Assembly: GCF_900130075.1 (NCBI RefSeq)
Contig: NZ_LT671418.1
Span: forward strand, 620,001-684,000
DNA length: 64,000 nucleotides
Direction of reading: 5' to 3'
Source: Herminiimonas arsenitoxidans
GTDB taxonomy: Bacteria; Pseudomonadota; Gammaproteobacteria; Burkholderiales; Burkholderiaceae_D
The position numbers and the translations under genes were made by a program. Of this stretch, positions 1 to 64,000 are shown piece after piece (position 1 is the stretch's first letter; every line of letters starts with the position of its first letter). Below the pieces are notes generated by a model. The model had not been told where the DNA came from, made no database searches, and saw only the letters and a list, made by a program, of their open reading frames with translations.

Positions 1-1
1 T

Positions 2-538
2 TTTATATCCGTTGACGTTGAAGCGTCCGGCCCTATACCTGGTGAGTACAGCCTTTTAAGCATAGGGGCCTGCAGTATTTTCGAAACGGAAAAAACATTC
101 AGATGTGAACTTCAACCAAGTTCGCCGAAGCATGACCCAGAAGCATTAGCGGTCACTGGATTGTCGCTCGCGCATTTAGAGAAAAATGGCCTGCCTGTGA
201 CCAAAGCTATGCAGCAGTTTGAACACTGGCTCGAAAGCTGTCGAAGTAAGCAAGACGAGAAACTGATTTTTGTTGGCTTCAATGCGGCTTTTGATTGGTC
301 GTTTATTAATTACTATTTTCACAAATATTTGGGTAGAAATCCTTTTGGATTTTCCGCCCTGGATATAAAAGCCTTATACATGGGAAGTACGCATGGCACC
401 TGGGCCGACACCAAATCCAGCAATATGGACGTAGCTTTGAAACCGAAGCTCAAAGGAACTCATGATCCGCTAGAAGACGCGTTGTACCAAGCTGAGTTGT
501 TTCGATTAATTCGCAAGAAAGAGGGAGAATCAAATTAG
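2..538 (+). CDS. DEDDh 3'-5' exonuclease (5'-truncated by window edge)
   Basis: The reading frame is open from base 2, so the true start lies upstream of the window. All three exonuclease motifs of the DnaQ/RNase T fold are visible: D-V-E near the start (ExoI), N-x3-F-D in NAAFDWSF (ExoII) and H-D-P-x2-D in HDPLEDALYQAEL (ExoIII, DEDDh type). Such enzymes remove nucleotides from 3' ends of DNA or RNA. It lies 73 bases upstream of the CD-NTase gene on the same strand, so it probably belongs to the CBASS operon, either as an accessory nuclease or in place of a usual effector. That role is inference. From memory, 3'-5' exonucleases occur as accessory genes in some CBASS operons. It is only distantly like the exonuclease at 5215-5691. 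Confidence 0.8.
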   Translation, partial: FISVDVEASGPIPGEYSLLSIGACSIFETEKTFRCELQPSSPKHDPEALAVTGLSLAHLEKNGLPVTKAMQQFEHWLESCRSKQDEKLIFVGFNAAFDWSFINYYFHKYLGRNPFGFSALDIKALYMGSTHGTWADTKSSNMDVALKPKLKGTHDPLEDALYQAELFRLIRKKEGESN

Positions 539-611
539 AGCAGATACGGATTCTCACTTAACCGGCATGACCGAATTTTTAATCAAACAACCTTGAATTA
601 GAAAGAAAAAA

Positions 612-1883
612 ATGGACACAACATTATTGAATAAGCCTCAAGTCGATAGTTGGGAAAGCCTATTGCTGCGTTCTGCGGCACAAATTTCATTGAGTGCCCC
701 ACAGTACGAAAAAATCAAAACTCGTTATGAAAATCTACAAAACATTCTTGATGCGACGACCGATCCATTGCTGCAAGGGGCGCATATTTTTATTCAAGGA
801 TCTATCGGACTTGGAACGACTCTCAAACCGGTTCCATATGCTGTAAATGAAATGGCTACGATTGATGCCGATGCGATCGTTCTTTTGCCGAATGCTGCAA
901 ATGCCTCTGCGGACCAAGTATTGGAGGCAATTGAGCAAAGATTTCGAGCTGGCAGTCGCGTAGGCCAACCGATTAAGCCGTTACGTCGTGGTGTACGGAT
1001 TGTCTATGGCGATGAAAATCCAGGCTTTCATATTGATATTACGCCTGCAAGAGTAGTAGCCGGCAATACTGATCAGAAAGGTCTTGGCAAACTTCAAGTA
1101 CCGGACAGAGAGACTGGTTGGAAGGCCAGCAGTCCACGTGAGTATTGCAACTGGCTTGGAGAGATAGCTGAGCTGAAAGTTATCACAGAAACACATTCGT
1201 TTGCTCTTGATTCTAGTTCTCGAGCAGACACAGCATTAGCTAAATCGACCCAGGATCCTGTACCGGACTACGGCGAGTATATGGATAGCAATCCCTTAAA
1301 GGCTGCAATCAAACTCTTGAAGCGGCATCGAGACGTATGGGCGATCGCCAATCGGAAAGAGAGCATTCGACCAATTTCGGCAATCATTACTACATTAGCC
1401 ACTCATGCCTACGAAGAAATTGCACGAGAGTCAGCTCACCGTCCATTACGTCCCATCGAAGCAATGATCGAAATCGTCCGTCGAATGCCTGACTTTATTG
1501 ATCCCATCCCAGCAGGGTATGCCGTATTTAATCCGAAGGACGACGGCGAAAATTTTGCGGAAAAATGGAATCGTCCCAACGGAGAAGGTAGTAAGTATCG
1601 AGACGCCTTTTATGTGTGGCATGCCAGAGCAGTCGTTGATATGAAATTAGGATTGGAGGATTTTGGCAAAGCCGAAACATTTGAGAATGCTATGAATGAA
1701 CAGTTTGGCGTATCTAAAGCATTCGTCAACGACGCTATCAAAAAACTCCCAGCTGATTGGACTCTGCCCGGACGTAAAGCAGGTGTAACTCTCAACAGTA
1801 TTAGTTATGCCATTTTTGCTGGCGCTGCCGCAGCCAGTAGTGCGTCACAAGCAGCCATCAAACCGGTAGATCGCCTTGGCTAA
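612..1883 (+). CDS. CBASS CD-NTase (cGAS/DncV-like nucleotidyltransferase)
   Basis: This 423-aa protein has the signature of CD-NTases, which make cyclic oligonucleotide alarm signals when phage infection is sensed. The G-S pair of the nucleotide-binding loop is at residues 63-64 (GSIGLGTT). The metal-binding D-x-D is at 85-87 (IDADAIVLL) and the third Asp is near residue 142 (FHIDITPA). All catalytic acids are therefore present. The following gene starts 8 bases before its stop codon, which indicates translational coupling. The C-terminus ends in a small Ala/Ser-rich segment; in Cap2-containing systems the CD-NTase C-terminus is what Cap2 attaches to a target. The product nucleotide cannot be told from sequence alone. 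Confidence 0.88.
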   Translation: MDTTLLNKPQVDSWESLLLRSAAQISLSAPQYEKIKTRYENLQNILDATTDPLLQGAHIFIQGSIGLGTTLKPVPYAVNEMATIDADAIVLLPNAANASADQVLEAIEQRFRAGSRVGQPIKPLRRGVRIVYGDENPGFHIDITPARVVAGNTDQKGLGKLQVPDRETGWKASSPREYCNWLGEIAELKVITETHSFALDSSSRADTALAKSTQDPVPDYGEYMDSNPLKAAIKLLKRHRDVWAIANRKESIRPISAIITTLATHAYEEIARESAHRPLRPIEAMIEIVRRMPDFIDPIPAGYAVFNPKDDGENFAEKWNRPNGEGSKYRDAFYVWHARAVVDMKLGLEDFGKAETFENAMNEQFGVSKAFVNDAIKKLPADWTLPGRKAGVTLNSISYAIFAGAAAASSASQAAIKPVDRLG

Positions 1884-3660
1884 TAATGGTGATGTAGTGT
1901 CGGAGGATGTTGAACGAGGAGTCGCAGCGCTTTGTAGGCACCTTGGCGAAGAGGGTAGTCGTTTATTGAGACGTTGTGAACCCAAGGGAGATGAGCTCGC
2001 CTCCTTTGATTTCCCTTTGCCGCCGGACTATTTGGGAGTCTCGCGCACGTTGCGGATCTCGTTCAACAATAATTTTCCGACGAGCGGACTAGTCTTTAAG
2101 ATCAGTCCATCTGCATGGCTGAAATGGCCACATGTCATGAAAGATTGGCTGTGTCTATATGGGGCAGGAAATGCCCCTGTAATCGGAACAGCCGAACAAG
2201 TAGTGGCAGACAAATTTGCTCGTTTGACTGCTTTGCTGCAATTAGTACTTCCTGCTGAGGCTAAAGGCAAACGTGACGCCGAATTCAATCGAGAGATATC
2301 GACTTATTGGGATCAGCAAATTGACCAAGCTTACCGAACCTGGCAGCAGCTTATTTTACTTGGCCTTCCAAGTAACGCAGGTCCTCTCTATACAGTATCT
2401 GATCAACGGAAGCGCATAGGGAATGTTGATGAACGTATCTGGGTGGGTGAAGATGCGAAAGAGCTGTTCAAGCATATTGCAAAAATCTCAGGTGCATCGG
2501 ATAGTGTCAAGGCCCCAGCGAAAGCGGCATTTTTCGCTCCATTACTGAGCATTCCTGGCGTTGAATTACCTAAAGCAGAAAATTTGATTGCATGGCTTGC
2601 GCCACATTTACAGGCGGCAGATGCTCGGTCTCTAACGAAATGGGAATCAGACTCAGAAAATTTTCCTGTGCGCTGGATTTTAGTCCGTTTACCGGATACC
2701 GAACCTGCTTTGGTCAAGGCATTTGTGCTACGCAGCACGGCTATGAAAAAGAATGGTCATTTTAATTATGGCCGTCGTGCTGGGCGTACATATGGGCGCT
2801 CAAAAACAAGATCGGGGCCTATCGTATTGCAGGCGGCGAATTTGCATCTAATCACCCCAACTACCTTACATTCACGAGATAAAAATACAGACCAAACTCA
2901 GCTAAAGCAAAAGCAAGTTGTTTTGATAGGTGCTGGTACATTGGGTGCTATGGTAGCAACCCAGTTGGCCCGCACGGGTATTACAAAAATGACGGTAATC
3001 GATCCCGATGAGTTAGAAGTCGCAAATATCGGCAGGCATGTATTGGGCGCAGATGACTTGGGACGATTTAAGGTGTATGCCCTGAAAGAAAGGATAGAGC
3101 GCGATTTACCGTTCGTAAATGTCCAAGCGATTTCTAACTATCTACACTTAGCATTGAAGGATAAACCTACCTTGCTTGATGAGGTAGATCTAGTAGTCAT
3201 CACAACGGCGGATTGGTGGTCTGAGCAATACCTGTGGCATCTTAAGGCTAATGCGAACTGGTCATTAGTGCATGGGTGGGCAGAGCCTCATGCCTTAGTA
3301 GGACATGTATTGACAGCGCAGACAGGGCAAACAGGCGATGGGCGTCAATTATTTGATGTAAACGGCCACTTTAAACATCGCTTCACCGATTGGCCGCATA
3401 ATGGTGTTGAGCCCTTGCCAGGTTGTGGTGCCAGCTTTATCCCGGGTGGGCCAATTTCGATTGCTGCCATAGCCACCATGATTTCTGACGCAGCAATTTC
3501 CACCCTGACGAGAAATCCGCCCCAACCATTTTGGTTCACCTATGTTTCCAATCCAGAAAGGGTCACAGAAGCAGGCGGAACTTACTTGGCGGAGCCATTA
3601 CCCCCGAACTGCGGGAATCTTGTCATCAAAAGACCGTGGCCAGAAGAGGTCGCGCAATGA
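1876..3660 (+). CDS. cap2: CBASS Cap2, E2-E1 ubiquitin-transfer-like fusion
   Basis: A 594-aa fusion of an N-terminal E2-like domain and a C-terminal E1/ThiF domain. The likely E2 catalytic cysteine is C93 in KDWLCLYG, after a W-P-H motif. The E1 Rossmann loop GAGTLG is near residues 350-356, followed by D-P-D-E-L-E-V-A-N-I-G-R, typical of ThiF/MoeB. The likely E1 cysteine is near residue 517 in PLPGCGAS. Known Cap2 proteins conjugate the CD-NTase to a target and raise its activity. The start is a TTG overlapping the CD-NTase gene by 8 bases, and the 3' end overlaps cap3 by ATGA. The arrangement matches type II CBASS. Confidence 0.9.
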   Translation: MANNGDVVSEDVERGVAALCRHLGEEGSRLLRRCEPKGDELASFDFPLPPDYLGVSRTLRISFNNNFPTSGLVFKISPSAWLKWPHVMKDWLCLYGAGNAPVIGTAEQVVADKFARLTALLQLVLPAEAKGKRDAEFNREISTYWDQQIDQAYRTWQQLILLGLPSNAGPLYTVSDQRKRIGNVDERIWVGEDAKELFKHIAKISGASDSVKAPAKAAFFAPLLSIPGVELPKAENLIAWLAPHLQAADARSLTKWESDSENFPVRWILVRLPDTEPALVKAFVLRSTAMKKNGHFNYGRRAGRTYGRSKTRSGPIVLQAANLHLITPTTLHSRDKNTDQTQLKQKQVVLIGAGTLGAMVATQLARTGITKMTVIDPDELEVANIGRHVLGADDLGRFKVYALKERIERDLPFVNVQAISNYLHLALKDKPTLLDEVDLVVITTADWWSEQYLWHLKANANWSLVHGWAEPHALVGHVLTAQTGQTGDGRQLFDVNGHFKHRFTDWPHNGVEPLPGCGASFIPGGPISIAAIATMISDAAISTLTRNPPQPFWFTYVSNPERVTEAGGTYLAEPLPPNCGNLVIKRPWPEEVAQ

Positions 3661-4166
3661 CGGCTCTACATCGCTGGATGTGGCATTGGTCTGATTTAGA
3701 CGTTACGTTATATGTTCATACCTCGGTTGCTTCTTTCTTTGAAAACCATCGACAAGAGCAGGGTGGACATGAGCGAGGGGGCCAACTTTTCGTTGACGTA
3801 ACGCGTCCAAATGGACTCTGGCTAGTTGAAGCTACTGGCCCACATCTCAACGACAAGTCTGGTCCAACATGGTTGGAAATGGATTTGAAACGTTGCCGGG
3901 AAGAGATCGAAGAAGCAAATGCAAGAGGTTTGCGTTTAATTGGTTATTGGCACTCCCATCCCGAACATGTACCGGCATTATCTGGCCAAGATATTAAAAG
4001 CTTAACGAAATTCAGCCAACGAAACACTCATCAACTGCCTAACCCATTGGCAGTTATAGTAGGGCGCAGTCTTTCACCGGAAGGCATACGCGCTTGGATT
4101 TATCAGAAGCGCAAAGCTCTTCTTGCTGAACATATTGAACAAAATGATGGACAGAATAAGTTTTGA
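3657..4166 (+). CDS. cap3: CBASS Cap3, JAB/JAMM isopeptidase
   Basis: A 169-aa zinc metallopeptidase of the JAB/MPN family. The JAMM motif is complete: H99-x-H101 in GYWHSHPEH, S109 and D112, with the upstream catalytic Glu probably E39 in ERGGQLF. Cap3 proteins remove the CD-NTase from its conjugation target and so oppose Cap2. The ATG overlaps the cap2 stop (ATGA); a longer frame exists upstream, but the overlap start fits both operon structure and domain length. It is the last gene of the run, followed by a 56-base gap with a clear ribosome binding site for the next gene. Confidence 0.9.
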   Translation: MTALHRWMWHWSDLDVTLYVHTSVASFFENHRQEQGGHERGGQLFVDVTRPNGLWLVEATGPHLNDKSGPTWLEMDLKRCREEIEEANARGLRLIGYWHSHPEHVPALSGQDIKSLTKFSQRNTHQLPNPLAVIVGRSLSPEGIRAWIYQKRKALLAEHIEQNDGQNKF

Positions 4167-4222
4167 AATTCGAGACGTCGTATACGTATGGGATATTCAC
4201 ACATAATTTCTAAAGGAGATAT

Positions 4223-4552
4223 ATGGGTATAGGCCAAAAAGTGCGGTCGCTACATTGCGGATTCCAACAAGGCCTCGGATTCGAGGTAATTGCTGAAGAA
4301 AATGTCATCTTGCTCAAGAATGTGCCATTTGAGCTAGAAGATATAGTTACAAAATGGATCGCTGCATTACCAACAGAACTAATGAGTGGTCCTGACGCAT
4401 TGGTAAAGCTCTACCCAACTGAAGGATTGGCACTAACTGAGTCCGGGTGGAGTGCGTTTGTAAGTTGGATGACCGAAACGTTAAACAGCGCACAGCACGA
4501 ACCAAATTTTCCGCTAAAAGCACGACAATCAGCTAAAAACTCTGCTCAGTAA
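4223..4552 (+). CDS. Hypothetical protein, 109 aa (copy 1 of an inverted pair)
   Basis: I do not recognise the family. The protein is soluble, without signal peptide or membrane segment, and rich in aliphatic and acidic residues. A good ribosome binding site (AAAGGAG) lies 7-8 bases before the ATG. A near-identical copy is at 5869-6198 on the opposite strand. The first 35 residues are almost unchanged, as is a central block around ALTESGWSAFVSWMTETLN, while the last 20 residues diverge. The conserved reading frame with scattered substitutions argues that both copies code for protein. It directly follows the CBASS genes and may be co-transcribed with them; no function can be assigned. Confidence 0.65.
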   Translation: MGIGQKVRSLHCGFQQGLGFEVIAEENVILLKNVPFELEDIVTKWIAALPTELMSGPDALVKLYPTEGLALTESGWSAFVSWMTETLNSAQHEPNFPLKARQSAKNSAQ

Positions 4553-4569
4553 ATCTATAGGTGAGAATT

Positions 4570-4791
4570 ATGGCTGCGACGTTGAAATTATCGGATGAAC
4601 TAATTTATCTTGCTGCCCCATACGCTGTTGCGGCGCATAGGTCAGTTTCGCAGCAGATTGAATATTGGGCTCGCCTGGGAAAGGCCGCTGAGGACAATCC
4701 TGAGTTACCGATTGAATTTATAAAAAACACATTACTTGCCGTTGCCGAATCGGACGCCAAACTACACACCGATTACTCGATACGTAACTAG
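4570..4791 (+). CDS. ParD-like antitoxin family protein
   Basis: A 73-aa protein resembling the ParD-like family. The N-terminus LKLSDELIYLAAPYA followed by HRSVSQQIEYWARLGKAAE is the usual ribbon-helix-helix-like pattern of that group. The ATG at 4570 is preferred over the GTG at 4561 because the family starts directly with the beta-strand. No toxin gene is next to it: what follows are repeats and then the exonuclease gene. It may be a solitary regulator or a toxin-less remnant. A decayed relative with an in-frame stop lies at 9987-10124, so this family has been copied within the island. Confidence 0.6.
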   Translation: MAATLKLSDELIYLAAPYAVAAHRSVSQQIEYWARLGKAAEDNPELPIEFIKNTLLAVAESDAKLHTDYSIRN

Positions 4792-4845
4792 GGGCAATGT
4801 TCGCTCTCGAAATCCCTAGATTAACGGCTCACTTCGAGTGGAGCC

Positions 4846-5156
4846 GAATCGGAAGTAAAGTTGTTAAAACTATGCGAACGGGTAGACTTTACATCTTTAG
4901 TTCCCAAAAATTTACAACTTTAGTTCCGCAGCCTGAAATTCTGCCGGTGGTTCCTGGTCTTGCCGTGCTCTCTGCTTAATCTATAAATTCGCATAATTTA
5001 TATTATGTTAAACCGAGACCTAAGTTGAATTTGTCCATAGAACTGTCCCTCGTCCGTTGAAGTAAAAGTGAACGATTACAGGAAGTAAAAGTGTGATTTT
5101 AAAAAAGAGCACGCGAACTAATCGGAAGTAAATGAGTATTCGCATTAAAGTAACCA
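4846..5156 (+). repeat. Array of transposon-end-like repeats (left-type orientation)
   Basis: This gene-free stretch holds repeated short motifs. GAAGTAAAAGTG occurs exactly at 5059-5070 and 5082-5093, with variants GAAGTAAATGAG at 5125-5136 and TAAAGTAACCA at 5146-5156, giving a spacing of about 22 bases. GGAAGTAAAG at 4851-4860 is a further copy. Two opposed copies ending CTTTAGTTCC lie at about 4890-4930. The motif GAAGTAAAAGT is found in reverse at 59351-59361, beside the Tn7-like tns genes. TnsB sites in Tn7 are about 22 bp long, so this looks like the left end of a Tn7-like element. The exact terminus and target duplication were not resolved. Confidence 0.5.
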
Positions 5157-5214
5157 CTTAGCCGCATTTGAAAATAGCCATCCATTTGCAAAGCACTGAA
5201 GGAGCAAGGGGCTT

Positions 5215-5691
5215 ATGTCCTTTAAAATTTTTATTGATACCGAATTTACTGATTTTATCGATATTCACCTCATAAGCATCGGTATGGTCGCGCAGTCGGG
5301 TGAAGAATTCTATGCCGAGGTGCCGTACCCTGATGGTAGCTGTAACGCGTTCGTGCGCGAAACAGTAATTCCATTACTTGGACGCGTCCAAGATGCGTCC
5401 TGTGCGGTTGAGGATCTGTGCGTCAAAATGACAACTTGGCTCAGAATTGTCAGGCCCCTCGAAGAAGACGTTGAAATTTGCTTTGACTATCAGTCAGACT
5501 GGGATCTATTTTCCAGCGCATTGGACTATCGCGTGCCGCCATGGTGTCAAGCACGTATGATTAACCGCAGCATCAACGAATTGCTGCGCTATAAATTTCA
5601 TAAGGATAATAATCTGCCTGAACATCACGCGCTATACGATGCACAGGCGAATCGATATGCTTTTCGAGAGCGTCCGTCCGTTTCAGCTTGA
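5215..5691 (+). CDS. 3'-5' exoribonuclease, Rv2179c-like DEDDh family
   Basis: A complete 158-aa exonuclease with D8-T-E10 (IDTEFTDF), a middle F-D-Y-Q-S-D-W-D-L-F block, and the DEDDh-type HHALYDAQANR near the C-terminus. This matches the Rv2179c-like exoribonuclease family, whose members trim RNA 3' ends. A decayed relative lies at 27184-27625. The gene has an AAGGAG site upstream and stands alone between two opposed repeat arrays (5059-5156 and 5704-5780). That arrangement suggests it was moved as a single-gene cargo. Whether it protects against phage or is only a passenger cannot be seen. Confidence 0.8.
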   Translation: MSFKIFIDTEFTDFIDIHLISIGMVAQSGEEFYAEVPYPDGSCNAFVRETVIPLLGRVQDASCAVEDLCVKMTTWLRIVRPLEEDVEICFDYQSDWDLFSSALDYRVPPWCQARMINRSINELLRYKFHKDNNLPEHHALYDAQANRYAFRERPSVSA

Positions 5692-5703
5692 ATAGTCTGT
5701 CGT

Positions 5704-5780
5704 GGTTACTTTGAAATTCGAATGACCGGCTACTTTCGTGCGCGGATGCCTGGTTACCTTAATGCGAATACTCAGTAAAT
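5704..5780 (-). repeat. Array of transposon-end-like repeats (right-type orientation)
   Basis: GGTTACTTT (5704-5712), GGCTACTTT (5728-5736) and GGTTACCTT (5752-5760) are spaced by 24 bases. The segment 5751-5780 is an imperfect inverted copy of 5127-5156: both share GAGTATTCGCATTAA and TAACCA when read in one direction. Together with the left array it brackets the exonuclease gene in about 0.7 kb. The rest of 5692-5868 shows no gene. Confidence 0.5.
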
Positions 5781-5868
5781 GTGTAAAGTCGCCAGTTCGC
5801 ATACTTGTATCAACTTTTTCCTCCCCCGCTTCCCTGCGTCCACATCGTTCCGCAACAGAGCCATAAAC

Positions 5869-6198
5869 TTACCCAATAGAATTTATAACTGATTGTTGTA
5901 CTTGTTGAGCAAAATCTGGTTCGTACTGTGCGTTGTTCAACGTTTCAGTCATCCAACTTACAAACGCACTCCACCCAGATTCAGTCAGTGCTAATCCTTC
6001 GTTTGGATATAACTTAACCAAGGCTGCTGGGCCGTCCATCAGATCAAGAGGCAATACGGCAATCCATTTCGCGATCACGTTTTCCAGCTCAAATGGCACA
6101 CTTTTGAGCAAGATGACGTTTTCTTCAGCAATGACCTCGAATCCCAGGCCTTGTTGAAATCCACAATGTAGTGACCGTACTTTTTGGCCTATTCCCAT
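5869..6198 (-). CDS. Hypothetical protein, 109 aa (copy 2 of an inverted pair)
   Basis: This is the second copy of the unknown 109-aa protein at 4223-4552, in opposite orientation. Differences are mostly conservative in the middle (for example ELEDIV against ELENVI), with a divergent C-terminal tail. The Shine-Dalgarno region is weaker (CAGGTGAT) than in copy 1. The two copies face each other around the ParD-like and exonuclease genes. They could have arisen by inverted duplication, or have served as the sequence into which the repeat-bounded unit came. Confidence 0.62.
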   Translation of the reverse strand: MGIGQKVRSLHCGFQQGLGFEVIAEENVILLKSVPFELENVIAKWIAVLPLDLMDGPAALVKLYPNEGLALTESGWSAFVSWMTETLNNAQYEPDFAQQVQQSVINSIG

Positions 6199-6453
6199 AT
6201 ATCACCTGCAGAAATTTATTTGCAAAAGTGCCCTACTAAATATTTGCATCAATGTTGCCACATCCGTACGCAGATCATTGTTGGTGATCTTGCAAGGCGG
6301 ATTACATACGGACTGTTGGGCATCTCCGATTGGAATAAGACGGCTTCGTTATAATTTCCCTTAGGAAATATATGTAATACATTGATTAATTGCAGTATTC
6401 ACAGTTGCTTAACCGGATTTTAGATACTAGAATTAGTTTCAATTCAGCATTGC

Positions 6454-6615
6454 GCACTAAATGTAGTGCTTGAAGAGAGGGAGTTTGTCCGGAGATAATA
6501 TTTATCTCCGGACGTAGAGACAGCTAAACGCCATACTCTAAGGTGGGGACCCAGAGTTTCGTTTATTGCTGCGGATGCGTCAATACTGGACATAAAGCCA
6601 GTGTTGTTTCGCATC
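6454..6615 (+). ncRNA. Candidate structured leader RNA with four hairpins
   Basis: The 470-base gap 6199-6668 has no convincing gene but four consecutive inverted repeats. 6454-6469 is GCACTA/TAGTGC with a 4-base loop. 6487-6513 is a perfect 12-bp stem (GTCCGGAGATAA) with a 3-base loop. 6535-6557 has stem ACTCT/AGAGT around GGT/ACC. 6574-6615 is a near-continuous 15-bp stem made of GATGCG/CGCATC and CAATACTGG/CCAGTGTTG with one G-U pair. A TATAAT is present at 6350-6355, without a well-placed -35 box. None of the stems ends in a U-run, so they are not simple terminators. The element lies 54 bases before the 81-aa gene and could be a free RNA or a regulatory leader. Confidence 0.5.
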
Positions 6616-6668
6616 TAAGGCTTGCTGTTTCGCTCCATTATTAAACGCCATCTATAGAGGAGTTCAAA

Positions 6669-6914
6669 ATGGCAAATAGCAATCGCAGTGGTAGTAAAAC
6701 GACCAGTCTGGCAGCAAGAACCCTGGCAAGTAGTAGTGCTTCAGGTGTTCAAAAAAGTTTGGCGGCCAGCGTCTTGTCTCAAGCGAGTACAAATCGCGTT
6801 ACTGGCAAAGCAATGGAAGGAGTCGCTTCCTCTGCTCTTCGTAACCCGAACTCGAGTCCCGTGACCCAGAAGCTTGCTGGTTCTGTGGTTTCTCAGTCTA
6901 GTAAGAAGCGTTAA
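6669..6914 (+). CDS. Small Ala/Ser-rich basic protein, 81 aa
   Basis: The protein is built of Ala, Ser, Lys and Arg with an internal repeat-like pattern: SLAARTLASSSASGVQKSLAASVLSQ early, then ALRNPNSSPVTQKLAGSVVSQSS near the end. Both halves share the motif S/T-x-x-x-Q-K-S/L-L-A-x-S-V-x-S-Q. It has an AGAGGAG ribosome binding site. It contains no Cys or Trp, no signal peptide and no membrane segment. I have an impression of similar short proteins in other accessory regions but know of no function. It follows a structured leader and is followed by a strong terminator, so it is probably transcribed separately and abundantly. Confidence 0.62.
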   Translation: MANSNRSGSKTTSLAARTLASSSASGVQKSLAASVLSQASTNRVTGKAMEGVASSALRNPNSSPVTQKLAGSVVSQSSKKR

Positions 6915-6917
6915 GCA

Positions 6918-6954
6918 GTAGCGGTACGTCAGCATCTTGCTGACGTACCGCTAC
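6918..6954 (+). terminator. Rho-independent terminator after the 81-aa gene
   Basis: A perfect 17-bp stem (GTAGCGGTACGTCAGCA and its complement) with a 3-base loop, followed by a T-rich tract at 6955-6970. It starts 4 bases after the stop codon. It separates the 81-aa gene from the downstream 53-aa and membrane-protein genes, which would then depend on read-through or another promoter. Confidence 0.85.
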
Positions 6955-6981
6955 ATTTCTTTTTTCTTTTGCGGAGCAATC

Positions 6982-7143
6982 ATGAAATCGATCAAGCTTA
7001 TTTCAAATCCCACCACGCGTAATTTGCCAGGTTCCGTTGGAATTATTAAGAACGGGGTTACGGGGCAGCAAATGCAACCGATCACACGCGGGCAATCTGG
7101 CCAAGGAAGCAGCAATCCCAAGCCTGAAAATGGCTCCAAATAA
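6982..7143 (+). CDS. Small peptide, 53 aa, with G-x-T-G-x2-M-Q motif
   Basis: The ATG at 6982 follows a GCGGAG site and is preferred over an upstream frame that runs through the terminator. The peptide is basic and Gly/Pro/Gln-rich, and carries NGVTGQQMQPITRG at its centre. The same motif appears twice in the cytoplasmic tail of the membrane protein encoded 8 bases downstream (GTTGLSMQKVVPR and GITGMPVQAVTP). This suggests a shared origin or a common binding partner. No known family is recognised. Confidence 0.5.
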   Translation: MKSIKLISNPTTRNLPGSVGIIKNGVTGQQMQPITRGQSGQGSSNPKPENGSK

Positions 7144-7151
7144 AAGCCCAG

Positions 7152-7829
7152 ATGACAGATGAAGAAAATTTGGCTAGAGAACTTGAGGAGCGAAAGCGAC
7201 TATATGAACGTCATCGCGAAGAGCTCTCGAAGCGCCAAATTTCGAATGCCGAGAACTTAGACAAGTCGATCTTGACCTATTCTGCGGCTGGGCTGGCTCT
7301 ATCTTTGGGGTTTTTAAAAGACTTTATCCCGATTTCACAAGCTAAGTACGCTTGGACACTATACGGTTCTTGGGCATGTTTTACATTTGCAATTCTCATA
7401 GTAATTGCGTCGTATGTTGTAAGTCTGAAAGTCTTAAGGCTGCAGCTTGATAGAGCGGAACGCTACTATCTGGGACGCGAGGAATCCGCATGTAACGAAT
7501 CCCTTTGGTGGGATAAATGTGCTGACTTACTTAATCATTGGTTGTCTGCAGTCGCGTTTGGAGTTGCTCTTGTACTGACAATTTTTTTTGTATCAATAAA
7601 CTTAAGAGGTGCAAACATGGCTGAGAATAAAGTGACTAGAAGTATCGCTCAAGATGGCACAACAGGTTTAAGTATGCAGAAGGTGGTGCCCAGAACACAA
7701 ATCGTTGAAAGAGGCATTACTGGCATGCCAGTCCAAGCCGTCACCCCTCCGTCACCAGCAAATAATCAGAGCTCATCTCAGCAAGGTCAACGCGGTACAA
7801 GCACTTCTTCCGGCGGTGGGGGAAAATAA
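7152..7829 (+). CDS. Three-helix membrane protein with repeated GxTG motif tail
   Basis: A 225-aa protein. Residues 1-38 are charged and probably coiled coil. Hydrophobic segments lie at about 40-55, 68-92 and 130-149. The tail from 155 on is polar, Ser/Gly/Gln-rich and ends in a run of glycines. The tail carries two copies of a G-x-T-G-x2-M/V-Q motif also present in the 53-aa peptide just upstream (8-base gap), so the two are almost certainly one operon. Small membrane proteins of this shape are common as toxic effectors in defence units, but that is only analogy. The neighbouring integrase is on the opposite strand and ends 9 bases away. Confidence 0.65.
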   Translation: MTDEENLARELEERKRLYERHREELSKRQISNAENLDKSILTYSAAGLALSLGFLKDFIPISQAKYAWTLYGSWACFTFAILIVIASYVVSLKVLRLQLDRAERYYLGREESACNESLWWDKCADLLNHWLSAVAFGVALVLTIFFVSINLRGANMAENKVTRSIAQDGTTGLSMQKVVPRTQIVERGITGMPVQAVTPPSPANNQSSSQQGQRGTSTSSGGGGK

Positions 7830-7837
7830 TTTTGGAG

Positions 7838-8770
7838 CTATTCGCGACGCTCTAGCTGCTGTTGAATAAAGGGATTGTCAGCATCGATATAGCGTAATGC
7901 TGATTGCATATTCTTCCATCCAACATAGGTCATTAACGTTTTAATGTCCCAGCCATTGGCCATTGCCCAGGTTGCTAGCCCTCTTCTTAATGAGTGGCTA
8001 CTATAGAGTTCGCTTGAAACAACGCCGCAATCATGCAGGATCGAACGTAGCAGAGGCGCAATGCTGTCTATATGTATGCCCTTCTCACTAACATGCCCCC
8101 ACCGATCGATCGCTCGAAACGTGGGACCTTCAGTTAGTTGTGCTGCATTTTGCCAATTCAAATAAGCCTCTACAGGACATAGTTTCGATAATGCTGGCAC
8201 CTTAAAGGAGGTGCCTTTATATTGCCGATCACCTTTTGTGCGTGAGAGATAGCAAATCATGCCTTCTCCTGGAGAAGCAGTGATATTTTCTATTGTGAGT
8301 CTGGTCAATTCGTCGCTACGAAAGCCGCGCCAGAAGCCGAGCAATAAGAGGGCTTTGTTTCGTTTGAGCCGCAACGCTTGAGGTCGATTGTTAGTGCCCT
8401 CAGCGTCGTTGATTGCCTTATCCAGAGAGATGGCGACTTGTTCTAATTGTCCCAGCAACAGCGGTTTCGCCTGTTTTTCCTGGGTTGGATGAGAGGCCAA
8501 TATGCCGCGAAATACGCCGCGCACGACTGGTGCCTTGGTTGGATCTGGAAATCCTTGATCCGTATGCCATCGCGCTAGCGCTGCCAAACGCTGCCGCAAC
8601 GTGTTCGCCGATAAGGATTCGGCATAATCGGCGAGGTAGCGCGCAACACTATTGGCCGTCGCTGGCAAAAAACCACCCCACTCCACCTCGAAATGTTGAA
8701 CAGCTGCTTGATAGCTTTTCCGCGTGTTCTCACGCGTCGCAGCATGTAAGTATTGATCGACTTTATCCAT
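7838..8770 (-). CDS. Tyrosine recombinase / site-specific integrase
   Basis: A 310-aa recombinase of normal length. Residues 1-110 form the SAM-like DNA-binding core region (RENTRKSYQAAV onwards). In the catalytic domain the first Arg is in FWRGFRSDEL, the Lys in RTKGDRQ, the H-x-x-R in SHSLRRG and the nucleophile Tyr in ALRYID. The His/Trp position is GW in VGWKNM. All catalytic residues are present. It is transcribed away from the KfrA-like gene. Integrase plus KfrA-type DNA-binding protein is a familiar pair on integrative islands, so this may be the integrase of an older element. Confidence 0.85.
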   Translation of the reverse strand: MDKVDQYLHAATRENTRKSYQAAVQHFEVEWGGFLPATANSVARYLADYAESLSANTLRQRLAALARWHTDQGFPDPTKAPVVRGVFRGILASHPTQEKQAKPLLLGQLEQVAISLDKAINDAEGTNNRPQALRLKRNKALLLLGFWRGFRSDELTRLTIENITASPGEGMICYLSRTKGDRQYKGTSFKVPALSKLCPVEAYLNWQNAAQLTEGPTFRAIDRWGHVSEKGIHIDSIAPLLRSILHDCGVVSSELYSSHSLRRGLATWAMANGWDIKTLMTYVGWKNMQSALRYIDADNPFIQQQLERRE

Positions 8771-8843
8771 ATTCGTTGAGTGGTTAGCGAAAACGTTATT
8801 ACAGTTCGCATCATCAATTTAGGTCATGATTATCGCCATCACA

Positions 8844-8866
8844 CAGGATAATCATACATTATCCTG
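8844..8866. promoter_or_regulatory. Inverted repeat in the integrase/kfrA divergent region
   Basis: CAGGATAAT and ATTATCCTG form a perfect 9-bp inverted repeat with a 5-base spacer, between the divergent integrase and KfrA-like genes. A second palindrome of 14 bp (TATGTAATTACATA) lies at 8911-8924, just before the KfrA-like start. KfrA proteins bind operators and repress their own gene, so these are plausible binding sites. Confidence 0.5.
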
Positions 8867-8962
8867 TTTTATATTAATGGAAAATAAATATGACATGAAA
8901 TAATATATAGTATGTAATTACATATTACGTAATGCATTATCTTATTTATGGATGGAGTGATC

Positions 8963-9964
8963 ATGGCCCGCTCTGGGTTGTTAAAGTCGGATGTAAAAAA
9001 AGCTAGGGATTCGTTGCTCGCGCAGCAGATCAACCCGTCAGTGGATGCTGTGCGGGTCGCTCTGGGGAATACGGGGTCTAAGACAACTATTCATAAATAT
9101 CTCAAAGAGTTAGATGACGATACGACTAACCCCTCACCCACTATCAGTGAGTCGTTATTAGATTTGGTGGAGCGTCTGGCCGCGCAATTGCAGGCGGAAA
9201 CAGATTCTCAAGTAGACGAAATCCGTTCGCGGTTTAATGAGAAGGATCTCGAGCATGTCGCGGCAATTTCCGAGCAGCAGAATGCGATCGCGGCATTGAG
9301 CAGTCAGGTCCTGCAACTTGAATCTGATCTATCTCGTGAAAGAAACTCTGCAGCCGCAGTACAGGAACTCCTGCAGCAAGAGATGCTGGCCAGACATGCA
9401 GCGGATCAGCAAGTTGTTCACCTAAAGGAGCGCTTGGCGGAAAATGAATCTCATCGCCAATCCATCGAAGAGAAACATCTGCATGCGCGTGAGGCACTAG
9501 AACATTACCGACAATCAGTGAAAGAACAACGCGACCAGGATCAACGTCGGCATGAGCAACAGATTCAGCAGGTGCAGGCAGAGATGCGCCAACTGCAACA
9601 AAGCCTGGTAATTAAACAGGATGAGGTAACACGCTTGAATCAGGAAGGCGTTAGGCTAATAACCGATTTGTCACATGCTCAAAAATCGGTTTATGAACAG
9701 CAGACTTATGGACGACAGCTAGAACAAAAACTGGAAGCATTGCCGGTGATCCAGCAGCAGCACTATGTTCTTGTGATTAAACTAGAGGAGAAAGATATGC
9801 AGCTCAAGGAGCTTACGACTCAGATATCCGATGCAATAAACCGAGCTGCGGAATTGAGCAAGGATATTCATCGACTGGAATTAGAGTTAGCTAGCGCTAA
9901 CGCGACCATTGCGGTTCAAGAAGCGACTAATGAACACTTTCGTGCGCATTTAGAACGGCAATGA
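8963..9964 (+). CDS. KfrA-type DNA-binding coiled-coil protein
   Basis: The N-terminal domain (MARSGLLKSDVKKARDSLL to TTIHKYLKEL) matches the plasmid KfrA_N family, a helix-turn-helix DNA-binding domain. From about residue 65 to the end the protein is a long coiled coil rich in Gln, Glu, Arg and Ala. The ATG at 8963 is preferred: it has GGAG six bases upstream and matches the family start, while the ATG at 8948 adds five residues. KfrA proteins are autorepressors with a nucleoid- or partition-associated role on plasmids. On islands they usually sit by the integrase, as here. Confidence 0.82.
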   Translation: MARSGLLKSDVKKARDSLLAQQINPSVDAVRVALGNTGSKTTIHKYLKELDDDTTNPSPTISESLLDLVERLAAQLQAETDSQVDEIRSRFNEKDLEHVAAISEQQNAIAALSSQVLQLESDLSRERNSAAAVQELLQQEMLARHAADQQVVHLKERLAENESHRQSIEEKHLHAREALEHYRQSVKEQRDQDQRRHEQQIQQVQAEMRQLQQSLVIKQDEVTRLNQEGVRLITDLSHAQKSVYEQQTYGRQLEQKLEALPVIQQQHYVLVIKLEEKDMQLKELTTQISDAINRAAELSKDIHRLELELASANATIAVQEATNEHFRAHLERQ

Positions 9965-9986
9965 ACATCAAAACCAGGGAGTTTGC

Positions 9987-10124
9987 ATGGCAATCGCATT
10001 GAAATTATTCGATGAACTCATTGATCTCGCCAAACCATAGGCCGTGGTTGAAAATCGTCCAGCTCCAAAACAGATCGAATATTGGGCTGGCCTCAGAAAA
10101 GCGGAGGGCGATAGGTTTGACTAA
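9987..10124 (+). pseudogene. Decayed ParD-like gene
   Basis: Translation from ATG 9987 gives LKLFDELIDLAKP, then an in-frame TAG at 10038, then continues as QIEYWAGLRKAEG to a stop at 10122. Both parts match the intact ParD-like protein at 4570-4791. The internal stop replaces one codon. The 3' end overlaps the SMR gene on the other strand. Confidence 0.7.
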
Positions 10125-10530
10125 CGATGTGCGCCTCTAGCTGAACGCAGGCATCTGATTTCGACCCAAACCGTACATTCCACACGCTTCTGGAAATATC
10201 AATGAGCCGGCTCTTTGACATCAGGTTAATAACGAGCACGCCTGAAATAATCAGCCCAATTCCTATCAATGCGGGCATATCGAGGGCCTGTTTGTGAAAC
10301 ACCCATCCGGCTATAGAGATGAGAACGATGCCCGCACCAGCCCATATGGCATATGAAATGTTGGTTGGCAAAGTCTTCAAGGCTACAGATAAAAAGTAGA
10401 ACGAGACTGCATATCCAATCACCACAATTACGCTGGGAAGCAGCTTGCTGAATCCGTTCGATGACTTCAGTGTTGTAGTTGCAACTACTTCTGCCGGGAT
10501 GGTCACAGTCAAAGGAATATAAGGTGACAT
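10093..10530 (-). CDS. SMR family multidrug efflux protein (EmrE/QacE-like)
   Basis: A four-helix small multidrug resistance protein. The conserved Glu of helix 1 is in the IPAEVVATTTLK segment, and SYAIWAGAGIVLI in helix 3 matches EmrE. Such proteins export quaternary ammonium compounds and cationic dyes in exchange for protons. The usual family length is about 110 aa, but this one runs to 145 with a C-terminal tail beginning SVWNVRFGSKSDAC. That tail looks like read-through into unrelated sequence after loss of the original stop. The gene follows the TetR gene by 1 base, so the two form an operon. Confidence 0.82.
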   Translation of the reverse strand: MSPYIPLTVTIPAEVVATTTLKSSNGFSKLLPSVIVVIGYAVSFYFLSVALKTLPTNISYAIWAGAGIVLISIAGWVFHKQALDMPALIGIGLIISGVLVINLMSKSRLIDISRSVWNVRFGSKSDACVQLEAHIVSQTYRPPLF

Positions 10531-10531
10531 C

Positions 10532-11077
10532 TTAGTTTCTTTCGATTAAATCCAACATGAGTTTATAGGCTGCGTTTGCGGCTTTTCGCTCTATTGGTGG
10601 TCCGATAACGTGGCTGTACCACAGCCCATCTGAGAACATCCTGCAGGCTAAATGTATATCTTTATTGATTGAGTCCGCCTCGCTCATTGCGCTGGTGTAA
10701 TCCGCCCATTCCGCTAAGTACTTCTCTTCGCTAATAGCGAGCAAGGTAATGGCACGGCCAATTATCTGCACTCGCTCGCCCCCTTGCATGGCCAATCGCA
10801 TGTAAGTACGGATGTGTTGTGCAGGCCCAGCTGGCTCCTCTTTAAGCACTTCCTCGTAGTCGACCGCGAATGCCTCAAAAACCCGTTCAAACAAGCCATC
10901 TATTAGCTGCGCCTTGGTTCGGAAGTGATGCTGCAGACCTCCTTTCGAAATTCCAAGCCTTTGGAGAACGCGCTCTTGCGTCAATAAGGCAAAGCCGTCG
11001 GCAAGCAGCACCTCTTGAGTTGCATCGAGAATACGTTCACGTAGCAAATCAGGTTGTCGAGTTCGTGTAGATGTCAT
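10532..11077 (-). CDS. TetR family transcriptional repressor
   Basis: A 181-aa regulator with an N-terminal helix-turn-helix (RERILDATQEVL, then RLGISKGGLQHHFRTKAQLIDGLF) typical of TetR proteins, and a helical ligand-binding C-terminal domain. It is encoded directly upstream of the SMR pump and probably represses both genes until a substrate binds. An inverted repeat just before its start codon is the likely operator. Confidence 0.88.
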   Translation of the reverse strand: MTSTRTRQPDLLRERILDATQEVLLADGFALLTQERVLQRLGISKGGLQHHFRTKAQLIDGLFERVFEAFAVDYEEVLKEEPAGPAQHIRTYMRLAMQGGERVQIIGRAITLLAISEEKYLAEWADYTSAMSEADSINKDIHLACRMFSDGLWYSHVIGPPIERKAANAAYKLMLDLIERN

Positions 11078-11081
11078 GTTA

Positions 11082-11101
11082 CAATCCGTCTGGATGGATT
11101 G
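11082..11101. promoter_or_regulatory. Probable TetR operator
   Basis: CAATCC...GGATTG, a 20-bp imperfect palindrome (8 of 10 positions paired), lies 4 bases upstream of the TetR start codon. A further half site CCAATCCATTCGG follows at about 11119. Position and symmetry fit autorepression of the TetR-SMR operon. Confidence 0.6.
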
Positions 11102-11222
11102 TTATTGTACATCGAACCAATCCATTCGGTAAGTATTAGCCGCCCTATCAGTAAAAAATCCTGCGTTCAGGGCGACATAGCAAGGAAGTAAGACTTTACC
11201 CCCCTTTTTTTAGAGGTACGAG

Positions 11223-11387
11223 ATGCATGAAGCAAACAAACTGCTCCTGTTACTGACATGCGTAACAGTTCCACTAGTTTTATTGAGTCACCTGATAGCA
11301 ATTTGGTACTTGGGCGTTATGCAACGACAACGCTCTCAAATCTCAGCGAAAGTGGATACAAAAGCCGATTTGTTCGATGCAATTTAA
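11223..11387 (+). CDS. Small single-pass membrane protein, 54 aa
   Basis: An ORF with an AGAGGTACGAG site before the ATG. The product has one hydrophobic helix at about residues 7-31 (LLLLLTCVTVPLVLLSHL) and a polar basic tail. The family is not recognised. It lies between the TetR operator and an oxidoreductase pseudogene, with no clear partner, so coding status is uncertain. Confidence 0.4.
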   Translation: MHEANKLLLLLTCVTVPLVLLSHLIAIWYLGVMQRQRSQISAKVDTKADLFDAI

Positions 11388-11451
11388 GTCCGACGTAGTT
11401 TGAGAAACTAAGTCTGTAGAGACATTAATAGCGAAATGAAGCGAGGAAAAC

Positions 11452-11921
11452 ATGATTTTGATTACCGGAGCGAATGGCCAATTAGGAAGATTGGTCATTG
11501 AGAAGTTACTGCAAGACATTCCTGCGAAGATGATAGTTGCAGCCGTTCGCCATCCAGAGAAAGCCCATGACCTTAGATTATGCAGAAACGGCCGCAGTTG
11601 TGTTGACCTTAAAATCCGTTAAGCCAATCTACGAACTGTCCGGGGATAATAGCTTCACACTGAAAGATGTGGCTTCTGAATTGTCCAATCAGTCCGGCAA
11701 AAAGGTCGACTACCTTGACCTGCCCGAACAAGAGTATCAATCACTATTGCTTAACTATGGCCTTCCCGAAGGTGTCGCCGCTACCATTGGCAATGGCAGA
11801 CACTGGCGCTGCCAACGGTGATGTATATAGCGAGTCTAGGGATTTGGCAGAGCTAATAGGAAGAAGTACTACGCCACTATCAAAAGTTGTTTCTGAAGCT
11901 CTTGACGCTGCGCGAAGCTGA
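11452..11921 (+). pseudogene. Remnant of NAD(P)H:quinone oxidoreductase (QorB/NmrA-like)
   Basis: The start is intact (ILITGANGQLGRLVIEKLL, the NAD(P)-binding loop) but leads to a stop within 60 residues. Downstream in another frame comes the C-terminal half (SFTLKDVASELSNQSGKKVDYLDL). The last part (RDLAELIGRSTTPLSKVV) is in a third frame. The middle of the roughly 285-aa protein is missing, so the gene has an internal deletion and frameshifts. Confidence 0.75.
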
Positions 11922-12070
11922 TTACTCCTTCATGGTTCAGCAGCCGGACATTTTCAATGAAATAGAGATGTCCGCTTTTGGCCGATAGCAGCCGTCTGCG
12001 TCCGCCCCTAAGCGAACATTCCTTGTGGTGCCATGTGCACTAACGGTCTAGAATTTCAGATGTGATTAGG

Positions 12071-12602
12071 CTAACCCTCCCCGCCTCTCCAAGTCCCAGC
12101 TTTATCTACCCCTGAGACAAAAGTGGAAAAATCGCGGGATGGCTTGCCCAAAACAGTTGCTACATCACGCGATATTTTGTCCAGCTTTCCCTTGGAGATA
12201 TCTTCGTAAGCGGAACTTAGCATATATGCCCAATCAGCCAACACGCCTTGCGCAATCTGCTCAGTGACATACGTCTCCGGAGAGAGAGAAATATATTTGA
12301 GTTCGCAGCCTGCGCCGCGGTTTATTTCATCGGCAATTTCGTCAAAGTTCATTAAGCGTGGACCGGTAAGTTCATAGTTTTTTTCCAACAAGCCGGTCGT
12401 CCGTCAAGACAGCGACGGCAACATCGGCGATATCGTCTGCATCCACAAATGCTTCCTTACCACTGCCCGCTGGTATTCGCAGCTCACCTGAAAGTACTGC
12501 GGGTAGAAGGAAATCTTCACTGAAATTTTGAAAGAGCCAACGCAGCCTTAGACTGACAAGGTTCAAACCTGCATTGACGATGTGCTGTTCGGCTGCACGC
12601 AT
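12071..12602 (-). pseudogene. Frameshifted NmrA-like oxidoreductase remnant
   Basis: Two overlapping frames together give the C-terminal two thirds of an SDR/NmrA-type protein. The first (12372-12602) carries LRLRWLFQNFSEDFL and EAFVDADDIADVAVAVL; the second (12071-12391) carries YELTGPRLMNFDEIADEI and ends DFSTFV. They must be joined by a frameshift at about 12375-12390. The N-terminal nucleotide-binding part is absent. It is convergent with the similar remnant at 11452-11921. Confidence 0.7.
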
Positions 12603-12728
12603 GGATTGAGAGAATTCACTTCAACGTCGACGATCACAAATATCAATAACAGCAAAAAGCGATGCTGATAAATAACGCCGTCAGCAATACATAATATAAA
12701 TTATCGTTGGAACTTCCAAATATCATTG

Positions 12729-14129
12729 TTAATCATTTGGAAAAGTTAGAGTAAAACAAGTCAGTTCGTTTATCTTACTTGTTGCATCAGCCTTTCCGCT
12801 GTGCAGCAGCATAATCGATTGCACTATCGCCAAGCCTAAACCAGTAGACGATGCAGAGTTTGAGCGCGCAGTATCAGCTCGGTAAAAACGATCAAATAGC
12901 CTAGGTATGTGTTCTTCATCAATTCCAACTCCTGGATTGGTAACGCTCACAATTGACCCAGAAAGTATTGGCTCAGCACGCAAGCTGATCGTGCCTCCAA
13001 TAGGTGTGTAACGTATCGCATTTGCCATAAGGTTACTTATAGCCCGTCGCAATAGAACCGCATCTGCATAAATACTCCCGCTTCCACTGACCGTAATTAG
13101 CACACCCGCCTCCTCTGCTACACCTTCAAAATAATCAGCGATCCGTTGCAATTGCTCTACTGAATTAATTTCTTTTTTGTTGACAGTAACCTGAGTATGC
13201 TCTGCACGAGCAAGAAAAAGCATACTCTCGACCATATGGGCCAGCCGCTCATACTCTTCAATATTCGAAATCATTAAACTTTGGTAGTCATCCGTAGTTC
13301 GCGCTTTCGTCAACGCGACTTGCGTTTGAACCATCAGATTATTTAAAGGAGTACGCAAATCATGAGCTAAATCTGCAGAAAACTGATTTAATCTTTGAAA
13401 GCTACTGCTCAGTCTGTCCAGCATGGCATTAAATGCCTGTACTAACTCATGCAGTTCCTGTGGCGCTGAATCTATGTCCAGGTGTGTATCCAATCGATGA
13501 ACAGTGATGGAGCGAGCTTTACTGGCGATGGTCCGTATCGGACGCAATCCTTGATGCACCAACAGATATCCTAGAAGCGCTGCTAAGAGCGTGCCGCTTA
13601 TAGCTGCCCCCCATACCTCGACTCGATATGCATCCAATAATTCCATGCGATCGGAGGTCGTGCGCGCGACAATAATTTTCAATTGTTCACCGCTACGCAA
13701 TTTTGCTTTAGCTGAAATCGCACGTGCAGTTAGACCTGTAGAGGTCAGTATCGATTTGATAGATGCTCTGGTTGCGGACTCATTAATCGGAAGTGCATAG
13801 ATTTGAGGTAACGTACCTTGGTCAGTATTTGTATGTAAAACAATGCTGCCTTGACTATCCTTTAACAATACAATCAACTTGTCATGATTGGCAGATGCGT
13901 CCAAGAAAAAGTGTGGATCTTGTTGGATAGAAGCGACCGATTCTGTTTCTTCTGCAATGTGCTGCATTAACCCTATCTTTCCGATTAATTCTTGATCGTC
14001 ACGCGATTCCAGTTCGCTAGATAGCGCGCGGTATAAATAGGTACCAACACCCGTGAAGATAAAAATCGACACAAGACAAAATAAAATACCAAATCGTGTT
14101 GTTAAAGACATTCTTCGCAAGAACTTCAT
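12729..14129 (-). CDS. Heavy-metal sensor histidine kinase (CusS/CopS-like)
   Basis: A 466-aa sensor kinase with an N-terminal membrane helix (about 12-32), a periplasmic domain, a second helix (about 175-195), a HAMP segment, the H-box HDLRTPLNN, the N-box [11 protein letters not shown] and the G-box TGLGLAI. The length and layout fit heavy-metal sensor kinases. It overlaps the response regulator gene upstream by ATGA. It would sense periplasmic metal and phosphorylate the regulator. It is a paralogue of the CopS at 42394-43770, so the window holds two such systems. Confidence 0.9.
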
Positions 14130-14797
14130 TGTCGCTCCTCTAGTACATATCCAATACCTCGCACCGTTTGAATAAGCTTGCGTGAATATGGATCGTCTAG
14201 TTTCGCTCTCAAACGACGTACCGCGACATCAACAACATTCGTATCGCTATCGAAATTCATATCCCATACTTGAGATGCGATTAATGAGCGGGACAAAACC
14301 TCACCCTGACGTTTTGCTAAAAGATGAAGCAAGGAAAATTCCTTGCCTGTTAAATCGATGCGCTCGCCATTGCGAATGACGCGACGCCTTAACACATCAA
14401 TTACCATGTCCGATATTTCAATCACATCGGACTCACGTGTCGGGCCTCTACGCAGCAAGGTGCGCACTCTTGCGATTAGCTCCATAAAAGAGAATGGTTT
14501 GACAAGATAATCATCTGCCCCCAGCTCCAGACCTTTGACCCTATCTTCTATGTCATCCCGTGCAGTTAGAAAAAGTACCGTTGTGTCACGTGTTTTACGC
14601 AGCTCTTGCAGTAGTTGCCAGCCGTTGAGTTTGGGTAGCATGACGTCGAGGACAATCAGGTCATACGACTCGTGTAAAGCTTGATGCAATCCATCGGTCC
14701 CGGTTTGCGCCCAATCGACGATAAATCCCGCTTCGCTCAATCCTTTGCGCAAGTACTCCCCTGCCTTCACCTCATCTTCGACTAATAGGATACGCAT
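14126..14797 (-). CDS. Heavy-metal response regulator (CusR/CopR-like, OmpR family)
   Basis: A 223-aa two-domain regulator. The receiver domain has the phospho-acceptor Asp in [14 protein letters not shown] and the Lys in [10 protein letters not shown]; the C-terminal winged helix is of OmpR/PhoB type ([18 protein letters not shown]). It is very close to the CopR at 41702-42394. The two-gene operon is divergent from a DUF4148 gene, and the shared intergenic region carries a perfect 16-bp palindrome that is its likely binding site. Confidence 0.92.
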
Positions 14798-14853
14798 AGA
14801 TCATTTTCTCCATGAATGAAAGGTGATTATCTCGGATTGAAAGCGGATGTTGA

Positions 14854-14869
14854 ATTACAAATTTGTAAT
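14854..14869. promoter_or_regulatory. CusR/CopR-type box (copy 1)
   Basis: ATTACAAATTTGTAAT is a perfect 16-bp palindrome in the region between the response regulator and the DUF4148 gene. The same pattern occurs at 41599-41614 and 50733-50748. It fits the known cop/cus box type recognised by CusR-like regulators. Confidence 0.7.
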
Positions 14870-14998
14870 GATGCTGTCATGTCTGTGTGCGCGATCACTT
14901 TATAAAATTCATTCATCGATACATTGAATAGCCAAACGGTTTAATCAATTTATCGCAGACTTTTTAAGTGGTTATCACTCTAACTTTGGAGAAATAAA

Positions 14999-15316
14999 AT
15001 GAAATCCATCACCCAAAAAACGATCTTCGCGTTGACTCTTTCCGTCGCATCAGCTGCCGTTTTTTCGCAATCTGCGTTCGCCGGTGAATCTAACTATCCA
15101 GTACTGACGCAAACCGGACCAGCGAAAACGAAGGCCCAGGTGCAAGCAGAACTGCGTGAAGCACGGGCTAACGGGCAGATGGATGTTCCCGATAGTGCCT
15201 ACCCAATTTTGGCGCCATCAAAATCAACAAAAACGCGCGACCAAGTCAAAGCAGAATTGAAGCAAGCTCAAACTAGCGAAGAGTTACAAAAATTTGAAAG
15301 AAAATATGGCGGATAA
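14999..15316 (+). CDS. Periplasmic DUF4148 family protein (copy 1)
   Basis: A 105-aa protein with a signal peptide (cleavage probably after SAFA, about residue 28). It has two copies of a short unit: SNYPVLTQTGPAKTKAQVQAEL and a second ending KSTKTRDQVKAELKQA. This is the DUF4148 pattern, frequent in Burkholderiales and often linked with metal or stress genes. A paralogue is encoded at 50893-51243. The two upstream regions are similar too, including the palindromic box and the sequence AACTTTGGAGAA before the start codon. It is probably induced by copper or a related metal. Confidence 0.78.
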   Translation: MKSITQKTIFALTLSVASAAVFSQSAFAGESNYPVLTQTGPAKTKAQVQAELREARANGQMDVPDSAYPILAPSKSTKTRDQVKAELKQAQTSEELQKFERKYGG

Positions 15317-15339
15317 ATTTTAGAATAAATAGCAAAACT

Positions 15340-15362
15340 TGGCCCTGCGGGGCCATTTTTTT
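15340..15362 (+). terminator. Rho-independent terminator after DUF4148 gene
   Basis: A TGGCCC/GGGCCA stem with a 4-base loop followed by seven T residues, 24 bases after the DUF4148 stop codon. Confidence 0.85.
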
Positions 15363-15413
15363 GCTGACATTCTTAGGGCTAGCATAACAACGTCGCCAAT
15401 TACATAAACATCG

Positions 15414-15839
15414 CTACTTAAGATTCTTGAAAAGTTCATTTAACTCTTTGTAAGTACCAATGGCTTGCTCCATTGCAAATTGATAACGAATAGCCGTGCC
15501 TATAAATACGGCTCGTTCCGTATCTACCTCAACAGTATTCCCATCAATGCTTTGCTGAGACGGCGTGCGATACAAAAGTTGAGGTATTAAATCATTACCT
15601 ACCTGTGAAGGTGGCAATGACATTACTGAAGGCATCTTTTCAGGCTTAGCCAAGGCTCGGTTTAGGGCCGCGTTGAAATCAATATCACGTGCTTTATAGT
15701 TAGGCGTATCAGCATTTGCGATATTAGAGGCAACAATTTCTAATCGCTTGCTAAATAACCGTACTGAAGTTTCCCAAAACCGGTCATCCGAACTACGGTT
15801 CACAACGGGTATATGGCCTTTGCTTGTAATCCCTTCCAT
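15414..15839 (-). CDS. flgB: Orphan flagellar basal-body rod protein FlgB
   Basis: A full-length FlgB homologue. It has the conserved N-terminal rod motif NIANADTPNYKARDIDF, the middle EVDTERAVF block and a C-terminal helix ending in LKNLK. FlgB forms the proximal rod of the flagellum and normally lies in the flgBCDEFG operon; no other flagellar gene is near. The start at 15839 has AAGGAG upstream and is preferred over 15866. It may be a horizontally moved copy, perhaps now with another use or none. The reading frame is intact, so recent function is likely. Confidence 0.85.
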   Translation of the reverse strand: MEGITSKGHIPVVNRSSDDRFWETSVRLFSKRLEIVASNIANADTPNYKARDIDFNAALNRALAKPEKMPSVMSLPPSQVGNDLIPQLLYRTPSQQSIDGNTVEVDTERAVFIGTAIRYQFAMEQAIGTYKELNELFKNLK

Positions 15840-16084
15840 ATAATTTCTCCTTATAACGTACGACAAGGTTTTAAAATATCCAGTGCAGGGCTGTAGACAG
15901 AATTTTTGATGTCTGTCATACCAAGAGTCGTGTGATAAATGTTGTCATGACTAAATGGTTTGCTTTGCAATGATTTAACGCAGCTGACATCCAGCGACGT
16001 ACATCTGTGATATCTGGATATGATTTAAAGAATTTATTCACGACATTAAATTTGGATCTGATTTCATTCGGCAAGACGATCAAT

Positions 16085-17104
16085 CTAGTTATATGAAGTC
16101 ATCATCGGATTCGCTTCAGCCTTAGAAGATGATGGTGGCTCATACTCTTCTAGCAAATACAGAGGACGCCGTTTGCTTTCAATAAAAAGTCTGCCTAAGT
16201 ACTCACCGATAATTCCAATGGCCATTAATTGCAATCCACCGAGTATCATTACGGTGACTATCAACGTCGGAAATCCTTTAACGGATTCGCCGATGAATAA
16301 AGTCTTTAGAAGAAAATAGATGGCATACAGAAACGCCATGCCGGCAAACGCCGAGCCCAGATAGGTTGCGATCTTTAGTGGAGCCACAGAAAATCCGGTA
16401 ATTCCCTCCAGCGCAAAGTTCCAAAGTCGCCAGTAACGCCATTTGGTTATGCCAGCCGCACGCGCGTCTCTGTCATAATCCAGCGTCACATGCTTGTAGC
16501 CTATCCAGGCAAACAAGCCTTTCATAAATCGGTTGCGCTCCTCTAAAAGATTGAGCGCTTCTACAGCTCGTCTGCTTAATAAGCGAAAATCTCCAACGTC
16601 TGCGGGAACGGGCACATCACTTAAACGATTGATGACTCGATAAAAGGCATGTGCAGTTGCTTTTTTTAACCAGGACTCGCCGCTGCGGTGACGTCTACGC
16701 ATATTGACAATATCGGCACCGCCCAACCATGCAGTGATCATCTTCGGGATAAGCTCCGGTGGATCTTGAAGGTCTGAATCAATAATGACCGCCGCATCTC
16801 CGGTCGACAAACGTAAGCCGGCGCTCATTGCTTCCTCCTTACCGAAGTTCCTGGTAAAGCGAGCTACGCCGATCTTGGAGTTATTCACTCTCAATCGCTG
16901 CAAAATAAGATGGGATTTATCTGTACTGCCATCATCGACATAGATAATTTCCCAGTCGTGGTGTAGGCCTGACAATGTCTTTTCTAAACGATCATGGAAG
17001 ATCGGTAAGACGCTTTCCTCGTTGAACAAGGGAACAATCACTGATAATTTGTATGAAGAAGCCCTCACCTCATCGATACGGGAAATCGGATATAAGTTTT
17101 CCAT
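16085..17104 (-). CDS. Family 2 glycosyltransferase (GtrB/DPM1-like)
   Basis: A 339-aa polyprenyl-phosphate glycosyltransferase type. The GT-A domain has VPLFNEESVLP, the D-D-G-S motif in YVDDGSTDKS and DSDLQDPPE. Two C-terminal membrane helices follow (about 230-265 and 275-310), then the tail GEYLGRLFIESKRRPLYLL. Such enzymes load a sugar onto undecaprenyl phosphate for later transfer in the periplasm. It stands alone between flgB and a CzcI-like gene; no flippase or acceptor glycosyltransferase is next to it. The gaps on both sides (about 200-220 bases) show no gene. Confidence 0.85.
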   Translation of the reverse strand: MENLYPISRIDEVRASSYKLSVIVPLFNEESVLPIFHDRLEKTLSGLHHDWEIIYVDDGSTDKSHLILQRLRVNNSKIGVARFTRNFGKEEAMSAGLRLSTGDAAVIIDSDLQDPPELIPKMITAWLGGADIVNMRRRHRSGESWLKKATAHAFYRVINRLSDVPVPADVGDFRLLSRRAVEALNLLEERNRFMKGLFAWIGYKHVTLDYDRDARAAGITKWRYWRLWNFALEGITGFSVAPLKIATYLGSAFAGMAFLYAIYFLLKTLFIGESVKGFPTLIVTVMILGGLQLMAIGIIGEYLGRLFIESKRRPLYLLEEYEPPSSSKAEANPMMTSYN

Positions 17105-17306
17105 CGCACTTCTCTATTCTTTAACGACATATTGCAAACGCGCACGGACGATGGATGAATAAATAAAGAATTATTTATTCCTTGAAAATACATCTGGCAG
17201 CGCCTAAACAAGAGCTTTCAAGATTGACGAAAACGCCAAAGCAAGATGTGCTTCTTGATGCTTTTTTAAAGAGCTAGCAGTTCGTCAGGGGGAATAGGAC
17301 GAACTG

Positions 17307-17699
17307 CTAAATTGGGAGGGGTGTCAATCGAGGGGGGCGGAACGGTGCGTCAAATGTCGCGAGAGAAATTGCTACGAAATTAAAATATGTCTCTATGAAT
17401 GTAGCAATGGGAAGGAACGAAATTTTTTGATCAATACCTAGGAAAAACTGTAGATGGTTTGCTGCGTGTAGCAATTCGTGTTCGACTGCCAACGAACTTG
17501 TAGCACTTATATCACCAGCTATCTCGGCATCATGTAATGAAACATAATCAGCCGTCGCACCGTCGGGAACAACGCTTACGTTGTGCTCAAGGTCGTGAGT
17601 AAGCCAGTTTGAATGATTACTCCATATGCCAACGTTAGTCATAAATACAAATATGACCAACATTACCAACGCGAAGTATTTCGAAACCGGTATGGCCAT
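17307..17699 (-). CDS. Small secreted metal-resistance protein (CzcI-like)
   Basis: A 130-aa protein from ATG 17699 with an N-terminal hydrophobic helix (YFALVMLVIFVFMTNVGIW). It contains a His-rich middle HELLHAANHLQFF and the C-terminal FDAPFRPPRLTPLP. Ending in a Pro/Arg-rich block is typical of small CzcI-type proteins next to RND exporters. It is less similar to the CzcI at 26750-27109 than expected for a recent copy. An upstream frame would start at 17774, but the internal ATG gives a proper signal sequence. Function in metal binding or regulation is inferred. Confidence 0.6.
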   Translation of the reverse strand: MAIPVSKYFALVMLVIFVFMTNVGIWSNHSNWLTHDLEHNVSVVPDGATADYVSLHDAEIAGDISATSSLAVEHELLHAANHLQFFLGIDQKISFLPIATFIETYFNFVAISLATFDAPFRPPRLTPLPI

Positions 17700-17764
17700 G
17701 ATTTTGTTATTTATTGCCCTAATTGTCTGTCGAAAAGAAGAATAGTTGTGAACAAACAAATATG

Positions 17765-18004
17765 TTTGACACAACTACCCCTGTGATACTCGTGAAAATC
17801 GTCTTCAAGCTCAGTTAATAAAGTTTGACACAGACTTTTGATTTGGCAACCAGGGCACCGCTCTTGCAACAATGAAGTCTGACACAACTTCAAAATCATT
17901 TACCTATGAGCGGCCTATATTTCGCTGCGCCAGATGATCTGTTTTACCTGATTTTAGTGTCAAACTTTATTGTTTTGTGTCGAACTTAATTGTCGTCCGA
18001 CAAT
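17765..18004. repeat. Cluster of TTTGACACA repeats in both orientations
   Basis: TTTGACACA occurs at 17765-17773 and 17824-17832, with TCTGACACA at 17878-17886. Reverse copies GTGTCAAA (17957-17964) and TGTGTCGAA (17976-17984) follow. The copies are embedded in a longer shared context: AAAGTTTGACACA against TGTCAAACTTTATT. A 7-bp inverted repeat ATTGTCG-TC-CGACAAT closes the block at 17989-18004. No transposase is present. The pattern resembles transposase-binding arrays at element ends, but of a different type from the GAAGTAAAAGT arrays. Confidence 0.5.
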
Positions 18005-18041
18005 AGTACCAAAATTATGCAAAAGATTAAGTGGGTTCACA

Positions 18042-18233
18042 CTAATTTCTCCTACGTAACTTGCGCTTTTTACGAGTGCTTTTATGTTGTTTTTCAACTC
18101 GTAATTTAGAAGAATGCGAGCCAGAACGGCCAAACCAAATCAACGCCCCAACAATGATCATAGCGATGATTATTGATACGCCGATAAGCGTATTGGCCAG
18201 CCCCATCGGCACCCATCTATTTTCTACAAACAT
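18042..18233 (-). CDS. Small single-pass membrane protein, 63 aa
   Basis: The product has one hydrophobic helix at about residues 15-34 (LIGVSIIIAMIIVGALIWF) and a very basic tail ending KKRKLRRRN. It is 19 bases downstream of czcD on the same strand and may be co-transcribed. I do not recognise the family; a metal-transport accessory role is only a guess from position. Confidence 0.45.
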   Translation of the reverse strand: MFVENRWVPMGLANTLIGVSIIIAMIIVGALIWFGRSGSHSSKLRVEKQHKSTRKKRKLRRRN

Positions 18234-18252
18234 AATTTATATTTAAGCTGAA

Positions 18253-19212
18253 TCAATTCGCTAATGGCCAACTTTCCTTTGAATGGGCACTTTCAGGTTC
18301 AGACGCAGGTCCGAATGTATGATCTTCTGAGGCTTGATCACATGCTTCCTTTTCAATCTGTATCGTGGTGTGATGGATTTCCCATTGCTTTGCCAAGACC
18401 TCTTGAATTGTTGCCAATAAAGTATCTTCGCCAATGTTCTGATCCTCTCCAACAACATGCATCGTCAAGCTAGTATTTCCACTGGAAATTGACCAGACGT
18501 GTAAGTCGTGCACACTGTTAACGCCGGCAATTTCTAAAACTGATTTCCGGACTTTTTCCAAATCAATATGTTCCGGCACGCCTTCAAGCAAGACATTTAT
18601 ACTTTCCCTCAGCAATATCCATGTCCTTGGCAGAACCCAAAAGCCAATTCCGACAGCAATAATTGAATCCACCCAAATCCATCCCGTAAAGCGAATGATC
18701 AGAGCGCCGGCAATGACTCCTATGGACCCCAGCATATCGCTCCATACCTCCAGATAAGCCCCCTTGATATTGAGACTTGCGTCCTTTCCGGCACTTAGTA
18801 ATTTCATGCTGATCAAGTTGATAATCAAACCGAGAGTGGCAATGATAAGCATTCCTGTCGATTGAATCTCCATGGGAGATTGGAATCGTCGATAGGCTTC
18901 GTATAGGATGTACATAGCCACAAAGAACAGCATGATCGCGTTGAATGACGCGGCTAAGATTTCGAAACGGTGATAGCCAAAAGTTCGTCGCGCATCGGCT
19001 GCACGTTTGGCTATCTGAATCGCTATCAGTGCAATAGCCAGAGCGCTAGCGTCGGTGAGCATGTGTGCGGCATCAGACAGCAACGCCAGGCTTCCGGTTA
19101 CCAAGCCTCCAATGACTTCCGCAACCAAGAAGGTTGACGTTAATACGAACGCCATTAGCAGATACTTTTGATTCTGCCCTTTGGGTGATACATGGGTGTG
19201 ACCTGCGCTCAT
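18253..19212 (-). CDS. czcD: CDF family cation exporter CzcD
   Basis: A 319-aa cation diffusion facilitator with six membrane helices. The metal site H-x-x-x-D is seen in SDAAHMLTDAS (helix 2) and a second site in VWVDSIIAVGI. The cytoplasmic C-terminal domain (about 210-300) carries HDLHVWSISSG, typical of CzcD. Its His-containing N-terminus (GHTHVS) is short. CzcD exports Zn, Co and Cd from the cytoplasm. The ATG at 19212 has GAGGAA upstream; the longer frame starts with TTG. It lies close to the czcCBA operon on the same strand and would feed it. Confidence 0.9.
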   Translation of the reverse strand: MSAGHTHVSPKGQNQKYLLMAFVLTSTFLVAEVIGGLVTGSLALLSDAAHMLTDASALAIALIAIQIAKRAADARRTFGYHRFEILAASFNAIMLFFVAMYILYEAYRRFQSPMEIQSTGMLIIATLGLIINLISMKLLSAGKDASLNIKGAYLEVWSDMLGSIGVIAGALIIRFTGWIWVDSIIAVGIGFWVLPRTWILLRESINVLLEGVPEHIDLEKVRKSVLEIAGVNSVHDLHVWSISSGNTSLTMHVVGEDQNIGEDTLLATIQEVLAKQWEIHHTTIQIEKEACDQASEDHTFGPASEPESAHSKESWPLAN

Positions 19213-19282
19213 GGGATTCCTCAATTAAATTATCTGCATCTTCGAATACGCGTTTGCCCCTGCAATCTGCAGGCAATGTCGG

Positions 19283-19576
19283 TCAACGTTCCTTGCCACA
19301 CTTACCGCAAAATTTCATCCCCGCAGCCATGTCCGCATTACATCCGGTACATTTAAGCGGCACCATGGAAACGCCACATTGCTGACAAAAACTCGCCCCT
19401 GCATTGTTTGCCGTTCCACACGCGTCACAATTCGCACTCGATGCTGCTACAGGTTGTGATCGCGCTCCCCAGCTGTCGTCTTGATTCCTTTGCGAGAAGT
19501 TATCGTATCGATCATGATGCTTACTACCTTGTCGACGAGGATGGCCGCCACCTAAAAGTTTTTCAAATATACCCAT
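19283..19576 (-). CDS. Zinc-ribbon protein with double CxxC motifs
   Basis: A 97-aa protein with a polar N-terminal half and two zinc-ribbon units at the C-terminus: CDACG...CQQCG and CTGCN...CGKCGKER. The ATG at 19576 is chosen because AAGGA lies upstream. It has no membrane segment. The function is not known; it may bind zinc or a nucleic acid or protein. It sits between czcD and mgtC on the same strand. Confidence 0.65.
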   Translation of the reverse strand: MGIFEKLLGGGHPRRQGSKHHDRYDNFSQRNQDDSWGARSQPVAASSANCDACGTANNAGASFCQQCGVSMVPLKCTGCNADMAAGMKFCGKCGKER

Positions 19577-19618
19577 GATATTTTTCCTTTTCATTCGTAA
19601 GTTGCCATCAGATCCAAG

Positions 19619-20083
19619 CTATTTCTCCACATCGTGGTGTGCCACTTGATCTTTAGAACTGCATTTTTTACGTGTAAATCGTTTCCACCCAGGAAAGTGA
19701 TGGAGCACTAACATGCCGTAGATAAGTGCTGTGGTTAGTATGGCTAGAACGTACATGCCGAATGCACTTGCCATGCCAACAGATGCGGTTGCCCATAGGG
19801 TAGCTGCAGTCGTTAACCCTTCTATTCTTCCTCGAACTTGTAGAATCACTCCTGCGCCAAGAAAACCAATTCCACTAACCACTTGTGCTGCAATTCTGGT
19901 CGGATCTCCGTTAACGACATGCATCGAGACTAAGCTAAACGCACACGCACCAATCGAGATGGCCATACAAGTCCGGACCCCCGCATCACTCCCTTGGCGC
20001 TCTCGATCCAGTCCAATAATTGCGCCGAGAAGACCCGCGAGCGCGATTCTGGCGGCAAAGAGCAATTCCATTTTCCAGTCCAC
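19619..20083 (-). CDS. MgtC/SapB family membrane protein
   Basis: A 154-aa protein with four predicted membrane helices and the MgtC signature GAIIGLDRERQGSDAGVRTCM near the N-terminus, then GIGFLGAGVILQ and GLTTAATLWATASVGMA. MgtC-type proteins are tied to magnesium homeostasis and acid or metal stress. It lacks the soluble C-terminal domain of long MgtC and matches the short SapB-like type. It sits just upstream of the zinc-ribbon and czcD genes. Confidence 0.85.
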   Translation of the reverse strand: MDWKMELLFAARIALAGLLGAIIGLDRERQGSDAGVRTCMAISIGACAFSLVSMHVVNGDPTRIAAQVVSGIGFLGAGVILQVRGRIEGLTTAATLWATASVGMASAFGMYVLAILTTALIYGMLVLHHFPGWKRFTRKKCSSKDQVAHHDVEK

Positions 20084-20213
20084 ATTAGCCTCCTGCTTAG
20101 TACAGATATGTTCGCACTACTCCATGTATTCTTGAATACATGTGCCGGAATAAGTTATAAACCGGCACCTATTGACTAGATAGCATTCAGATACTTGGAG
20201 ACCTTAGCTAACG

Positions 20214-23767
<3,554 letters not shown>

Positions 23768-23777
23768 ATTGATCTCC

Positions 23778-25358
23778 TTAGTGGTCGTGGCTGGCACTTG
23801 CTTTGCCCAGCTCAGCTTTGATAAGAAAGCTGTTTGTCGCGGCATAGTCTTCGCCGGCTTTCAGACCTTTCAAAACTTCGATGAATTTTCCGTCCCTTCT
23901 GCTCAGCTGAAGTGGCCGTGCCTCCAAAACGTTTCCATAGCGAACGAATACTACGGTCCGGTCCCCCACGGTTTGGATAGAATCAGTTGTGACCGCTACT
24001 GGTACGTCAACCTCATCAGACACTAAAGCGACGTTTACCGCTAAGCCTGGTCGCCACGTACCTTTCGGATTCGCCAACACTACGCGCGCTTTAGCAGCAC
24101 GCGTCTGCTCGCCCACGAGAGAGCCGATATATGAAACGGTTCCACTTCCCTCAGCATCAAATGCAGTTGCCTTAACTGTCGCTTTTTGGCCAGTTTTTAG
24201 CGCGTTGATGTCTTGAGCTCGAACAGTCAGATCGACCCATACAGTGGACAGATCCGAAATATCAAAGATATTTGCATCTTCTTTTGCTACCGTTCCTGCG
24301 GAAATACGTTTTTCAGTGATGACGCCGTCAATCGGGGATCGGATTTCATACTGAGTCAAATTGCTTGCTGATGGTGACGCGCCTAAAGCGGCAAGCTTCT
24401 GTTGCGCGCTTTGCGCAATAATTTGAGCTTCCTGCATTGTCGTACGTGCCTGCAAATAATCCTGTTCAGCAGAAATTTTCTCTTCCCACAATGTCTTCTC
24501 ACGTTCGTATGTAGTACGTGCTAACGCTAGGCGTTTTTGGGCCGCAAGCAACTCGCTGCGTTGATCGGAAAGTGCTTGGCTAGAGATTACGGCAAGTATC
24601 TGACCTTTGCGAACCTGATCACCAGCATTTGCGCGAACTGATTCAACAATGCCTGCCAGCCGGGGCACCACATGCACGGTACGATCTTCGTTAAGGCGAA
24701 TTTCACCGATCAGCTGTAACTCTGTTTTGATACGGACAGACCCGGCTTTGAGAATTTTCACACCATTTTGTGCCAGCTGTGTATCGCTCATAGCGACTTG
24801 AGCTTCTTCTTGCACGTACGAGAATTCATATGGTTTGTCGCCACTGGTTGCCTTGATCTGAACCTTAAATGAGTGTGGTTCTTCAATTACCGCATTACCC
24901 TTTAGATAACCATTTTCTTTTGAAAATGAGATGTTTTGTGGCGCTCGTCCAAGGCGTTCTAGGGTGACAACTAACTTCGTCGCAGCTGGGTCAAGTGGTT
25001 TATCATTTTGGTAGGTGTATACACGGAACTGAGGCTCGCCCTCATTCTCAAAAATAGTAATTTCCAGGCCATAGCCGTCCTTGGTGAATAGCTTTCCACC
25101 CTGAGGACCTTTTTGCGATACAGAGTCAGCATGATGTTCATCATCTTCGTGTTCACCAGCATCATCATGTTTTTCCGTGCTCTTTTCACCATGATGCTCC
25201 ATGTCAGCATGCCCCTTTGCTTCAGCATGCCCATGTCCCTGTTCTTCGCTAGACGCACCTTTCCGATCCATGCCCAGAATTAGGCCGCCCAGCAGAAGGC
25301 CAATGACAACTACGATAATGATGACGGTGGTTTGTTTGTTGCGGGGGTTGATTTTCAT
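23778..25358 (-). CDS. czcB: RND membrane-fusion protein CzcB
   Basis: A 526-aa periplasmic adaptor with an N-terminal membrane anchor (VIIIVVVIGLLLGGLILG). A long His/Glu/Asp-rich stretch follows at about residues 37-80 (GHGHAEAKGHADMEHHG), which probably binds metal. The barrel-sandwich and alpha-hairpin region follow, then the C-terminal domain. It joins CzcA to CzcC. The His-rich insert is typical of zinc/cobalt/cadmium forms. It is 8 bases from czcC, clearly one operon. Confidence 0.9.
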   Translation of the reverse strand: MKINPRNKQTTVIIIVVVIGLLLGGLILGMDRKGASSEEQGHGHAEAKGHADMEHHGEKSTEKHDDAGEHEDDEHHADSVSQKGPQGGKLFTKDGYGLEITIFENEGEPQFRVYTYQNDKPLDPAATKLVVTLERLGRAPQNISFSKENGYLKGNAVIEEPHSFKVQIKATSGDKPYEFSYVQEEAQVAMSDTQLAQNGVKILKAGSVRIKTELQLIGEIRLNEDRTVHVVPRLAGIVESVRANAGDQVRKGQILAVISSQALSDQRSELLAAQKRLALARTTYEREKTLWEEKISAEQDYLQARTTMQEAQIIAQSAQQKLAALGASPSASNLTQYEIRSPIDGVITEKRISAGTVAKEDANIFDISDLSTVWVDLTVRAQDINALKTGQKATVKATAFDAEGSGTVSYIGSLVGEQTRAAKARVVLANPKGTWRPGLAVNVALVSDEVDVPVAVTTDSIQTVGDRTVVFVRYGNVLEARPLQLSRRDGKFIEVLKGLKAGEDYAATNSFLIKAELGKASASHDH

Positions 25359-25366
25359 CGTGGCCT

Positions 25367-26656
25367 CTAGTTCTTTGTGGCAGAAAATTGTTCGCCAAGC
25401 AGACGATCAATTGCGGCTGCGGCGCGGTGTGTTTCAGCTAACGAACGCAAATACTGCGCTTTGGCTTGGAAGAATGTACGTTGAGCATCAAGTACTTCTA
25501 GGAAGCTAAACTTACCGAGTTCGAAACCTTTGGTCGTTGCTTCATAGGCACGTTGCGCTGCAGGCACGACTTCAGATTTCAGCATTTCTGCTTCAATAAT
25601 GGATGTACTTAAACGTCCATGTGTTTGTCCGAGTTCTCTGTTCAAACCGACCTCTACTGTGGTTAAGTCATCACGAGCTTTGTCGGTGCGACGAAGTGCT
25701 TCGAGAATATTCCCTTGGTTACGATCAAATAATGGCAACGGGATAGATAGTCCCACTACCGCTTGATTACGCCCCATTTGTTCATCACGCTTAGAGCCCA
25801 AAGTGAGAGTTACGTCAGGAATTCGACGAGAACGCTCTACCGCTGTCATGGCCTTTCTGCGCTCGACTTCTATCCTGGCTCGTGCCAAAAGAGGCGACTG
25901 TTCCAGGCGTTGCATCAGATCAGGCAGAGGAATAAGCGGAGGTAATTCTTCGACAGGCTCTTGAACTCGGTCGAAATCAGGAGCACGAGCTCCCCAAGTG
26001 GCGGCTAACTCCCGCCGAGCCGTAGTTAAATCGTTGACAGCTTGGGCAAGCTCAATACGCACGCCAGCTTCAGCGACACGTGCTCTTGTTTCTTCAACAG
26101 GCGAAATTTTCCCTGCCAATACGCGCTTCGACGCGATCGTCGTGGCGCGTTGCGCTAATTCGACAGTGCTTTGGGCAAGCCGATAGCGCTCTTGACCAAT
26201 AACGACATCGTAGAACGCCGCTACTACCATCGCCCGTATTTCAGCTTGCTTCCCTGCCAGGTCAGCTACAGCCAAATCTCGACCGCGTTCGGCCGCAGCA
26301 ATACGCGCGCTGCGCTTACCACCTAGTTCAATGGGTTGATTTATCTGCACCGTCGTTGTTCGCGTTTCCCGCTTGGTGTCTTCAATCAAAGTTGAAAGTT
26401 CGGGATTAGGAATAATTCCCGCTTGCTGAATCATTCCCTCCGTCGCCTCCACTTCCCGACGAGCAGCTGAAATTTCGGGATTGGCCCCGTATGCCAGGTC
26501 AAGCGAGGCAGCCAGCGTCAGTAGCGATATGTTTGCTGTTTTTGTTTGCCCAGCTTGGGTGATTTCGCCGCCATAAGACGAGTTCACCTGAGCATAAGCA
26601 TGAATTTGGAGTGTTAAAGATACCGCAAATAGAAGCGGCAATAACGGCTTTTGCAT
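25367..26656 (-). CDS. czcC: Outer-membrane efflux channel CzcC
   Basis: A 429-aa TolC-family protein with a signal peptide ending near HAYAQ and the two repeated helical hairpin domains of the OEP family. It forms the outer-membrane exit of the CzcCBA pump. It is the first RND gene of the operon, with the small CzcI-like gene upstream on the same strand (93-base gap). Confidence 0.9.
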   Translation of the reverse strand: MQKPLLPLLFAVSLTLQIHAYAQVNSSYGGEITQAGQTKTANISLLTLAASLDLAYGANPEISAARREVEATEGMIQQAGIIPNPELSTLIEDTKRETRTTTVQINQPIELGGKRSARIAAAERGRDLAVADLAGKQAEIRAMVVAAFYDVVIGQERYRLAQSTVELAQRATTIASKRVLAGKISPVEETRARVAEAGVRIELAQAVNDLTTARRELAATWGARAPDFDRVQEPVEELPPLIPLPDLMQRLEQSPLLARARIEVERRKAMTAVERSRRIPDVTLTLGSKRDEQMGRNQAVVGLSIPLPLFDRNQGNILEALRRTDKARDDLTTVEVGLNRELGQTHGRLSTSIIEAEMLKSEVVPAAQRAYEATTKGFELGKFSFLEVLDAQRTFFQAKAQYLRSLAETHRAAAAIDRLLGEQFSATKN

Positions 26657-26749
26657 CGAATTTCCTTAGTAATAGACAAAGGGAATCCAGCAACCAGCGC
26701 TATGAACTACATCAAGATCGAGAAAAAAATAGAACGAGCGGGTGCCGGA

Positions 26750-27109
26750 TTAGGAAGCGGCGTGGACCCACTTTGGGCGTTCGGGACGCGGAGGGAGAAT
26801 TGAAGCAAGTACTGAATTATCGGGCATGCGCGAAGTTGCATTTACGACATCGGAAATTAGAATGGCTGCGGGAATTTCTGCAATAGCAATGCCACCAAGA
26901 TGACAAAATGCACAATCGATATCCGATGCAGAGCTAGATTTGGGTACATCGGCTTTTTCATCGCTTAACGACGCAACGTGCTTATGCTCATGATGGCCAA
27001 AATGTACAGTTGCCGGATTGATTTCATGCTGGCAATAAACCGCCGCTGCTGCCCAGCTTATCTGGAGCGGAACGATCAAAAGCATTAGAATGACTAGTAG
27101 GCGTTGCAT
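26750..27109 (-). CDS. czcI: CzcI-like small periplasmic protein
   Basis: A 119-aa protein with a signal peptide (LLVILMLLIVPLQISWAAAA). It has a His-rich stretch HFGHHEHKH, a Cys pair in CAFCHLGG, and the C-terminal PPRPERPKW block usual in CzcI. CzcI heads many czc operons and is thought to affect their regulation. The position directly upstream of czcC supports this. Confidence 0.8.
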   Translation of the reverse strand: MQRLLVILMLLIVPLQISWAAAAVYCQHEINPATVHFGHHEHKHVASLSDEKADVPKSSSASDIDCAFCHLGGIAIAEIPAAILISDVVNATSRMPDNSVLASILPPRPERPKWVHAAS

Positions 27110-27183
27110 AAGTTAAGATATTTTATAGCAGTTTTAAGAGATTCTCACAAAGAATTTATCGGTGAAGTAAATATTCGCGTTAA

Positions 27184-27625
27184 TGTTGCAAGAACTTCAC
27201 AATACAAAACTACCACCGGGGGCTGGCATCAGAATACGTCGAGGATTTTGACGCGGGATCTATACCCAGATCACCCTTGCGCTGCATCCGTCTGTGATGA
27301 AGTCCTGCCGGTATTACGACAAACTTGGGATTCATATCTTGCCGTCAATAACCTTCATCTAGAAATAATCAAATGGCTTGAGATCGTCCGTCGTAATAAA
27401 GAAGATGTTTTTATTTGTGTAGATTATCAAACCGACTGGGATTTATTCTGCGAGGCATTGGATTATCGTGTCCCACCTTGGTGTCACTACAAGCTTGTGA
27501 GCAACGAGATTGTCGAACTGATGCTTTACGATTTTTTTAAACAATCAGGTTTACCAGAACATCATGCGCTTTACGATGCGCAGGTAAATCGACACGCATA
27601 CCGTCCACGTCACCCAAAAAAATAA
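27184..27625 (+). pseudogene. Decayed copy of the Rv2179c-like exonuclease
   Basis: The last 110 residues align well with the intact exonuclease at 5215-5691: VCVDYQTDWDLF-type block, ALDYRVPPWC and LPEHHALYDAQVNRHAY. Before that the match jumps frame at about 27255: EYVEDFDAG in one frame, DLYPDHPC in the next. The N-terminal D-T-E-F motif is lost. Just upstream, at 27162-27180, lies TGAAGTAAATATTCGC, close to the repeats flanking the intact gene. The copy is therefore a dead relative of the same mobile gene. Confidence 0.75.
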
Positions 27626-27648
27626 CAATCAGCATAGATTCATGCGAA

Positions 27649-29589
27649 TCAGGCTTTCTTTGCTCTACTTTTTTCTGAACGCAAGTTGTAAGCAACGCTA
27701 CCTATTACGATCGCAACAATCAGAAATTGCGCGACCGTCGTCTGCATGGTCGGATGGATGCCGAGCCAATCGATCTGCGGGAATGCAATCGGTGTGATAT
27801 CAAAGACACCCACTTTTTGCAATGCAGCCACGCCCTTACCAACCATGACGAAGGCAAGAATGGCAACCAAGGCGGAACTAGCGGCAAAAAACTGACTGAT
27901 CGGAAGCCGTGCTGATGTCCGCAAAAGTACGAATGCGATCACAGTCAAGATCAAGATGGCCGCAACCATTCCCGCTAACATGTATCCACCATTGCCGCCT
28001 GTCCAGAGTGCGGCATAAAACAAAACAGTCTCAAACACTTCGCGATAAACGGTTACAAACGAAAGCACAAAAAGCATGAGGGCAGAACGACGATTCAATG
28101 CAGATGAAAGTTTCTCTTTCACATAGGCCTGCCAACGTCCTGCCATGCTCTTCTGATGCATCCAAATGCCGACCCCCAGTAATACGACTGCAGCGAAGAT
28201 CGCAGAAAAACCTTCTGTCATTTCTCGGCTAGCTCCGCTTAAATTGACAACATAAGTAGCAACCGCCCAGGTAACACCGCCTCCGACTAACGCAATGATC
28301 CATCCGGCGTGAACATATTTCAATACATCGCGCCGCTCAGCCTTCTTCAAGAAAGCTACCATGGCCACGATAACTAACAACGCTTCAACACCTTCGCGTA
28401 GCAAAATCGTGAATGCGCCAAGGAAAGTGGAAAGTGGATCGTCGGTTGCAGTGGTCAGAACATCTTGCGCTTTGGTCAGCATGGTTTGCAGTCTCTTCTC
28501 TGCAGCTCTTGCTTCATCAAGTTGGCCGAGCTTCACGATTGCACGGAAAGCGCCCATGCCTTTTTCTAGATCTACAAATAATTGTTTATCCTTGGCAGCT
28601 AGTGCTGGCTCTGCGATTTCAAATCCATCAAGATAAGCGGACAAGGCCAGTCGTGAAGCATTTGCTTTGTCGCCAGACTCCAACGCGCGAACGCTTTCAG
28701 ATAACTTCATTTTAGCCAGAGCCAAACTGTCTTCATCAGATGCGGTGACAACGCTCGGTTCACTTCTCAGATATGCGAGAACATGGCCAGCAGTCGAGGG
28801 CAGTTGCTTGGATAACGCGGCTTCTGATGCTTGCGTCAATGCGCTCAGATTCGGTAAAACGCTGTGTATAGAACCATCGGAGGTCCATGCTGCTTTACCG
28901 GCCTGACGATCTGCGTCGCTGTACGCCAAAGTAGAAGCAAAGAATGCAATAGCCCATCTATCATCTTCAGACAACTGCGCAAAACTTGGCATAGAAGTGC
29001 CAGCAACGCCATGCGAGATAATCTGCTGTAGTGAGAAGACGCTTCGCTCCTTTGCTCGATCATGTCCTGAAAGTGCGATCGGAGGTGGATTGAGCTGCGC
29101 TGCTAATGGTCCATCACCATGACCTTTCGCGCCATGGCAGGAAGCACAATTGGCCTGATAGAGTGCGGAACCTCTTGCCAAATCAGGGGCTTTTGAAGGA
29201 GACAAAGGGACAGGGTAAGCTTGTAGTACCTGAGCCGCTAACGTCCGCGATAAAGAGCCGACCTCATTTGCCGGAGCTTTGTCTGCGATTAATTTGCGTA
29301 ACTTTCCTGCCTGTCGCAATAAATCAGCACTGGCGTCGGTTTTCGGGAGACTCGCTAGTTGCTTCTCTGCATTTTCGGAAAATTCTTGCATCTCCGAATA
29401 TTCACTTTTGCTAACGACCGCGCCATTTTGTACTGACGCTCCGTAATCTACAGCAAGGTAATCCAGGACCTGCCAGATTTGTTTCGCCTTGTCTTGAGTG
29501 GCTACATCTTGAGCGAAAGCGACTTGTGTCGAAGCCGCACTCAATAGTAGGAGAGAAATTGCAATAGTAAATTTTTTAAATGCGAGCAT
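27649..29589 (-). CDS. Cytochrome c / FTR1 family permease (PbrT-like)
   Basis: A 646-aa protein from ATG 29589 with a signal sequence, a periplasmic helical region, a cytochrome c domain with haem motif C-A-S-C-H (about residues 148-152), and a C-terminal FTR1 iron permease domain with seven helices. The two FTR1 metal motifs are REGVEALL and YREVFE. In Cupriavidus the PbrT lead-uptake protein has this architecture, and the gene lies here directly after the lspA-PAP2-pbrA genes, so a PbrT-like role is likely. Iron uptake is the alternative. An upstream ATG at 29616 exists without a clear ribosome binding site. Confidence 0.85.
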   Translation of the reverse strand: MLAFKKFTIAISLLLLSAASTQVAFAQDVATQDKAKQIWQVLDYLAVDYGASVQNGAVVSKSEYSEMQEFSENAEKQLASLPKTDASADLLRQAGKLRKLIADKAPANEVGSLSRTLAAQVLQAYPVPLSPSKAPDLARGSALYQANCASCHGAKGHGDGPLAAQLNPPPIALSGHDRAKERSVFSLQQIISHGVAGTSMPSFAQLSEDDRWAIAFFASTLAYSDADRQAGKAAWTSDGSIHSVLPNLSALTQASEAALSKQLPSTAGHVLAYLRSEPSVVTASDEDSLALAKMKLSESVRALESGDKANASRLALSAYLDGFEIAEPALAAKDKQLFVDLEKGMGAFRAIVKLGQLDEARAAEKRLQTMLTKAQDVLTTATDDPLSTFLGAFTILLREGVEALLVIVAMVAFLKKAERRDVLKYVHAGWIIALVGGGVTWAVATYVVNLSGASREMTEGFSAIFAAVVLLGVGIWMHQKSMAGRWQAYVKEKLSSALNRRSALMLFVLSFVTVYREVFETVLFYAALWTGGNGGYMLAGMVAAILILTVIAFVLLRTSARLPISQFFAASSALVAILAFVMVGKGVAALQKVGVFDITPIAFPQIDWLGIHPTMQTTVAQFLIVAIVIGSVAYNLRSEKSRAKKA

Positions 29590-29686
29590 GGTGCTGTAAA
29601 TATAAATAGGAATCATTGTATTTTACTTTGCTTAATTCATTCACAAAGCGATTTTCGAACTACTACCCACCTCACAGTGGGCCAAA

Positions 29687-30238
29687 CTAGTGGCGAACCA
29701 TGGTAGCGACGGTCTTCGGCTTCTCCTTCGCTACGGCAACAGTTGGGCGCATGTTTTCTATCACTAGCAGCACAGCGCCACAGACGATACCGATATCCGC
29801 AGCGTTGAACGCTGGCCAATGCCATCCACCCACATGAAAATCGAGATAATCAACCACGTACCCGTGCAATAAGCGATCAATCGCATTCCCGAGTGCACCT
29901 CCCAGAATTAGGCTGTAGGCCCATGCCGATAATGCAGGCAGTGGCTTGCGCAACTCAAGGGCAAGCCACATGGAAACGCCGAACGCGAGCGCAATAAAGA
30001 AGTACCGCTGCCAACCTCCAGCATCAGCCAGAAAACTGAATGCCGCACCAGTATTCCTGGCATGCACTATGTTGAAATAATCAGTAAGGGGAATAGATGC
30101 CCCATATGTCATCAACGTGGATATAGCAGCCTTGGAAGTGACATCGAGCATGAGTACTACCATGGCAAGAACCCACCAGCGTCTAGGGCGAGCACGAAAC
30201 GGTGAGGTTTCCCTATACCGAATGAAGTTATTGATCAT
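29687..30238 (-). CDS. lspA: Signal peptidase II (LspA / PbrC-like)
   Basis: A 183-aa four-helix aspartyl peptidase. Motifs are MLDVTSKAAI, NTGAAFSFLADAGGWQR, GGALGNAIDRLLHGYVVDYLDF and FNAADIGIVCG, containing the two catalytic aspartates. LspA removes lipoprotein signal peptides. In lead-resistance operons a dedicated copy (PbrC) accompanies PbrB. It overlaps the PAP2 gene by 11 bases, so it is part of the pbr operon and is not the housekeeping copy. Confidence 0.9.
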   Translation of the reverse strand: MINNFIRYRETSPFRARPRRWWVLAMVVLMLDVTSKAAISTLMTYGASIPLTDYFNIVHARNTGAAFSFLADAGGWQRYFFIALAFGVSMWLALELRKPLPALSAWAYSLILGGALGNAIDRLLHGYVVDYLDFHVGGWHWPAFNAADIGIVCGAVLLVIENMRPTVAVAKEKPKTVATMVRH

Positions 30239-31154
30239 ATTTTTTCTCTAATATTTTTTTAAGCCGGATTGGCACGGGCATCGGCTTGAATGCGCTCACA
30301 TTCGCGTCTCCGGTGTTACCCAAAGGTAGCCGCCCCATGATATTTCCAATGGGTACCACCGCAAGCCGCAATAGTTGCCCGCGCATTTCCCGCCAATCCC
30401 GTCGAGCATATGCAATGCGCAGCATCCACAGATGACTCAGAAAATGCGGCCAGAACATGTACTGTCCAAGCACGTGCGCATCCTGCAGCAGCGTGCTCGC
30501 CCGAGCCAATTCACCGGCAGCAAACACGTCTTTCGTTTGCCGCAATATGCGGTTAAATGCGCGTCGAATGGATGTCGAATTTCCGTTCCCTGGGGATGGC
30601 AGGACAACCCGATTTGCAAGCATCCCCGACAGGATGCCGATTAAACCGCCAGCTACCACGTCGGCTGGAAAATGCGCGCCTCCCGCGATCCTTGCCCACC
30701 CCACCCACACCATATATGCCATGAGTAATGGACGAAACACGGGCGTCACGAGTCTCCAAAACACCACCACGGCAAGTGCTGCATAAACCGCATGACCACT
30801 GGGCAGGCTGTAAAGATCATGTGGAACTCCTATCATCTGTACATCGGCACCTAGCACCGTCAAAGGCCGCGGAAAACCTAGCCAGATTTTCAGCAGCCCC
30901 GCGCTCAACCACGCGAACAGAAAGCCGACGAGCAGGCGCTGGGCTTGCAGGAGTAATCGTGCCGCCGAGAGAAAATCAGCGCGCTGCGCCAAGAGTAAAA
31001 GCGCGCAAAACACCAGCGGCATGCCCCAGTAGTCACCAGCGATATTGCCGACATAGGCGAGTGGACGTAGAAACTCGCCGCTGGCATGGTTGATTGCCTG
31101 AAACCACGACACGTTTAAACCACCCCAATCGTACAAAACTTCTTTAACAGTCAT
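30228..31154 (-). CDS. pbrB: PAP2 phosphatase (PbrB-like) with C-terminal extension
   Basis: A 308-aa membrane phosphatase. The acid phosphatase motifs K-x6-R-P (KIWLGFPRP), S-G-H (SLPSGHAVY) and R-x5-H (RIAGGAHFPADV) are all present. PbrB releases inorganic phosphate in the periplasm, which precipitates lead exported by PbrA. Residues after about 195 form a polar extension of unknown function (LLQDAHVLGQYMFW). It overlaps pbrA by ATGA and lspA by 11 bases, as expected for a pbrABC operon in which B and C are separate genes. Confidence 0.85.
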   Translation of the reverse strand: MTVKEVLYDWGGLNVSWFQAINHASGEFLRPLAYVGNIAGDYWGMPLVFCALLLLAQRADFLSAARLLLQAQRLLVGFLFAWLSAGLLKIWLGFPRPLTVLGADVQMIGVPHDLYSLPSGHAVYAALAVVVFWRLVTPVFRPLLMAYMVWVGWARIAGGAHFPADVVAGGLIGILSGMLANRVVLPSPGNGNSTSIRRAFNRILRQTKDVFAAGELARASTLLQDAHVLGQYMFWPHFLSHLWMLRIAYARRDWREMRGQLLRLAVVPIGNIMGRLPLGNTGDANVSAFKPMPVPIRLKKILEKKYDQ

Positions 31155-33532
31155 TTCCGCAGCAAGCGCAAACCGTTAAACACCACCAGCAAACTGGCCC
31201 CCATGTCAGCAAACACGGCCATCCACATCGTCGCCTGCCCGGTAAATGTCAGCACCAAGAACACCGCCTTGATCCCGAGCGCCAGCAAAATGTTTTGCGT
31301 GAGGATGGTCGCGGTACTACGCGAGAGGCGCACAAACGCCGGCACTTTACGTAAGTCGTCATCCATCAGTGCCACGTCGGCGGTTTCGATCGCGGTATCG
31401 GTACCGGCAGCACCCATTGCGAAACCAATATGAGCCTTAGCTAGTGCCGGGGCATCATTGATGCCGTCACCTACCATGCCAATAATCGCGCCTTGCGCGG
31501 CGAGGGCCTCGACTACCTGTAGTTTGTCTTCCGGCAGTTGGTTGCCCCGTGCGTCGTCGATTCCCACTTCGGAGGCGATGGCTTGCGCGGTATGCACGTT
31601 GTCGCCGGTCAGCATAATCGTCTTGACGTTCAGTTCATGCAATTCCGCAATCGCTTGTCGGCTAGTTTCACGCACGGTGTCGGCCACACCGAAGATCGCA
31701 AGAACGTGCTTCGCCGAACCCAACATAACTGCCGTGCGTCCTTGGCGTTCCAGTGTTTCTAGTTGACTGGTAAGTTCAGGTGCTACTTGGCCTCGTTCGG
31801 TTGCCAGTCGATAGTTGCCAAGCCAATATGACGTGGCGTCGATACTTCCCTCAACGCCACGTCCAAGTAAGGCGCGGAAATTATCAACTTCATTGCGCCC
31901 CGCTGCGTGCGCATCGCCATACACCGAAATCGCGCGCGAGACTGGATGGTCCGAGCGTCCTGCAAGGCTGGTGGCGATTGCTAGGGTGTTTGACTGAGAA
32001 ACGTCACTCGGTAGGTAATCGGTGACGCTTGGTTTACCGAGTGTAAGAGTGCCGGTTTTATCCAGCGCCAGCCAGTTGAGCTTGTGCCCTTGCTCCAAAT
32101 ACACGCCGCCCTTGATTAGGATGCCCTTGCGTGCAGCAGCCGCGAGACCGCTGACGATGGTGACCGGTGTCGATATGACCAGCGCGCATGGGCAGGCGAC
32201 TACCAATAGGACTAAGGCCTTATAGATCCAGTCATACCAAGGCAGCCCAAATGCAAGTGGCGGCATCAGCGCAACCAAGACTGCAACAACGAACACTGCA
32301 GGTGTATAAATCTTAGCGAACTGGTCGACAAAACGCTGAGTCGGTGCGCGACTGCCTTGTGCTTCTTCGACGGCGTGAATGATGCGCGCAAGAGTCGTAC
32401 TTTCAGATCGCGCGGTGACTTCAAACTCGAAAGAGCCCGCGTCATTGATCGTCCCGGCAAACACTGTATCGCCAATGCCTTTTTCAACCGGCACGCTTTC
32501 ACCGGTAATGGGCGCTTGGTTAATCGTCGACTGTCCACTGATTAACTTGCCGTCCAGAGCAATGCGCTGGCCAGGCCGCACCTGAATTACGGCACCAAGC
32601 GGAATATTCTTTGCCTCCATTTCCGCCCAAGAACCGTCTGCCTGTCGCACCGTCGCGATTTCCGGCGTCATATCCATGAGCCCACGGATTGCGTTACGCG
32701 CACGGTCCAGTGACTTCTGTTCAATTAACTCGGCCAACGCAAACAGGAACATGACCATCGCTGCTTCAGGCCACTGCCCTATCGCCAGCGCACCGGTCAC
32801 CGCGATGGACATCAAGGCATTCATGTTGAGATTGCGATTTCGTAGCGCAATCCAACCTTTCTTATATGTATCAAGGCCTCCAGACAGAATGGCCACTAGC
32901 GCCAGCGCGATCACCATCCAATTATTGCCACCGTTAGCCCAGTGCACGACTTCGGCGGATACCGCCGTGATACCGGAAAACGCCATTGGCAGCCATGAAG
33001 CGTTCGGTGTCGGTTGGGACTGTGCTCCGTCTTGAGCACTCCCCTGCGTTTCTGCCCCGAGGCCTATTTCTTGCAATGCAGCCAGTGCTAGTGCCAGCGC
33101 TTCTGGTGCATGCGTGAGCGTCAGCGTGCGCTGCATCAGATTGAACTGCAGCTCCTCAATGCCCGCCATGTTATGCAGTTTCTTGCGGATCAATCCTTCT
33201 TCGGTCGGACAATCCATCTTGGAAATGAGCAGTGTGGTGCGGTGGCCTCCCAGTTCTTGCACCTGCATGCCGATTGCAGACAGCGCCACCACCAGCGGCG
33301 CGGTGGATGACAGCGTATGGGTTACTTTAAGTTTGCGTTGCACCAAGTTGAAATCGAGTGCGGTAACCCCTTTGATCTTTTGCAGACTGTTTCGGATTAA
33401 GCCCTCTTCCGTGGGGCAGTCCATATTCTCAATGCGAAAAAAAGTCTGTGCGCCTTTCAGATCAGATTCATTTTTCTCCACAACGGTTGCGTTGTTGGCA
33501 GCGCTGCATCCTTTGGAGCTACAGGTACTCAT
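31151..33532 (-). CDS. pbrA: P1B-type ATPase PbrA (Pb/Zn/Cd export)
   Basis: A 793-aa heavy-metal ATPase with a Cys-containing N-terminus (STCSSKGCS) and two HMA-like domains, each with MDCPTEEGLIR in place of the usual C-x-x-C. The translocation motif is CPCALVIS, the phosphorylation site DKTGTLT and the hinge GDGINDAPA. The CPC and CPTEE features fit Zn/Cd/Pb pumps. The ATG at 33532 has AAGGA upstream. The promoter on this strand has a 19-bp spacer of the MerR type, but the divergent regulator is broken. Confidence 0.9.
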   Translation of the reverse strand: MSTCSSKGCSAANNATVVEKNESDLKGAQTFFRIENMDCPTEEGLIRNSLQKIKGVTALDFNLVQRKLKVTHTLSSTAPLVVALSAIGMQVQELGGHRTTLLISKMDCPTEEGLIRKKLHNMAGIEELQFNLMQRTLTLTHAPEALALALAALQEIGLGAETQGSAQDGAQSQPTPNASWLPMAFSGITAVSAEVVHWANGGNNWMVIALALVAILSGGLDTYKKGWIALRNRNLNMNALMSIAVTGALAIGQWPEAAMVMFLFALAELIEQKSLDRARNAIRGLMDMTPEIATVRQADGSWAEMEAKNIPLGAVIQVRPGQRIALDGKLISGQSTINQAPITGESVPVEKGIGDTVFAGTINDAGSFEFEVTARSESTTLARIIHAVEEAQGSRAPTQRFVDQFAKIYTPAVFVVAVLVALMPPLAFGLPWYDWIYKALVLLVVACPCALVISTPVTIVSGLAAAARKGILIKGGVYLEQGHKLNWLALDKTGTLTLGKPSVTDYLPSDVSQSNTLAIATSLAGRSDHPVSRAISVYGDAHAAGRNEVDNFRALLGRGVEGSIDATSYWLGNYRLATERGQVAPELTSQLETLERQGRTAVMLGSAKHVLAIFGVADTVRETSRQAIAELHELNVKTIMLTGDNVHTAQAIASEVGIDDARGNQLPEDKLQVVEALAAQGAIIGMVGDGINDAPALAKAHIGFAMGAAGTDTAIETADVALMDDDLRKVPAFVRLSRSTATILTQNILLALGIKAVFLVLTFTGQATMWMAVFADMGASLLVVFNGLRLLRK

Positions 33533-33562
33533 GATCAATCCTTCAACTTTGACAATATTGAC

Positions 33563-33593
33563 ATTTAAAACTATGAAGCGACTTGAGAGTCAA
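33563..33593 (-). promoter_or_regulatory. pbrA promoter with 19-bp spacer (MerR type)
   Basis: On the minus strand, -35 TTGACT (33593-33588) and -10 TTAAAT (33568-33563) are separated by 19 bases. This overlong spacer is the hallmark of promoters distorted and activated by MerR-family regulators such as PbrR, and the sequence between them is partly symmetrical. It points towards pbrA. Confidence 0.7.
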
Positions 33594-33669
33594 GCACAAA
33601 GATTGTGCTGGCTTAACTCAATATCAGAAAAATACAAGCCACCGCAATGTTTAAGTGAGAGAATATCTG

Positions 33670-33853
33670 GTGAACAATGAGAAATTGAAGATCGGCGAAT
33701 TGGCTAAACTTGCTCATTGCCAGTAGTAATGATTCGGTATTGCGAACACAAAGGTCTGCTGTCAATACCGAAACGAATTATCGAATTTATGGAAAGGAAC
33801 ATGTAGAGCGCTTATTGTTGATTTGCTTGCAGAGTTGCCCCCTCTCTAACTGA
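33670..33853 (+). pseudogene. pbrR: Broken pbrR (MerR family regulator)
   Basis: From GTG 33670 the frame gives KLKIGELAKLAHCQ and then two stops (TAGTAA at 33724). The continuation is in other frames: IRYCEHKGLLSIPKR, then NYRIYGKEHVERLLLIC. Together these match the N-terminal DNA-binding half of a MerR/PbrR protein. The C-terminal dimerisation helix and metal-binding cysteines are missing, replaced by an IS21-like remnant. The gene is certainly dead. Confidence 0.85.
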
Positions 33854-34141
33854 TCCACTTTCCACTACCTGACACAGGCAGCACCCCGATCGTACGACCC
33901 TTGATACCCCAAACGCGCACAGGTCGATGTGCATCTGCTTCAAAGTCCGTCGTTGCCTCACTATTTAACCAGTCCGAAAACTTGAAGGCGTATTTCTCGA
34001 GAAAAGTAGCTGGGGAACATCACTCAGCATAGGCAGGCTCGACCGTTTCAGCGTGTAGATAACGCCTTACGGTATTGGGAGAGATACCCTGTCGCTCGGA
34101 TATCTCTCTCAAGGACAGGTGCTCACGAAGATACCAGCGTC
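33846..34141 (-). pseudogene. IS21-type IstA transposase remnant
   Basis: At 34020-34141 the minus strand reads RWYLREHLSLREISERQGISPNTVRRYLHAETVEPAYAE (split here by naming the helix-turn-helix SLREISERQGISPNTVRRYL), the N-terminal domain of IstA. After a stop and a frame change it continues as LEKYAFKFSDWLNSEA, also IstA-like, then runs into unrelated sequence to a stop at 33846. No catalytic DDE domain or istB remains. Its insertion next to pbrR probably removed the regulator's 3' part. Confidence 0.65.
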
Positions 34142-34801
34142 AAATAATTCCAAGTAATGTTACGCCGATCACTTCAACCTCCCGCCTACTTTAGGAGTTC
34201 GGATTGTGTTCTAAACGTGGGGCAGTTTTGGATGCAAATCAACAAACCGCCATTTTTATCTGTTCGGCCTGGATGAGCAAAGGCAAACGAAGTGCTAGCG
34301 ATTAACGATAATTCAATTTGTATTCTATTTATTTGCCTTCTCTTACGTAGTTGTTAATGCATACACTGCATACGACATAATCATAAATCTGCCAGAAGCT
34401 TAAGCTATGCGCGTCACGATCGATGCGATATGCGATCAAGAAAGATGCGTTAGTACTTTCGCGATTCTGAGCGGCACCGAAGCGACTCTTGCGAAGTGAA
34501 AATATTTTGACGCCGCCCCAATTCAGATGCAACGTGATTGCTGTGACTAGCGATTTGTATGCGCCCCTGAAATTTGAATTTTGCAGATGAGAAAAAATCA
34601 CCTTGACCTTCCCACGGGGGGAAGGATAATAATACATCTATCGCAATTATTTTGATGCGGTCAGATAGTGCAATGTTTAGGTTCACTTGGTGCATACATG
34701 CGATTTTTGGAAAAGAGAAATCTTGGATTTGAGACCAGAATTAACTTTTGCCTAACAACAAATGTCGCTGCATACCAATAATTCTCCAAAATGCAAAAAT
34801 C
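34142..34801. other. 660-base stretch without a supported gene
   Basis: Between the IstA remnant and the copper-type small protein gene I see no convincing gene. One frame of 102 codons runs at 34329-34637 on the minus strand, but it has no recognisable motif and no good ribosome binding site. The sequence is AT-rich and probably holds debris of earlier insertions plus the promoter of the following gene. Confidence 0.5.
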
Positions 34802-35206
34802 ATGAAACCCACCCGCCCATCCCGCTTCATTGCAGCACTCTTAGTGCTGGCCAGTATGCTGTTCACGCAGCTTGCTGTAGCGGGCTATGCGTGCCCGAGT
34901 TTCAACGCTGCGTCATTTGGAGAGCCAATGTCGATGCCCATGGGTAGCAATCAAGCCATGATCTGGTGCGGTGGCAGCGACAAGTCGCAACCGGGCCTTT
35001 GCTTGGCGCAAGATCAAAGCAACAACCAGTCGCTCGATAAACCGATCACGCCGCATGCATCCCCATTTTTTCCTGCCGCACTAACACTGGTAATTCAAAA
35101 TATCGAGTTTGTCGGCGGTTCCGCTGTCGAACAACCGAGCACTCTTCTTCTGACCCGATCTACCGCTCCCCCGCTATCCATTCGCAACTGCTGCTTCCGC
35201 ATTTAA
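34802..35206 (+). CDS. Small secreted copper-cluster protein (copy 1)
   Basis: A 134-aa protein with a signal peptide (FIAALLVLASMLFTQLAVA) and mature start GYACPSFNA. It has several Met residues in SFGEPMSMPMGSNQAM and ends in APPLSIRNCCFRI. The protein at 50280-50660 has the same plan: signal, A-Y-x-C-P, Met/Cys middle, then P-P-x4-R-x-R-I. They appear to be paralogues of a small secreted family seen in copper clusters of Burkholderiales. A copper-binding role is inferred from Met and Cys content. Confidence 0.65.
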   Translation: MKPTRPSRFIAALLVLASMLFTQLAVAGYACPSFNAASFGEPMSMPMGSNQAMIWCGGSDKSQPGLCLAQDQSNNQSLDKPITPHASPFFPAALTLVIQNIEFVGGSAVEQPSTLLLTRSTAPPLSIRNCCFRI

Positions 35207-35281
35207 CGCTCCAGATCGCTTAGTCCGTCATCGTCGCGCCATGTGCGCGCTCGATGTCGTCACTCGCTATCTGGAGGTTTC

Positions 35282-35698
35282 ATGACCACCCCGTTTACCA
35301 CACGTCATTCGGTACGCGCTGCGGTTTCTCAGCTTCCCCTGAGAATCAGCCTCGTCGCCGAACAAGGCGAACAAGCTAAACTTGAAAATCAATCAGTTGT
35401 GCTGACCGGTTTTGTTGAGGTGCTTACTGTGCAGATGTTGCCACTGCAGATTGACATCCACGCAGTTGCGATAACCGCGCAGCCGATGGCCATGACGAAC
35501 TACCAGCCATGCGCCTCCTGTTATATCGGATCACCTTTTGCCATACATAAAGCAGACGGTGGCGACTATTCATGTCGCGGTGTTGCCTCGGGGACGAAGC
35601 GTTCTATTTTGCAAACGGATAATGCTGAACTTGCTTCCGATATTTCAGAGATTCCAGTAATTGCGCCGCGTTTTTTGTATTGTCGGTGGTTGGATTAG
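35282..35698 (+). CDS. Hypothetical protein, 138 aa
   Basis: An ORF from ATG 35282 with GGAGG upstream. The product has no signal peptide or clear membrane helix and a Cys pair in CASCYIG. I do not recognise it. The uneven composition and lack of domain could mean that it is a frame-altered remnant of another copper gene. It lies 75 bases after a probable copper-protein gene and 71 bases before another. Confidence 0.35.
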   Translation: MTTPFTTRHSVRAAVSQLPLRISLVAEQGEQAKLENQSVVLTGFVEVLTVQMLPLQIDIHAVAITAQPMAMTNYQPCASCYIGSPFAIHKADGGDYSCRGVASGTKRSILQTDNAELASDISEIPVIAPRFLYCRWLD

Positions 35699-35769
35699 CC
35701 TCGTAACGATGTAGACGAATCAAAGTTTTGCCGACTCATAAATCAAACCAATTTACCGAGGAATTTATC

Positions 35770-36006
35770 ATGAAAAAATTACTACTTACGCTACTCTGCA
35801 TTAGCACCCTTAGCGCAGCATTTCCGGCCTTCGCAGGCCCAGACTGGCAACTGATTGAACAAGGGCGCAAGGCCAAGCAGGCACAACTGACACAGGCGGC
35901 CAATAAAGCCCCGCAAGCCGGAATGGATCATCAAATGGATCCGAAAATGCAAGAAAAAATGGACCAGATGATGAAGGATTGTCAGGAAATGATGAAGAAG
36001 TCTTAA
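35770..36006 (+). CDS. Small periplasmic Met-rich protein, 78 aa
   Basis: From ATG 35770 the product has a signal peptide (KKLLLTLLCISTLSAAFPAFA). A helical mature part follows with PDWQLIEQGRKAKQAQLTQ and a Met-rich C-terminus MDHQMDPKMQEKMDQMMKD. The repeated Met and His residues suggest Cu(I) binding in the periplasm. It lies in a run of small copper-type genes. Confidence 0.6.
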   Translation: MKKLLLTLLCISTLSAAFPAFAGPDWQLIEQGRKAKQAQLTQAANKAPQAGMDHQMDPKMQEKMDQMMKDCQEMMKKS

Positions 36007-36202
36007 TGTATTTTTTGTGACTGGATGCGGTTTCTCTTGGAGGTTTATGCCGCCATGAGGGATCGCCACAGTCCAGCCAGTGATCAAAGAGCATGGAGAT
36101 AGCCCGCCTATCAAAAGGCGCGTGCAAGAGACCAGCATCGGTAGGTAAAGAATACCGGCCAATGCCACATTAGTAACTTGTGAATATAAAGGAGACACGA
36201 TC

Positions 36203-36418
36203 ATGTGCAGTTTCAAGACAATGATAAAGATGACGCTGGGGATAGGTCTGTTGCTCATCGTTGGGTACGTGGCTTTTCCTGCATTCCAGACGCAGATTGC
36301 GGCAATCGCACCGTATTTACTGTTTTTGGTATGCCCGCTCGTGATGTTTTTTATGATGAAGGGTATGAATAATCCCCCTCAAGAAAAGGACAAGAAGCAG
36401 GATCAAGAGGACAAATGA
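36203..36418 (+). CDS. DUF2933 family membrane protein
   Basis: A 71-aa protein with two hydrophobic helices (about 8-25 and 31-52), the second holding FLVCPLVMFFMMKGM, and a charged Lys/Asp/Glu tail. This is the pattern of DUF2933, which often lies next to a gene for an isoprenylcysteine-methyltransferase-like protein in copper and mercury islands, as here. The function is not known. AAAGGAG lies before the ATG. Confidence 0.75.
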   Translation: MCSFKTMIKMTLGIGLLLIVGYVAFPAFQTQIAAIAPYLLFLVCPLVMFFMMKGMNNPPQEKDKKQDQEDK

Positions 36419-36484
36419 TCGATCACGGCGCATAAGTCGGTCGACTCACATCCGCGGTGTCGGTAAGCCGCAAGGAGGTAGATC

Positions 36485-37144
36485 ATGCATGATTCAAGTG
36501 GTTTTGCCGGGCATTACGGACATTGGGGATGGGTCGCGATTATCGTCGTGATCGTGTCCTGGATACTGTATCGTTATGCGGCGCCCAAGGGCTGGCGCGA
36601 ATGGAGCGGCGCCGGATTGATTCAAGCCTTCATTATCGCGCTCTACGCCGAAATGTACGGTTTTCCTCTGACGATCTATCTGCTGACGGGATTTCTCAGT
36701 ATCGATTTGCCGATCTATACCGAAACCGGTCATCTATGGGCATCGCTCCTTGGTTACGGTCAGGGCGGCGCGATGACCGAAATGCTGATTGGCGGCACTT
36801 TCGTCATGTTCGGTGTCGTGCTGTTAATCGCCGGCTGGAGCCAGGTTTACCAAGCGCGTCGCGAAGGACGTTTTGTGAAGGATGGGCTGTATGGCGTGAT
36901 CCGTCATCCTCAGTACCTCGGCATCATGCTGGCTGTATTTGGTCAAATCATACATTGGCCGACACTCGTCACCTTAATACTCTTCCCCGTGATTGTGCTC
37001 GTCTATGTTCGACTCGCGCACAAGGAAGAAAGAGATATGGTCAGATGTTTCGGTACGGATTATCAGGATTACATGCAGCAAGTACCAAGGTTTTTTCCGC
37101 GAAAAGGTGACTGGACTCGCCTCATAGACACCCTGAGAATGTGA
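36485..37144 (+). CDS. Isoprenylcysteine/phospholipid methyltransferase-like membrane protein
   Basis: A 219-aa integral membrane protein with five or six helices. The C-terminal part contains GLYGVIRHPQYLGIML and YVRLAHKEERDMVRCFG, the AdoMet-binding signature of the ICMT/PEMT family. The N-terminus HDSSGFAGHYGHWGW is His-rich. GGAGG lies upstream. In metal islands it forms a pair with DUF2933. The substrate is not known. Confidence 0.8.
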   Translation: MHDSSGFAGHYGHWGWVAIIVVIVSWILYRYAAPKGWREWSGAGLIQAFIIALYAEMYGFPLTIYLLTGFLSIDLPIYTETGHLWASLLGYGQGGAMTEMLIGGTFVMFGVVLLIAGWSQVYQARREGRFVKDGLYGVIRHPQYLGIMLAVFGQIIHWPTLVTLILFPVIVLVYVRLAHKEERDMVRCFGTDYQDYMQQVPRFFPRKGDWTRLIDTLRM

Positions 37145-37157
37145 CAGGGGGATGTTC

Positions 37158-37242
37158 GATTACCGGCAAACACGCGTTTCTTTTCCAGATTGGCCGCTGC
37201 CTTCAAGCCACATACTAGGTATGTAAACGGCTTGTCCGAGTT
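37158..37242 (-). pseudogene. YHS-domain fragment of a copper ATPase gene
   Basis: The minus strand translates as NSDKPFTYLVCGLKAAA then EKKRVFAGN, which aligns with the start of the Cu-ATPase at 51505-53874 ([27 protein letters not shown]). Only about 28 codons remain. It is a decayed piece of a second copy, next to copD. Confidence 0.7.
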
Positions 37243-37256
37243 GCTAACTAATAGAG

Positions 37257-38180
37257 TTAGAGGGGGTTAAGCATGCCTAAACATGCTATAAGCGCCAAAA
37301 TCAGCAAAGCGCAGCCAGACTCCAAGATTAAACTGCCTTTTAAAACTGCAATAGCTGGGCCGTGATTATCGCTTGCAATCGAAGCTTCGAGCTTAGGCGT
37401 CAATTGATAACGGTTGGCGGCCGCTAGCGCAAGCATAGCGAGAAAGAAAACCAACTTAATCGTGAGTAGGATGCCGTATGTCGTGGTAAATATACTGCCG
37501 AAATTCAATCCTGAAATCATCAAATAGTTTATCGTGCCCGTTACGAGCAGAGCGGAAACTATAACGCTTCCCATTATTGCGAAGCCATTCAACATACGGC
37601 CCAGTTGTTCCACTTCGGCGCGTCCTCCCTTTGGGGTCCAACTCAGGAGCAACAGAAAAGATGCTAGCGCCCCGACCCAGGCACCCGCCGCGATCAGGTG
37701 GACAATATCAGCTCCCAAATGCGCAAAACCTTTAACGTCCTCGTTCATGACACCGTGCCCGCCCCAAGCCAAGGTTGCCAGAGCTACCCCCCCGAAACCG
37801 GACATAAAAACAAGCTGATAAGACGGTCGTTTGGTGAAGATACTAGTGCCAAGAACGACAAATAAAGCCAATGCTGCCAAACGAATGAGCAATGCCGTAC
37901 CAAAACTCATCTCAAATAGAGCCATAGAAAATGCATCCGGTGCTATATCAAAATAGCTTTCCGCTCCACTCATCATTTTGGTGGAAACAATGAACCCGAC
38001 AATTGATAGAACGATTGCAATTATCGCTAGCACCTTGCTTTTTGCTACAAATCGCTTAGCTGTAATGGACTCTCGCTCCAAGGAATTCAGTGAGTACATG
38101 GCAAATAATGGCAGTCCGAAAACCAACATCAGATCCAGATACAAAGAAAAGCGGACGATCACATTTTCCCAATCCATCAC
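37257..38180 (-). CDS. copD: Copper resistance membrane protein CopD
   Basis: A 307-aa protein with about eight membrane helices and the conserved His residues of the CopD family (GGHGVMNEDVKGFAHLGADIVHLIAAGAWVG region). CopD works with CopC in copper handling across the inner membrane. It is 4 bases downstream of copC in an operon copA-copB-copC-copD on the minus strand. Confidence 0.88.
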   Translation of the reverse strand: MMDWENVIVRFSLYLDLMLVFGLPLFAMYSLNSLERESITAKRFVAKSKVLAIIAIVLSIVGFIVSTKMMSGAESYFDIAPDAFSMALFEMSFGTALLIRLAALALFVVLGTSIFTKRPSYQLVFMSGFGGVALATLAWGGHGVMNEDVKGFAHLGADIVHLIAAGAWVGALASFLLLLSWTPKGGRAEVEQLGRMLNGFAIMGSVIVSALLVTGTINYLMISGLNFGSIFTTTYGILLTIKLVFFLAMLALAAANRYQLTPKLEASIASDNHGPAIAVLKGSLILESGCALLILALIACLGMLNPL

Positions 38181-38184
38181 TTCC

Positions 38185-38562
38185 TCACTTTACGGTGAAC
38201 GTAATCTTGCCCGTAATTGGATGAGTGTCTGTCGACACAGCGCGCCATTCAACATTGTATTTTCCTGGTGTCAACGGCTGATTGGGCGTCAATACCATGA
38301 CTTTCGGGTCATCGGTGCCGGCGATTTTGGCGGCGATTTTCATCGGCCCCATGCCTGGCATTTCCGCCATGATCAAGTTAGCGCCAGAGAATTGCTTCGT
38401 GAGATTTTCAGAGAAACGCAATTCGATTTTTGCCGGAGCTGGCCCTTCTGAATTATCTTTAGGTGTGGAGTCAACCAAACTAGGGTGTGCGAATGCTGCG
38501 GTTGCAATTAAGGTGATAATAGAAGCGACGCCGATCTGACGTAAATTACGGACGTTAAACAT
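38185..38562 (-). CDS. copC: Periplasmic copper chaperone CopC
   Basis: A 125-aa CopC from ATG 38562, with a signal peptide ending ATAAFA. The mature N-terminal H (HPSLVDSTPKD) is the Cu(II) ligand. A Met-containing loop MAEMPGMGPM and the C-terminal DTHPITGKITFTV complete the beta-barrel. It binds Cu in the periplasm and cooperates with CopD. Confidence 0.9.
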   Translation of the reverse strand: MFNVRNLRQIGVASIITLIATAAFAHPSLVDSTPKDNSEGPAPAKIELRFSENLTKQFSGANLIMAEMPGMGPMKIAAKIAGTDDPKVMVLTPNQPLTPGKYNVEWRAVSTDTHPITGKITFTVK

Positions 38563-38600
38563 GATGTTCCTTTTAAAGTTTGTGGAAAATTGTGAATCGC

Positions 38601-39602
38601 TTAAAACCAAAATCTTAAGCCTGCGACGATCTGGGTCTGATTTGGGATACCTCCGTCATTGCGCACTAATGTCGCAGTGTTGCCAAAACGCGAGATGCGT
38701 TCAATGCCGATATATGGTGCAAATTGGCGACTGAATTCGTAACGCAACCGTACTCCGACCGTTGCATTGGAAAGTCCGCGCCCTACTCCCACCTCAGGAT
38801 CGTCTTTGCCATATACGTTCGCTTCTAGTCGAGGTTGCAAGATCAATCGCTGGGTCAGCAATAACTCGTATTCTGCCGACAATCGCAAAGCAGTACGCCC
38901 TTCCGTGCCGAGATAAGCTGTAGCGTCTACTTCAAACCAATAGGGAGCCAACCCCTGCACCCCGAATGCCAACCAATTTCGCGAGGGGCCATTAGCGCTT
39001 ATATCGTTGCGTATACCGGCTTGTACATCCCAGTACGGGTGGAAGGCCTTAGCCCAAAGGAGCTCAGTACGTGCATCTTCGATGCGTCCTTGAGCAATCT
39101 CCCCTTCAGCTTTCACCGTAAGCTTGTTATAACTGTCTCCGTACCAAGCTTGTACTTCATAAGAATTTGAATTGCCGCCGTTGCTATGCCCCCGCTCAAA
39201 ACGATCCACCAATAGCGAAGCGAACTTGTGTTCGTCAGCCATCATCAAAGAGCGTTGCTGGCCAACCGCGTATAGCCCCGTTCCCAACTGATAGCCGCCG
39301 GAATAGGCATGAGGGTCGCGCGCATCTGCAGGCGCAGAACCACCTCCCATGCCTGACATTCCTGACATTCCTGACATTCCAGACATACCATCCATTTGCA
39401 TATTTCCATGCCCGGCAGCATTTGTTGCTGGTAGAGGTGCAGCACTGTCATCCATCGTCCCGAAGCCAGCATCCGTAGCGCTTTGCATGCCCATTTGGCC
39501 GTGGCCGCTATGACTATCTTGAGCACTTTGCGCCAAAGCGGTTGACGAGAGGACGCAAACCACAGAAGCAATGAGAGTCTTTCTAAGTGAGAAGTTATGC
39601 AT
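38601..39602 (-). CDS. copB: Outer-membrane copper resistance protein CopB
   Basis: A 333-aa protein with a signal peptide (FSLRKTLIASVVCVLSSTALA). A Met/His-rich N-terminal region follows (HSGHGQMGMQ, then four tandem G-M-S units as SGMSGMSGM). The C-terminal beta-barrel ends in IVAGLRFWF. The barrel ending in Phe is typical of outer-membrane proteins. An earlier ATG at 39635 overlaps the copA stop (ATGA) and is also possible; I prefer 39602 because it places the signal peptide at the start. The protein binds copper at the outer membrane. Confidence 0.88.
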   Translation of the reverse strand: MHNFSLRKTLIASVVCVLSSTALAQSAQDSHSGHGQMGMQSATDAGFGTMDDSAAPLPATNAAGHGNMQMDGMSGMSGMSGMSGMGGGSAPADARDPHAYSGGYQLGTGLYAVGQQRSLMMADEHKFASLLVDRFERGHSNGGNSNSYEVQAWYGDSYNKLTVKAEGEIAQGRIEDARTELLWAKAFHPYWDVQAGIRNDISANGPSRNWLAFGVQGLAPYWFEVDATAYLGTEGRTALRLSAEYELLLTQRLILQPRLEANVYGKDDPEVGVGRGLSNATVGVRLRYEFSRQFAPYIGIERISRFGNTATLVRNDGGIPNQTQIVAGLRFWF

Positions 39603-39631
39603 ACCGGAGATCCTTAGTTTGGTAATGGTAA

Positions 39632-41512
39632 TCATGCGATGATCACTTCTCGGAACATGCCTGCATCCATGTGCATCATGAGGTGGCAGTGCCAAGCCCA
39701 GCGTCCTAGCGCATCCGCTGTGACCAAAAAGCTGATCCTTTGTGCAGGTTGGACCGGAATGGTATGACGTCTCGCCAGGAACTCGCCTTCAGGTGTCTCG
39801 AGTTCGCTCCACACTCCGTGCAAATGCATCGGATGCGTCATCATGGTGTCGTTCTGCAGGATGACTCTCACGCGTTCGCCATATTTGAAATGCACAGGGC
39901 TTGATTTGCCGAACTCCAAGCCATCAAATGACCAAGTGTATCGCTCCATATTTCCGGTCAAGTGCAGTTCGATCTCGCGACCAGGCCCGCGCGCATCCAA
40001 AGGACCGCCGATCGTATGCATATCTGCCAACGTAAGTACGCGACGACCATTGTTACGTAGCCCGACGCCAGGGTCGTTCAAAGTGGTACGTGGTGAGTCG
40101 ATACGATTGTCCGTACTGGCGCCATATTCGGTACTGGCATGACGGGGCTTTTTGCTCGGCGTCTTGAGCGGATCAGCGGTCGCTGCATGTTTGGAATGAT
40201 CCATGGCCATGCCACCGTGCTGCATGCCCATTGCGCTATGATCCATCCCCGCCATATTGGGCATCTGGGCCATGCTGTCGCCTTCCATACTCGACATGCC
40301 AGACATGTCCATATTATCCATACTCATGCCACCCATATTCATCGCGCCGTGGTCCATGCCAGCCATGTTGGACATATCACCCATCATGTCTTCCATGCTC
40401 AACCATTCCAACTTATCGATTGCGGGGACAGGAGCGCGTAAACCTGACTTGACTGCCAGAGTGCCAAGCGCATAACCAGTTCGATCCATTGTTTGAGAAA
40501 AGATGGTGTAAGCGTCGTCCTTGGGCTCAACAACCACGTCACATGTTTCGCCAGGGCCAAAACGGAATTCATCTACTGAGATCGGCTCAATGTTGACGCC
40601 ATCAACCTGAACCACTTTTAACTTCAATCCCGGGATGCGGACGTCATAAAAAGTGTTACCGGATCCGTTGATACAGCGCAGGCGAACCTTTTCGCCCTTT
40701 TGAAAAAGGCCAGTCCAGTTGCCGGCTGGCGTAATGCCATTAGTCAGGAAGGTCAAGACGGCCGCCGACAAATCTCCCATGTCGGTAGGATTCATCCTCA
40801 TTTCGTTCCACATCTTCCGTTTCGAGATGGCTGCTTTCCAGCCATCTTTCGATACATCACTGAAAAATTCTCCCGCTGTCAGTTGCCCGTAGTTGTAATA
40901 GTCGCCTTGCTTCTTTAAGCGTCCCAGCACGGTCATGGGATCGTCATCCATCCAATCCGAAAGCAATAAGACGTGTTCGCGATCAGCCGCAATATCTTTT
41001 CCTTGAGCGGGATCGATAATGATCGCGCCGAACATACCCGTCTGTTCCTGAAAACCAGAATGGGAGTGGTACCAGTAAGTGCCGCTTTGCTGAACCTTAA
41101 AGCGATAAGTAAACGTTTCCCCTGGTGCAATACCGTTAAAGCTAATGCCTGGGACACCATCCATTTGGAAAGGCAGGATAATCCCGTGCCAGTGGATTGA
41201 CGTCGAGACGGCCAGGCGATTAGTCACTCTAATAGTGACTGTTTCGCCTTCTTTCCAGCGAAGCGTGGGGGCCGGCAGCGTGCCATTGATAGTGGTCGCA
41301 ATTGCAGGCTTGCCAGTGAAATTGACGGGTGATTCCGCTACGACCAGATCAAACTGGGTGCCCTTGAGCACGGGGGCTGCAGTTCCTGATGCAATGACAT
41401 CTTGCGCTAGCACGTGACGCAGAGGGGCTGAAACTCCCAGCAAAACCCCTCCAGCGGCAAGACCTTTAACGAAACGGCGGCGAGATACAGACATGTTTGA
41501 ACGGGTTGACAT
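39632..41512 (-). CDS. copA: Multicopper oxidase CopA (periplasmic)
   Basis: A 626-aa oxidase with a Tat signal (SRRRFVKGLAAGG). The type 1-3 copper motifs are HWHG, HSHSG, HPMHLHG and WHCHLMMHMDAGM. The middle has a long Met/His-rich insert with repeated M-D-H/N-x-x-M units (about residues 365-440). It oxidises Cu(I) and sequesters copper in the periplasm. The ATG at 41512 has GGAG upstream. It is transcribed divergently from copRS, with a CopR box in the intergenic region. Confidence 0.93.
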   Translation of the reverse strand: MSTRSNMSVSRRRFVKGLAAGGVLLGVSAPLRHVLAQDVIASGTAAPVLKGTQFDLVVAESPVNFTGKPAIATTINGTLPAPTLRWKEGETVTIRVTNRLAVSTSIHWHGIILPFQMDGVPGISFNGIAPGETFTYRFKVQQSGTYWYHSHSGFQEQTGMFGAIIIDPAQGKDIAADREHVLLLSDWMDDDPMTVLGRLKKQGDYYNYGQLTAGEFFSDVSKDGWKAAISKRKMWNEMRMNPTDMGDLSAAVLTFLTNGITPAGNWTGLFQKGEKVRLRCINGSGNTFYDVRIPGLKLKVVQVDGVNIEPISVDEFRFGPGETCDVVVEPKDDAYTIFSQTMDRTGYALGTLAVKSGLRAPVPAIDKLEWLSMEDMMGDMSNMAGMDHGAMNMGGMSMDNMDMSGMSSMEGDSMAQMPNMAGMDHSAMGMQHGGMAMDHSKHAATADPLKTPSKKPRHASTEYGASTDNRIDSPRTTLNDPGVGLRNNGRRVLTLADMHTIGGPLDARGPGREIELHLTGNMERYTWSFDGLEFGKSSPVHFKYGERVRVILQNDTMMTHPMHLHGVWSELETPEGEFLARRHTIPVQPAQRISFLVTADALGRWAWHCHLMMHMDAGMFREVIIA

Positions 41513-41598
41513 AGATGAGAGTCTCCAAACCAAAAGGGGGAAGATTTTTGATGGAGATAATCATAATTCAATCAAATTATCTTTAGCATTACCGGCTC

Positions 41599-41614
41599 AT
41601 TACAAACGTGTAAT
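41599..41614. promoter_or_regulatory. CusR/CopR-type box (copy 2)
   Basis: ATTACAAACGTGTAAT is a 16-bp palindrome between copA and the divergent copRS. It has the same ATTACA-N4-TGTAAT form as the boxes at 14854 and 50733. A related half site (CACGTAAT) follows at 41619-41626. Confidence 0.75.
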
Positions 41615-41701
41615 GTTCACGTAATTTAGCGAGAGTTAGCGTATCGTTTGGGCTTACAAGTTAGCCCGCACATACGAGCACGCACCCGCACGGACTGAAA
41701 A

Positions 41702-42394
41702 ATGAAATTATTAATCGTCGAAGATGAAGTAAAGACTGGCGAATACCTGCAGCAAGGGCTCATGGAAGCTGGTTTCGCAGTGGATTACGCTAATAATGGA
41801 CTGGACGGGCACCACCTCGCCGTTACCGGAAGCTATGACCTCATCATTCTGGATGTGATGCTGCCGGATATCGACGGATGGAAAATTTTGCATGCATTGC
41901 GCAGTGCAGGAAACAGTGTTCCAGCTCTCTTTTTAACCGCCCGTGACGGCGTAGCGGATAGAGTAAAAGGTCTTGAGCTAGGTGCTGATGACTACATGGT
42001 TAAACCATTCGCGTTCTCAGAATTGCTAGCCAGAGTAAGAACATTGTTACGTAGAGGGAGCCCCAGCCCGTTAGTGGATCGGCTGCAAGTATCGGATTTG
42101 GTTCTCGATCTTGCCCGACGAGCGGCTACTCGCGCGGGAAAGCGCCTAACCTTAACTAACAAGGAGTTCCTTCTGTTGGAATTCTTGGTGAGACACAAAG
42201 GTGAGGTTCTACCCCGCTCTCTTATCGCCTCTCAAATTTGGGATATTAATTTCAATAGCGACACTAATGTTATTGATGTAGCTATTCGCCGCTTACGCGC
42301 CAAGATGGATGACGATTACGAACCAAAGTTAATCTCCACGATTCGGGGCGTCGGATATGTTCTGGAAGATCCAGCTGACTCCAGGATCATATAA
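41702..42394 (+). CDS. copR: Copper response regulator CopR
   Basis: A 230-aa OmpR-family regulator. The receiver Asp is in [14 protein letters not shown], with [10 protein letters not shown] and the winged-helix block [24 protein letters not shown]. It is phosphorylated by CopS and activates the cop genes through the palindromic box 90 bases upstream. Stop and next start overlap by one base (TAATG), so copRS is one operon. Confidence 0.92.
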
Positions 42395-43770
42395 TGTTCG
42401 GAATTTCACTGACCGGGCGTCTTACGACCTTGTTCGCGGTCACTTCTGTCGCGGTCTTGGTTGGTTTCGGTACGTTCATTTCATCGGCTATTGAGAAACA
42501 CTTTTCAGAACAAGACCAGTTATTGCTTCAAAACGAATTGCAGTTGATTCAGAAAGTCATTGAGGAAAAAGGAGTAGATTCGATCAGTCAGACTTTTGGT
42601 GAGTCGTTGCATAATCACCCTGATTTCTACGTGGATGTACGTGACCTCAACGGCAAGGAAATTTATTCCACGTTTGGCCCCTTTCGCGATGCAATTCTGT
42701 CACGCGTACCTGGCAATAAAGCCAAGAACAGCTTTGATGTAAAGATCGATGCGCACAGAGAGTTTCAAGTCATTCGTGCTGAACTGAAAGCGTCTGCCGG
42801 CTCACCGGTCATTGTTATTATCGCCGTCGACAAGGCTATTCACACTCATTTTCTGAGTATGTTTCGAACTACGTTAATGCTCTATATCTTGGTCGCGGCA
42901 ATTGCCACTGTCATGCTGGGCTGGTGGGCTGCAAGGCAAGGCCTCTCCCCTTTACGAACGATGGCAGCACGTGCACAGACTGTTACGTCGCAGAACATGA
43001 AAGGACGTATGCCTGTCGATGCAGTCCCGGCAGAAATGACAGATCTGGCTGTCAAACTCAATGCTATGCTTGACCGCCTTCAAAACGATATCGCCAGATT
43101 GACGGAATTTTCCGCAGACCTTGCACATGAACTCCGTACTCCCATCAGCAATATGCTTACGCAGACGCACGTTGTCTTAAATCAGAGTCGTAGTACTGCA
43201 GATTACAGGGACTCTCTCAGCTCAAACGCAGAGGAGCTTCAGCGGCTGGGCAAAACCATCTCGGACATGCTGTTTCTTGCGCAAACAGAAAACGGACTTG
43301 CACTTCCATCCATAGAGAAACTGAAGATGGCGCAAGAGTGCCAAGGCTTGCTGGAATTTTACGAAGCCTTAGCCGAGGAAAAAGAAGTGACCTTACGATG
43401 CGAAGGAGATGCTGTCGTTATCGGAGATCGGCTCATGTTTCGTCGCGCTTTAAACAACTTGCTATCGAATGCCCTTCGCTATACGCCACCGTACGGGACT
43501 ATTTTTATAAAGATAAAGTCCACGGAATCGGGCACCACTGTTACTGTAGAAAACGACGGCGAGGAGATACCTGCTGAAATTCAACCACATCTGTTTGATC
43601 GTTTTTTTAGGGCCGATAAATCACGCAAAAAATCTGAATCTAACTCGGCTGGCTTGGGCCTTTCCATAACGCGCGCCATCATGCAGGCCCATGGAGGCAG
43701 TGTCTCTGTTGTTTCGCGAGGTGGCAAGACTGCTTTTAGTCTCTATTTTCCGTCGTCGCAACAAAAATAA
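42394..43770 (+). CDS. copS: Copper sensor histidine kinase CopS
   Basis: A 458-aa sensor with two membrane helices (about 7-28 and 158-178) around a periplasmic sensor domain, a HAMP domain, the H-box HELRTPISN, the N-box NLLSNALRYTP and the G-box SAGLGLSI. Compared with the kinase at 12729-14129 it differs mostly in the periplasmic part, so the two may sense different metals or levels. Confidence 0.9.
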   Translation: MFGISLTGRLTTLFAVTSVAVLVGFGTFISSAIEKHFSEQDQLLLQNELQLIQKVIEEKGVDSISQTFGESLHNHPDFYVDVRDLNGKEIYSTFGPFRDAILSRVPGNKAKNSFDVKIDAHREFQVIRAELKASAGSPVIVIIAVDKAIHTHFLSMFRTTLMLYILVAAIATVMLGWWAARQGLSPLRTMAARAQTVTSQNMKGRMPVDAVPAEMTDLAVKLNAMLDRLQNDIARLTEFSADLAHELRTPISNMLTQTHVVLNQSRSTADYRDSLSSNAEELQRLGKTISDMLFLAQTENGLALPSIEKLKMAQECQGLLEFYEALAEEKEVTLRCEGDAVVIGDRLMFRRALNNLLSNALRYTPPYGTIFIKIKSTESGTTVTVENDGEEIPAEIQPHLFDRFFRADKSRKKSESNSAGLGLSITRAIMQAHGGSVSVVSRGGKTAFSLYFPSSQQK

Positions 43771-43788
43771 GCCGAAATTATCGGAAAT

Positions 43789-43809
43789 GGCATACCAATA
43801 ACGTATGCC
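43789..43809. terminator. Weak hairpin between convergent copS and cusF
   Basis: GGCATAC/GTATGCC forms a 7-bp stem with a 7-base loop (8 bp if the outer T-A pair is counted) in the 90-base gap between the convergent genes. It is not followed by a clear T-run, so its use as a terminator is uncertain. Confidence 0.35.
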
Positions 43810-43860
43810 ACTTCCTCACGAGTTACTTGCCCGGTCAGCGGCGCATTCTTCCAGGCAAAG

Positions 43861-44247
43861 TTATTTTTGAATAGACAAAACCGTCACTGTTGCTTCTCCA
43901 TCGACGTTCTCAACCGTAAATTTCACCTTGTCGCCTACTTTTACATTGGAAAGTAGCGCTTTGTCTTTCACTGCAAACGGCATGGTCATAGGCCCCATTT
44001 CCACCGTCGCGCTCTTGATGCGACCGTGTTTCAGAGTAATGCTTTTGTTCTCTTTATCAACGGCTTTGACTACGCCATCCGAAAGGGTAGTCGCACTCGC
44101 TGATGTCGCTGGCATCTTGTCCATCTTCATCCCTTCCATCTTCATTCCTGCCATGTCCATTCCCATGGTTCTTTGGTCAGCGTAAACATTCACTGCCATC
44201 AGAGAAAAGCCGCAAACTGCCACCAGATTCAAAAACGATTTTTTCAT
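43861..44247 (-). CDS. cusF: Periplasmic copper chaperone CusF
   Basis: A 128-aa protein from ATG 44247 with a signal peptide (FLNLVAVCGFSLMAVNVYA), a Met-rich linker (GMDMAGMKMEGMKMDKM) and a C-terminal OB fold with the Cu(I)/Ag(I) site W/M-type MGPMTMPFAVKD. CusF hands Cu(I) to CusB/CusA. It ends the operon cusC-cusB-cusA-cusF. Confidence 0.88.
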   Translation of the reverse strand: MKKSFLNLVAVCGFSLMAVNVYADQRTMGMDMAGMKMEGMKMDKMPATSASATTLSDGVVKAVDKENKSITLKHGRIKSATVEMGPMTMPFAVKDKALLSNVKVGDKVKFTVENVDGEATVTVLSIQK

Positions 44248-44264
44248 TTGATACTCCTTAGTAG

Positions 44265-47200
44265 TTAGATTGATTTGTTTCGTACTGCCAAACGTAATTT
44301 GCGTTCTTGAAGCAAACGCCATGCTGCTGGAATCACAAAAAGCGACAACAATGGTGCGGTAATCATGCCGCCCACCATCGGTGCGGCAATCCGTTGCATT
44401 ACTTCAGAGCCAGCACCGCTACCGAACATAATCGGGACAAGACCGGCCAAGATAACTGCCACTGTCATGGCTTTGGGGCGCACACGCAGTACCGCACCTT
44501 CCCGTATCGCTTCCGCAATGAGTTCCTTGCTCAACGGCTGGCCGGATTGCAATCGCTGATTCAATGAATTGCGTAGATACACCAGCATCACGACGCCGAA
44601 CTCAGCCGCCAGCCCTGCCAATGCAATAAACCCAACTGCAGTAGCCACCGAAACGGCATGACCGAGTAGCCACACAAACCAGAAGCCGCCGATGAGTGCG
44701 AAAGGCACAGTCAGCATGAGTAGCAATGCTTCTGATACTGAGCGAAACGCTAAATACAGAAGGATAAGAATCACTGCCAGCGTGAGTGGAATGACCGTTT
44801 GCAACTTGGCGACAGCTCGCTCCAGATATTCAAATTGCCCTGACCAGCCTATCGAATATCCAGGTGGGAGTTTTACTTCTTTTGCCACCGCTGCCTGCAT
44901 TGCTTTCACAGCTGTGTGCAAGTCCGTTCCGCGCACATCGACATAAACCCAGCCAGAAAGCCGTGCATTCTCGCTGCGTATCATTGGCGGCCCATCAGTT
45001 ACCTTGATGTTCGTAATATCCCCCAGCCTTACCTGTGCACCTCTATCCGTGACAATGGGGAAGTCACGTAGTGTTTGCACAGAGTTACGGTAATCCTGCG
45101 AGTAGCGGACATTGATAGGAAAGCGCTGGCGTCCATCCACAACTTCACCAATGTTTTCTCCGCCAATCGCAGATGAAATAACCGACTGCACGTCCGTCAC
45201 TGCAAGGCCATATCGCGCTGCTTTGGCGCGGTCGATATCAACATCGATATAGCGTCCGCCGCTTACGCGTTCTGCCAGTGCAGAAGTTACCCCCGGCACC
45301 TTTTTGACGATGGCTTCGATTTGCGTGGCGATTTTATCGATTTCGCCTAGATCAGCACCAGACACCTTCACACCGACTGGCGTCTTGATGCCGGTTGAAA
45401 GCATGTCGATACGATTTCGGATAGGTGGTACCCAAACATTCGATAGTCCTGGAACCTTGACTATCCGGTCCAGCTCTTCAATGAGTTTTTCAGATGTCAT
45501 GCCAGGACGCCATTGGTCTTTCGGTTTGAACTGAATCGTCGTTTCAAACATTTCCAACGGTGCAGGGTCTGTCGCTGATTCGGCGCGACCAGCTTTACCA
45601 AAGACCGTCGCGACTTCGGGTACGGTTTTGATTAGTCGGTCGGTCTGCTGCAGCAATTCGCTGGCTTTGGATGCAGACAGTCCGGGCAATGCAGAAGGCA
45701 TGTACAACAAATCACCTTCGTCCAGGGGTGGAAGGAACTCGCCTCCCAGCTGGGACAGCGGAATCACCGTCAGGACAAGAGCAATAAACGCAATCGCAAT
45801 CGTCCATTTCGGATGCGCCAGACTTGCATTCAACCAAGGTCGGTACGCGCGTATCAGTACGCGATTAATCGGATTCGATGCTTCGCTTGGAATACGCCCA
45901 CGTATCATGTACCCCATCAATACCGGTATCAGCGTAATCGCCAGACCAGCCGCAGCAGCTAAGGTGTAGGTTTTTGTATATGCCAACGGCGCGAACAGCT
46001 TGCCCTCCTGCGCTTCCAAGGCGAATACCGGAATGAAAGATAGCGTAACGATAAGCAGCGAGAAGAACAGCGCCGGTCCAACCTCAATCGCCGACTCTGC
46101 AATCAAGTCCCATCTCTCACGGGCACTAATTTCCTGATTCGGATGCTCGTGCGAATAGGCTTCCAGATGCTTGTGCGCATTTTCAATCATGACAATCGCC
46201 GCATCTACCATCGCACCGACGGCAATGGCGATGCCACCTAAGGACATCAGATTGGCATTGACCCCTTGGTAGCGCATCACAATGAATGCAGCGAGCACGC
46301 CTAAAGGAAGCGAGATGATGGCGACCAAGGCACTGCGCAGATGAAACAAAAATATCGCGCAGACCAATGCGACGACAATAAATTCTTCAATCAGCTTGTC
46401 GCGAAGATTGGTCACCGCTGCCGTAATCAGTTTGGAGCGGTCATAGGTTGTGACGACTTCCACACCCTTGGGAAGCGAGCTTTGCAAAGTAGCTAGTTTT
46501 GCCTTGACGGCTTTGATGGTCTCCAATGCGTTCTTACCAGAGCGCATGACGACAACGCCCCCAGCAACTTCACCTTCCCCATTCAACTCCGCAATACCAC
46601 GACGCATTTCAGGGCCAATGCGCACTGTTGCTACATCTCTGAGTAACACAGGTGTACCTGCATCATTTGCGTTGAGGAGAACATTGCGAAAATCTTCCAG
46701 CGAACGCAAATACCCGTGAGAGCGCACCATATATTCGGTCTCGGCCATTTCGACGACCGAACCACCGGATTCCTGATTTGCCTTCGCCAATGCATCAAGC
46801 ACCTTGGCATGCGAGATACCGAATACGCGTAACTTGTCTGGGTCGAGGATGACTTGATACTGCTTCACCATGCCGCCGATGCTGGCAACCTCGGCTACAT
46901 CTGGAACGGTTTTCAGCTCGAACTTCAGAAACCAGTCATTCAATGTTCGTAACTGGCTGAGGTCGTTGTGTCCTGTGCGGTCGACTAAGGCGTATTCAAA
47001 TATCCAGCCGACTCCGGTTCCATCCGGTCCAAGCTCGGCGCGCACACCTTGTGGTAAGCGGCTTTGCACCTGGCTGATATATTCCAGCACCCTGGAGCGC
47101 GCCCAGTATTGGTCCGTCGCATCGTCAAAAAGAACATAGACAAACGAGTCGCCAAAGAAGGAATAACCACGGACAGTTTTGGCACCCGGAACAGCTAACA

Positions 47201-47417
47201 GTGCTGTGGTTAGTGGATAAGTAACCTGGTCTTCCACTATCTGCGGGGCTTTGCCGGGATACTGGGCGCGAATGATGACTTGCGTATCCGACAGATCTGG
47301 CAATGCGTCCAAAGGTGTTTTGTTCAAGGACCACAGGCCCCAACCCGCGATGACCAGCGCAGCAAGCAGTACCCAGAATCGATTGGCAATGGACCAGCGA
47401 ATAATTCGCGCAATCAT
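44265..47417 (-). CDS. cusA: RND copper/silver exporter CusA
   Basis: A 1050-aa RND transporter. The helix-4 signature [18 protein letters not shown] is the Cu/Ag type (HME4), unlike the DFG form of the CzcA at 20214-23411. The Met residues expected for Cu(I) relay are scattered in the periplasmic part. The start overlaps the cusB stop by ATGA. It expels Cu(I) and Ag(I) from the periplasm or cytoplasm through CusC. Confidence 0.93.
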
Positions 47418-48904
47418 CGTTTGCCTCCAACTGGTTGGACGCTCTCGAGTAGGTAGCCGTCGTCGTTTTCCTTGAACGAGAATTCCACTTCCTGTCCTGC
47501 TTTTATCTCGCCGAATGCATCAGGACGCGACTTGTTAAAGTCCATCGTCATCGCACCCCATTCAAGTTCAGCAATCGGCTTGTGCGAAAGGGTCAATGCT
47601 TTTGGCGTTACTTTCTCTACAGTGCCTATGCCCCGGTGAACAGCAGATGCTGCCGGCTGCATTGTCTGATTGTTTCCAGAAAACTTGGGTAACACTGACT
47701 TCAAGCTAGCTTCCGAATCAATAAGGAATTGCCCCGAGGCGACTACTTTCTGTCCCTCACTCAATCCACTCAAAATCTCGGTATCGTTGCCAGTGTCCCG
47801 GCCAGTCGTTACAACAACAGGTTGCATGCTGTTGTTTTCGCCAGCCACCAGGACGATGGATTGCTTACCGCTTGCAATCACGGCTTCGCTCGGGACCAGA
47901 AGACGCGAAACTGGCTTCTCGGCATCCAGACGAACGCGCATGAGCATGCCTGGTGTAAGGCTGCCATCACGATTATCAAGTTCCAGCCGAGCCTGCAGAG
48001 TTCGTGTCGCAGTACTGATACCCGGCAGGATTTCTCGAACCTTGCCGTTGTATTTTCTATTCGTGTCACCGGAGAATGTAGCTTCGACCGTCATGCCGGA
48101 GCGAACTGCATTGCTCAATGTCTCTGGCACTTCTGCTACCAACCACACCTTGTTTAAACCTGCGACTTTTGCAATGGTCATGCCGGGAGCGACCATTGCC
48201 CCATCGCGTACGGACAACTCGATGATGACGCCGTCAACTGGAGATGTCAGCGTGAAGTGCTTTTGTGATTGTCCAGTGCGGTCCGCCTGATTTATCAATC
48301 CGTCCGGGATAGACATCGCTCGCATTCTTTGTCGAGCGGCTGCCGCTAGTTCGGCATTCCCGCCACGCTTGAGTGCCAGATATTCCTCTTGCGGTGCAAT
48401 CCAGTCGGGAACAAAAATAGAAGCAATTGCCTCACCGCGCTTGATGCGTTGTTGAGGTGAACGGGCATACAGTTTATCGATGTATCCCGTCACACGGCTT
48501 TGCACGACTTCCGATGCACTCTCATCAAACTGCGTTGTGCCGACTACTTCAAATGCGTCACGTACTTCTTCGCGCCTTACAGTCGCAAAGCGAATGCCGA
48601 GATTCTGTTGAAGTGTTGGACTGACTTTTACGCCACCATCTTCCGAAGCTTCATCCGCATAAACCGGAACCAACTGCATATCCATGAAAGGGCTTTTACC
48701 CGGCTTGTCGAATTTATTTCCCGGGACCATAGGGTCGTGCCAATACAAGACTTTGCGTCCCGTCTTTGCGTCAACTTTCTCAGTTGCTGTGCCAGATGTA
48801 GCATCATCCATATTTCTTTGCGTGCCGAACCAATACCCGCCAAACACGAGGCCAGCACCTGCTAATACCAAGCCTATCGCTTTCAATGCGAATTTCGATT
48901 TCAT
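47414..48904 (-). CDS. cusB: RND adaptor CusB with fused CusF-like domain
   Basis: A 496-aa membrane-fusion protein from ATG 48904. After the anchor ([18 protein letters not shown]) comes a heavy-metal-binding segment [13 protein letters not shown]...[11 protein letters not shown], then the alpha-hairpin and barrel domains. The C-terminal 75 residues ([31 protein letters not shown]) are a CusF-like OB domain with W-x-M-T-M. A separate cusF gene also exists at 43861-44247, so the operon encodes two CusF-type domains. It overlaps both neighbours by four bases. Confidence 0.9.
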
Positions 48905-50208
48905 TTCATATCTCCTGCAGACACCATGTCGTGTGGAACCACGTGATATTCCAGCGCAGCCCAAGTCAGCGCCGCTTCTCTTTCAAGCTCGACTATTTGC
49001 AGCCGCCGTTCCAACAACATTTTTTTCGCATTGAAGACAGCACTCAGACTGCCGGCCCCCGAACGGTAAGCAGCCATTGCCAGCTCGACCTGCTGCGAGG
49101 CAGACGGTAGCAACTGCGCGTTGAGTTGCGTTACACGGGATTTAAGACTGTCCAGAGTGGATGACTGATTCTCGATTTCAGTCTGTAGTTCACGCAATGC
49201 CTCTTCGTACTGCATCCTGGCTTTGGTACCCAGGGCAGATTTTTCAGCGATGTCGCGGTTCTGCTTTTGTGCGCGATTAACGGCTAAGGGAATACTGATG
49301 CCAAAGGACACCATGTTTGAGTACTGACTGCCACGCTGGCTGTAAGACGCTTCGATCGACCAGTCAGGGTTACTTTCGCGAGTCGCAACGGTACTGTCGG
49401 CGTCAGCCAGATTGATTGCACGACGAGCCGTCAGTAACATCGGATGATATTTTTCAAGTTCTTCGACAGGCAATCCTGGCACATGCGAAGTCAGCTTGGG
49501 CGTCTCGTCGGCGACCGTGGCAGCTGGCATGCCTGTCCAGCGGCTTAGTGCAAGACGCGCATTCCGCAAATCCTGTGTGTTTTTACGCGTTGCATCTTGC
49601 GCTTGCGAGAGTGTCAATTGCGCTTGCATCACATCCGAGGCGTTTGCCTTGGCACCACGATGTGCCGCATTCACCGCATTCAGATCATCAGACGCTTCTT
49701 TTTCCATGGCACTGACCAATGCCAATGTACGCTGACCGTACAGAACATTGACCCATGCCTTGGCGGCTTCTTCCCGTACCTTGGCAACGCTTTCCAGATA
49801 ATTGCTTTCTTCCATTTCGACGGCGCGCTGGGCACGTTCAGAGCGCGCAACACGCTTGTCGGCAGAGACCCACTGCTGTTCGATACCGACCCGGCGCATG
49901 GTCATGAAGTCGCTCGTGGTGCTGTAACGGTCACTACCCGTCACCGGCAGATTGTCGATGCCAACTTTCAGCATCGGATCAGGCAATTGGTCAGCTTTAG
50001 CAGCTGATTCGCGACTGGCCATTACAGATGCGTTAGCGGCCTTGGTAAACGACGAACGCTGCAGGGAAAGCTGCACTGCTTCGTTTAATGTGAGTCCATT
50101 GGACTGGGCGTTAACAAAAGATGAGCCAAAAGCCAGCGCCAGTAATACGCTGATTCGGCAGAGTGCGCGCGACTGATGATTCAGTAGCGCGTAGATACGC
50201 AAAAACAT
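48901..50208 (-). CDS. cusC: Outer-membrane channel CusC (TolC family)
   Basis: A 435-aa outer-membrane factor with a signal peptide (ISVLLALAFGSSFVNAQ) and two OEP domains. It forms the exit duct of the Cus pump. ATG 50208 follows a GGGGGT sequence and is preferred over the frame start at 50247. It is the first gene of the cus operon, preceded by a small secreted protein gene on the same strand. Confidence 0.87.
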   Translation of the reverse strand: MFLRIYALLNHQSRALCRISVLLALAFGSSFVNAQSNGLTLNEAVQLSLQRSSFTKAANASVMASRESAAKADQLPDPMLKVGIDNLPVTGSDRYSTTSDFMTMRRVGIEQQWVSADKRVARSERAQRAVEMEESNYLESVAKVREEAAKAWVNVLYGQRTLALVSAMEKEASDDLNAVNAAHRGAKANASDVMQAQLTLSQAQDATRKNTQDLRNARLALSRWTGMPAATVADETPKLTSHVPGLPVEELEKYHPMLLTARRAINLADADSTVATRESNPDWSIEASYSQRGSQYSNMVSFGISIPLAVNRAQKQNRDIAEKSALGTKARMQYEEALRELQTEIENQSSTLDSLKSRVTQLNAQLLPSASQQVELAMAAYRSGAGSLSAVFNAKKMLLERRLQIVELEREAALTWAALEYHVVPHDMVSAGDMK

Positions 50209-50279
50209 ATAACCCCCGATAATAAAGACGAACGCCAACCACGGCACAATGCCGGTCAGCGAAACAACTGGGGGTTAAA

Positions 50280-50660
50280 TCAAATGCGGAGTCGTTGCGT
50301 TCGGAGATAAGGCGGGTCTACGCCTAATTCCAGAGGAGCGTCTGTCCAGGCTGAAGCCAGAATGGCAGCAACAACCGGCAGAGATGCCGGCATGATGAAT
50401 GAAACAATGGTGGGTGTCAGCGAAGGTGCTGTTGCCAGATGTTCAAGTGCCAATTCAACACCTGACTGTTGTTCAGCGCAATGAACGGGTTTCTCGACAT
50501 CCATTCCTGCGCATGGCAGGTCGTCCATTGTCATCTCCTGCACAGGGGCCATTGCCTGCGGACAGACGTAGGCAGCCATTGCTATGTCTGAAGTCAGAAC
50601 GGTCATGACCAGGAAGCAGGCAATTAAACGGCAAAAAAATGAAAAGGAGTGTCGGCGCAT
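50280..50660 (-). CDS. Small secreted copper-cluster protein (copy 2)
   Basis: A 126-aa protein with a signal peptide (CRLIACFLVMTVLTSDIAMA). The mature start AYVCPQAMAPVQEMTM and the DLPCAGMD motif hold Cys and Met residues. The C-terminus is DPPYLRTQRLRI. It shares this plan with the protein at 34802-35206. It lies just upstream of cusC and is probably co-regulated by the box at 50733-50748, which is 73 bases upstream. Confidence 0.7.
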   Translation of the reverse strand: MRRHSFSFFCRLIACFLVMTVLTSDIAMAAYVCPQAMAPVQEMTMDDLPCAGMDVEKPVHCAEQQSGVELALEHLATAPSLTPTIVSFIMPASLPVVAAILASAWTDAPLELGVDPPYLRTQRLRI

Positions 50661-50732
50661 TTGGCTGCATTTATAAAACTTTTTACAGTTTTGCGCAATT
50701 CATTTATGAGCCAAGCCATGTTATATCGACGG

Positions 50733-50748
50733 ATTACATCTTTGTAAT
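50733..50748. promoter_or_regulatory. CusR/CopR-type box (copy 3)
   Basis: ATTACATCTTTGTAAT is a palindrome with ATTACA/TGTAAT arms, between the divergent cus cluster and the second DUF4148 gene. The downstream sequence GTTGTCATGTTTGTGTAA resembles that after the box at 14854, so the whole promoter region was duplicated. Confidence 0.75.
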
Positions 50749-50892
50749 ACCGTTGTCATGTTTGTGTAACCGCCAAATTTCTACAATTCATCCATTGATA
50801 CATTAGATCGTTAAGCAACCGAAACAATGTATCTCATCGATTTCGTTTTTGAATTTACTTAGACGAATTAACCCTAACTTTGGAGAATTGAA

Positions 50893-51243
50893 ATGAACAG
50901 CCCACACAAGAAACTCATTGCAGTTATTGCCATATCCATAGCATCAGGCACTGCTTTTGCGCACACGCACACTGCAAATACGAATGCCTTGCAACTTGCC
51001 CAAGCCGAGGAGTCTAACTATCCAATCCTTCCATCATTTGCGTCGACCAAAACTCGCGCAGAAGTAAAGGCTGAGTTACAACAGGCTCGCGAAAAAGGAC
51101 TACTTGCAACTACTGATAGCGACTATCCAAAGTTGCCTGTAGTGACTAGCAGCAAAACACGAGCCCAAGTTAAAGCCGAGCTTGAACAAAGCAAAGCCAG
51201 CGATGAAGGTAAACGGCTTGATAAAGAGCAGTACAGCGGCTAA
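50893..51243 (+). CDS. Periplasmic DUF4148 family protein (copy 2)
   Basis: A 116-aa paralogue of the protein at 14999-15316. It has a signal peptide (LIAVIAISIASGTAFA) followed by HTHTANTNAL, then two DUF4148 units: SNYPILPSFASTKTRAEVKAEL and SDYPKLPVVTSSKTRAQVKAEL. The sequence AACTTTGGAGAA before the start codon is the same as in copy 1. It is divergent from the cus operon, with a CusR-type box between them, so induction by Cu or Ag is likely. Confidence 0.8.
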   Translation: MNSPHKKLIAVIAISIASGTAFAHTHTANTNALQLAQAEESNYPILPSFASTKTRAEVKAELQQAREKGLLATTDSDYPKLPVVTSSKTRAQVKAELEQSKASDEGKRLDKEQYSG

Positions 51244-51406
51244 TTATCTGTAGCGCGACACGCTACCTTACTCTTTCTTAATGAACATTCAATGCTGTGT
51301 TATTTGCCATGAGTATCCAAGCATTTCAATAGTGAATGTTTTAGGGAGTAACTTTCTATAGCAAAAGCTATAAAGCATATCAAGCGTGTACGAATGCAAT
51401 TTTGCA

Positions 51407-51445
51407 AAAGAGTGGCAATGCCGATAGCGTATTACCACTCTTTTT
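51407..51445. terminator. Bidirectional terminator between DUF4148 and Cu-ATPase genes
   Basis: AAAGAGTGG and CCACTCTTT pair over 9 bp, extended by AAT/ATT after one mismatch, with an 11-base loop and T/A runs on both sides. It lies between the convergent DUF4148 and ATPase genes; the rest of 51244-51504 shows no gene. Confidence 0.7.
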
Positions 51446-51504
51446 AATATGCCTCGATCGACCGAGTCATCGATTTTTGACTGCGCCAAATCGAATACCC
51501 ACTA

Positions 51505-53874
51505 TCATTTGGTACTTCTTAGACGCATAGCGTTTGTTATGACCGAGACCGAACTCAAACTCATCGCAAGTGCAGCAATCATTGGCGACAATAATTGCCC
51601 TGTAAAGGGATAAAGCAAACCGGCAGCCAGTGGTATGCCCAGCGAGTTATAGATGAATGCAAAGCCGAGGTTTTGGTGCATATTCCGCACTGTATCCAAT
51701 GACAGCTTCCTTGCTCTAGCGATCGTACGTAAATCCCCTTTGATCAAAGTCAGATGTGCACTATTGATTGCGACATCGGTTCCTGTACCCATGGCGATAC
51801 CGACATCCGCCTTAGCAAGTGCAGGCGCGTCATTGATCCCGTCTCCTGCCATTGCAACGACTCGTCCTTCTTTTTGCAGGCGTTTCACCAATGCCAATTT
51901 ATCTTGCGGTTTGACTTCGCCGTAGACTTCGCTAATACCGAGTTTTCCGGCAACGGATTTCGCTGTTGTCAGGCCATCGCCAGTTGCCATGATCACCGTC
52001 ATGCCCGCTTCTCTCAGAATGGAGAGCGCTTCCGCTGTCGTCTTTTTGATAGGATCTGACACCGCGATCAGTCCGGCCAACTTGCCATCGGCAGCCACAT
52101 ACATGACGCTTGCACCTTCATTGCGCAGCTCCTCGGCTTGCTGCGACAGGCTATGCCAGTCAATTTTTTCTTCATCCATCAACGCCGTATTACCCAAGGC
52201 AATTCGACGACCGGAGACAATGCCACGCACACCAATGCCACTGGATGACTCAAAGCTTTCCGGTTTGTCCAATGCCAGGCCACGCTGGCGTGCCTCGGCC
52301 ACGATGGCGTGTGCCAGTGGATGTTCGCTTCCCTGATCAATGCTCGCTGCAATTTGAAGAACCGATTGTTCCTCTTGTCCCTGCGCAGCAATCACACGGT
52401 CGAATGCCGGCTTGCCTTCGGTCAAAGTGCCGGTTTTATCCACGATCAGTGTATTAACTTTGCGCATCCCTTCGATTGCCGCGGCATCACGGAATAACAT
52501 CCCTTGCGTTGCCGCACGTCCGGTCGCTGCCATGATAGACATTGGCGTTGCCAGCCCCAATGCGCAAGGACAGGCAATAATTAAAACAGCAACCGCATTG
52601 ACGAAGCCGAAGACCCAGCTCGGATCAGGGCCAAAGATGCCCCATCCTATAAAGGTCAGTAAAGCAACGCCAACAACAATCATTACAAAGTAACCTGCGA
52701 CGACATCTGCCAAACGCTGCATAGGAGCACGAGAACGCTGCGCCTGCGCCACCATTTGCACAATCTGCGCAAGCATGGTTTGAGAACCAATTTTTTCCGA
52801 ACGAATGACGAGACTGCCGCTGGTATTCAGCGTCGCGCCTATCACCTTGTCTCCCGGACGCTTTGTCACGGGCATCGGCTCGCCTGTCAGCATGGATTCG
52901 TCTATCGCACTTTCACCTTCTACGACAACGCCATCAACAGGTACTTTTTCTCCAGGACGCACGCGCAAAGAATCATCAATATGAACATGCGTGAGAGGAA
53001 CATCTTCCTCAGAGCCATCCTTGTTGATACGACGCGCCGTTTTTGGCGCCAATCCCAATAAAGACTTGATTGCAGCCGAAGTTTGCGAGCGAGCTCTCAG
53101 CTCCAGAATTTGTCCAAGCAAGGTCAGTGAAATAATGACAGCGGCAGCTTCGTAATAAACGCCTACACGGCCATGCTCCATGAATGCAGATGGGAATATC
53201 TCCGGCGCAAACGTAGCAAGCACGCTGTAACCGTATGCTGCTGTTACCCCGAATCCAATCAGCGTCCACATATTGGGACTGCGCCGCACTATCGATTGAA
53301 AACAACGTTCAAAGAAAGGTTTGCCTGCCCATAACACCACTGGTGTGCTCAATACGAGTTCAATCCAGTTTTGATACGGAATCTCTTCCGGGAAAAAGCG
53401 ATGTGAAGCCATCGCCAAAGAAGCAACAACGATGGTTAAAGGTAATGTCCACCAGAAGCGGTGACGAAAATCGACAAGCTCCGGATTCTCTTCGTCTTCA
53501 AGTGAGGGCATCATCGGTTCAAGTGACATGCCGCAGATAGGACAGTTACCTTGTGTCGGCTGCCTGATGTCCGGATGCATCGGGCACGTATAGATTGTTC
53601 CACTCGGCAAATCTTGTGCAGACTCGGATGCTGATGGCTTTATATATTTTTCTGGATTGTCATCAAACTTGTGCATGCAAGCAGCACTGCAAAAATAGTA
53701 ATCATTACCAGCATGCACGCGTTTCTTCTTCGGGTCGGCCGCGACCTTCATGCCACATACCGGGTCAGTAAACGGCTTATCCGGATTTTGCATTTCCTCG
53801 CCAGCATTCGCTGCGTGGCCAGCAACAGGAATATGATCGCCATGGATCTGGTCGTGATGCGCGTTATGTTTCAT
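51505..53874 (-). CDS. Cu(I)-exporting P1B-ATPase with YHS domain (CopF-like)
   Basis: A 789-aa ATPase from ATG 53874. A His-rich start ([12 protein letters not shown]) is followed by a YHS domain ([27 protein letters not shown]) and a metal-binding motif [31 protein letters not shown] region, instead of an HMA domain. The translocation motif is [10 protein letters not shown], the phosphorylation site [10 protein letters not shown], and the hinge [20 protein letters not shown]. This layout fits copper exporters of the CopF type. A small fragment of a second copy lies at 37158-37242. The 226-base gap before tniQ shows no gene. Confidence 0.9.
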
Positions 53875-54100
53875 TTGCCAGCCCTTCATTAAAAGCTAAA
53901 GCAACAGTGTCATGAAAACGCAATTGATATATCTATCGAATTAGGATAGCAGTAAATTATGAAATGCATACGATGCATGGCCACGTGTGCAATTCAATGA
54001 AATGGTTTATGTATTTGCACACGAAGGTCATATGAGGGATGTCCAGTCGTTTGGAAAAATGCCCTAGGTTTAGAACACAATCCTATTACCAAAAATGGCG

Positions 54101-55633
54101 TTATCGCTTTAGTAGACTGATCTGATATTTGTGATCGAGATAATGTTCATGATCGACTTGGTCACACAAGTTCACTCTTGTCTGAAGTTCCTTTGACTGC
54201 ATATAGATTCTCACCGGTCTTTGCCATGAGTCGTGCCCTGTGAGGGCCCAGTAAGACTCAAATCTTCCACTAGCCGCGTGCTTACTCCAAACTATATTGC
54301 CTTTAGCATGACTATGGGATGCAACCTCGACCCAATCATAAAAATTCGACATACATGCCCGGGCGAAGACATGCTTAGCAACCCAAATTTCCGTCTCTCT
54401 TGACCAGCCCGGTGGACATATCGGTGCAGCTTCTGCTTGCCATCCCAAGATACCAAAAGGTGGTTTCGTTAATGGACCAACCAAATGTTGTGGTGATCCA
54501 CACCCTTCCCAAAACATACGCCAACGAAGAAATGCTTCAGCTACAGGGCAAAAATTGACTGTCTTTTCTCCCTCTAAATGCCACCAAAGTTGGTGTGCTG
54601 CACTCGTTACGCAGGATTGATGAGCAGTGATGACAGAGCGCCAGATTTTTCGCCGAATTGTGCTGTACACCGTATAAAGCGCATATAGCATGTCATCCCA
54701 ATATTGCTTCACAGGCGTAACCAGCTTCTCATCGTTCGAAACTTTGGTACGCCGATATTTTTTGACTTTAGCTCTTTGAAGTGGCTCAGGCCTGGCTCCC
54801 AGGTAAATATGCGATATTTGCGTCAATTCCAATGGCGGTTGAGCTGTATCGCTTTCAGCTTTAAGATCATCCAGCACTTGGATAACAAAACCGATGTATT
54901 CTGCGTGTTTCCGCCTCAGGTCGGCAGGTGCGATGATAACTTCCCCCATGCCTTGAAATTTTCGTTCGCGATTGATCTCCAACTTCAAAGGAATCAGTCG
55001 ATCCTCAAACTTCAAGAGGTCGATAATATTGTCCAGACGCGTCATCTCATCAACTCTTAGTTGTAATGATCGCGTTTGTGGGTTCCGCAGCACAGGTGCG
55101 AAATCTGTTTTACACACCGTACAGGTAAATGGAATATCAATAACATCCCTGCGTAATTTATAGGGAACCTTTGCAGAACAATGTGGGCAGTTCGACCTTA
55201 GCGGTCTGGAATGAATAGGACAATCCGTAATAATTTCTAGTTGAAACAAGGGCGAGTGAAAACCGATGGCCGCACATTTTGTACACCATCTTAAATAGTC
55301 GACCGATTTTCGTTTGCCGTTAGGTAGCATCTCAAAAAGGAAGCTTTCTTTGATCGAATTCAAATCGGCACGAAAAGCACGAGAAATTGCGGGGATGTCG
55401 AAATACATAGAATCGCGCAAGTCGACTTGAGGATTTCTTAATACTGCCGTTCTCCGGCCCGATTCACTGCTAATGAATATCTGAACAAGGTCGCGCGCAG
55501 CAAAAGCATTAAGAAAGGCAAACTTGGCGAAGAGAGAATAAGTGGAGTCATACTTGGTGTACCAGTCGTCACGCCAGTTCCAAGAACGGATGCAAGGTTC
55601 GAATCGATCGAGGACAATGCGTGCCTTTTTCAA
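54101..55633 (-). CDS. tniQ: TniQ/TnsD family target-selection protein
   Basis: A 510-aa protein. The N-terminal 170 residues carry the TniQ zinc-finger pattern: WCTKCAAIGFHSPLFQ, CPIHSRPLRSNCPHCS, then CTVCKTDF. The C-terminal part (about 270-490) is helical and basic, probably the DNA-binding part that reads the attachment site, as in TnsD. It is the last gene of a four-gene Tn7-like operon, 1 base after tnsC. Its size lies between short TniQ and long TnsD proteins. Confidence 0.88.
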   Translation of the reverse strand: MKKARIVLDRFEPCIRSWNWRDDWYTKYDSTYSLFAKFAFLNAFAARDLVQIFISSESGRRTAVLRNPQVDLRDSMYFDIPAISRAFRADLNSIKESFLFEMLPNGKRKSVDYLRWCTKCAAIGFHSPLFQLEIITDCPIHSRPLRSNCPHCSAKVPYKLRRDVIDIPFTCTVCKTDFAPVLRNPQTRSLQLRVDEMTRLDNIIDLLKFEDRLIPLKLEINRERKFQGMGEVIIAPADLRRKHAEYIGFVIQVLDDLKAESDTAQPPLELTQISHIYLGARPEPLQRAKVKKYRRTKVSNDEKLVTPVKQYWDDMLYALYTVYSTIRRKIWRSVITAHQSCVTSAAHQLWWHLEGEKTVNFCPVAEAFLRWRMFWEGCGSPQHLVGPLTKPPFGILGWQAEAAPICPPGWSRETEIWVAKHVFARACMSNFYDWVEVASHSHAKGNIVWSKHAASGRFESYWALTGHDSWQRPVRIYMQSKELQTRVNLCDQVDHEHYLDHKYQISLLKR

Positions 55634-55634
55634 T

Positions 55635-56630
55635 TTAGATCCCTCTTACATGAAATTCATCACCCATTACTAACCGTAATTCTTCCTGCGCTGATATGAA
55701 ATTGGACTCAGCAACAGCGGCATGCCAAATCGCCGGTGAGAATCTAAAGTCATATGAATCATTGTCCATGCTCTCTAACAGCGCGATCTCAACGGAGCGA
55801 GCGAAATATTGCATCGGGATCTCTAATTCGTAATCAAATCGAGCTTCCTCGTGCGCCTCTTGAAATGTACGCCAGAGCATTGCAGCCTGATCCATTAAAC
55901 GCAGTCCGTCCCCAAAAGCGGCTGGAAGAAAATATCTGGTGTAGCTCCATTTGCTCGATTCAGGGAAGAATGCTTGATCGAATCCGGCCAAGCATGTCGC
56001 AAGGTCATTGGCAGAACAAAGCCCACGAAATCGCATTTCATCGATCATAAATCGAGACACAATCTGCGTTTGCTTACCGATCCGGAATGAGCTTTTCTGG
56101 TTCAGCAATTGTGGCTGACCGACAAGTAAAGTGATCATGCGTACGCCACGTCTCTCTAACTCATCATGGACATCTCGAAGCCATTCATATTCGATGATGT
56201 CCAAGCGCTGCGCCTCGTCAGCAAAAAATACTACCCAATTCAGGCCAGAGTTATCGACAAGTTCTTTGATCCTCTCATTTAGACGAAAACGTTTTCTTGT
56301 AATGTTTCCAGACATGGGATCTTTATGACCAGCGGCATCCAATAGATTGGCAAAAAATGCATCTTCTGAATGAGACTTTTTCTTCTGGCAACCAAAACTA
56401 ATGACCACCAGTTTAGGATAATCCTCTTTAAGCATTCGGCTTACATAGCGAACGCCGTATGTTTTTCCAAATCGAGGATGGGCATAGATAATTGCGCCTG
56501 GTGTTCGAAGGCGGATAAGCTTTTTGACGCGCACGTACAGCTCGTCAATCGACGGTGTCGGCACAATATACTTCTGTGCGACAACTGGATGATCCTCTAA
56601 GGCTATTGGGCGTTGATAGGTTAGAGACAT
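55635..56630 (-). CDS. tnsC: Transposition AAA+ ATPase TnsC/TniB
   Basis: A 331-aa AAA+ protein. The Walker A motif is HPRFGKTYG (G55-K56-T57). The Walker B motif is VVFFADEAQRL (D138-E139). TnsC oligomerises on target DNA and links TniQ to the TnsAB transposase. It lies 10 bases after tnsB. Confidence 0.92.
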   Translation of the reverse strand: MSLTYQRPIALEDHPVVAQKYIVPTPSIDELYVRVKKLIRLRTPGAIIYAHPRFGKTYGVRYVSRMLKEDYPKLVVISFGCQKKKSHSEDAFFANLLDAAGHKDPMSGNITRKRFRLNERIKELVDNSGLNWVVFFADEAQRLDIIEYEWLRDVHDELERRGVRMITLLVGQPQLLNQKSSFRIGKQTQIVSRFMIDEMRFRGLCSANDLATCLAGFDQAFFPESSKWSYTRYFLPAAFGDGLRLMDQAAMLWRTFQEAHEEARFDYELEIPMQYFARSVEIALLESMDNDSYDFRFSPAIWHAAVAESNFISAQEELRLVMGDEFHVRGI

Positions 56631-56640
56631 ACGTATTCTT

Positions 56641-58653
56641 TCAAAATGTCAGCGTACGTTTGATTCTCATTGGTTTTGGATGCGGAGAGGCATCCTCTAC
56701 CTTTTCAACCTGAACGTTCTGCTGTGCGTCTGTATCAGTGTCGTTGCTCAGTTTTTCTTTTTTTAATTGCTCCTTCAATGGATTAAAAAGAGGTACTGAC
56801 TCACCGTGTTTTTTGTCTTGGTACTTAAATTTTGCCAAATCGTTAGCTGCATTTTTACTACTTTTACTCTGGATACGTTTGAATTTTTCCCATGCCTCTA
56901 CCGGATCATCACCCTCTCTATAGTTCAACTTTCCAAGACGCTTTAATCGTAAAATTTCCTGCCGCATGCGTAGCGAATGTGGCGTGTAACACCAAGGCCT
57001 AGCTGCCGTTAAAATTCCTAGTTCAGATCCATCGTCAAAAAATGCTTTCAGGACTCTTATGTCACGTACATCGAAATACACTCGAAGTGATTGCCCTAAG
57101 AGCGATGCGCTATTTGATAAAACGTCACTGCTGTATCGAACACCTGAAAAATTAACATGAGGGCGGATACTCGACTGCAAACTTCCACGGATAGGTAACT
57201 GTCTCGCTTCTTGGAGTAGACACAAGTTAGGCCGCATCGTATTGGGCAAAGTACGCAAAAAGCCATCCTGCTTCTTGACCATATAGCTCATCGCTTCCAA
57301 TGGTGTCCGGCCACCCAGCCCATCATGCGGCTCACCGTTGTAATCAGCCAGTAGTACATCAATCATGTCCTCAAGCTCGCTTAGCTCTACCAAAAGAGAA
57401 AGGTTTGATTTCGGATCGCTAAGCAGTTTCTCGATGGATTTGGGGTCGCTGCCCATCGTGCCAGGTAAGCGATGCGCGAAGTGACGAGCAATCAGGTGGA
57501 AGAAGCGCTCAATAAACGGTCTTGCATCTGGTTGACCAGAAGGACCGTTATCCGTCCAGCACCCAACAATTTTGGTTAATCGTTCCAGCGTATCGGTTGC
57601 GAGATGGGAACGTGCCCCATCAAATCGAAACCATTCCCAGCAGGCGAATTCTGTCTGCGGCAATACCGCAGATGGGTAGCCGCCACCTTCCCGTACCGCT
57701 AACCCAGGGATCATATAATCTCGCCGGCGATACGGTGTTAAAGCAGCCTGCAAAGCGGCTGCTACATCGTCCTTGTTGTATTCCCGGCCTAATGCAATTG
57801 AATAGCCAATCACCGCTCTCGTCGCTAAATCAAGTAAGACAAGAATCCAAATGCGATGAAGCTCCAGCAACGTTTCCAGACCGAAAGGGTCTTTCACACG
57901 GAGGGTGATACGGAGATCAATTTTGTGTCCGTCGAATTCAACAATTTCATACGCACGCGTTGCTGAGGGTGTCGGCATCCCCAATACAGAAACACCCGGA
58001 CTAACGCGTGTAGCACCGGCATTTTTCGATGCAGACACAAATGTGGCCTCAGCGTGTTTTTTTAGATAGGTAGCTAAGGAACGTATGCCTAACAAGCTTT
58101 GCGTGAATGGGTATTCATTCGCTTTCACCCCTGCCTTGCGGCATTCTTCAAGAAAGCCCTTGTGTATGCGCTTGAGAGATTTTCTTACCTCTCTGGCGGT
58201 TGTGATTCGTTTGTTACGCTCATTAGCAGAGTGTTTTAAAAATTTCTCAATACTCGGATAAATCTGCAATAACTGAGTAAATGCACCGGAGAGTCCTGCA
58301 ATGCCACCGTTAATAGATACCGGTGGCTGGCAGCGTTCGTACTCCTTAAGTCTGGCGAACGGCAAAACTGCGCGGAACCCATAAATCCGTCCATCGGCAT
58401 GCTGAGTTAGACATCTAGTGAGCAATCGATAAAGAGATTGTGGATGAACACCGGTTACGTTCTTGAGAGACGCCAAAGAAACATATGGCGCTTCTATAAA
58501 AATGCGTATTGCTTCGGCCCGAGACTTAAAGTCATCTTGCTTTTCTGGCGATAACGCGGTGATGTCTACCGTTGGCCATGTCGATAAATCTCTTAGCTCA
58601 TCAGGAATCGTATCCCGACTAAACGGCTTGTTCCCATAGATTAGAGACTTCAT
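56641..58653 (-). CDS. tnsB: DDE transposase TnsB/TniA
   Basis: A 670-aa DDE integrase-superfamily transposase. The catalytic residues are D241 in VEFDGHKIDL, D345 in FRFDGARSHL and E382 in RPFIERFFHL; the core is followed by a Mu-type beta-barrel region. It binds the terminal repeats and joins 3' ends to the target. The length is close to Tn7 TnsB (about 700 aa). It overlaps tnsA by ATGA. Confidence 0.92.
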   Translation of the reverse strand: MKSLIYGNKPFSRDTIPDELRDLSTWPTVDITALSPEKQDDFKSRAEAIRIFIEAPYVSLASLKNVTGVHPQSLYRLLTRCLTQHADGRIYGFRAVLPFARLKEYERCQPPVSINGGIAGLSGAFTQLLQIYPSIEKFLKHSANERNKRITTAREVRKSLKRIHKGFLEECRKAGVKANEYPFTQSLLGIRSLATYLKKHAEATFVSASKNAGATRVSPGVSVLGMPTPSATRAYEIVEFDGHKIDLRITLRVKDPFGLETLLELHRIWILVLLDLATRAVIGYSIALGREYNKDDVAAALQAALTPYRRRDYMIPGLAVREGGGYPSAVLPQTEFACWEWFRFDGARSHLATDTLERLTKIVGCWTDNGPSGQPDARPFIERFFHLIARHFAHRLPGTMGSDPKSIEKLLSDPKSNLSLLVELSELEDMIDVLLADYNGEPHDGLGGRTPLEAMSYMVKKQDGFLRTLPNTMRPNLCLLQEARQLPIRGSLQSSIRPHVNFSGVRYSSDVLSNSASLLGQSLRVYFDVRDIRVLKAFFDDGSELGILTAARPWCYTPHSLRMRQEILRLKRLGKLNYREGDDPVEAWEKFKRIQSKSSKNAANDLAKFKYQDKKHGESVPLFNPLKEQLKKEKLSNDTDTDAQQNVQVEKVEDASPHPKPMRIKRTLTF

Positions 58654-59294
58654 ATCAGCTCAAATGTTGAGTTCAGGCCGATTGGCTTTGTTCTAATTTC
58701 TGGGCACCTGATTTTTCCTTCATGTACCAAAGAAAAGAGTACTGTCCGTACAACTATCGGGTCTTGTTCACGCACATGTTGCTGTAACTCATCGAGCGTT
58801 AGCGGGCTCTTTGCCAAGTTGCATATTTGACTACCCAATTGCGACTGGATTGTCTTTGCGTTAGCAGACAGGTACCGAAGAATGGCACCCCAGTTCTCAA
58901 AATAAACACTCTGATTTTCTAAATCTTCAGGGTCTGTGCATTTAATATCGAACTCATTAGAAGCTGCCCAATGTTTAAAAGACTGTGATTGATGGCTATC
59001 CAATCGAGTAGAGGAAAGTTCACTATTGCGTAGCAGAAACCACAGCTCGTCTCGGCCGTTGCGATTGACCCAAAAATCGACGACTCGTTTAGGTTTGGTG
59101 TGAGTTATAACGATAGGACGCTCGCAGTAAGAAGCGACCTCAGGATCCGCTTCGAGCGTAGTCCAAGCACGTAAGGCTGTTTGCCCAAACAGCGTCAACA
59201 TGCGACCGACTTTAGGACCGTACACATCGTACCGATGACTTCCATACGGCCGAGTGTTGTCCACCGGTTTATGAAAACGAGATATGAACGTCAT
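58650..59294 (-). CDS. tnsA: TnsA-like endonuclease subunit, probably atypical
   Basis: A 214-aa protein at the head of the tns operon. The N-terminal domain matches TnsA (TLEADPEVASYCERP, then RVVDFWVNRNG), giving candidates for the catalytic Glu48 and Asp73. The following position, where TnsA has E/Q-x-K, reads DELWFLLR and lacks the lysine. The C-terminal half (LTLDELQQHV onwards) is a winged helix. TnsA cuts the 5' strands so that transposition is cut-and-paste; without it cointegrates form. Whether this protein is active is open. Confidence 0.75.
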   Translation of the reverse strand: MTFISRFHKPVDNTRPYGSHRYDVYGPKVGRMLTLFGQTALRAWTTLEADPEVASYCERPIVITHTKPKRVVDFWVNRNGRDELWFLLRNSELSSTRLDSHQSQSFKHWAASNEFDIKCTDPEDLENQSVYFENWGAILRYLSANAKTIQSQLGSQICNLAKSPLTLDELQQHVREQDPIVVRTVLFSLVHEGKIRCPEIRTKPIGLNSTFELI

Positions 59295-59330
59295 TCCTGG
59301 CTCCGGCGAGCGACAGAATAACCATCTTAG

Positions 59331-59410
59331 TACTTTTTAATTAAATTAATACTTTTACTTCATTGATTCTTAAATTTGCATATTTACTTCACTATCCGAT
59401 GAAGTGAATA
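59331..59410 (+). repeat. Right-end repeats of the Tn7-like element
   Basis: Just upstream of tnsA, on its outer side, are TACTTTTTAA (59331-59340), ACTTTTACTTC (59351-59361) and TTTACTTC (59383-59390), plus a reverse copy GAAGTGAAT (59401-59409). ACTTTTACTTC is the exact reverse complement of GAAGTAAAAGT at 5059 and 5082. These are likely TnsB binding sites. A terminal TGT/ACA and a 5-bp duplication could not be fixed. Confidence 0.6.
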
Positions 59411-59473
59411 TGTGAAAACCAAAATCATCATCCCTTATTATTCAAGAAGTTATAGCAAACAAGACTGGAATAA

Positions 59474-60082
59474 ATTGTCTTCAATGAACGGCGGTATGCG
59501 ATTGTTGGCATTTGTAATGATGCACAGGTTCGACCGGTTTCAAGTATTTTTCTTCGCCACAATATGGCGCAAAAGCTTGCTGACCAAGGGACTCCAGGAG
59601 ACCTGATATCGGACATGCTTGATCACACTACGAAGGTAGCTGCTCGCCATTATGTGGCAGCAACCCCTGCCATCGCTAAAATCAAAGCGAGAGCACTTGG
59701 GAAAAACTCTACGTACAAGGAGCTTATGAATCTAATGACTGGGACTCCTATCTACCGAAACGACGTCAAAGACCAACGATCCGTCATCAAGGGAGTTGTC
59801 GCAGCGAGATATATCGGGAACATAGGAAAGTGTGGATTAGACGCCGATACCGCCTGCGAAAAAAATCCTATTTATTCCTGCTATACATGCAGAAAATTTC
59901 ATCCTTTTATCAACGGCCAACATGCAGATGTTGCTTCTGCCTTAAGAGCCGAAGTGCAGGTAATGATCGACCAGTCGTTAGATCTTGCTGAGAACAAGGT
60001 TGTATTACAACTGGAGAAAACTATCGAACATGTTTGTGATGTAAGCGACAGATGCACTTCATTAGACTCGTCTACGGATTGA
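59474..60082 (+). pseudogene. Tyrosine recombinase TnpA-like, N-terminally truncated
   Basis: The open frame starts after a stop at 59471 and holds only the C-terminal catalytic part: IFLRHNMAQKLADQGTPGD, LDHTTKVAARHYVAATP with the nucleophile Tyr. A Cys-rich tail follows (CGLDADTAC, CYTCRKFHPF), as in recombinases of the Tn554 and related three-gene systems. The N-terminal core-binding domain and first catalytic Arg are missing. The break lies within about 70 bases of the Tn7-like end, so insertion of that element probably truncated it. The missing half is not seen near the left repeats. Confidence 0.75.
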
Positions 60083-60089
60083 ACACGTT

Positions 60090-62084
60090 ATGAAAATTGA
60101 TGAATTCATCGCTCGTCAGCGTAAGTTCTTTGAGGCAATGGATACAGGAGAGGATTGGGATGCTTCCTCCTGGAGAGTAGATTCTTGGCTCGACACTAGG
60201 GGCATAAAATCTCGCTCCCTCCCCTTCACTATGCTGGGTAAAAAAGACCCTCTTCCGCAGGTCTTCAGCGATTTCACAAAAGCTGTATTGCTATCGATTT
60301 ATCAATTAAAGCGCCCAAAATTTGCTGCGTTATTCGCATATCTGATCGGAATTCGAAGACTATTCAATGAGTTATCGACGGCTGGTTCCATATACCCAGC
60401 AGATTTAAGAGGAGAACACTTTCTCAGTGCGATAGAAGCACTCAAACGAGATGAATATAAAAATTTATATGATGCCGCAAACTGTCTTGCACTCATTGGA
60501 AGTGTCATCGACAAACACGAGCTAACTCTTTTTCCTATCGATTTCATTTGCCAGATTCAGGCTCCTACTCCTCGATTGCGACATGATCCAATGATGGAGC
60601 GTGAAGCTCTATCGTCTAAGCTACCTAGTAGAGAGGCCATGATCGCCTACGCTCAATGCACAAATAATCCAATCAATGAGCGTGAGGAAATCCTACTAAG
60701 GACGATTGATCTTCATATCGCAATGGGAGCACGGATAAACGAATCAATGCTGGTTCCTGTTGATTGTTGGATTGAAAAAAAACTTCTCGATAATCAAGGT
60801 TTGCCAATCATTGATTCGGTAACTAAATTGGCCTTGACGGAGTGTGGTATTAAATATTTTCCAGAGAAAGGATTCGAGCCAAGTATTCATTGGCTTGCTG
60901 ATTCGGATGTTCCGCTGGCCAGGCGGGCAATTAAGAGGCTTACTGTGCTGACAAAGCGAGCCCGTTCGGTTGCATGTTGGCAGCATGAAAATCCTGGCCG
61001 ACTTTGGGATGTTGATCCTCAGGTGCTCGTTTCTCGTTCTTTCATCAACATCTATGTCGAAACAGCGGCACCTTATGATGTGAATAGGATATTGGATCGG
61101 TTGCACGTTAGAATTGCTCGAGAGCAGACCGGAAACCCTGAGTATCTAGCTGGCGATGTTGAGAGCGCATTCCTTGCCGAACGAGATTCACAGGTTGCAT
61201 TCCAAAAAAACGGTAAAGTAATTTTAAGACTCCACGAGTGCTTATGCATTGGGTTTATTGGACTCTTTAGGCTCAAGGGGCAAACCAACTCGGTGAATTG
61301 GTTACTGCCAACGTTGGTAAAATTCGCTGATATAACAGGTGCATTGGGCAATACTAGCGCGGAGTCAATTTTTGATAGACGTCAACTTACTGAGGCCGAT
61401 GGAACAAGAATTTCGTTGCGTACGCATCAATCAAGGCATTGGCGGAATACGCTCTATAAATTAGGGGGGATGACTGAAATACAGCAAGCTCTAGCAATGG
61501 GGCGAAAGGACATAAAACAGAACGTCTATTACCAGCATGTCGCACTTGATACCGAATTGGCTTTTCATAGCGCCTTTGTAGAGTTTCAGTCTTACCACGA
61601 GAAAGTGCAGTACCTTCAATCAGGTATTGTAAATGGGAAGATTCAAGGCGCACTTGCGGAAACATATCACCATCTGAACAAGCAAGACCCTGTCCTGGCT
61701 TCGGACTTTCTTGATACGCATGCAGGTGGAGTGCATGTGACGTTATGGGGTATTTGTACAAATGATTTTTCTCGTGAGCCATGCCAAAAACATTTGCAGT
61801 GCTTTGACAATTGCGGACACTTACATCGAACTGATGACGCTCGCGAGGCGGACAATTTAAGGAAGCTCCTTGAGCTAAACATGGAAGTGCTTACGAAGAT
61901 GCAATCCGAATGTGTAGGTGAGGCTGGCGCCGACAAATGGATTGCAGAACAGGAGCGAAAAATTGAAGGTATTCGAAAGGCAATAACATTGAGCGACAAA
62001 ATTGTTGGTATCCCAATCAAGGTATTTCCTGAAGCTGCAGGTATCACAAAATCAATTAGTACTCGACGAGGAAGCTCGGTTTAG
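60090..62084 (+). CDS. Large tyrosine recombinase, TnpB of Tn554-like module
   Basis: A 664-aa recombinase. Its C-terminal catalytic block has LRTHQSRHWRNTLY (H-x-x-R), GRKDIKQNVYYQH with the likely nucleophile Tyr, and a Cys/His segment CTNDFSREPCQKHLQCFDNC. An upstream Arg is in AMGARINESM. The size and the position between a smaller recombinase and a short helical protein match Tn554 TnpA-TnpB-TnpC (361/630/125 aa). The gene is intact and starts 7 bases after the truncated tnpA. Confidence 0.8.
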   Translation: MKIDEFIARQRKFFEAMDTGEDWDASSWRVDSWLDTRGIKSRSLPFTMLGKKDPLPQVFSDFTKAVLLSIYQLKRPKFAALFAYLIGIRRLFNELSTAGSIYPADLRGEHFLSAIEALKRDEYKNLYDAANCLALIGSVIDKHELTLFPIDFICQIQAPTPRLRHDPMMEREALSSKLPSREAMIAYAQCTNNPINEREEILLRTIDLHIAMGARINESMLVPVDCWIEKKLLDNQGLPIIDSVTKLALTECGIKYFPEKGFEPSIHWLADSDVPLARRAIKRLTVLTKRARSVACWQHENPGRLWDVDPQVLVSRSFINIYVETAAPYDVNRILDRLHVRIAREQTGNPEYLAGDVESAFLAERDSQVAFQKNGKVILRLHECLCIGFIGLFRLKGQTNSVNWLLPTLVKFADITGALGNTSAESIFDRRQLTEADGTRISLRTHQSRHWRNTLYKLGGMTEIQQALAMGRKDIKQNVYYQHVALDTELAFHSAFVEFQSYHEKVQYLQSGIVNGKIQGALAETYHHLNKQDPVLASDFLDTHAGGVHVTLWGICTNDFSREPCQKHLQCFDNCGHLHRTDDAREADNLRKLLELNMEVLTKMQSECVGEAGADKWIAEQERKIEGIRKAITLSDKIVGIPIKVFPEAAGITKSISTRRGSSV

Positions 62085-62513
62085 ATGGACAACGGAAAAG
62101 ACAATAAGGCCTCGAGAGGACATGATTTAGACTTGCTGCTAGATCAGGAACTTGCTTTAATGCTCAGCGACATTTCAGGAAACTCCCCTATTTCATTTTC
62201 TTCTCTAACCAAGCGCCTTGGCTTGAACAGTAGATCAACCCTTCACACAAAAGATCGAAAAGAAAAAATTCGGCAAGCGATTGATCAACAATTTGCAATT
62301 ATTGGAACTGCGTCTGATGGAAAATTTCATAGAAAAAGTCAGGCTGACAGGATTTTAGATTTAGAAAAAAAGAATGCACTTCTACAAGCTGCTCTTGATC
62401 ATCAGATCGAGATGGTATGCAGAGTTATCGCAAATGCTACCGCTAAAGGATGGGATGTAGATTTTCTTCTCAGGCCGCTAATGCCCAATAATCGTCAATT
62501 GGTCCGCGGATAA
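62085..62513 (+). CDS. TnpC-like accessory protein of Tn554-like module
   Basis: A 142-aa protein starting directly after the tnpB stop codon. It is largely helical with a helix-turn-helix-like N-terminal part (PISFSSLTKRLGLNSRSTLH). A coiled-coil stretch follows at about 85-120 (ADRILDLEKKNALLQAALDHQIEM). In Tn554 the third gene product assists integration and orientation. It completes the three-gene set. Confidence 0.75.
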   Translation: MDNGKDNKASRGHDLDLLLDQELALMLSDISGNSPISFSSLTKRLGLNSRSTLHTKDRKEKIRQAIDQQFAIIGTASDGKFHRKSQADRILDLEKKNALLQAALDHQIEMVCRVIANATAKGWDVDFLLRPLMPNNRQLVRG

Positions 62514-62763
62514 CATTGATACATCTAAACCACTCGTAATTGTTAATGCAAAAAAGCAACGAGCTAAAATTTATTTAATGAACATGAGTTCGTAAAATTA
62601 TGAATATGTTGGTTTTAGCTAGATATTTTTTAAATCTTATTTAGATGTATGTATCAATAGGTTTTATGATTATTTAACGATTTAGTTTTTACCAAAAACA
62701 ATATTTCATGTTGGTATGAGCATATGAACATGCTGGCATATAGAACCCAAATTAAGGGGAATT

Positions 62764-62898
62764 ATGGGCGTAGAAAGAGCCGTCAGATGTAAGTGTGCTG
62801 CTTGGCTAAGCTACGAATCCTGTCTCTGGTACGCAAAGTTTGGCAAGCCTAGTTTTCAAAGTTTTTATTCGCCTTTGATTGTGCATATGCGTATTTAG
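62764..62898 (+). CDS. Very short ORF, 44 aa
   Basis: AGGGGA lies before the ATG. The product has a Cys-x-Cys in RCKCAAW and a hydrophobic end, without known relatives to me. The surrounding gap 62514-62999 is AT-rich and shows nothing else clear; it may contain the end of the Tn554-like element and the promoter of the next gene. Coding status is doubtful. Confidence 0.25.
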   Translation: MGVERAVRCKCAAWLSYESCLWYAKFGKPSFQSFYSPLIVHMRI

Positions 62899-62999
62899 AT
62901 CGTTGCGTCAGCACCTAGAACGTAGACGCTTAGATTTGCTGCATGGCAAAATGATATGCTAACGCCCGTCAATTCTTATATTTAAAGCGAGGTGCTAGC

Positions 63000-63857
63000 A
63001 TGACTAAAGGCTTTCTGATCGATACCGAACTGGAGATGCTGCGAAACGGGAAACCAAGCATTACTAGTATTCCTGACCTGCCTACTGCACTGAGTTCCGC
63101 AATCGGAGAAGAAGCCTTTCATCAGTCGCTATGTCGTCATTCCGAATATCTGCAACTGCCTTTTGTGAAACATCATGGCATTTGGTTCAACTGGATTCTG
63201 ACAAAGTATCCGCTCCCTAACGGCAACGTTACAGATTTTGCCTATTTGGTAACTACTTCTGCAAGTAACACAATTGTATTAGTTGAGATAGAGGATCCTG
63301 CTAAGAAAATGTGGGTCGGGAAGCCAATAAAGCCAGAAAAATCGGACCCCTTTGTTAAAGCCCTCGAACAAGTGATGCGATGGCGGGCTGACCTTCGGGA
63401 ACCAGAGAACTATTCCCAACTAATAGCCGGATTCAAGGCATTGATGGGAAAATCGGGAATGGCACTGAATAGTTGGTATGTGAAATATGTGCTGATTTAT
63501 GGACGTAGTAGTGAAAACGATACCGTTGCGCGGAAGAAAATGTATGCCGATCTGCAGCAAGAAGATATTGAATTAATGACCTTTGATAATTTGGTAAGTG
63601 CGAAGAAGATCCTCACTTCTTCGCAGCGAAAAAATATTGTCAAAGCATTCCATCCTGGTCCAACGTTCTCGTACGCCTACTTGAATACTGAGCCGAGATC
63701 CGAATTCGCTTATCTGGACTATGGGAAGTTTTCTATTGATAAAGACGCACGCGAGTTATTAGTCGCGCTTGGATTTGATATCAATGCTTGGGAACAGGGA
63801 AAATTACTGAGCGCGAACAGGGGTAAAGATTTGCCAACTATTTACGGCGATGTTTAG
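63000..63857 (+). CDS. Shedu-like (DUF4263) nuclease
   Basis: A 285-aa protein whose middle has the PD-(D/E)xK-type core of Shedu proteins: VTDFAYLVTTS, then IVLVEIEDPAKKMW and, 30 residues on, KALEQVMRWRADL. The Asp and the E-x-E of this block are the probable catalytic residues. Shedu (SduA) is a single-gene anti-phage defence system. The C-terminal part (IELMTFDNLVSA onwards) matches the usual strand after the core. The family call rests on motif recognition only. The next gene starts 12 bases downstream, which is less usual and suggests a partner. Confidence 0.65.
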   Translation: MTKGFLIDTELEMLRNGKPSITSIPDLPTALSSAIGEEAFHQSLCRHSEYLQLPFVKHHGIWFNWILTKYPLPNGNVTDFAYLVTTSASNTIVLVEIEDPAKKMWVGKPIKPEKSDPFVKALEQVMRWRADLREPENYSQLIAGFKALMGKSGMALNSWYVKYVLIYGRSSENDTVARKKMYADLQQEDIELMTFDNLVSAKKILTSSQRKNIVKAFHPGPTFSYAYLNTEPRSEFAYLDYGKFSIDKDARELLVALGFDINAWEQGKLLSANRGKDLPTIYGDV

Positions 63858-63869
63858 GCGTTGATCCAT

Positions 63870-64000
63870 ATGCCAAACGAGTATCTATATTTCGACTGGA
63901 ACGTCGTTAAATACTCCATGCAGCCTCGCGTAGGAACATCTGATAACGATCTGCTGCCGATAATCACTCGCTTGTCTAAGCAATATCATATTCCGTACTC
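63870..64000 (+). CDS. Partial gene after Shedu-like nuclease (possibly PIN-like)
   Basis: The open frame runs off the window end with 43 complete codons. It begins MPNEYLYFDWNVVKYSMQP. An early acidic residue in F-D-W-N-V is a pattern seen at the start of some PIN-like nucleases, but the fragment is too short to be sure. It is closely spaced with the Shedu-like gene and likely in the same transcript. Confidence 0.4.
   Translation, partial: MPNEYLYFDWNVVKYSMQPRVGTSDNDLLPIITRLSKQYHIPY

Follow-up and report, generated by a model that had tools for sequence, protein, structure and literature searches.

A putative NrdR operator and a folded leader upstream of a mobile small-protein gene in a proteobacterial defence island

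Introduction

The locus described here raises the question of whether a run of hairpins, two small reading frames and a membrane-protein gene, packed between a type II CBASS and an integrase in the 3.78-Mb genome of Herminiimonas arsenitoxidans (G000), serve one function or several, and what that function might be. Our window, the whole stretch of DNA analysed, comprises 64,000 nucleotides (G000:C1:620001-684000). The original prediction read the hairpins as a stable RNA and combined it with an 81-aa protein, a 53-aa peptide and a three-helix membrane protein into a single defence or stress unit, the membrane protein being its effector. NrdR is a repressor of ribonucleotide reductase genes, and the dNTP pool is a target of phages and of several defence systems; both bear on the reading that we propose for one half of the locus.

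Results

Two modules separated by a terminator-like stem

Each predicted element was located where it had originally been placed. The plus strand carries a structured stretch, the 81-aa open reading frame (ORF), a 17-bp terminator-like stem, the 53-aa ORF and the 225-aa ORF with its three helices, followed on the 3' side by a tyrosine integrase gene and a KfrA_N gene. The features, in window coordinates, are:

612-1883, 1876-3660, 3531-4166, upstream neighbour of the locus: type II CBASS (cyclase, E1-E2 and JAB, all three defining parts present)
6405-6433, plus strand: possible sigma-70 promoter TTGCTT-N17-TAGAAT (found by eye; -35 matching at 3/6 positions; absent from the promoter-scan list)
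6424-6469, plus strand: putative tandem NrdR-box operator (box 1, 6424-6439; box 2, 6454-6469)
6470-6668, plus strand: structured 5' leader of about 200 nt, with hairpins at 6487-6513 (12-bp stem, 3-nt loop), 6535-6557 (an arm within a longer stem) and 6573-6616 (7 + 9 bp)
6669-6914, plus strand: 81-aa basic protein, a tandem duplication of a helical hairpin, from an unnamed family
6918-6954, plus strand: 17-bp terminator-like hairpin between the modules, partly diverged in G001
6982-7143, plus strand: 53-aa peptide with the motif GVTGQQMQPI; a similar small ORF lies upstream of the membrane gene elsewhere
7152-7829, plus strand: membrane protein of 225 aa with three helices and a tail that is disordered; 94 homologues, the G001 protein being mma_1737
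7617-7829, plus strand: tail of the 225-aa protein, similar to the 53-aa peptide, with an in-frame ATG after AGAGGTG

Our co-occurrence analysis did not bear out a single unit. Outside G000 and G001, its nearest relative in the genome set used, the 81-aa gene accompanied the 225-aa family at 0/23 loci (one a duplicate), and the membrane protein accompanied the 81-aa family in 0/105 locus records (duplicates included); among these loci the two protein families occur independently of each other, and no support was found for the membrane protein as effector of the RNA and the 81-aa protein. The locus consists of two modules, A (6424-6914) and B (6982-7829), which are probably two transcription units because the terminator-like stem separates the 81-aa gene from the 53-aa and 225-aa genes. 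The proposed defence setting held in part, as both families were found in defence or mobile-element neighbourhoods, but not in every case. The whole stretch gave no plasmid match. Inspection of the ORFs at window positions 1-14000 by eye turned up no reverse transcriptase, the enzyme that would mark a retron. Two ORFs for Rv2179c-like 3'-5' exoribonucleases flank the CBASS, one (161-538) above the Pfam cut-off and the other (5215-5691) slightly below it. The window also holds a 354-nt inverted repeat (4205-4558 and 5863-6216, arms 80% alike), each arm of which codes for the same unknown 109-aa protein, and more copies occur in G001.

Module B is a separate conserved pair that recurs without module A. 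In 7/20 distinct loci (L082, L083, L085-L088 and L093) the membrane gene is immediately preceded by a peptide of 51-67 aa whose motif is similar, and in three (L089, L095 and L100) a small tail-like ORF was seen by eye downstream of the membrane gene. The AlphaFold2 (AF2) model of the 225-aa protein, of low confidence (mean pLDDT 59), places helices at residues 2-57, 67-106 and 119-165 and scores below 50 in the tail, which aligns with the 53-aa peptide at 33% identity (GITGMPVQ versus GVTGQQMQ). It is possible that the ATG at 7617 is an internal start with its own ribosome-binding site and that the tail is also made alone, like the intragenic antitoxins of PMC10327210. The pair neighbours a caspase-helicase protein in L082, and in L088 (8297-10622) a ThsB-like TIR gene, a caspase-like gene, a small peptide and a three-helix membrane protein stand in a row, an arrangement that we take to resemble the TIR-caspase type of Thoeris. 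The peptide-membrane pair may thus serve caspase-type defence.

A tandem operator matching that of nrdA

All four predicted hairpins are present, but the first, GCACTAAATGTAGTGC at 6454-6469, is NrdR box 2 and so makes up half of an operator with two boxes in tandem in the DNA. Palindromes of the form ACTA-N4-TAGT fit the consensus of NrdR boxes. The exact pattern ACTA-N4-TAGT-N18-ACTA-N4-TAGT lies at 6426-6467, and no match with two or fewer mismatches arose in 100 shuffles of the window. G000 contains the exact pattern at two places, this site and one upstream of nrdA (3163932-3163973), and the window boxes, 30 bp apart from start to start with a 14-bp spacer, have spacing identical to that at nrdA in the genus. 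At this single spacing, 14 exact sites were found in 13 genus genomes; in 11 of these 13, one exact site precedes an ORF that encodes the NrdA ATP-cone motif RRNG[AS]VV, and the remaining three sites are that of the window, its G001 counterpart and a further one in G009, while G007 and G003 yielded none. BLAST across the genus added two short matches to 6426-6468, one preceding an nrdA-like gene (L138) and one preceding a metallo-hydrolase gene and a helix-turn-helix gene (L137; genes named by eye). NrdA of G000 scores above its NCBIfam cut-off, and nrdR is present in the genome (TIGR00244, 194 bits against a cut-off of 124.65).

PMC12051234 describes most NrdR sites as pairs of boxes separated by 15-16 bp and reports in vitro binding at spacings of 14-17 bp. 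The 14-bp spacer of the window thus stands at the short end of the published range, although it equals that of nrdA in the genus, and the two palindromic boxes are in helical phase. From this sequence arrangement, NrdR would be expected to bind and repress at the window operator. The -10 element of the possible promoter at 6405-6433 overlaps box 1; the promoter scan listed TTGAAG-N18-GATAAT at 6470-6499 instead.

The further site in G009 (L153 1501-1542; G009:C1:3163467-3163508) is a second NrdR-like operator in the genus away from nrd genes. It faces an MBL-fold gene that matches the PADLOC models RTasMBL, LmuA and Avs1a and is divergent from an XRE-like gene, after which comes a relative of the window's 5215-5691 exonuclease (by eye).

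Tandem boxes across the 81-aa family

Pairs of 16-bp boxes 29-33 bp apart were scored. A score of at least 39 was obtained before the best NrdA/NrdE match in 12/19 genomes holding an 81-aa gene, 16/19 of these matches being above the family cut-off. Among 71 loci, 65 were kept at 45 bits and three with short upstream regions were left out, giving 62. Tandem scores of at least 36 occurred in 11/62 regions upstream of the 81-aa gene, compared with 2/289 regions upstream of other genes (at least 100 aa, starting more than 700 nt away in the same loci) and 0/65 downstream regions, counts that ignore kinship. Against shuffles of each 81-aa upstream region, 14/62 reached p<0.01 and 20/62 p<0.05. Merging similar upstream regions, in a set that also contains the later sample described below and in which L206, L227 and L229 were used with their misplaced starts, left 15/61 upstream against 0/61 downstream at a score of at least 35, and 19/61 against 1/61 at 33 or more; the other 42 groups have no detectable box pair at the latter score.

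The later sample was drawn after the hypothesis had been formed, from the genus to which G604 belongs (probably Pseudomonas), and consisted of the best 30 among the 44 matches there. Scores of at least 33 were present in 16/30 upstream regions (6/14 sequence groups) and in 0/30 downstream and 0/30 far-upstream regions, every control staying at or below 31. A search of 369 class genomes, six with a match, produced no new strong loci and stands outside these counts. LexA boxes (CTGT-N8-ACAG), considered as a general alternative, were confined to 5/62 loci (L019, L020, L022, L128 and L021), four of which form one group; in the G604-genus sample, LexA-like boxes appeared in 2/31 loci, at the far edge (L216 and L217). 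Replication stress may be the theme common to the NrdR, LexA-like and XRE-ImmA/IrrE-like settings of the gene. Part of the 81-aa family, then, carries an NrdR-type operator, whereas most loci do not.

The leader in the window and in relatives

The window leader folds more stably than its shuffled counterparts, reaching z = -6.5 at 6440-6625, where 0/200 shuffles equalled it, and z = -6.1 across 6350-6668 (0/100). Comparison with G001 revealed eight substitutions, one unpaired and seven at paired sites, of which five keep the pair (two of them constituting one double change) and two break it; leader identity, at about 95%, is similar to that of the rest of the stretch. A helix covering the Shine-Dalgarno sequence is formed in one fold of the window leader and absent from another. 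G000 has no second copy of the RNA, the sole other match of 6340-7835 being the terminator's own arm, and BLAST with the RNA against 300 genomes of the order, a set whose listing did not include G001, returned only itself and a 21-nt match in G312 (E 9e-4). Rfam gave nothing at gathering score in the window, and its five weak matches had E 0.14 or worse.

The relatives carry a conserved structure. At most of the 16 box-bearing G604-genus loci the second box ends about 200-250 nt before the start codon, with a folded leader between. Two covariance models were built, R1 on 12 leaders, of which 10 are close kin, and R2 on 14. R1 has 9/24 pairs changed on both sides and 91.7% of cells paired, with 0/500 shuffles as good, and its structure scores far above slid structures. 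It recovered seven leaders outside its training set in the correct place and on the correct strand (L203-L207, L214 and L227; E 4e-5 to 0.024), missed L210, L223, L042, L035 and L038, and matched L117 only on the opposite strand; opposite-strand matches cover the near-palindromic first hairpin only. R2 found eight non-members, of which L213, L221, L224 and L199 are close kin of members and L206, L227, L035 and L117 complete the set. Taken together, the leader is present in 20/30 G604-genus loci and 9/14 groups, including all 16 with boxes, a figure composed of 18/28 found by R2, most being model members, and of L211 and L215, found by R1 and excluded from the R2 search.

Every R2 match with E <0.03 lies in the leader of an 81-aa gene and none stands alone in 990 kb, where lone RNAs could not appear because the loci were fetched by protein. 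The last helix covers the Shine-Dalgarno sequence in 10/12 leaders, one with a mismatch. The conserved RNA core of the relatives lies upstream of this helix and can be separated from it, and their leader extends into the ribosome-binding site. Rfam 15 had no match at the leader in 17 relative loci (L042, L117, L035 and 14 others). A strong leader fold is not a family-wide trait, only 9/62 loci falling below z -3 (30 shuffles each).

The window leader has the position and strand of the relatives' covarying leader, beneath a similar operator, and GGTGGG and GTCAA are common to both by eye. R1 reached a best E of 0.24 against window 6300-6700, with filters off and on the opposite strand, and R2 had no match in the window leader; because the covariance models fail to match, the window RNA is not placed in the R1/R2 family, and homology is not claimed. 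The predicted structured RNA thus has covarying counterparts beside 81-aa homologues in relatives. Compensatory change may be present in the window RNA, for which the single relative G001 shows a double change at one pair and breaks two others.

Separately, loci with the leader or its relatives contain C4 RNA (L035, L042 and L208), tRNA (L035, L038 and L210) and SRP RNA (L203 and L206), which suggests that P4-like satellites, together with integration sites at tRNA or SRP RNA, carry the 81-aa unit.

The 81-aa protein and its settings

The window protein is a full-length profile match to a family of at least 2414 protein clusters (E<=0.001 among 7994 candidates scored). Its two halves align with one another (HHalign 97.6%, E 4e-12), the AF2 model has four helices (mean pLDDT 77), and pI exceeds 9 in 70/70 family members. 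The protein has no Pfam or NCBIfam match, and its AF2 model no PDB fold match at E <= 0.001 (best 3.1). Other members have weak, scattered matches that we take as chance or leads, including an alcohol dehydrogenase model in 12/70 (best E 4e-4) and Pfam Con-6 in 4/70 (best E 0.002, too weak for membership); one UniRef name in the family starts with 'SMP domain'. The literature searched describes no function for the family.

The family ranges over Proteobacteria, and its plasmid-borne members extend to Bacteroidota, cyanobacteria and Deinococcus; prophages and defence islands are further settings. Of 5426 complete E. coli genomes, 154 hold a relative of the L022 gene, and at both E. coli loci opened it adjoins an integrase at tRNA-Asn. 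TIR, SAVED-CBASS, PD-(D/E)XK or ImmA/IrrE genes lie near the 81-aa gene in 6/12 plasmid regions opened; others have, for example, respiration genes adjacent or resistance genes about 2 kb off. XRE-ImmA/IrrE-like genes (named by eye, with one annotation) are among the four nearest genes on either side at 10/65 loci, directly upstream on the same strand at seven and 18-30 nt away at five, these five forming one sequence group. At L113 and L025/L040, a basic peptide of 45-49 aa with LIFR and GLKA motifs lies between an XRE-type gene and the 81-aa gene (by eye). A CD-NTase beside the 81-aa gene in L004 was set aside, its reading frame appearing broken by eye. Stops and shifts interrupt the 81-aa gene of G001, where the operator, leader, 53-aa and 225-aa genes are intact; with the rest kept, the 81-aa protein may not be needed, or the leader may function by itself.

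Discussion

We favour, with moderate confidence, the reading that module A, carried on a mobile defence island, is a unit whose expression responds to dNTP levels. Host NrdR, loaded with ATP and dATP, would hold the module A promoter off through the tandem boxes, which may have been copied from the nrdA operator or have converged with it. A fall in dATP, whether through replication stress, phage takeover or a dNTP-depleting defence, would cause NrdR to leave the DNA and so allow transcription of the leader of about 200 nt and the 81-aa gene. The leader would be a folded cis-acting RNA that probably sets translation of the small protein, because the closing helix pairs with the Shine-Dalgarno sequence in relatives; the window leader may work as theirs would. 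While the shortage lasts, the 81-aa protein would most likely bind nucleic acid, or else the leader itself. What the sequences show directly is the operator, its agreement with that of nrdA, its enrichment in the family and the covariation of the relatives' leader; repression, sensing and the later steps are our proposal. A bolder version, which we consider doubtful, is that mobile elements throughout the Proteobacteria carry a dNTP alarm with two gates. Host NrdR would guard the promoter, and a new kind of leader RNA that senses nucleotides would guard translation; each would respond when phages or dNTP-destroying defences deplete the pool, and a small nucleic-acid-binding protein would be released to protect replication or silence it. 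The window leader would then be a divergent form of that RNA.

The leader could be a structured 5' UTR without regulatory role beneath NrdR-controlled boxes, as the single relative, the lone double change, the two broken pairs and an identity to G001 no different from that of the surrounding stretch would lead one to expect; the fold (z -6.5) and the covarying leader in the same position in relatives argue against this, and we hold it to be somewhat unlikely. Alternatively, the leader could be an independent small RNA and the real product under NrdR control, with the 81-aa protein as chaperone or accessory. G001, which retains the leader beside a broken 81-aa gene, the length and strong folding of the leader and the separable RNA core of the relatives all fit such a role, which we nevertheless judge unlikely, as the relatives' leader continues into the ribosome-binding site and the R2 matches (E <0.03) all belong to 81-aa leaders, albeit among protein-fetched loci in which lone RNAs could not show.

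Other explanations concern the proteins. That the 81-aa protein is an antitoxin or inhibitor of a neighbouring defence effector is suggested by the XRE-ImmA/IrrE-like neighbours and by the TIR, SAVED-CBASS, PD-(D/E)XK or ImmA/IrrE genes in half of the plasmid regions opened; yet no single partner recurs widely, other loci have no adjacent effector by annotation, and a dedicated antitoxin would be expected to retain its toxin, so that this reading appears distinctly unlikely. The cooperation of RNA, 81-aa protein, 53-aa peptide and membrane effector in one defence cassette, the original prediction, would account for the synteny of all parts in G001 and for their place between CBASS and integrase, but among the loci fetched the two families co-occur only in G000 and G001 and the terminator-like stem separates the parts, which renders it very improbable. 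A dNTP-responsive module A beside an independent module B remains our preferred account. If it is true, a mobile small-protein family, part of it under an NrdR operator, ties defence islands to the dNTP pool and offers a testable link between nucleotide sensing and immunity, together with a handle on an unnamed family of more than 2400 protein clusters and a covarying leader RNA without an Rfam 15 match in the 17 loci tested.

Several known systems invite comparison. The 81-aa family presumably shares small size and a repeat-like build with the Con-6 and SMP-like short repeat proteins of conidiation and seed maturation, although the window protein itself has no match to them. Like riboswitches and Shine-Dalgarno-sequestering leaders, the leader of the relatives has covarying hairpins between promoter and start codon and a Shine-Dalgarno helix; of the riboswitch hallmarks, a conserved aptamer and an expression platform that responds to a ligand, the relatives display a conserved structure. 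Neither their leader, at the 17 loci, nor that of the window reaches an Rfam gathering score. With the NrdR regulon, which covers reductase operons and, in P. aeruginosa, topA, the window shares tandem palindromic boxes with the spacing and orientation of nrdA in the genus, but what it would control is a gene of a mobile island rather than a reductase or topA. PMC4409342 reports no further NrdR-box promoters in P. aeruginosa PAO1 besides the RNR genes and topA. Our open-access literature search, by title, returned no report of an NrdR-linked mobile small-protein, phage-defence or leader-RNA gene. Sensors of DNA damage or stress also control the transcription of defence operons, CapW/BrxR being one such regulator and CapK/CapS (PMC13373217) another. 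Module A would resemble them in that a defence-island gene would be tied to replication stress. Whereas CapK/CapS and CapW/BrxR are dedicated, island-borne regulators, module A would instead use the housekeeping NrdR of its host.
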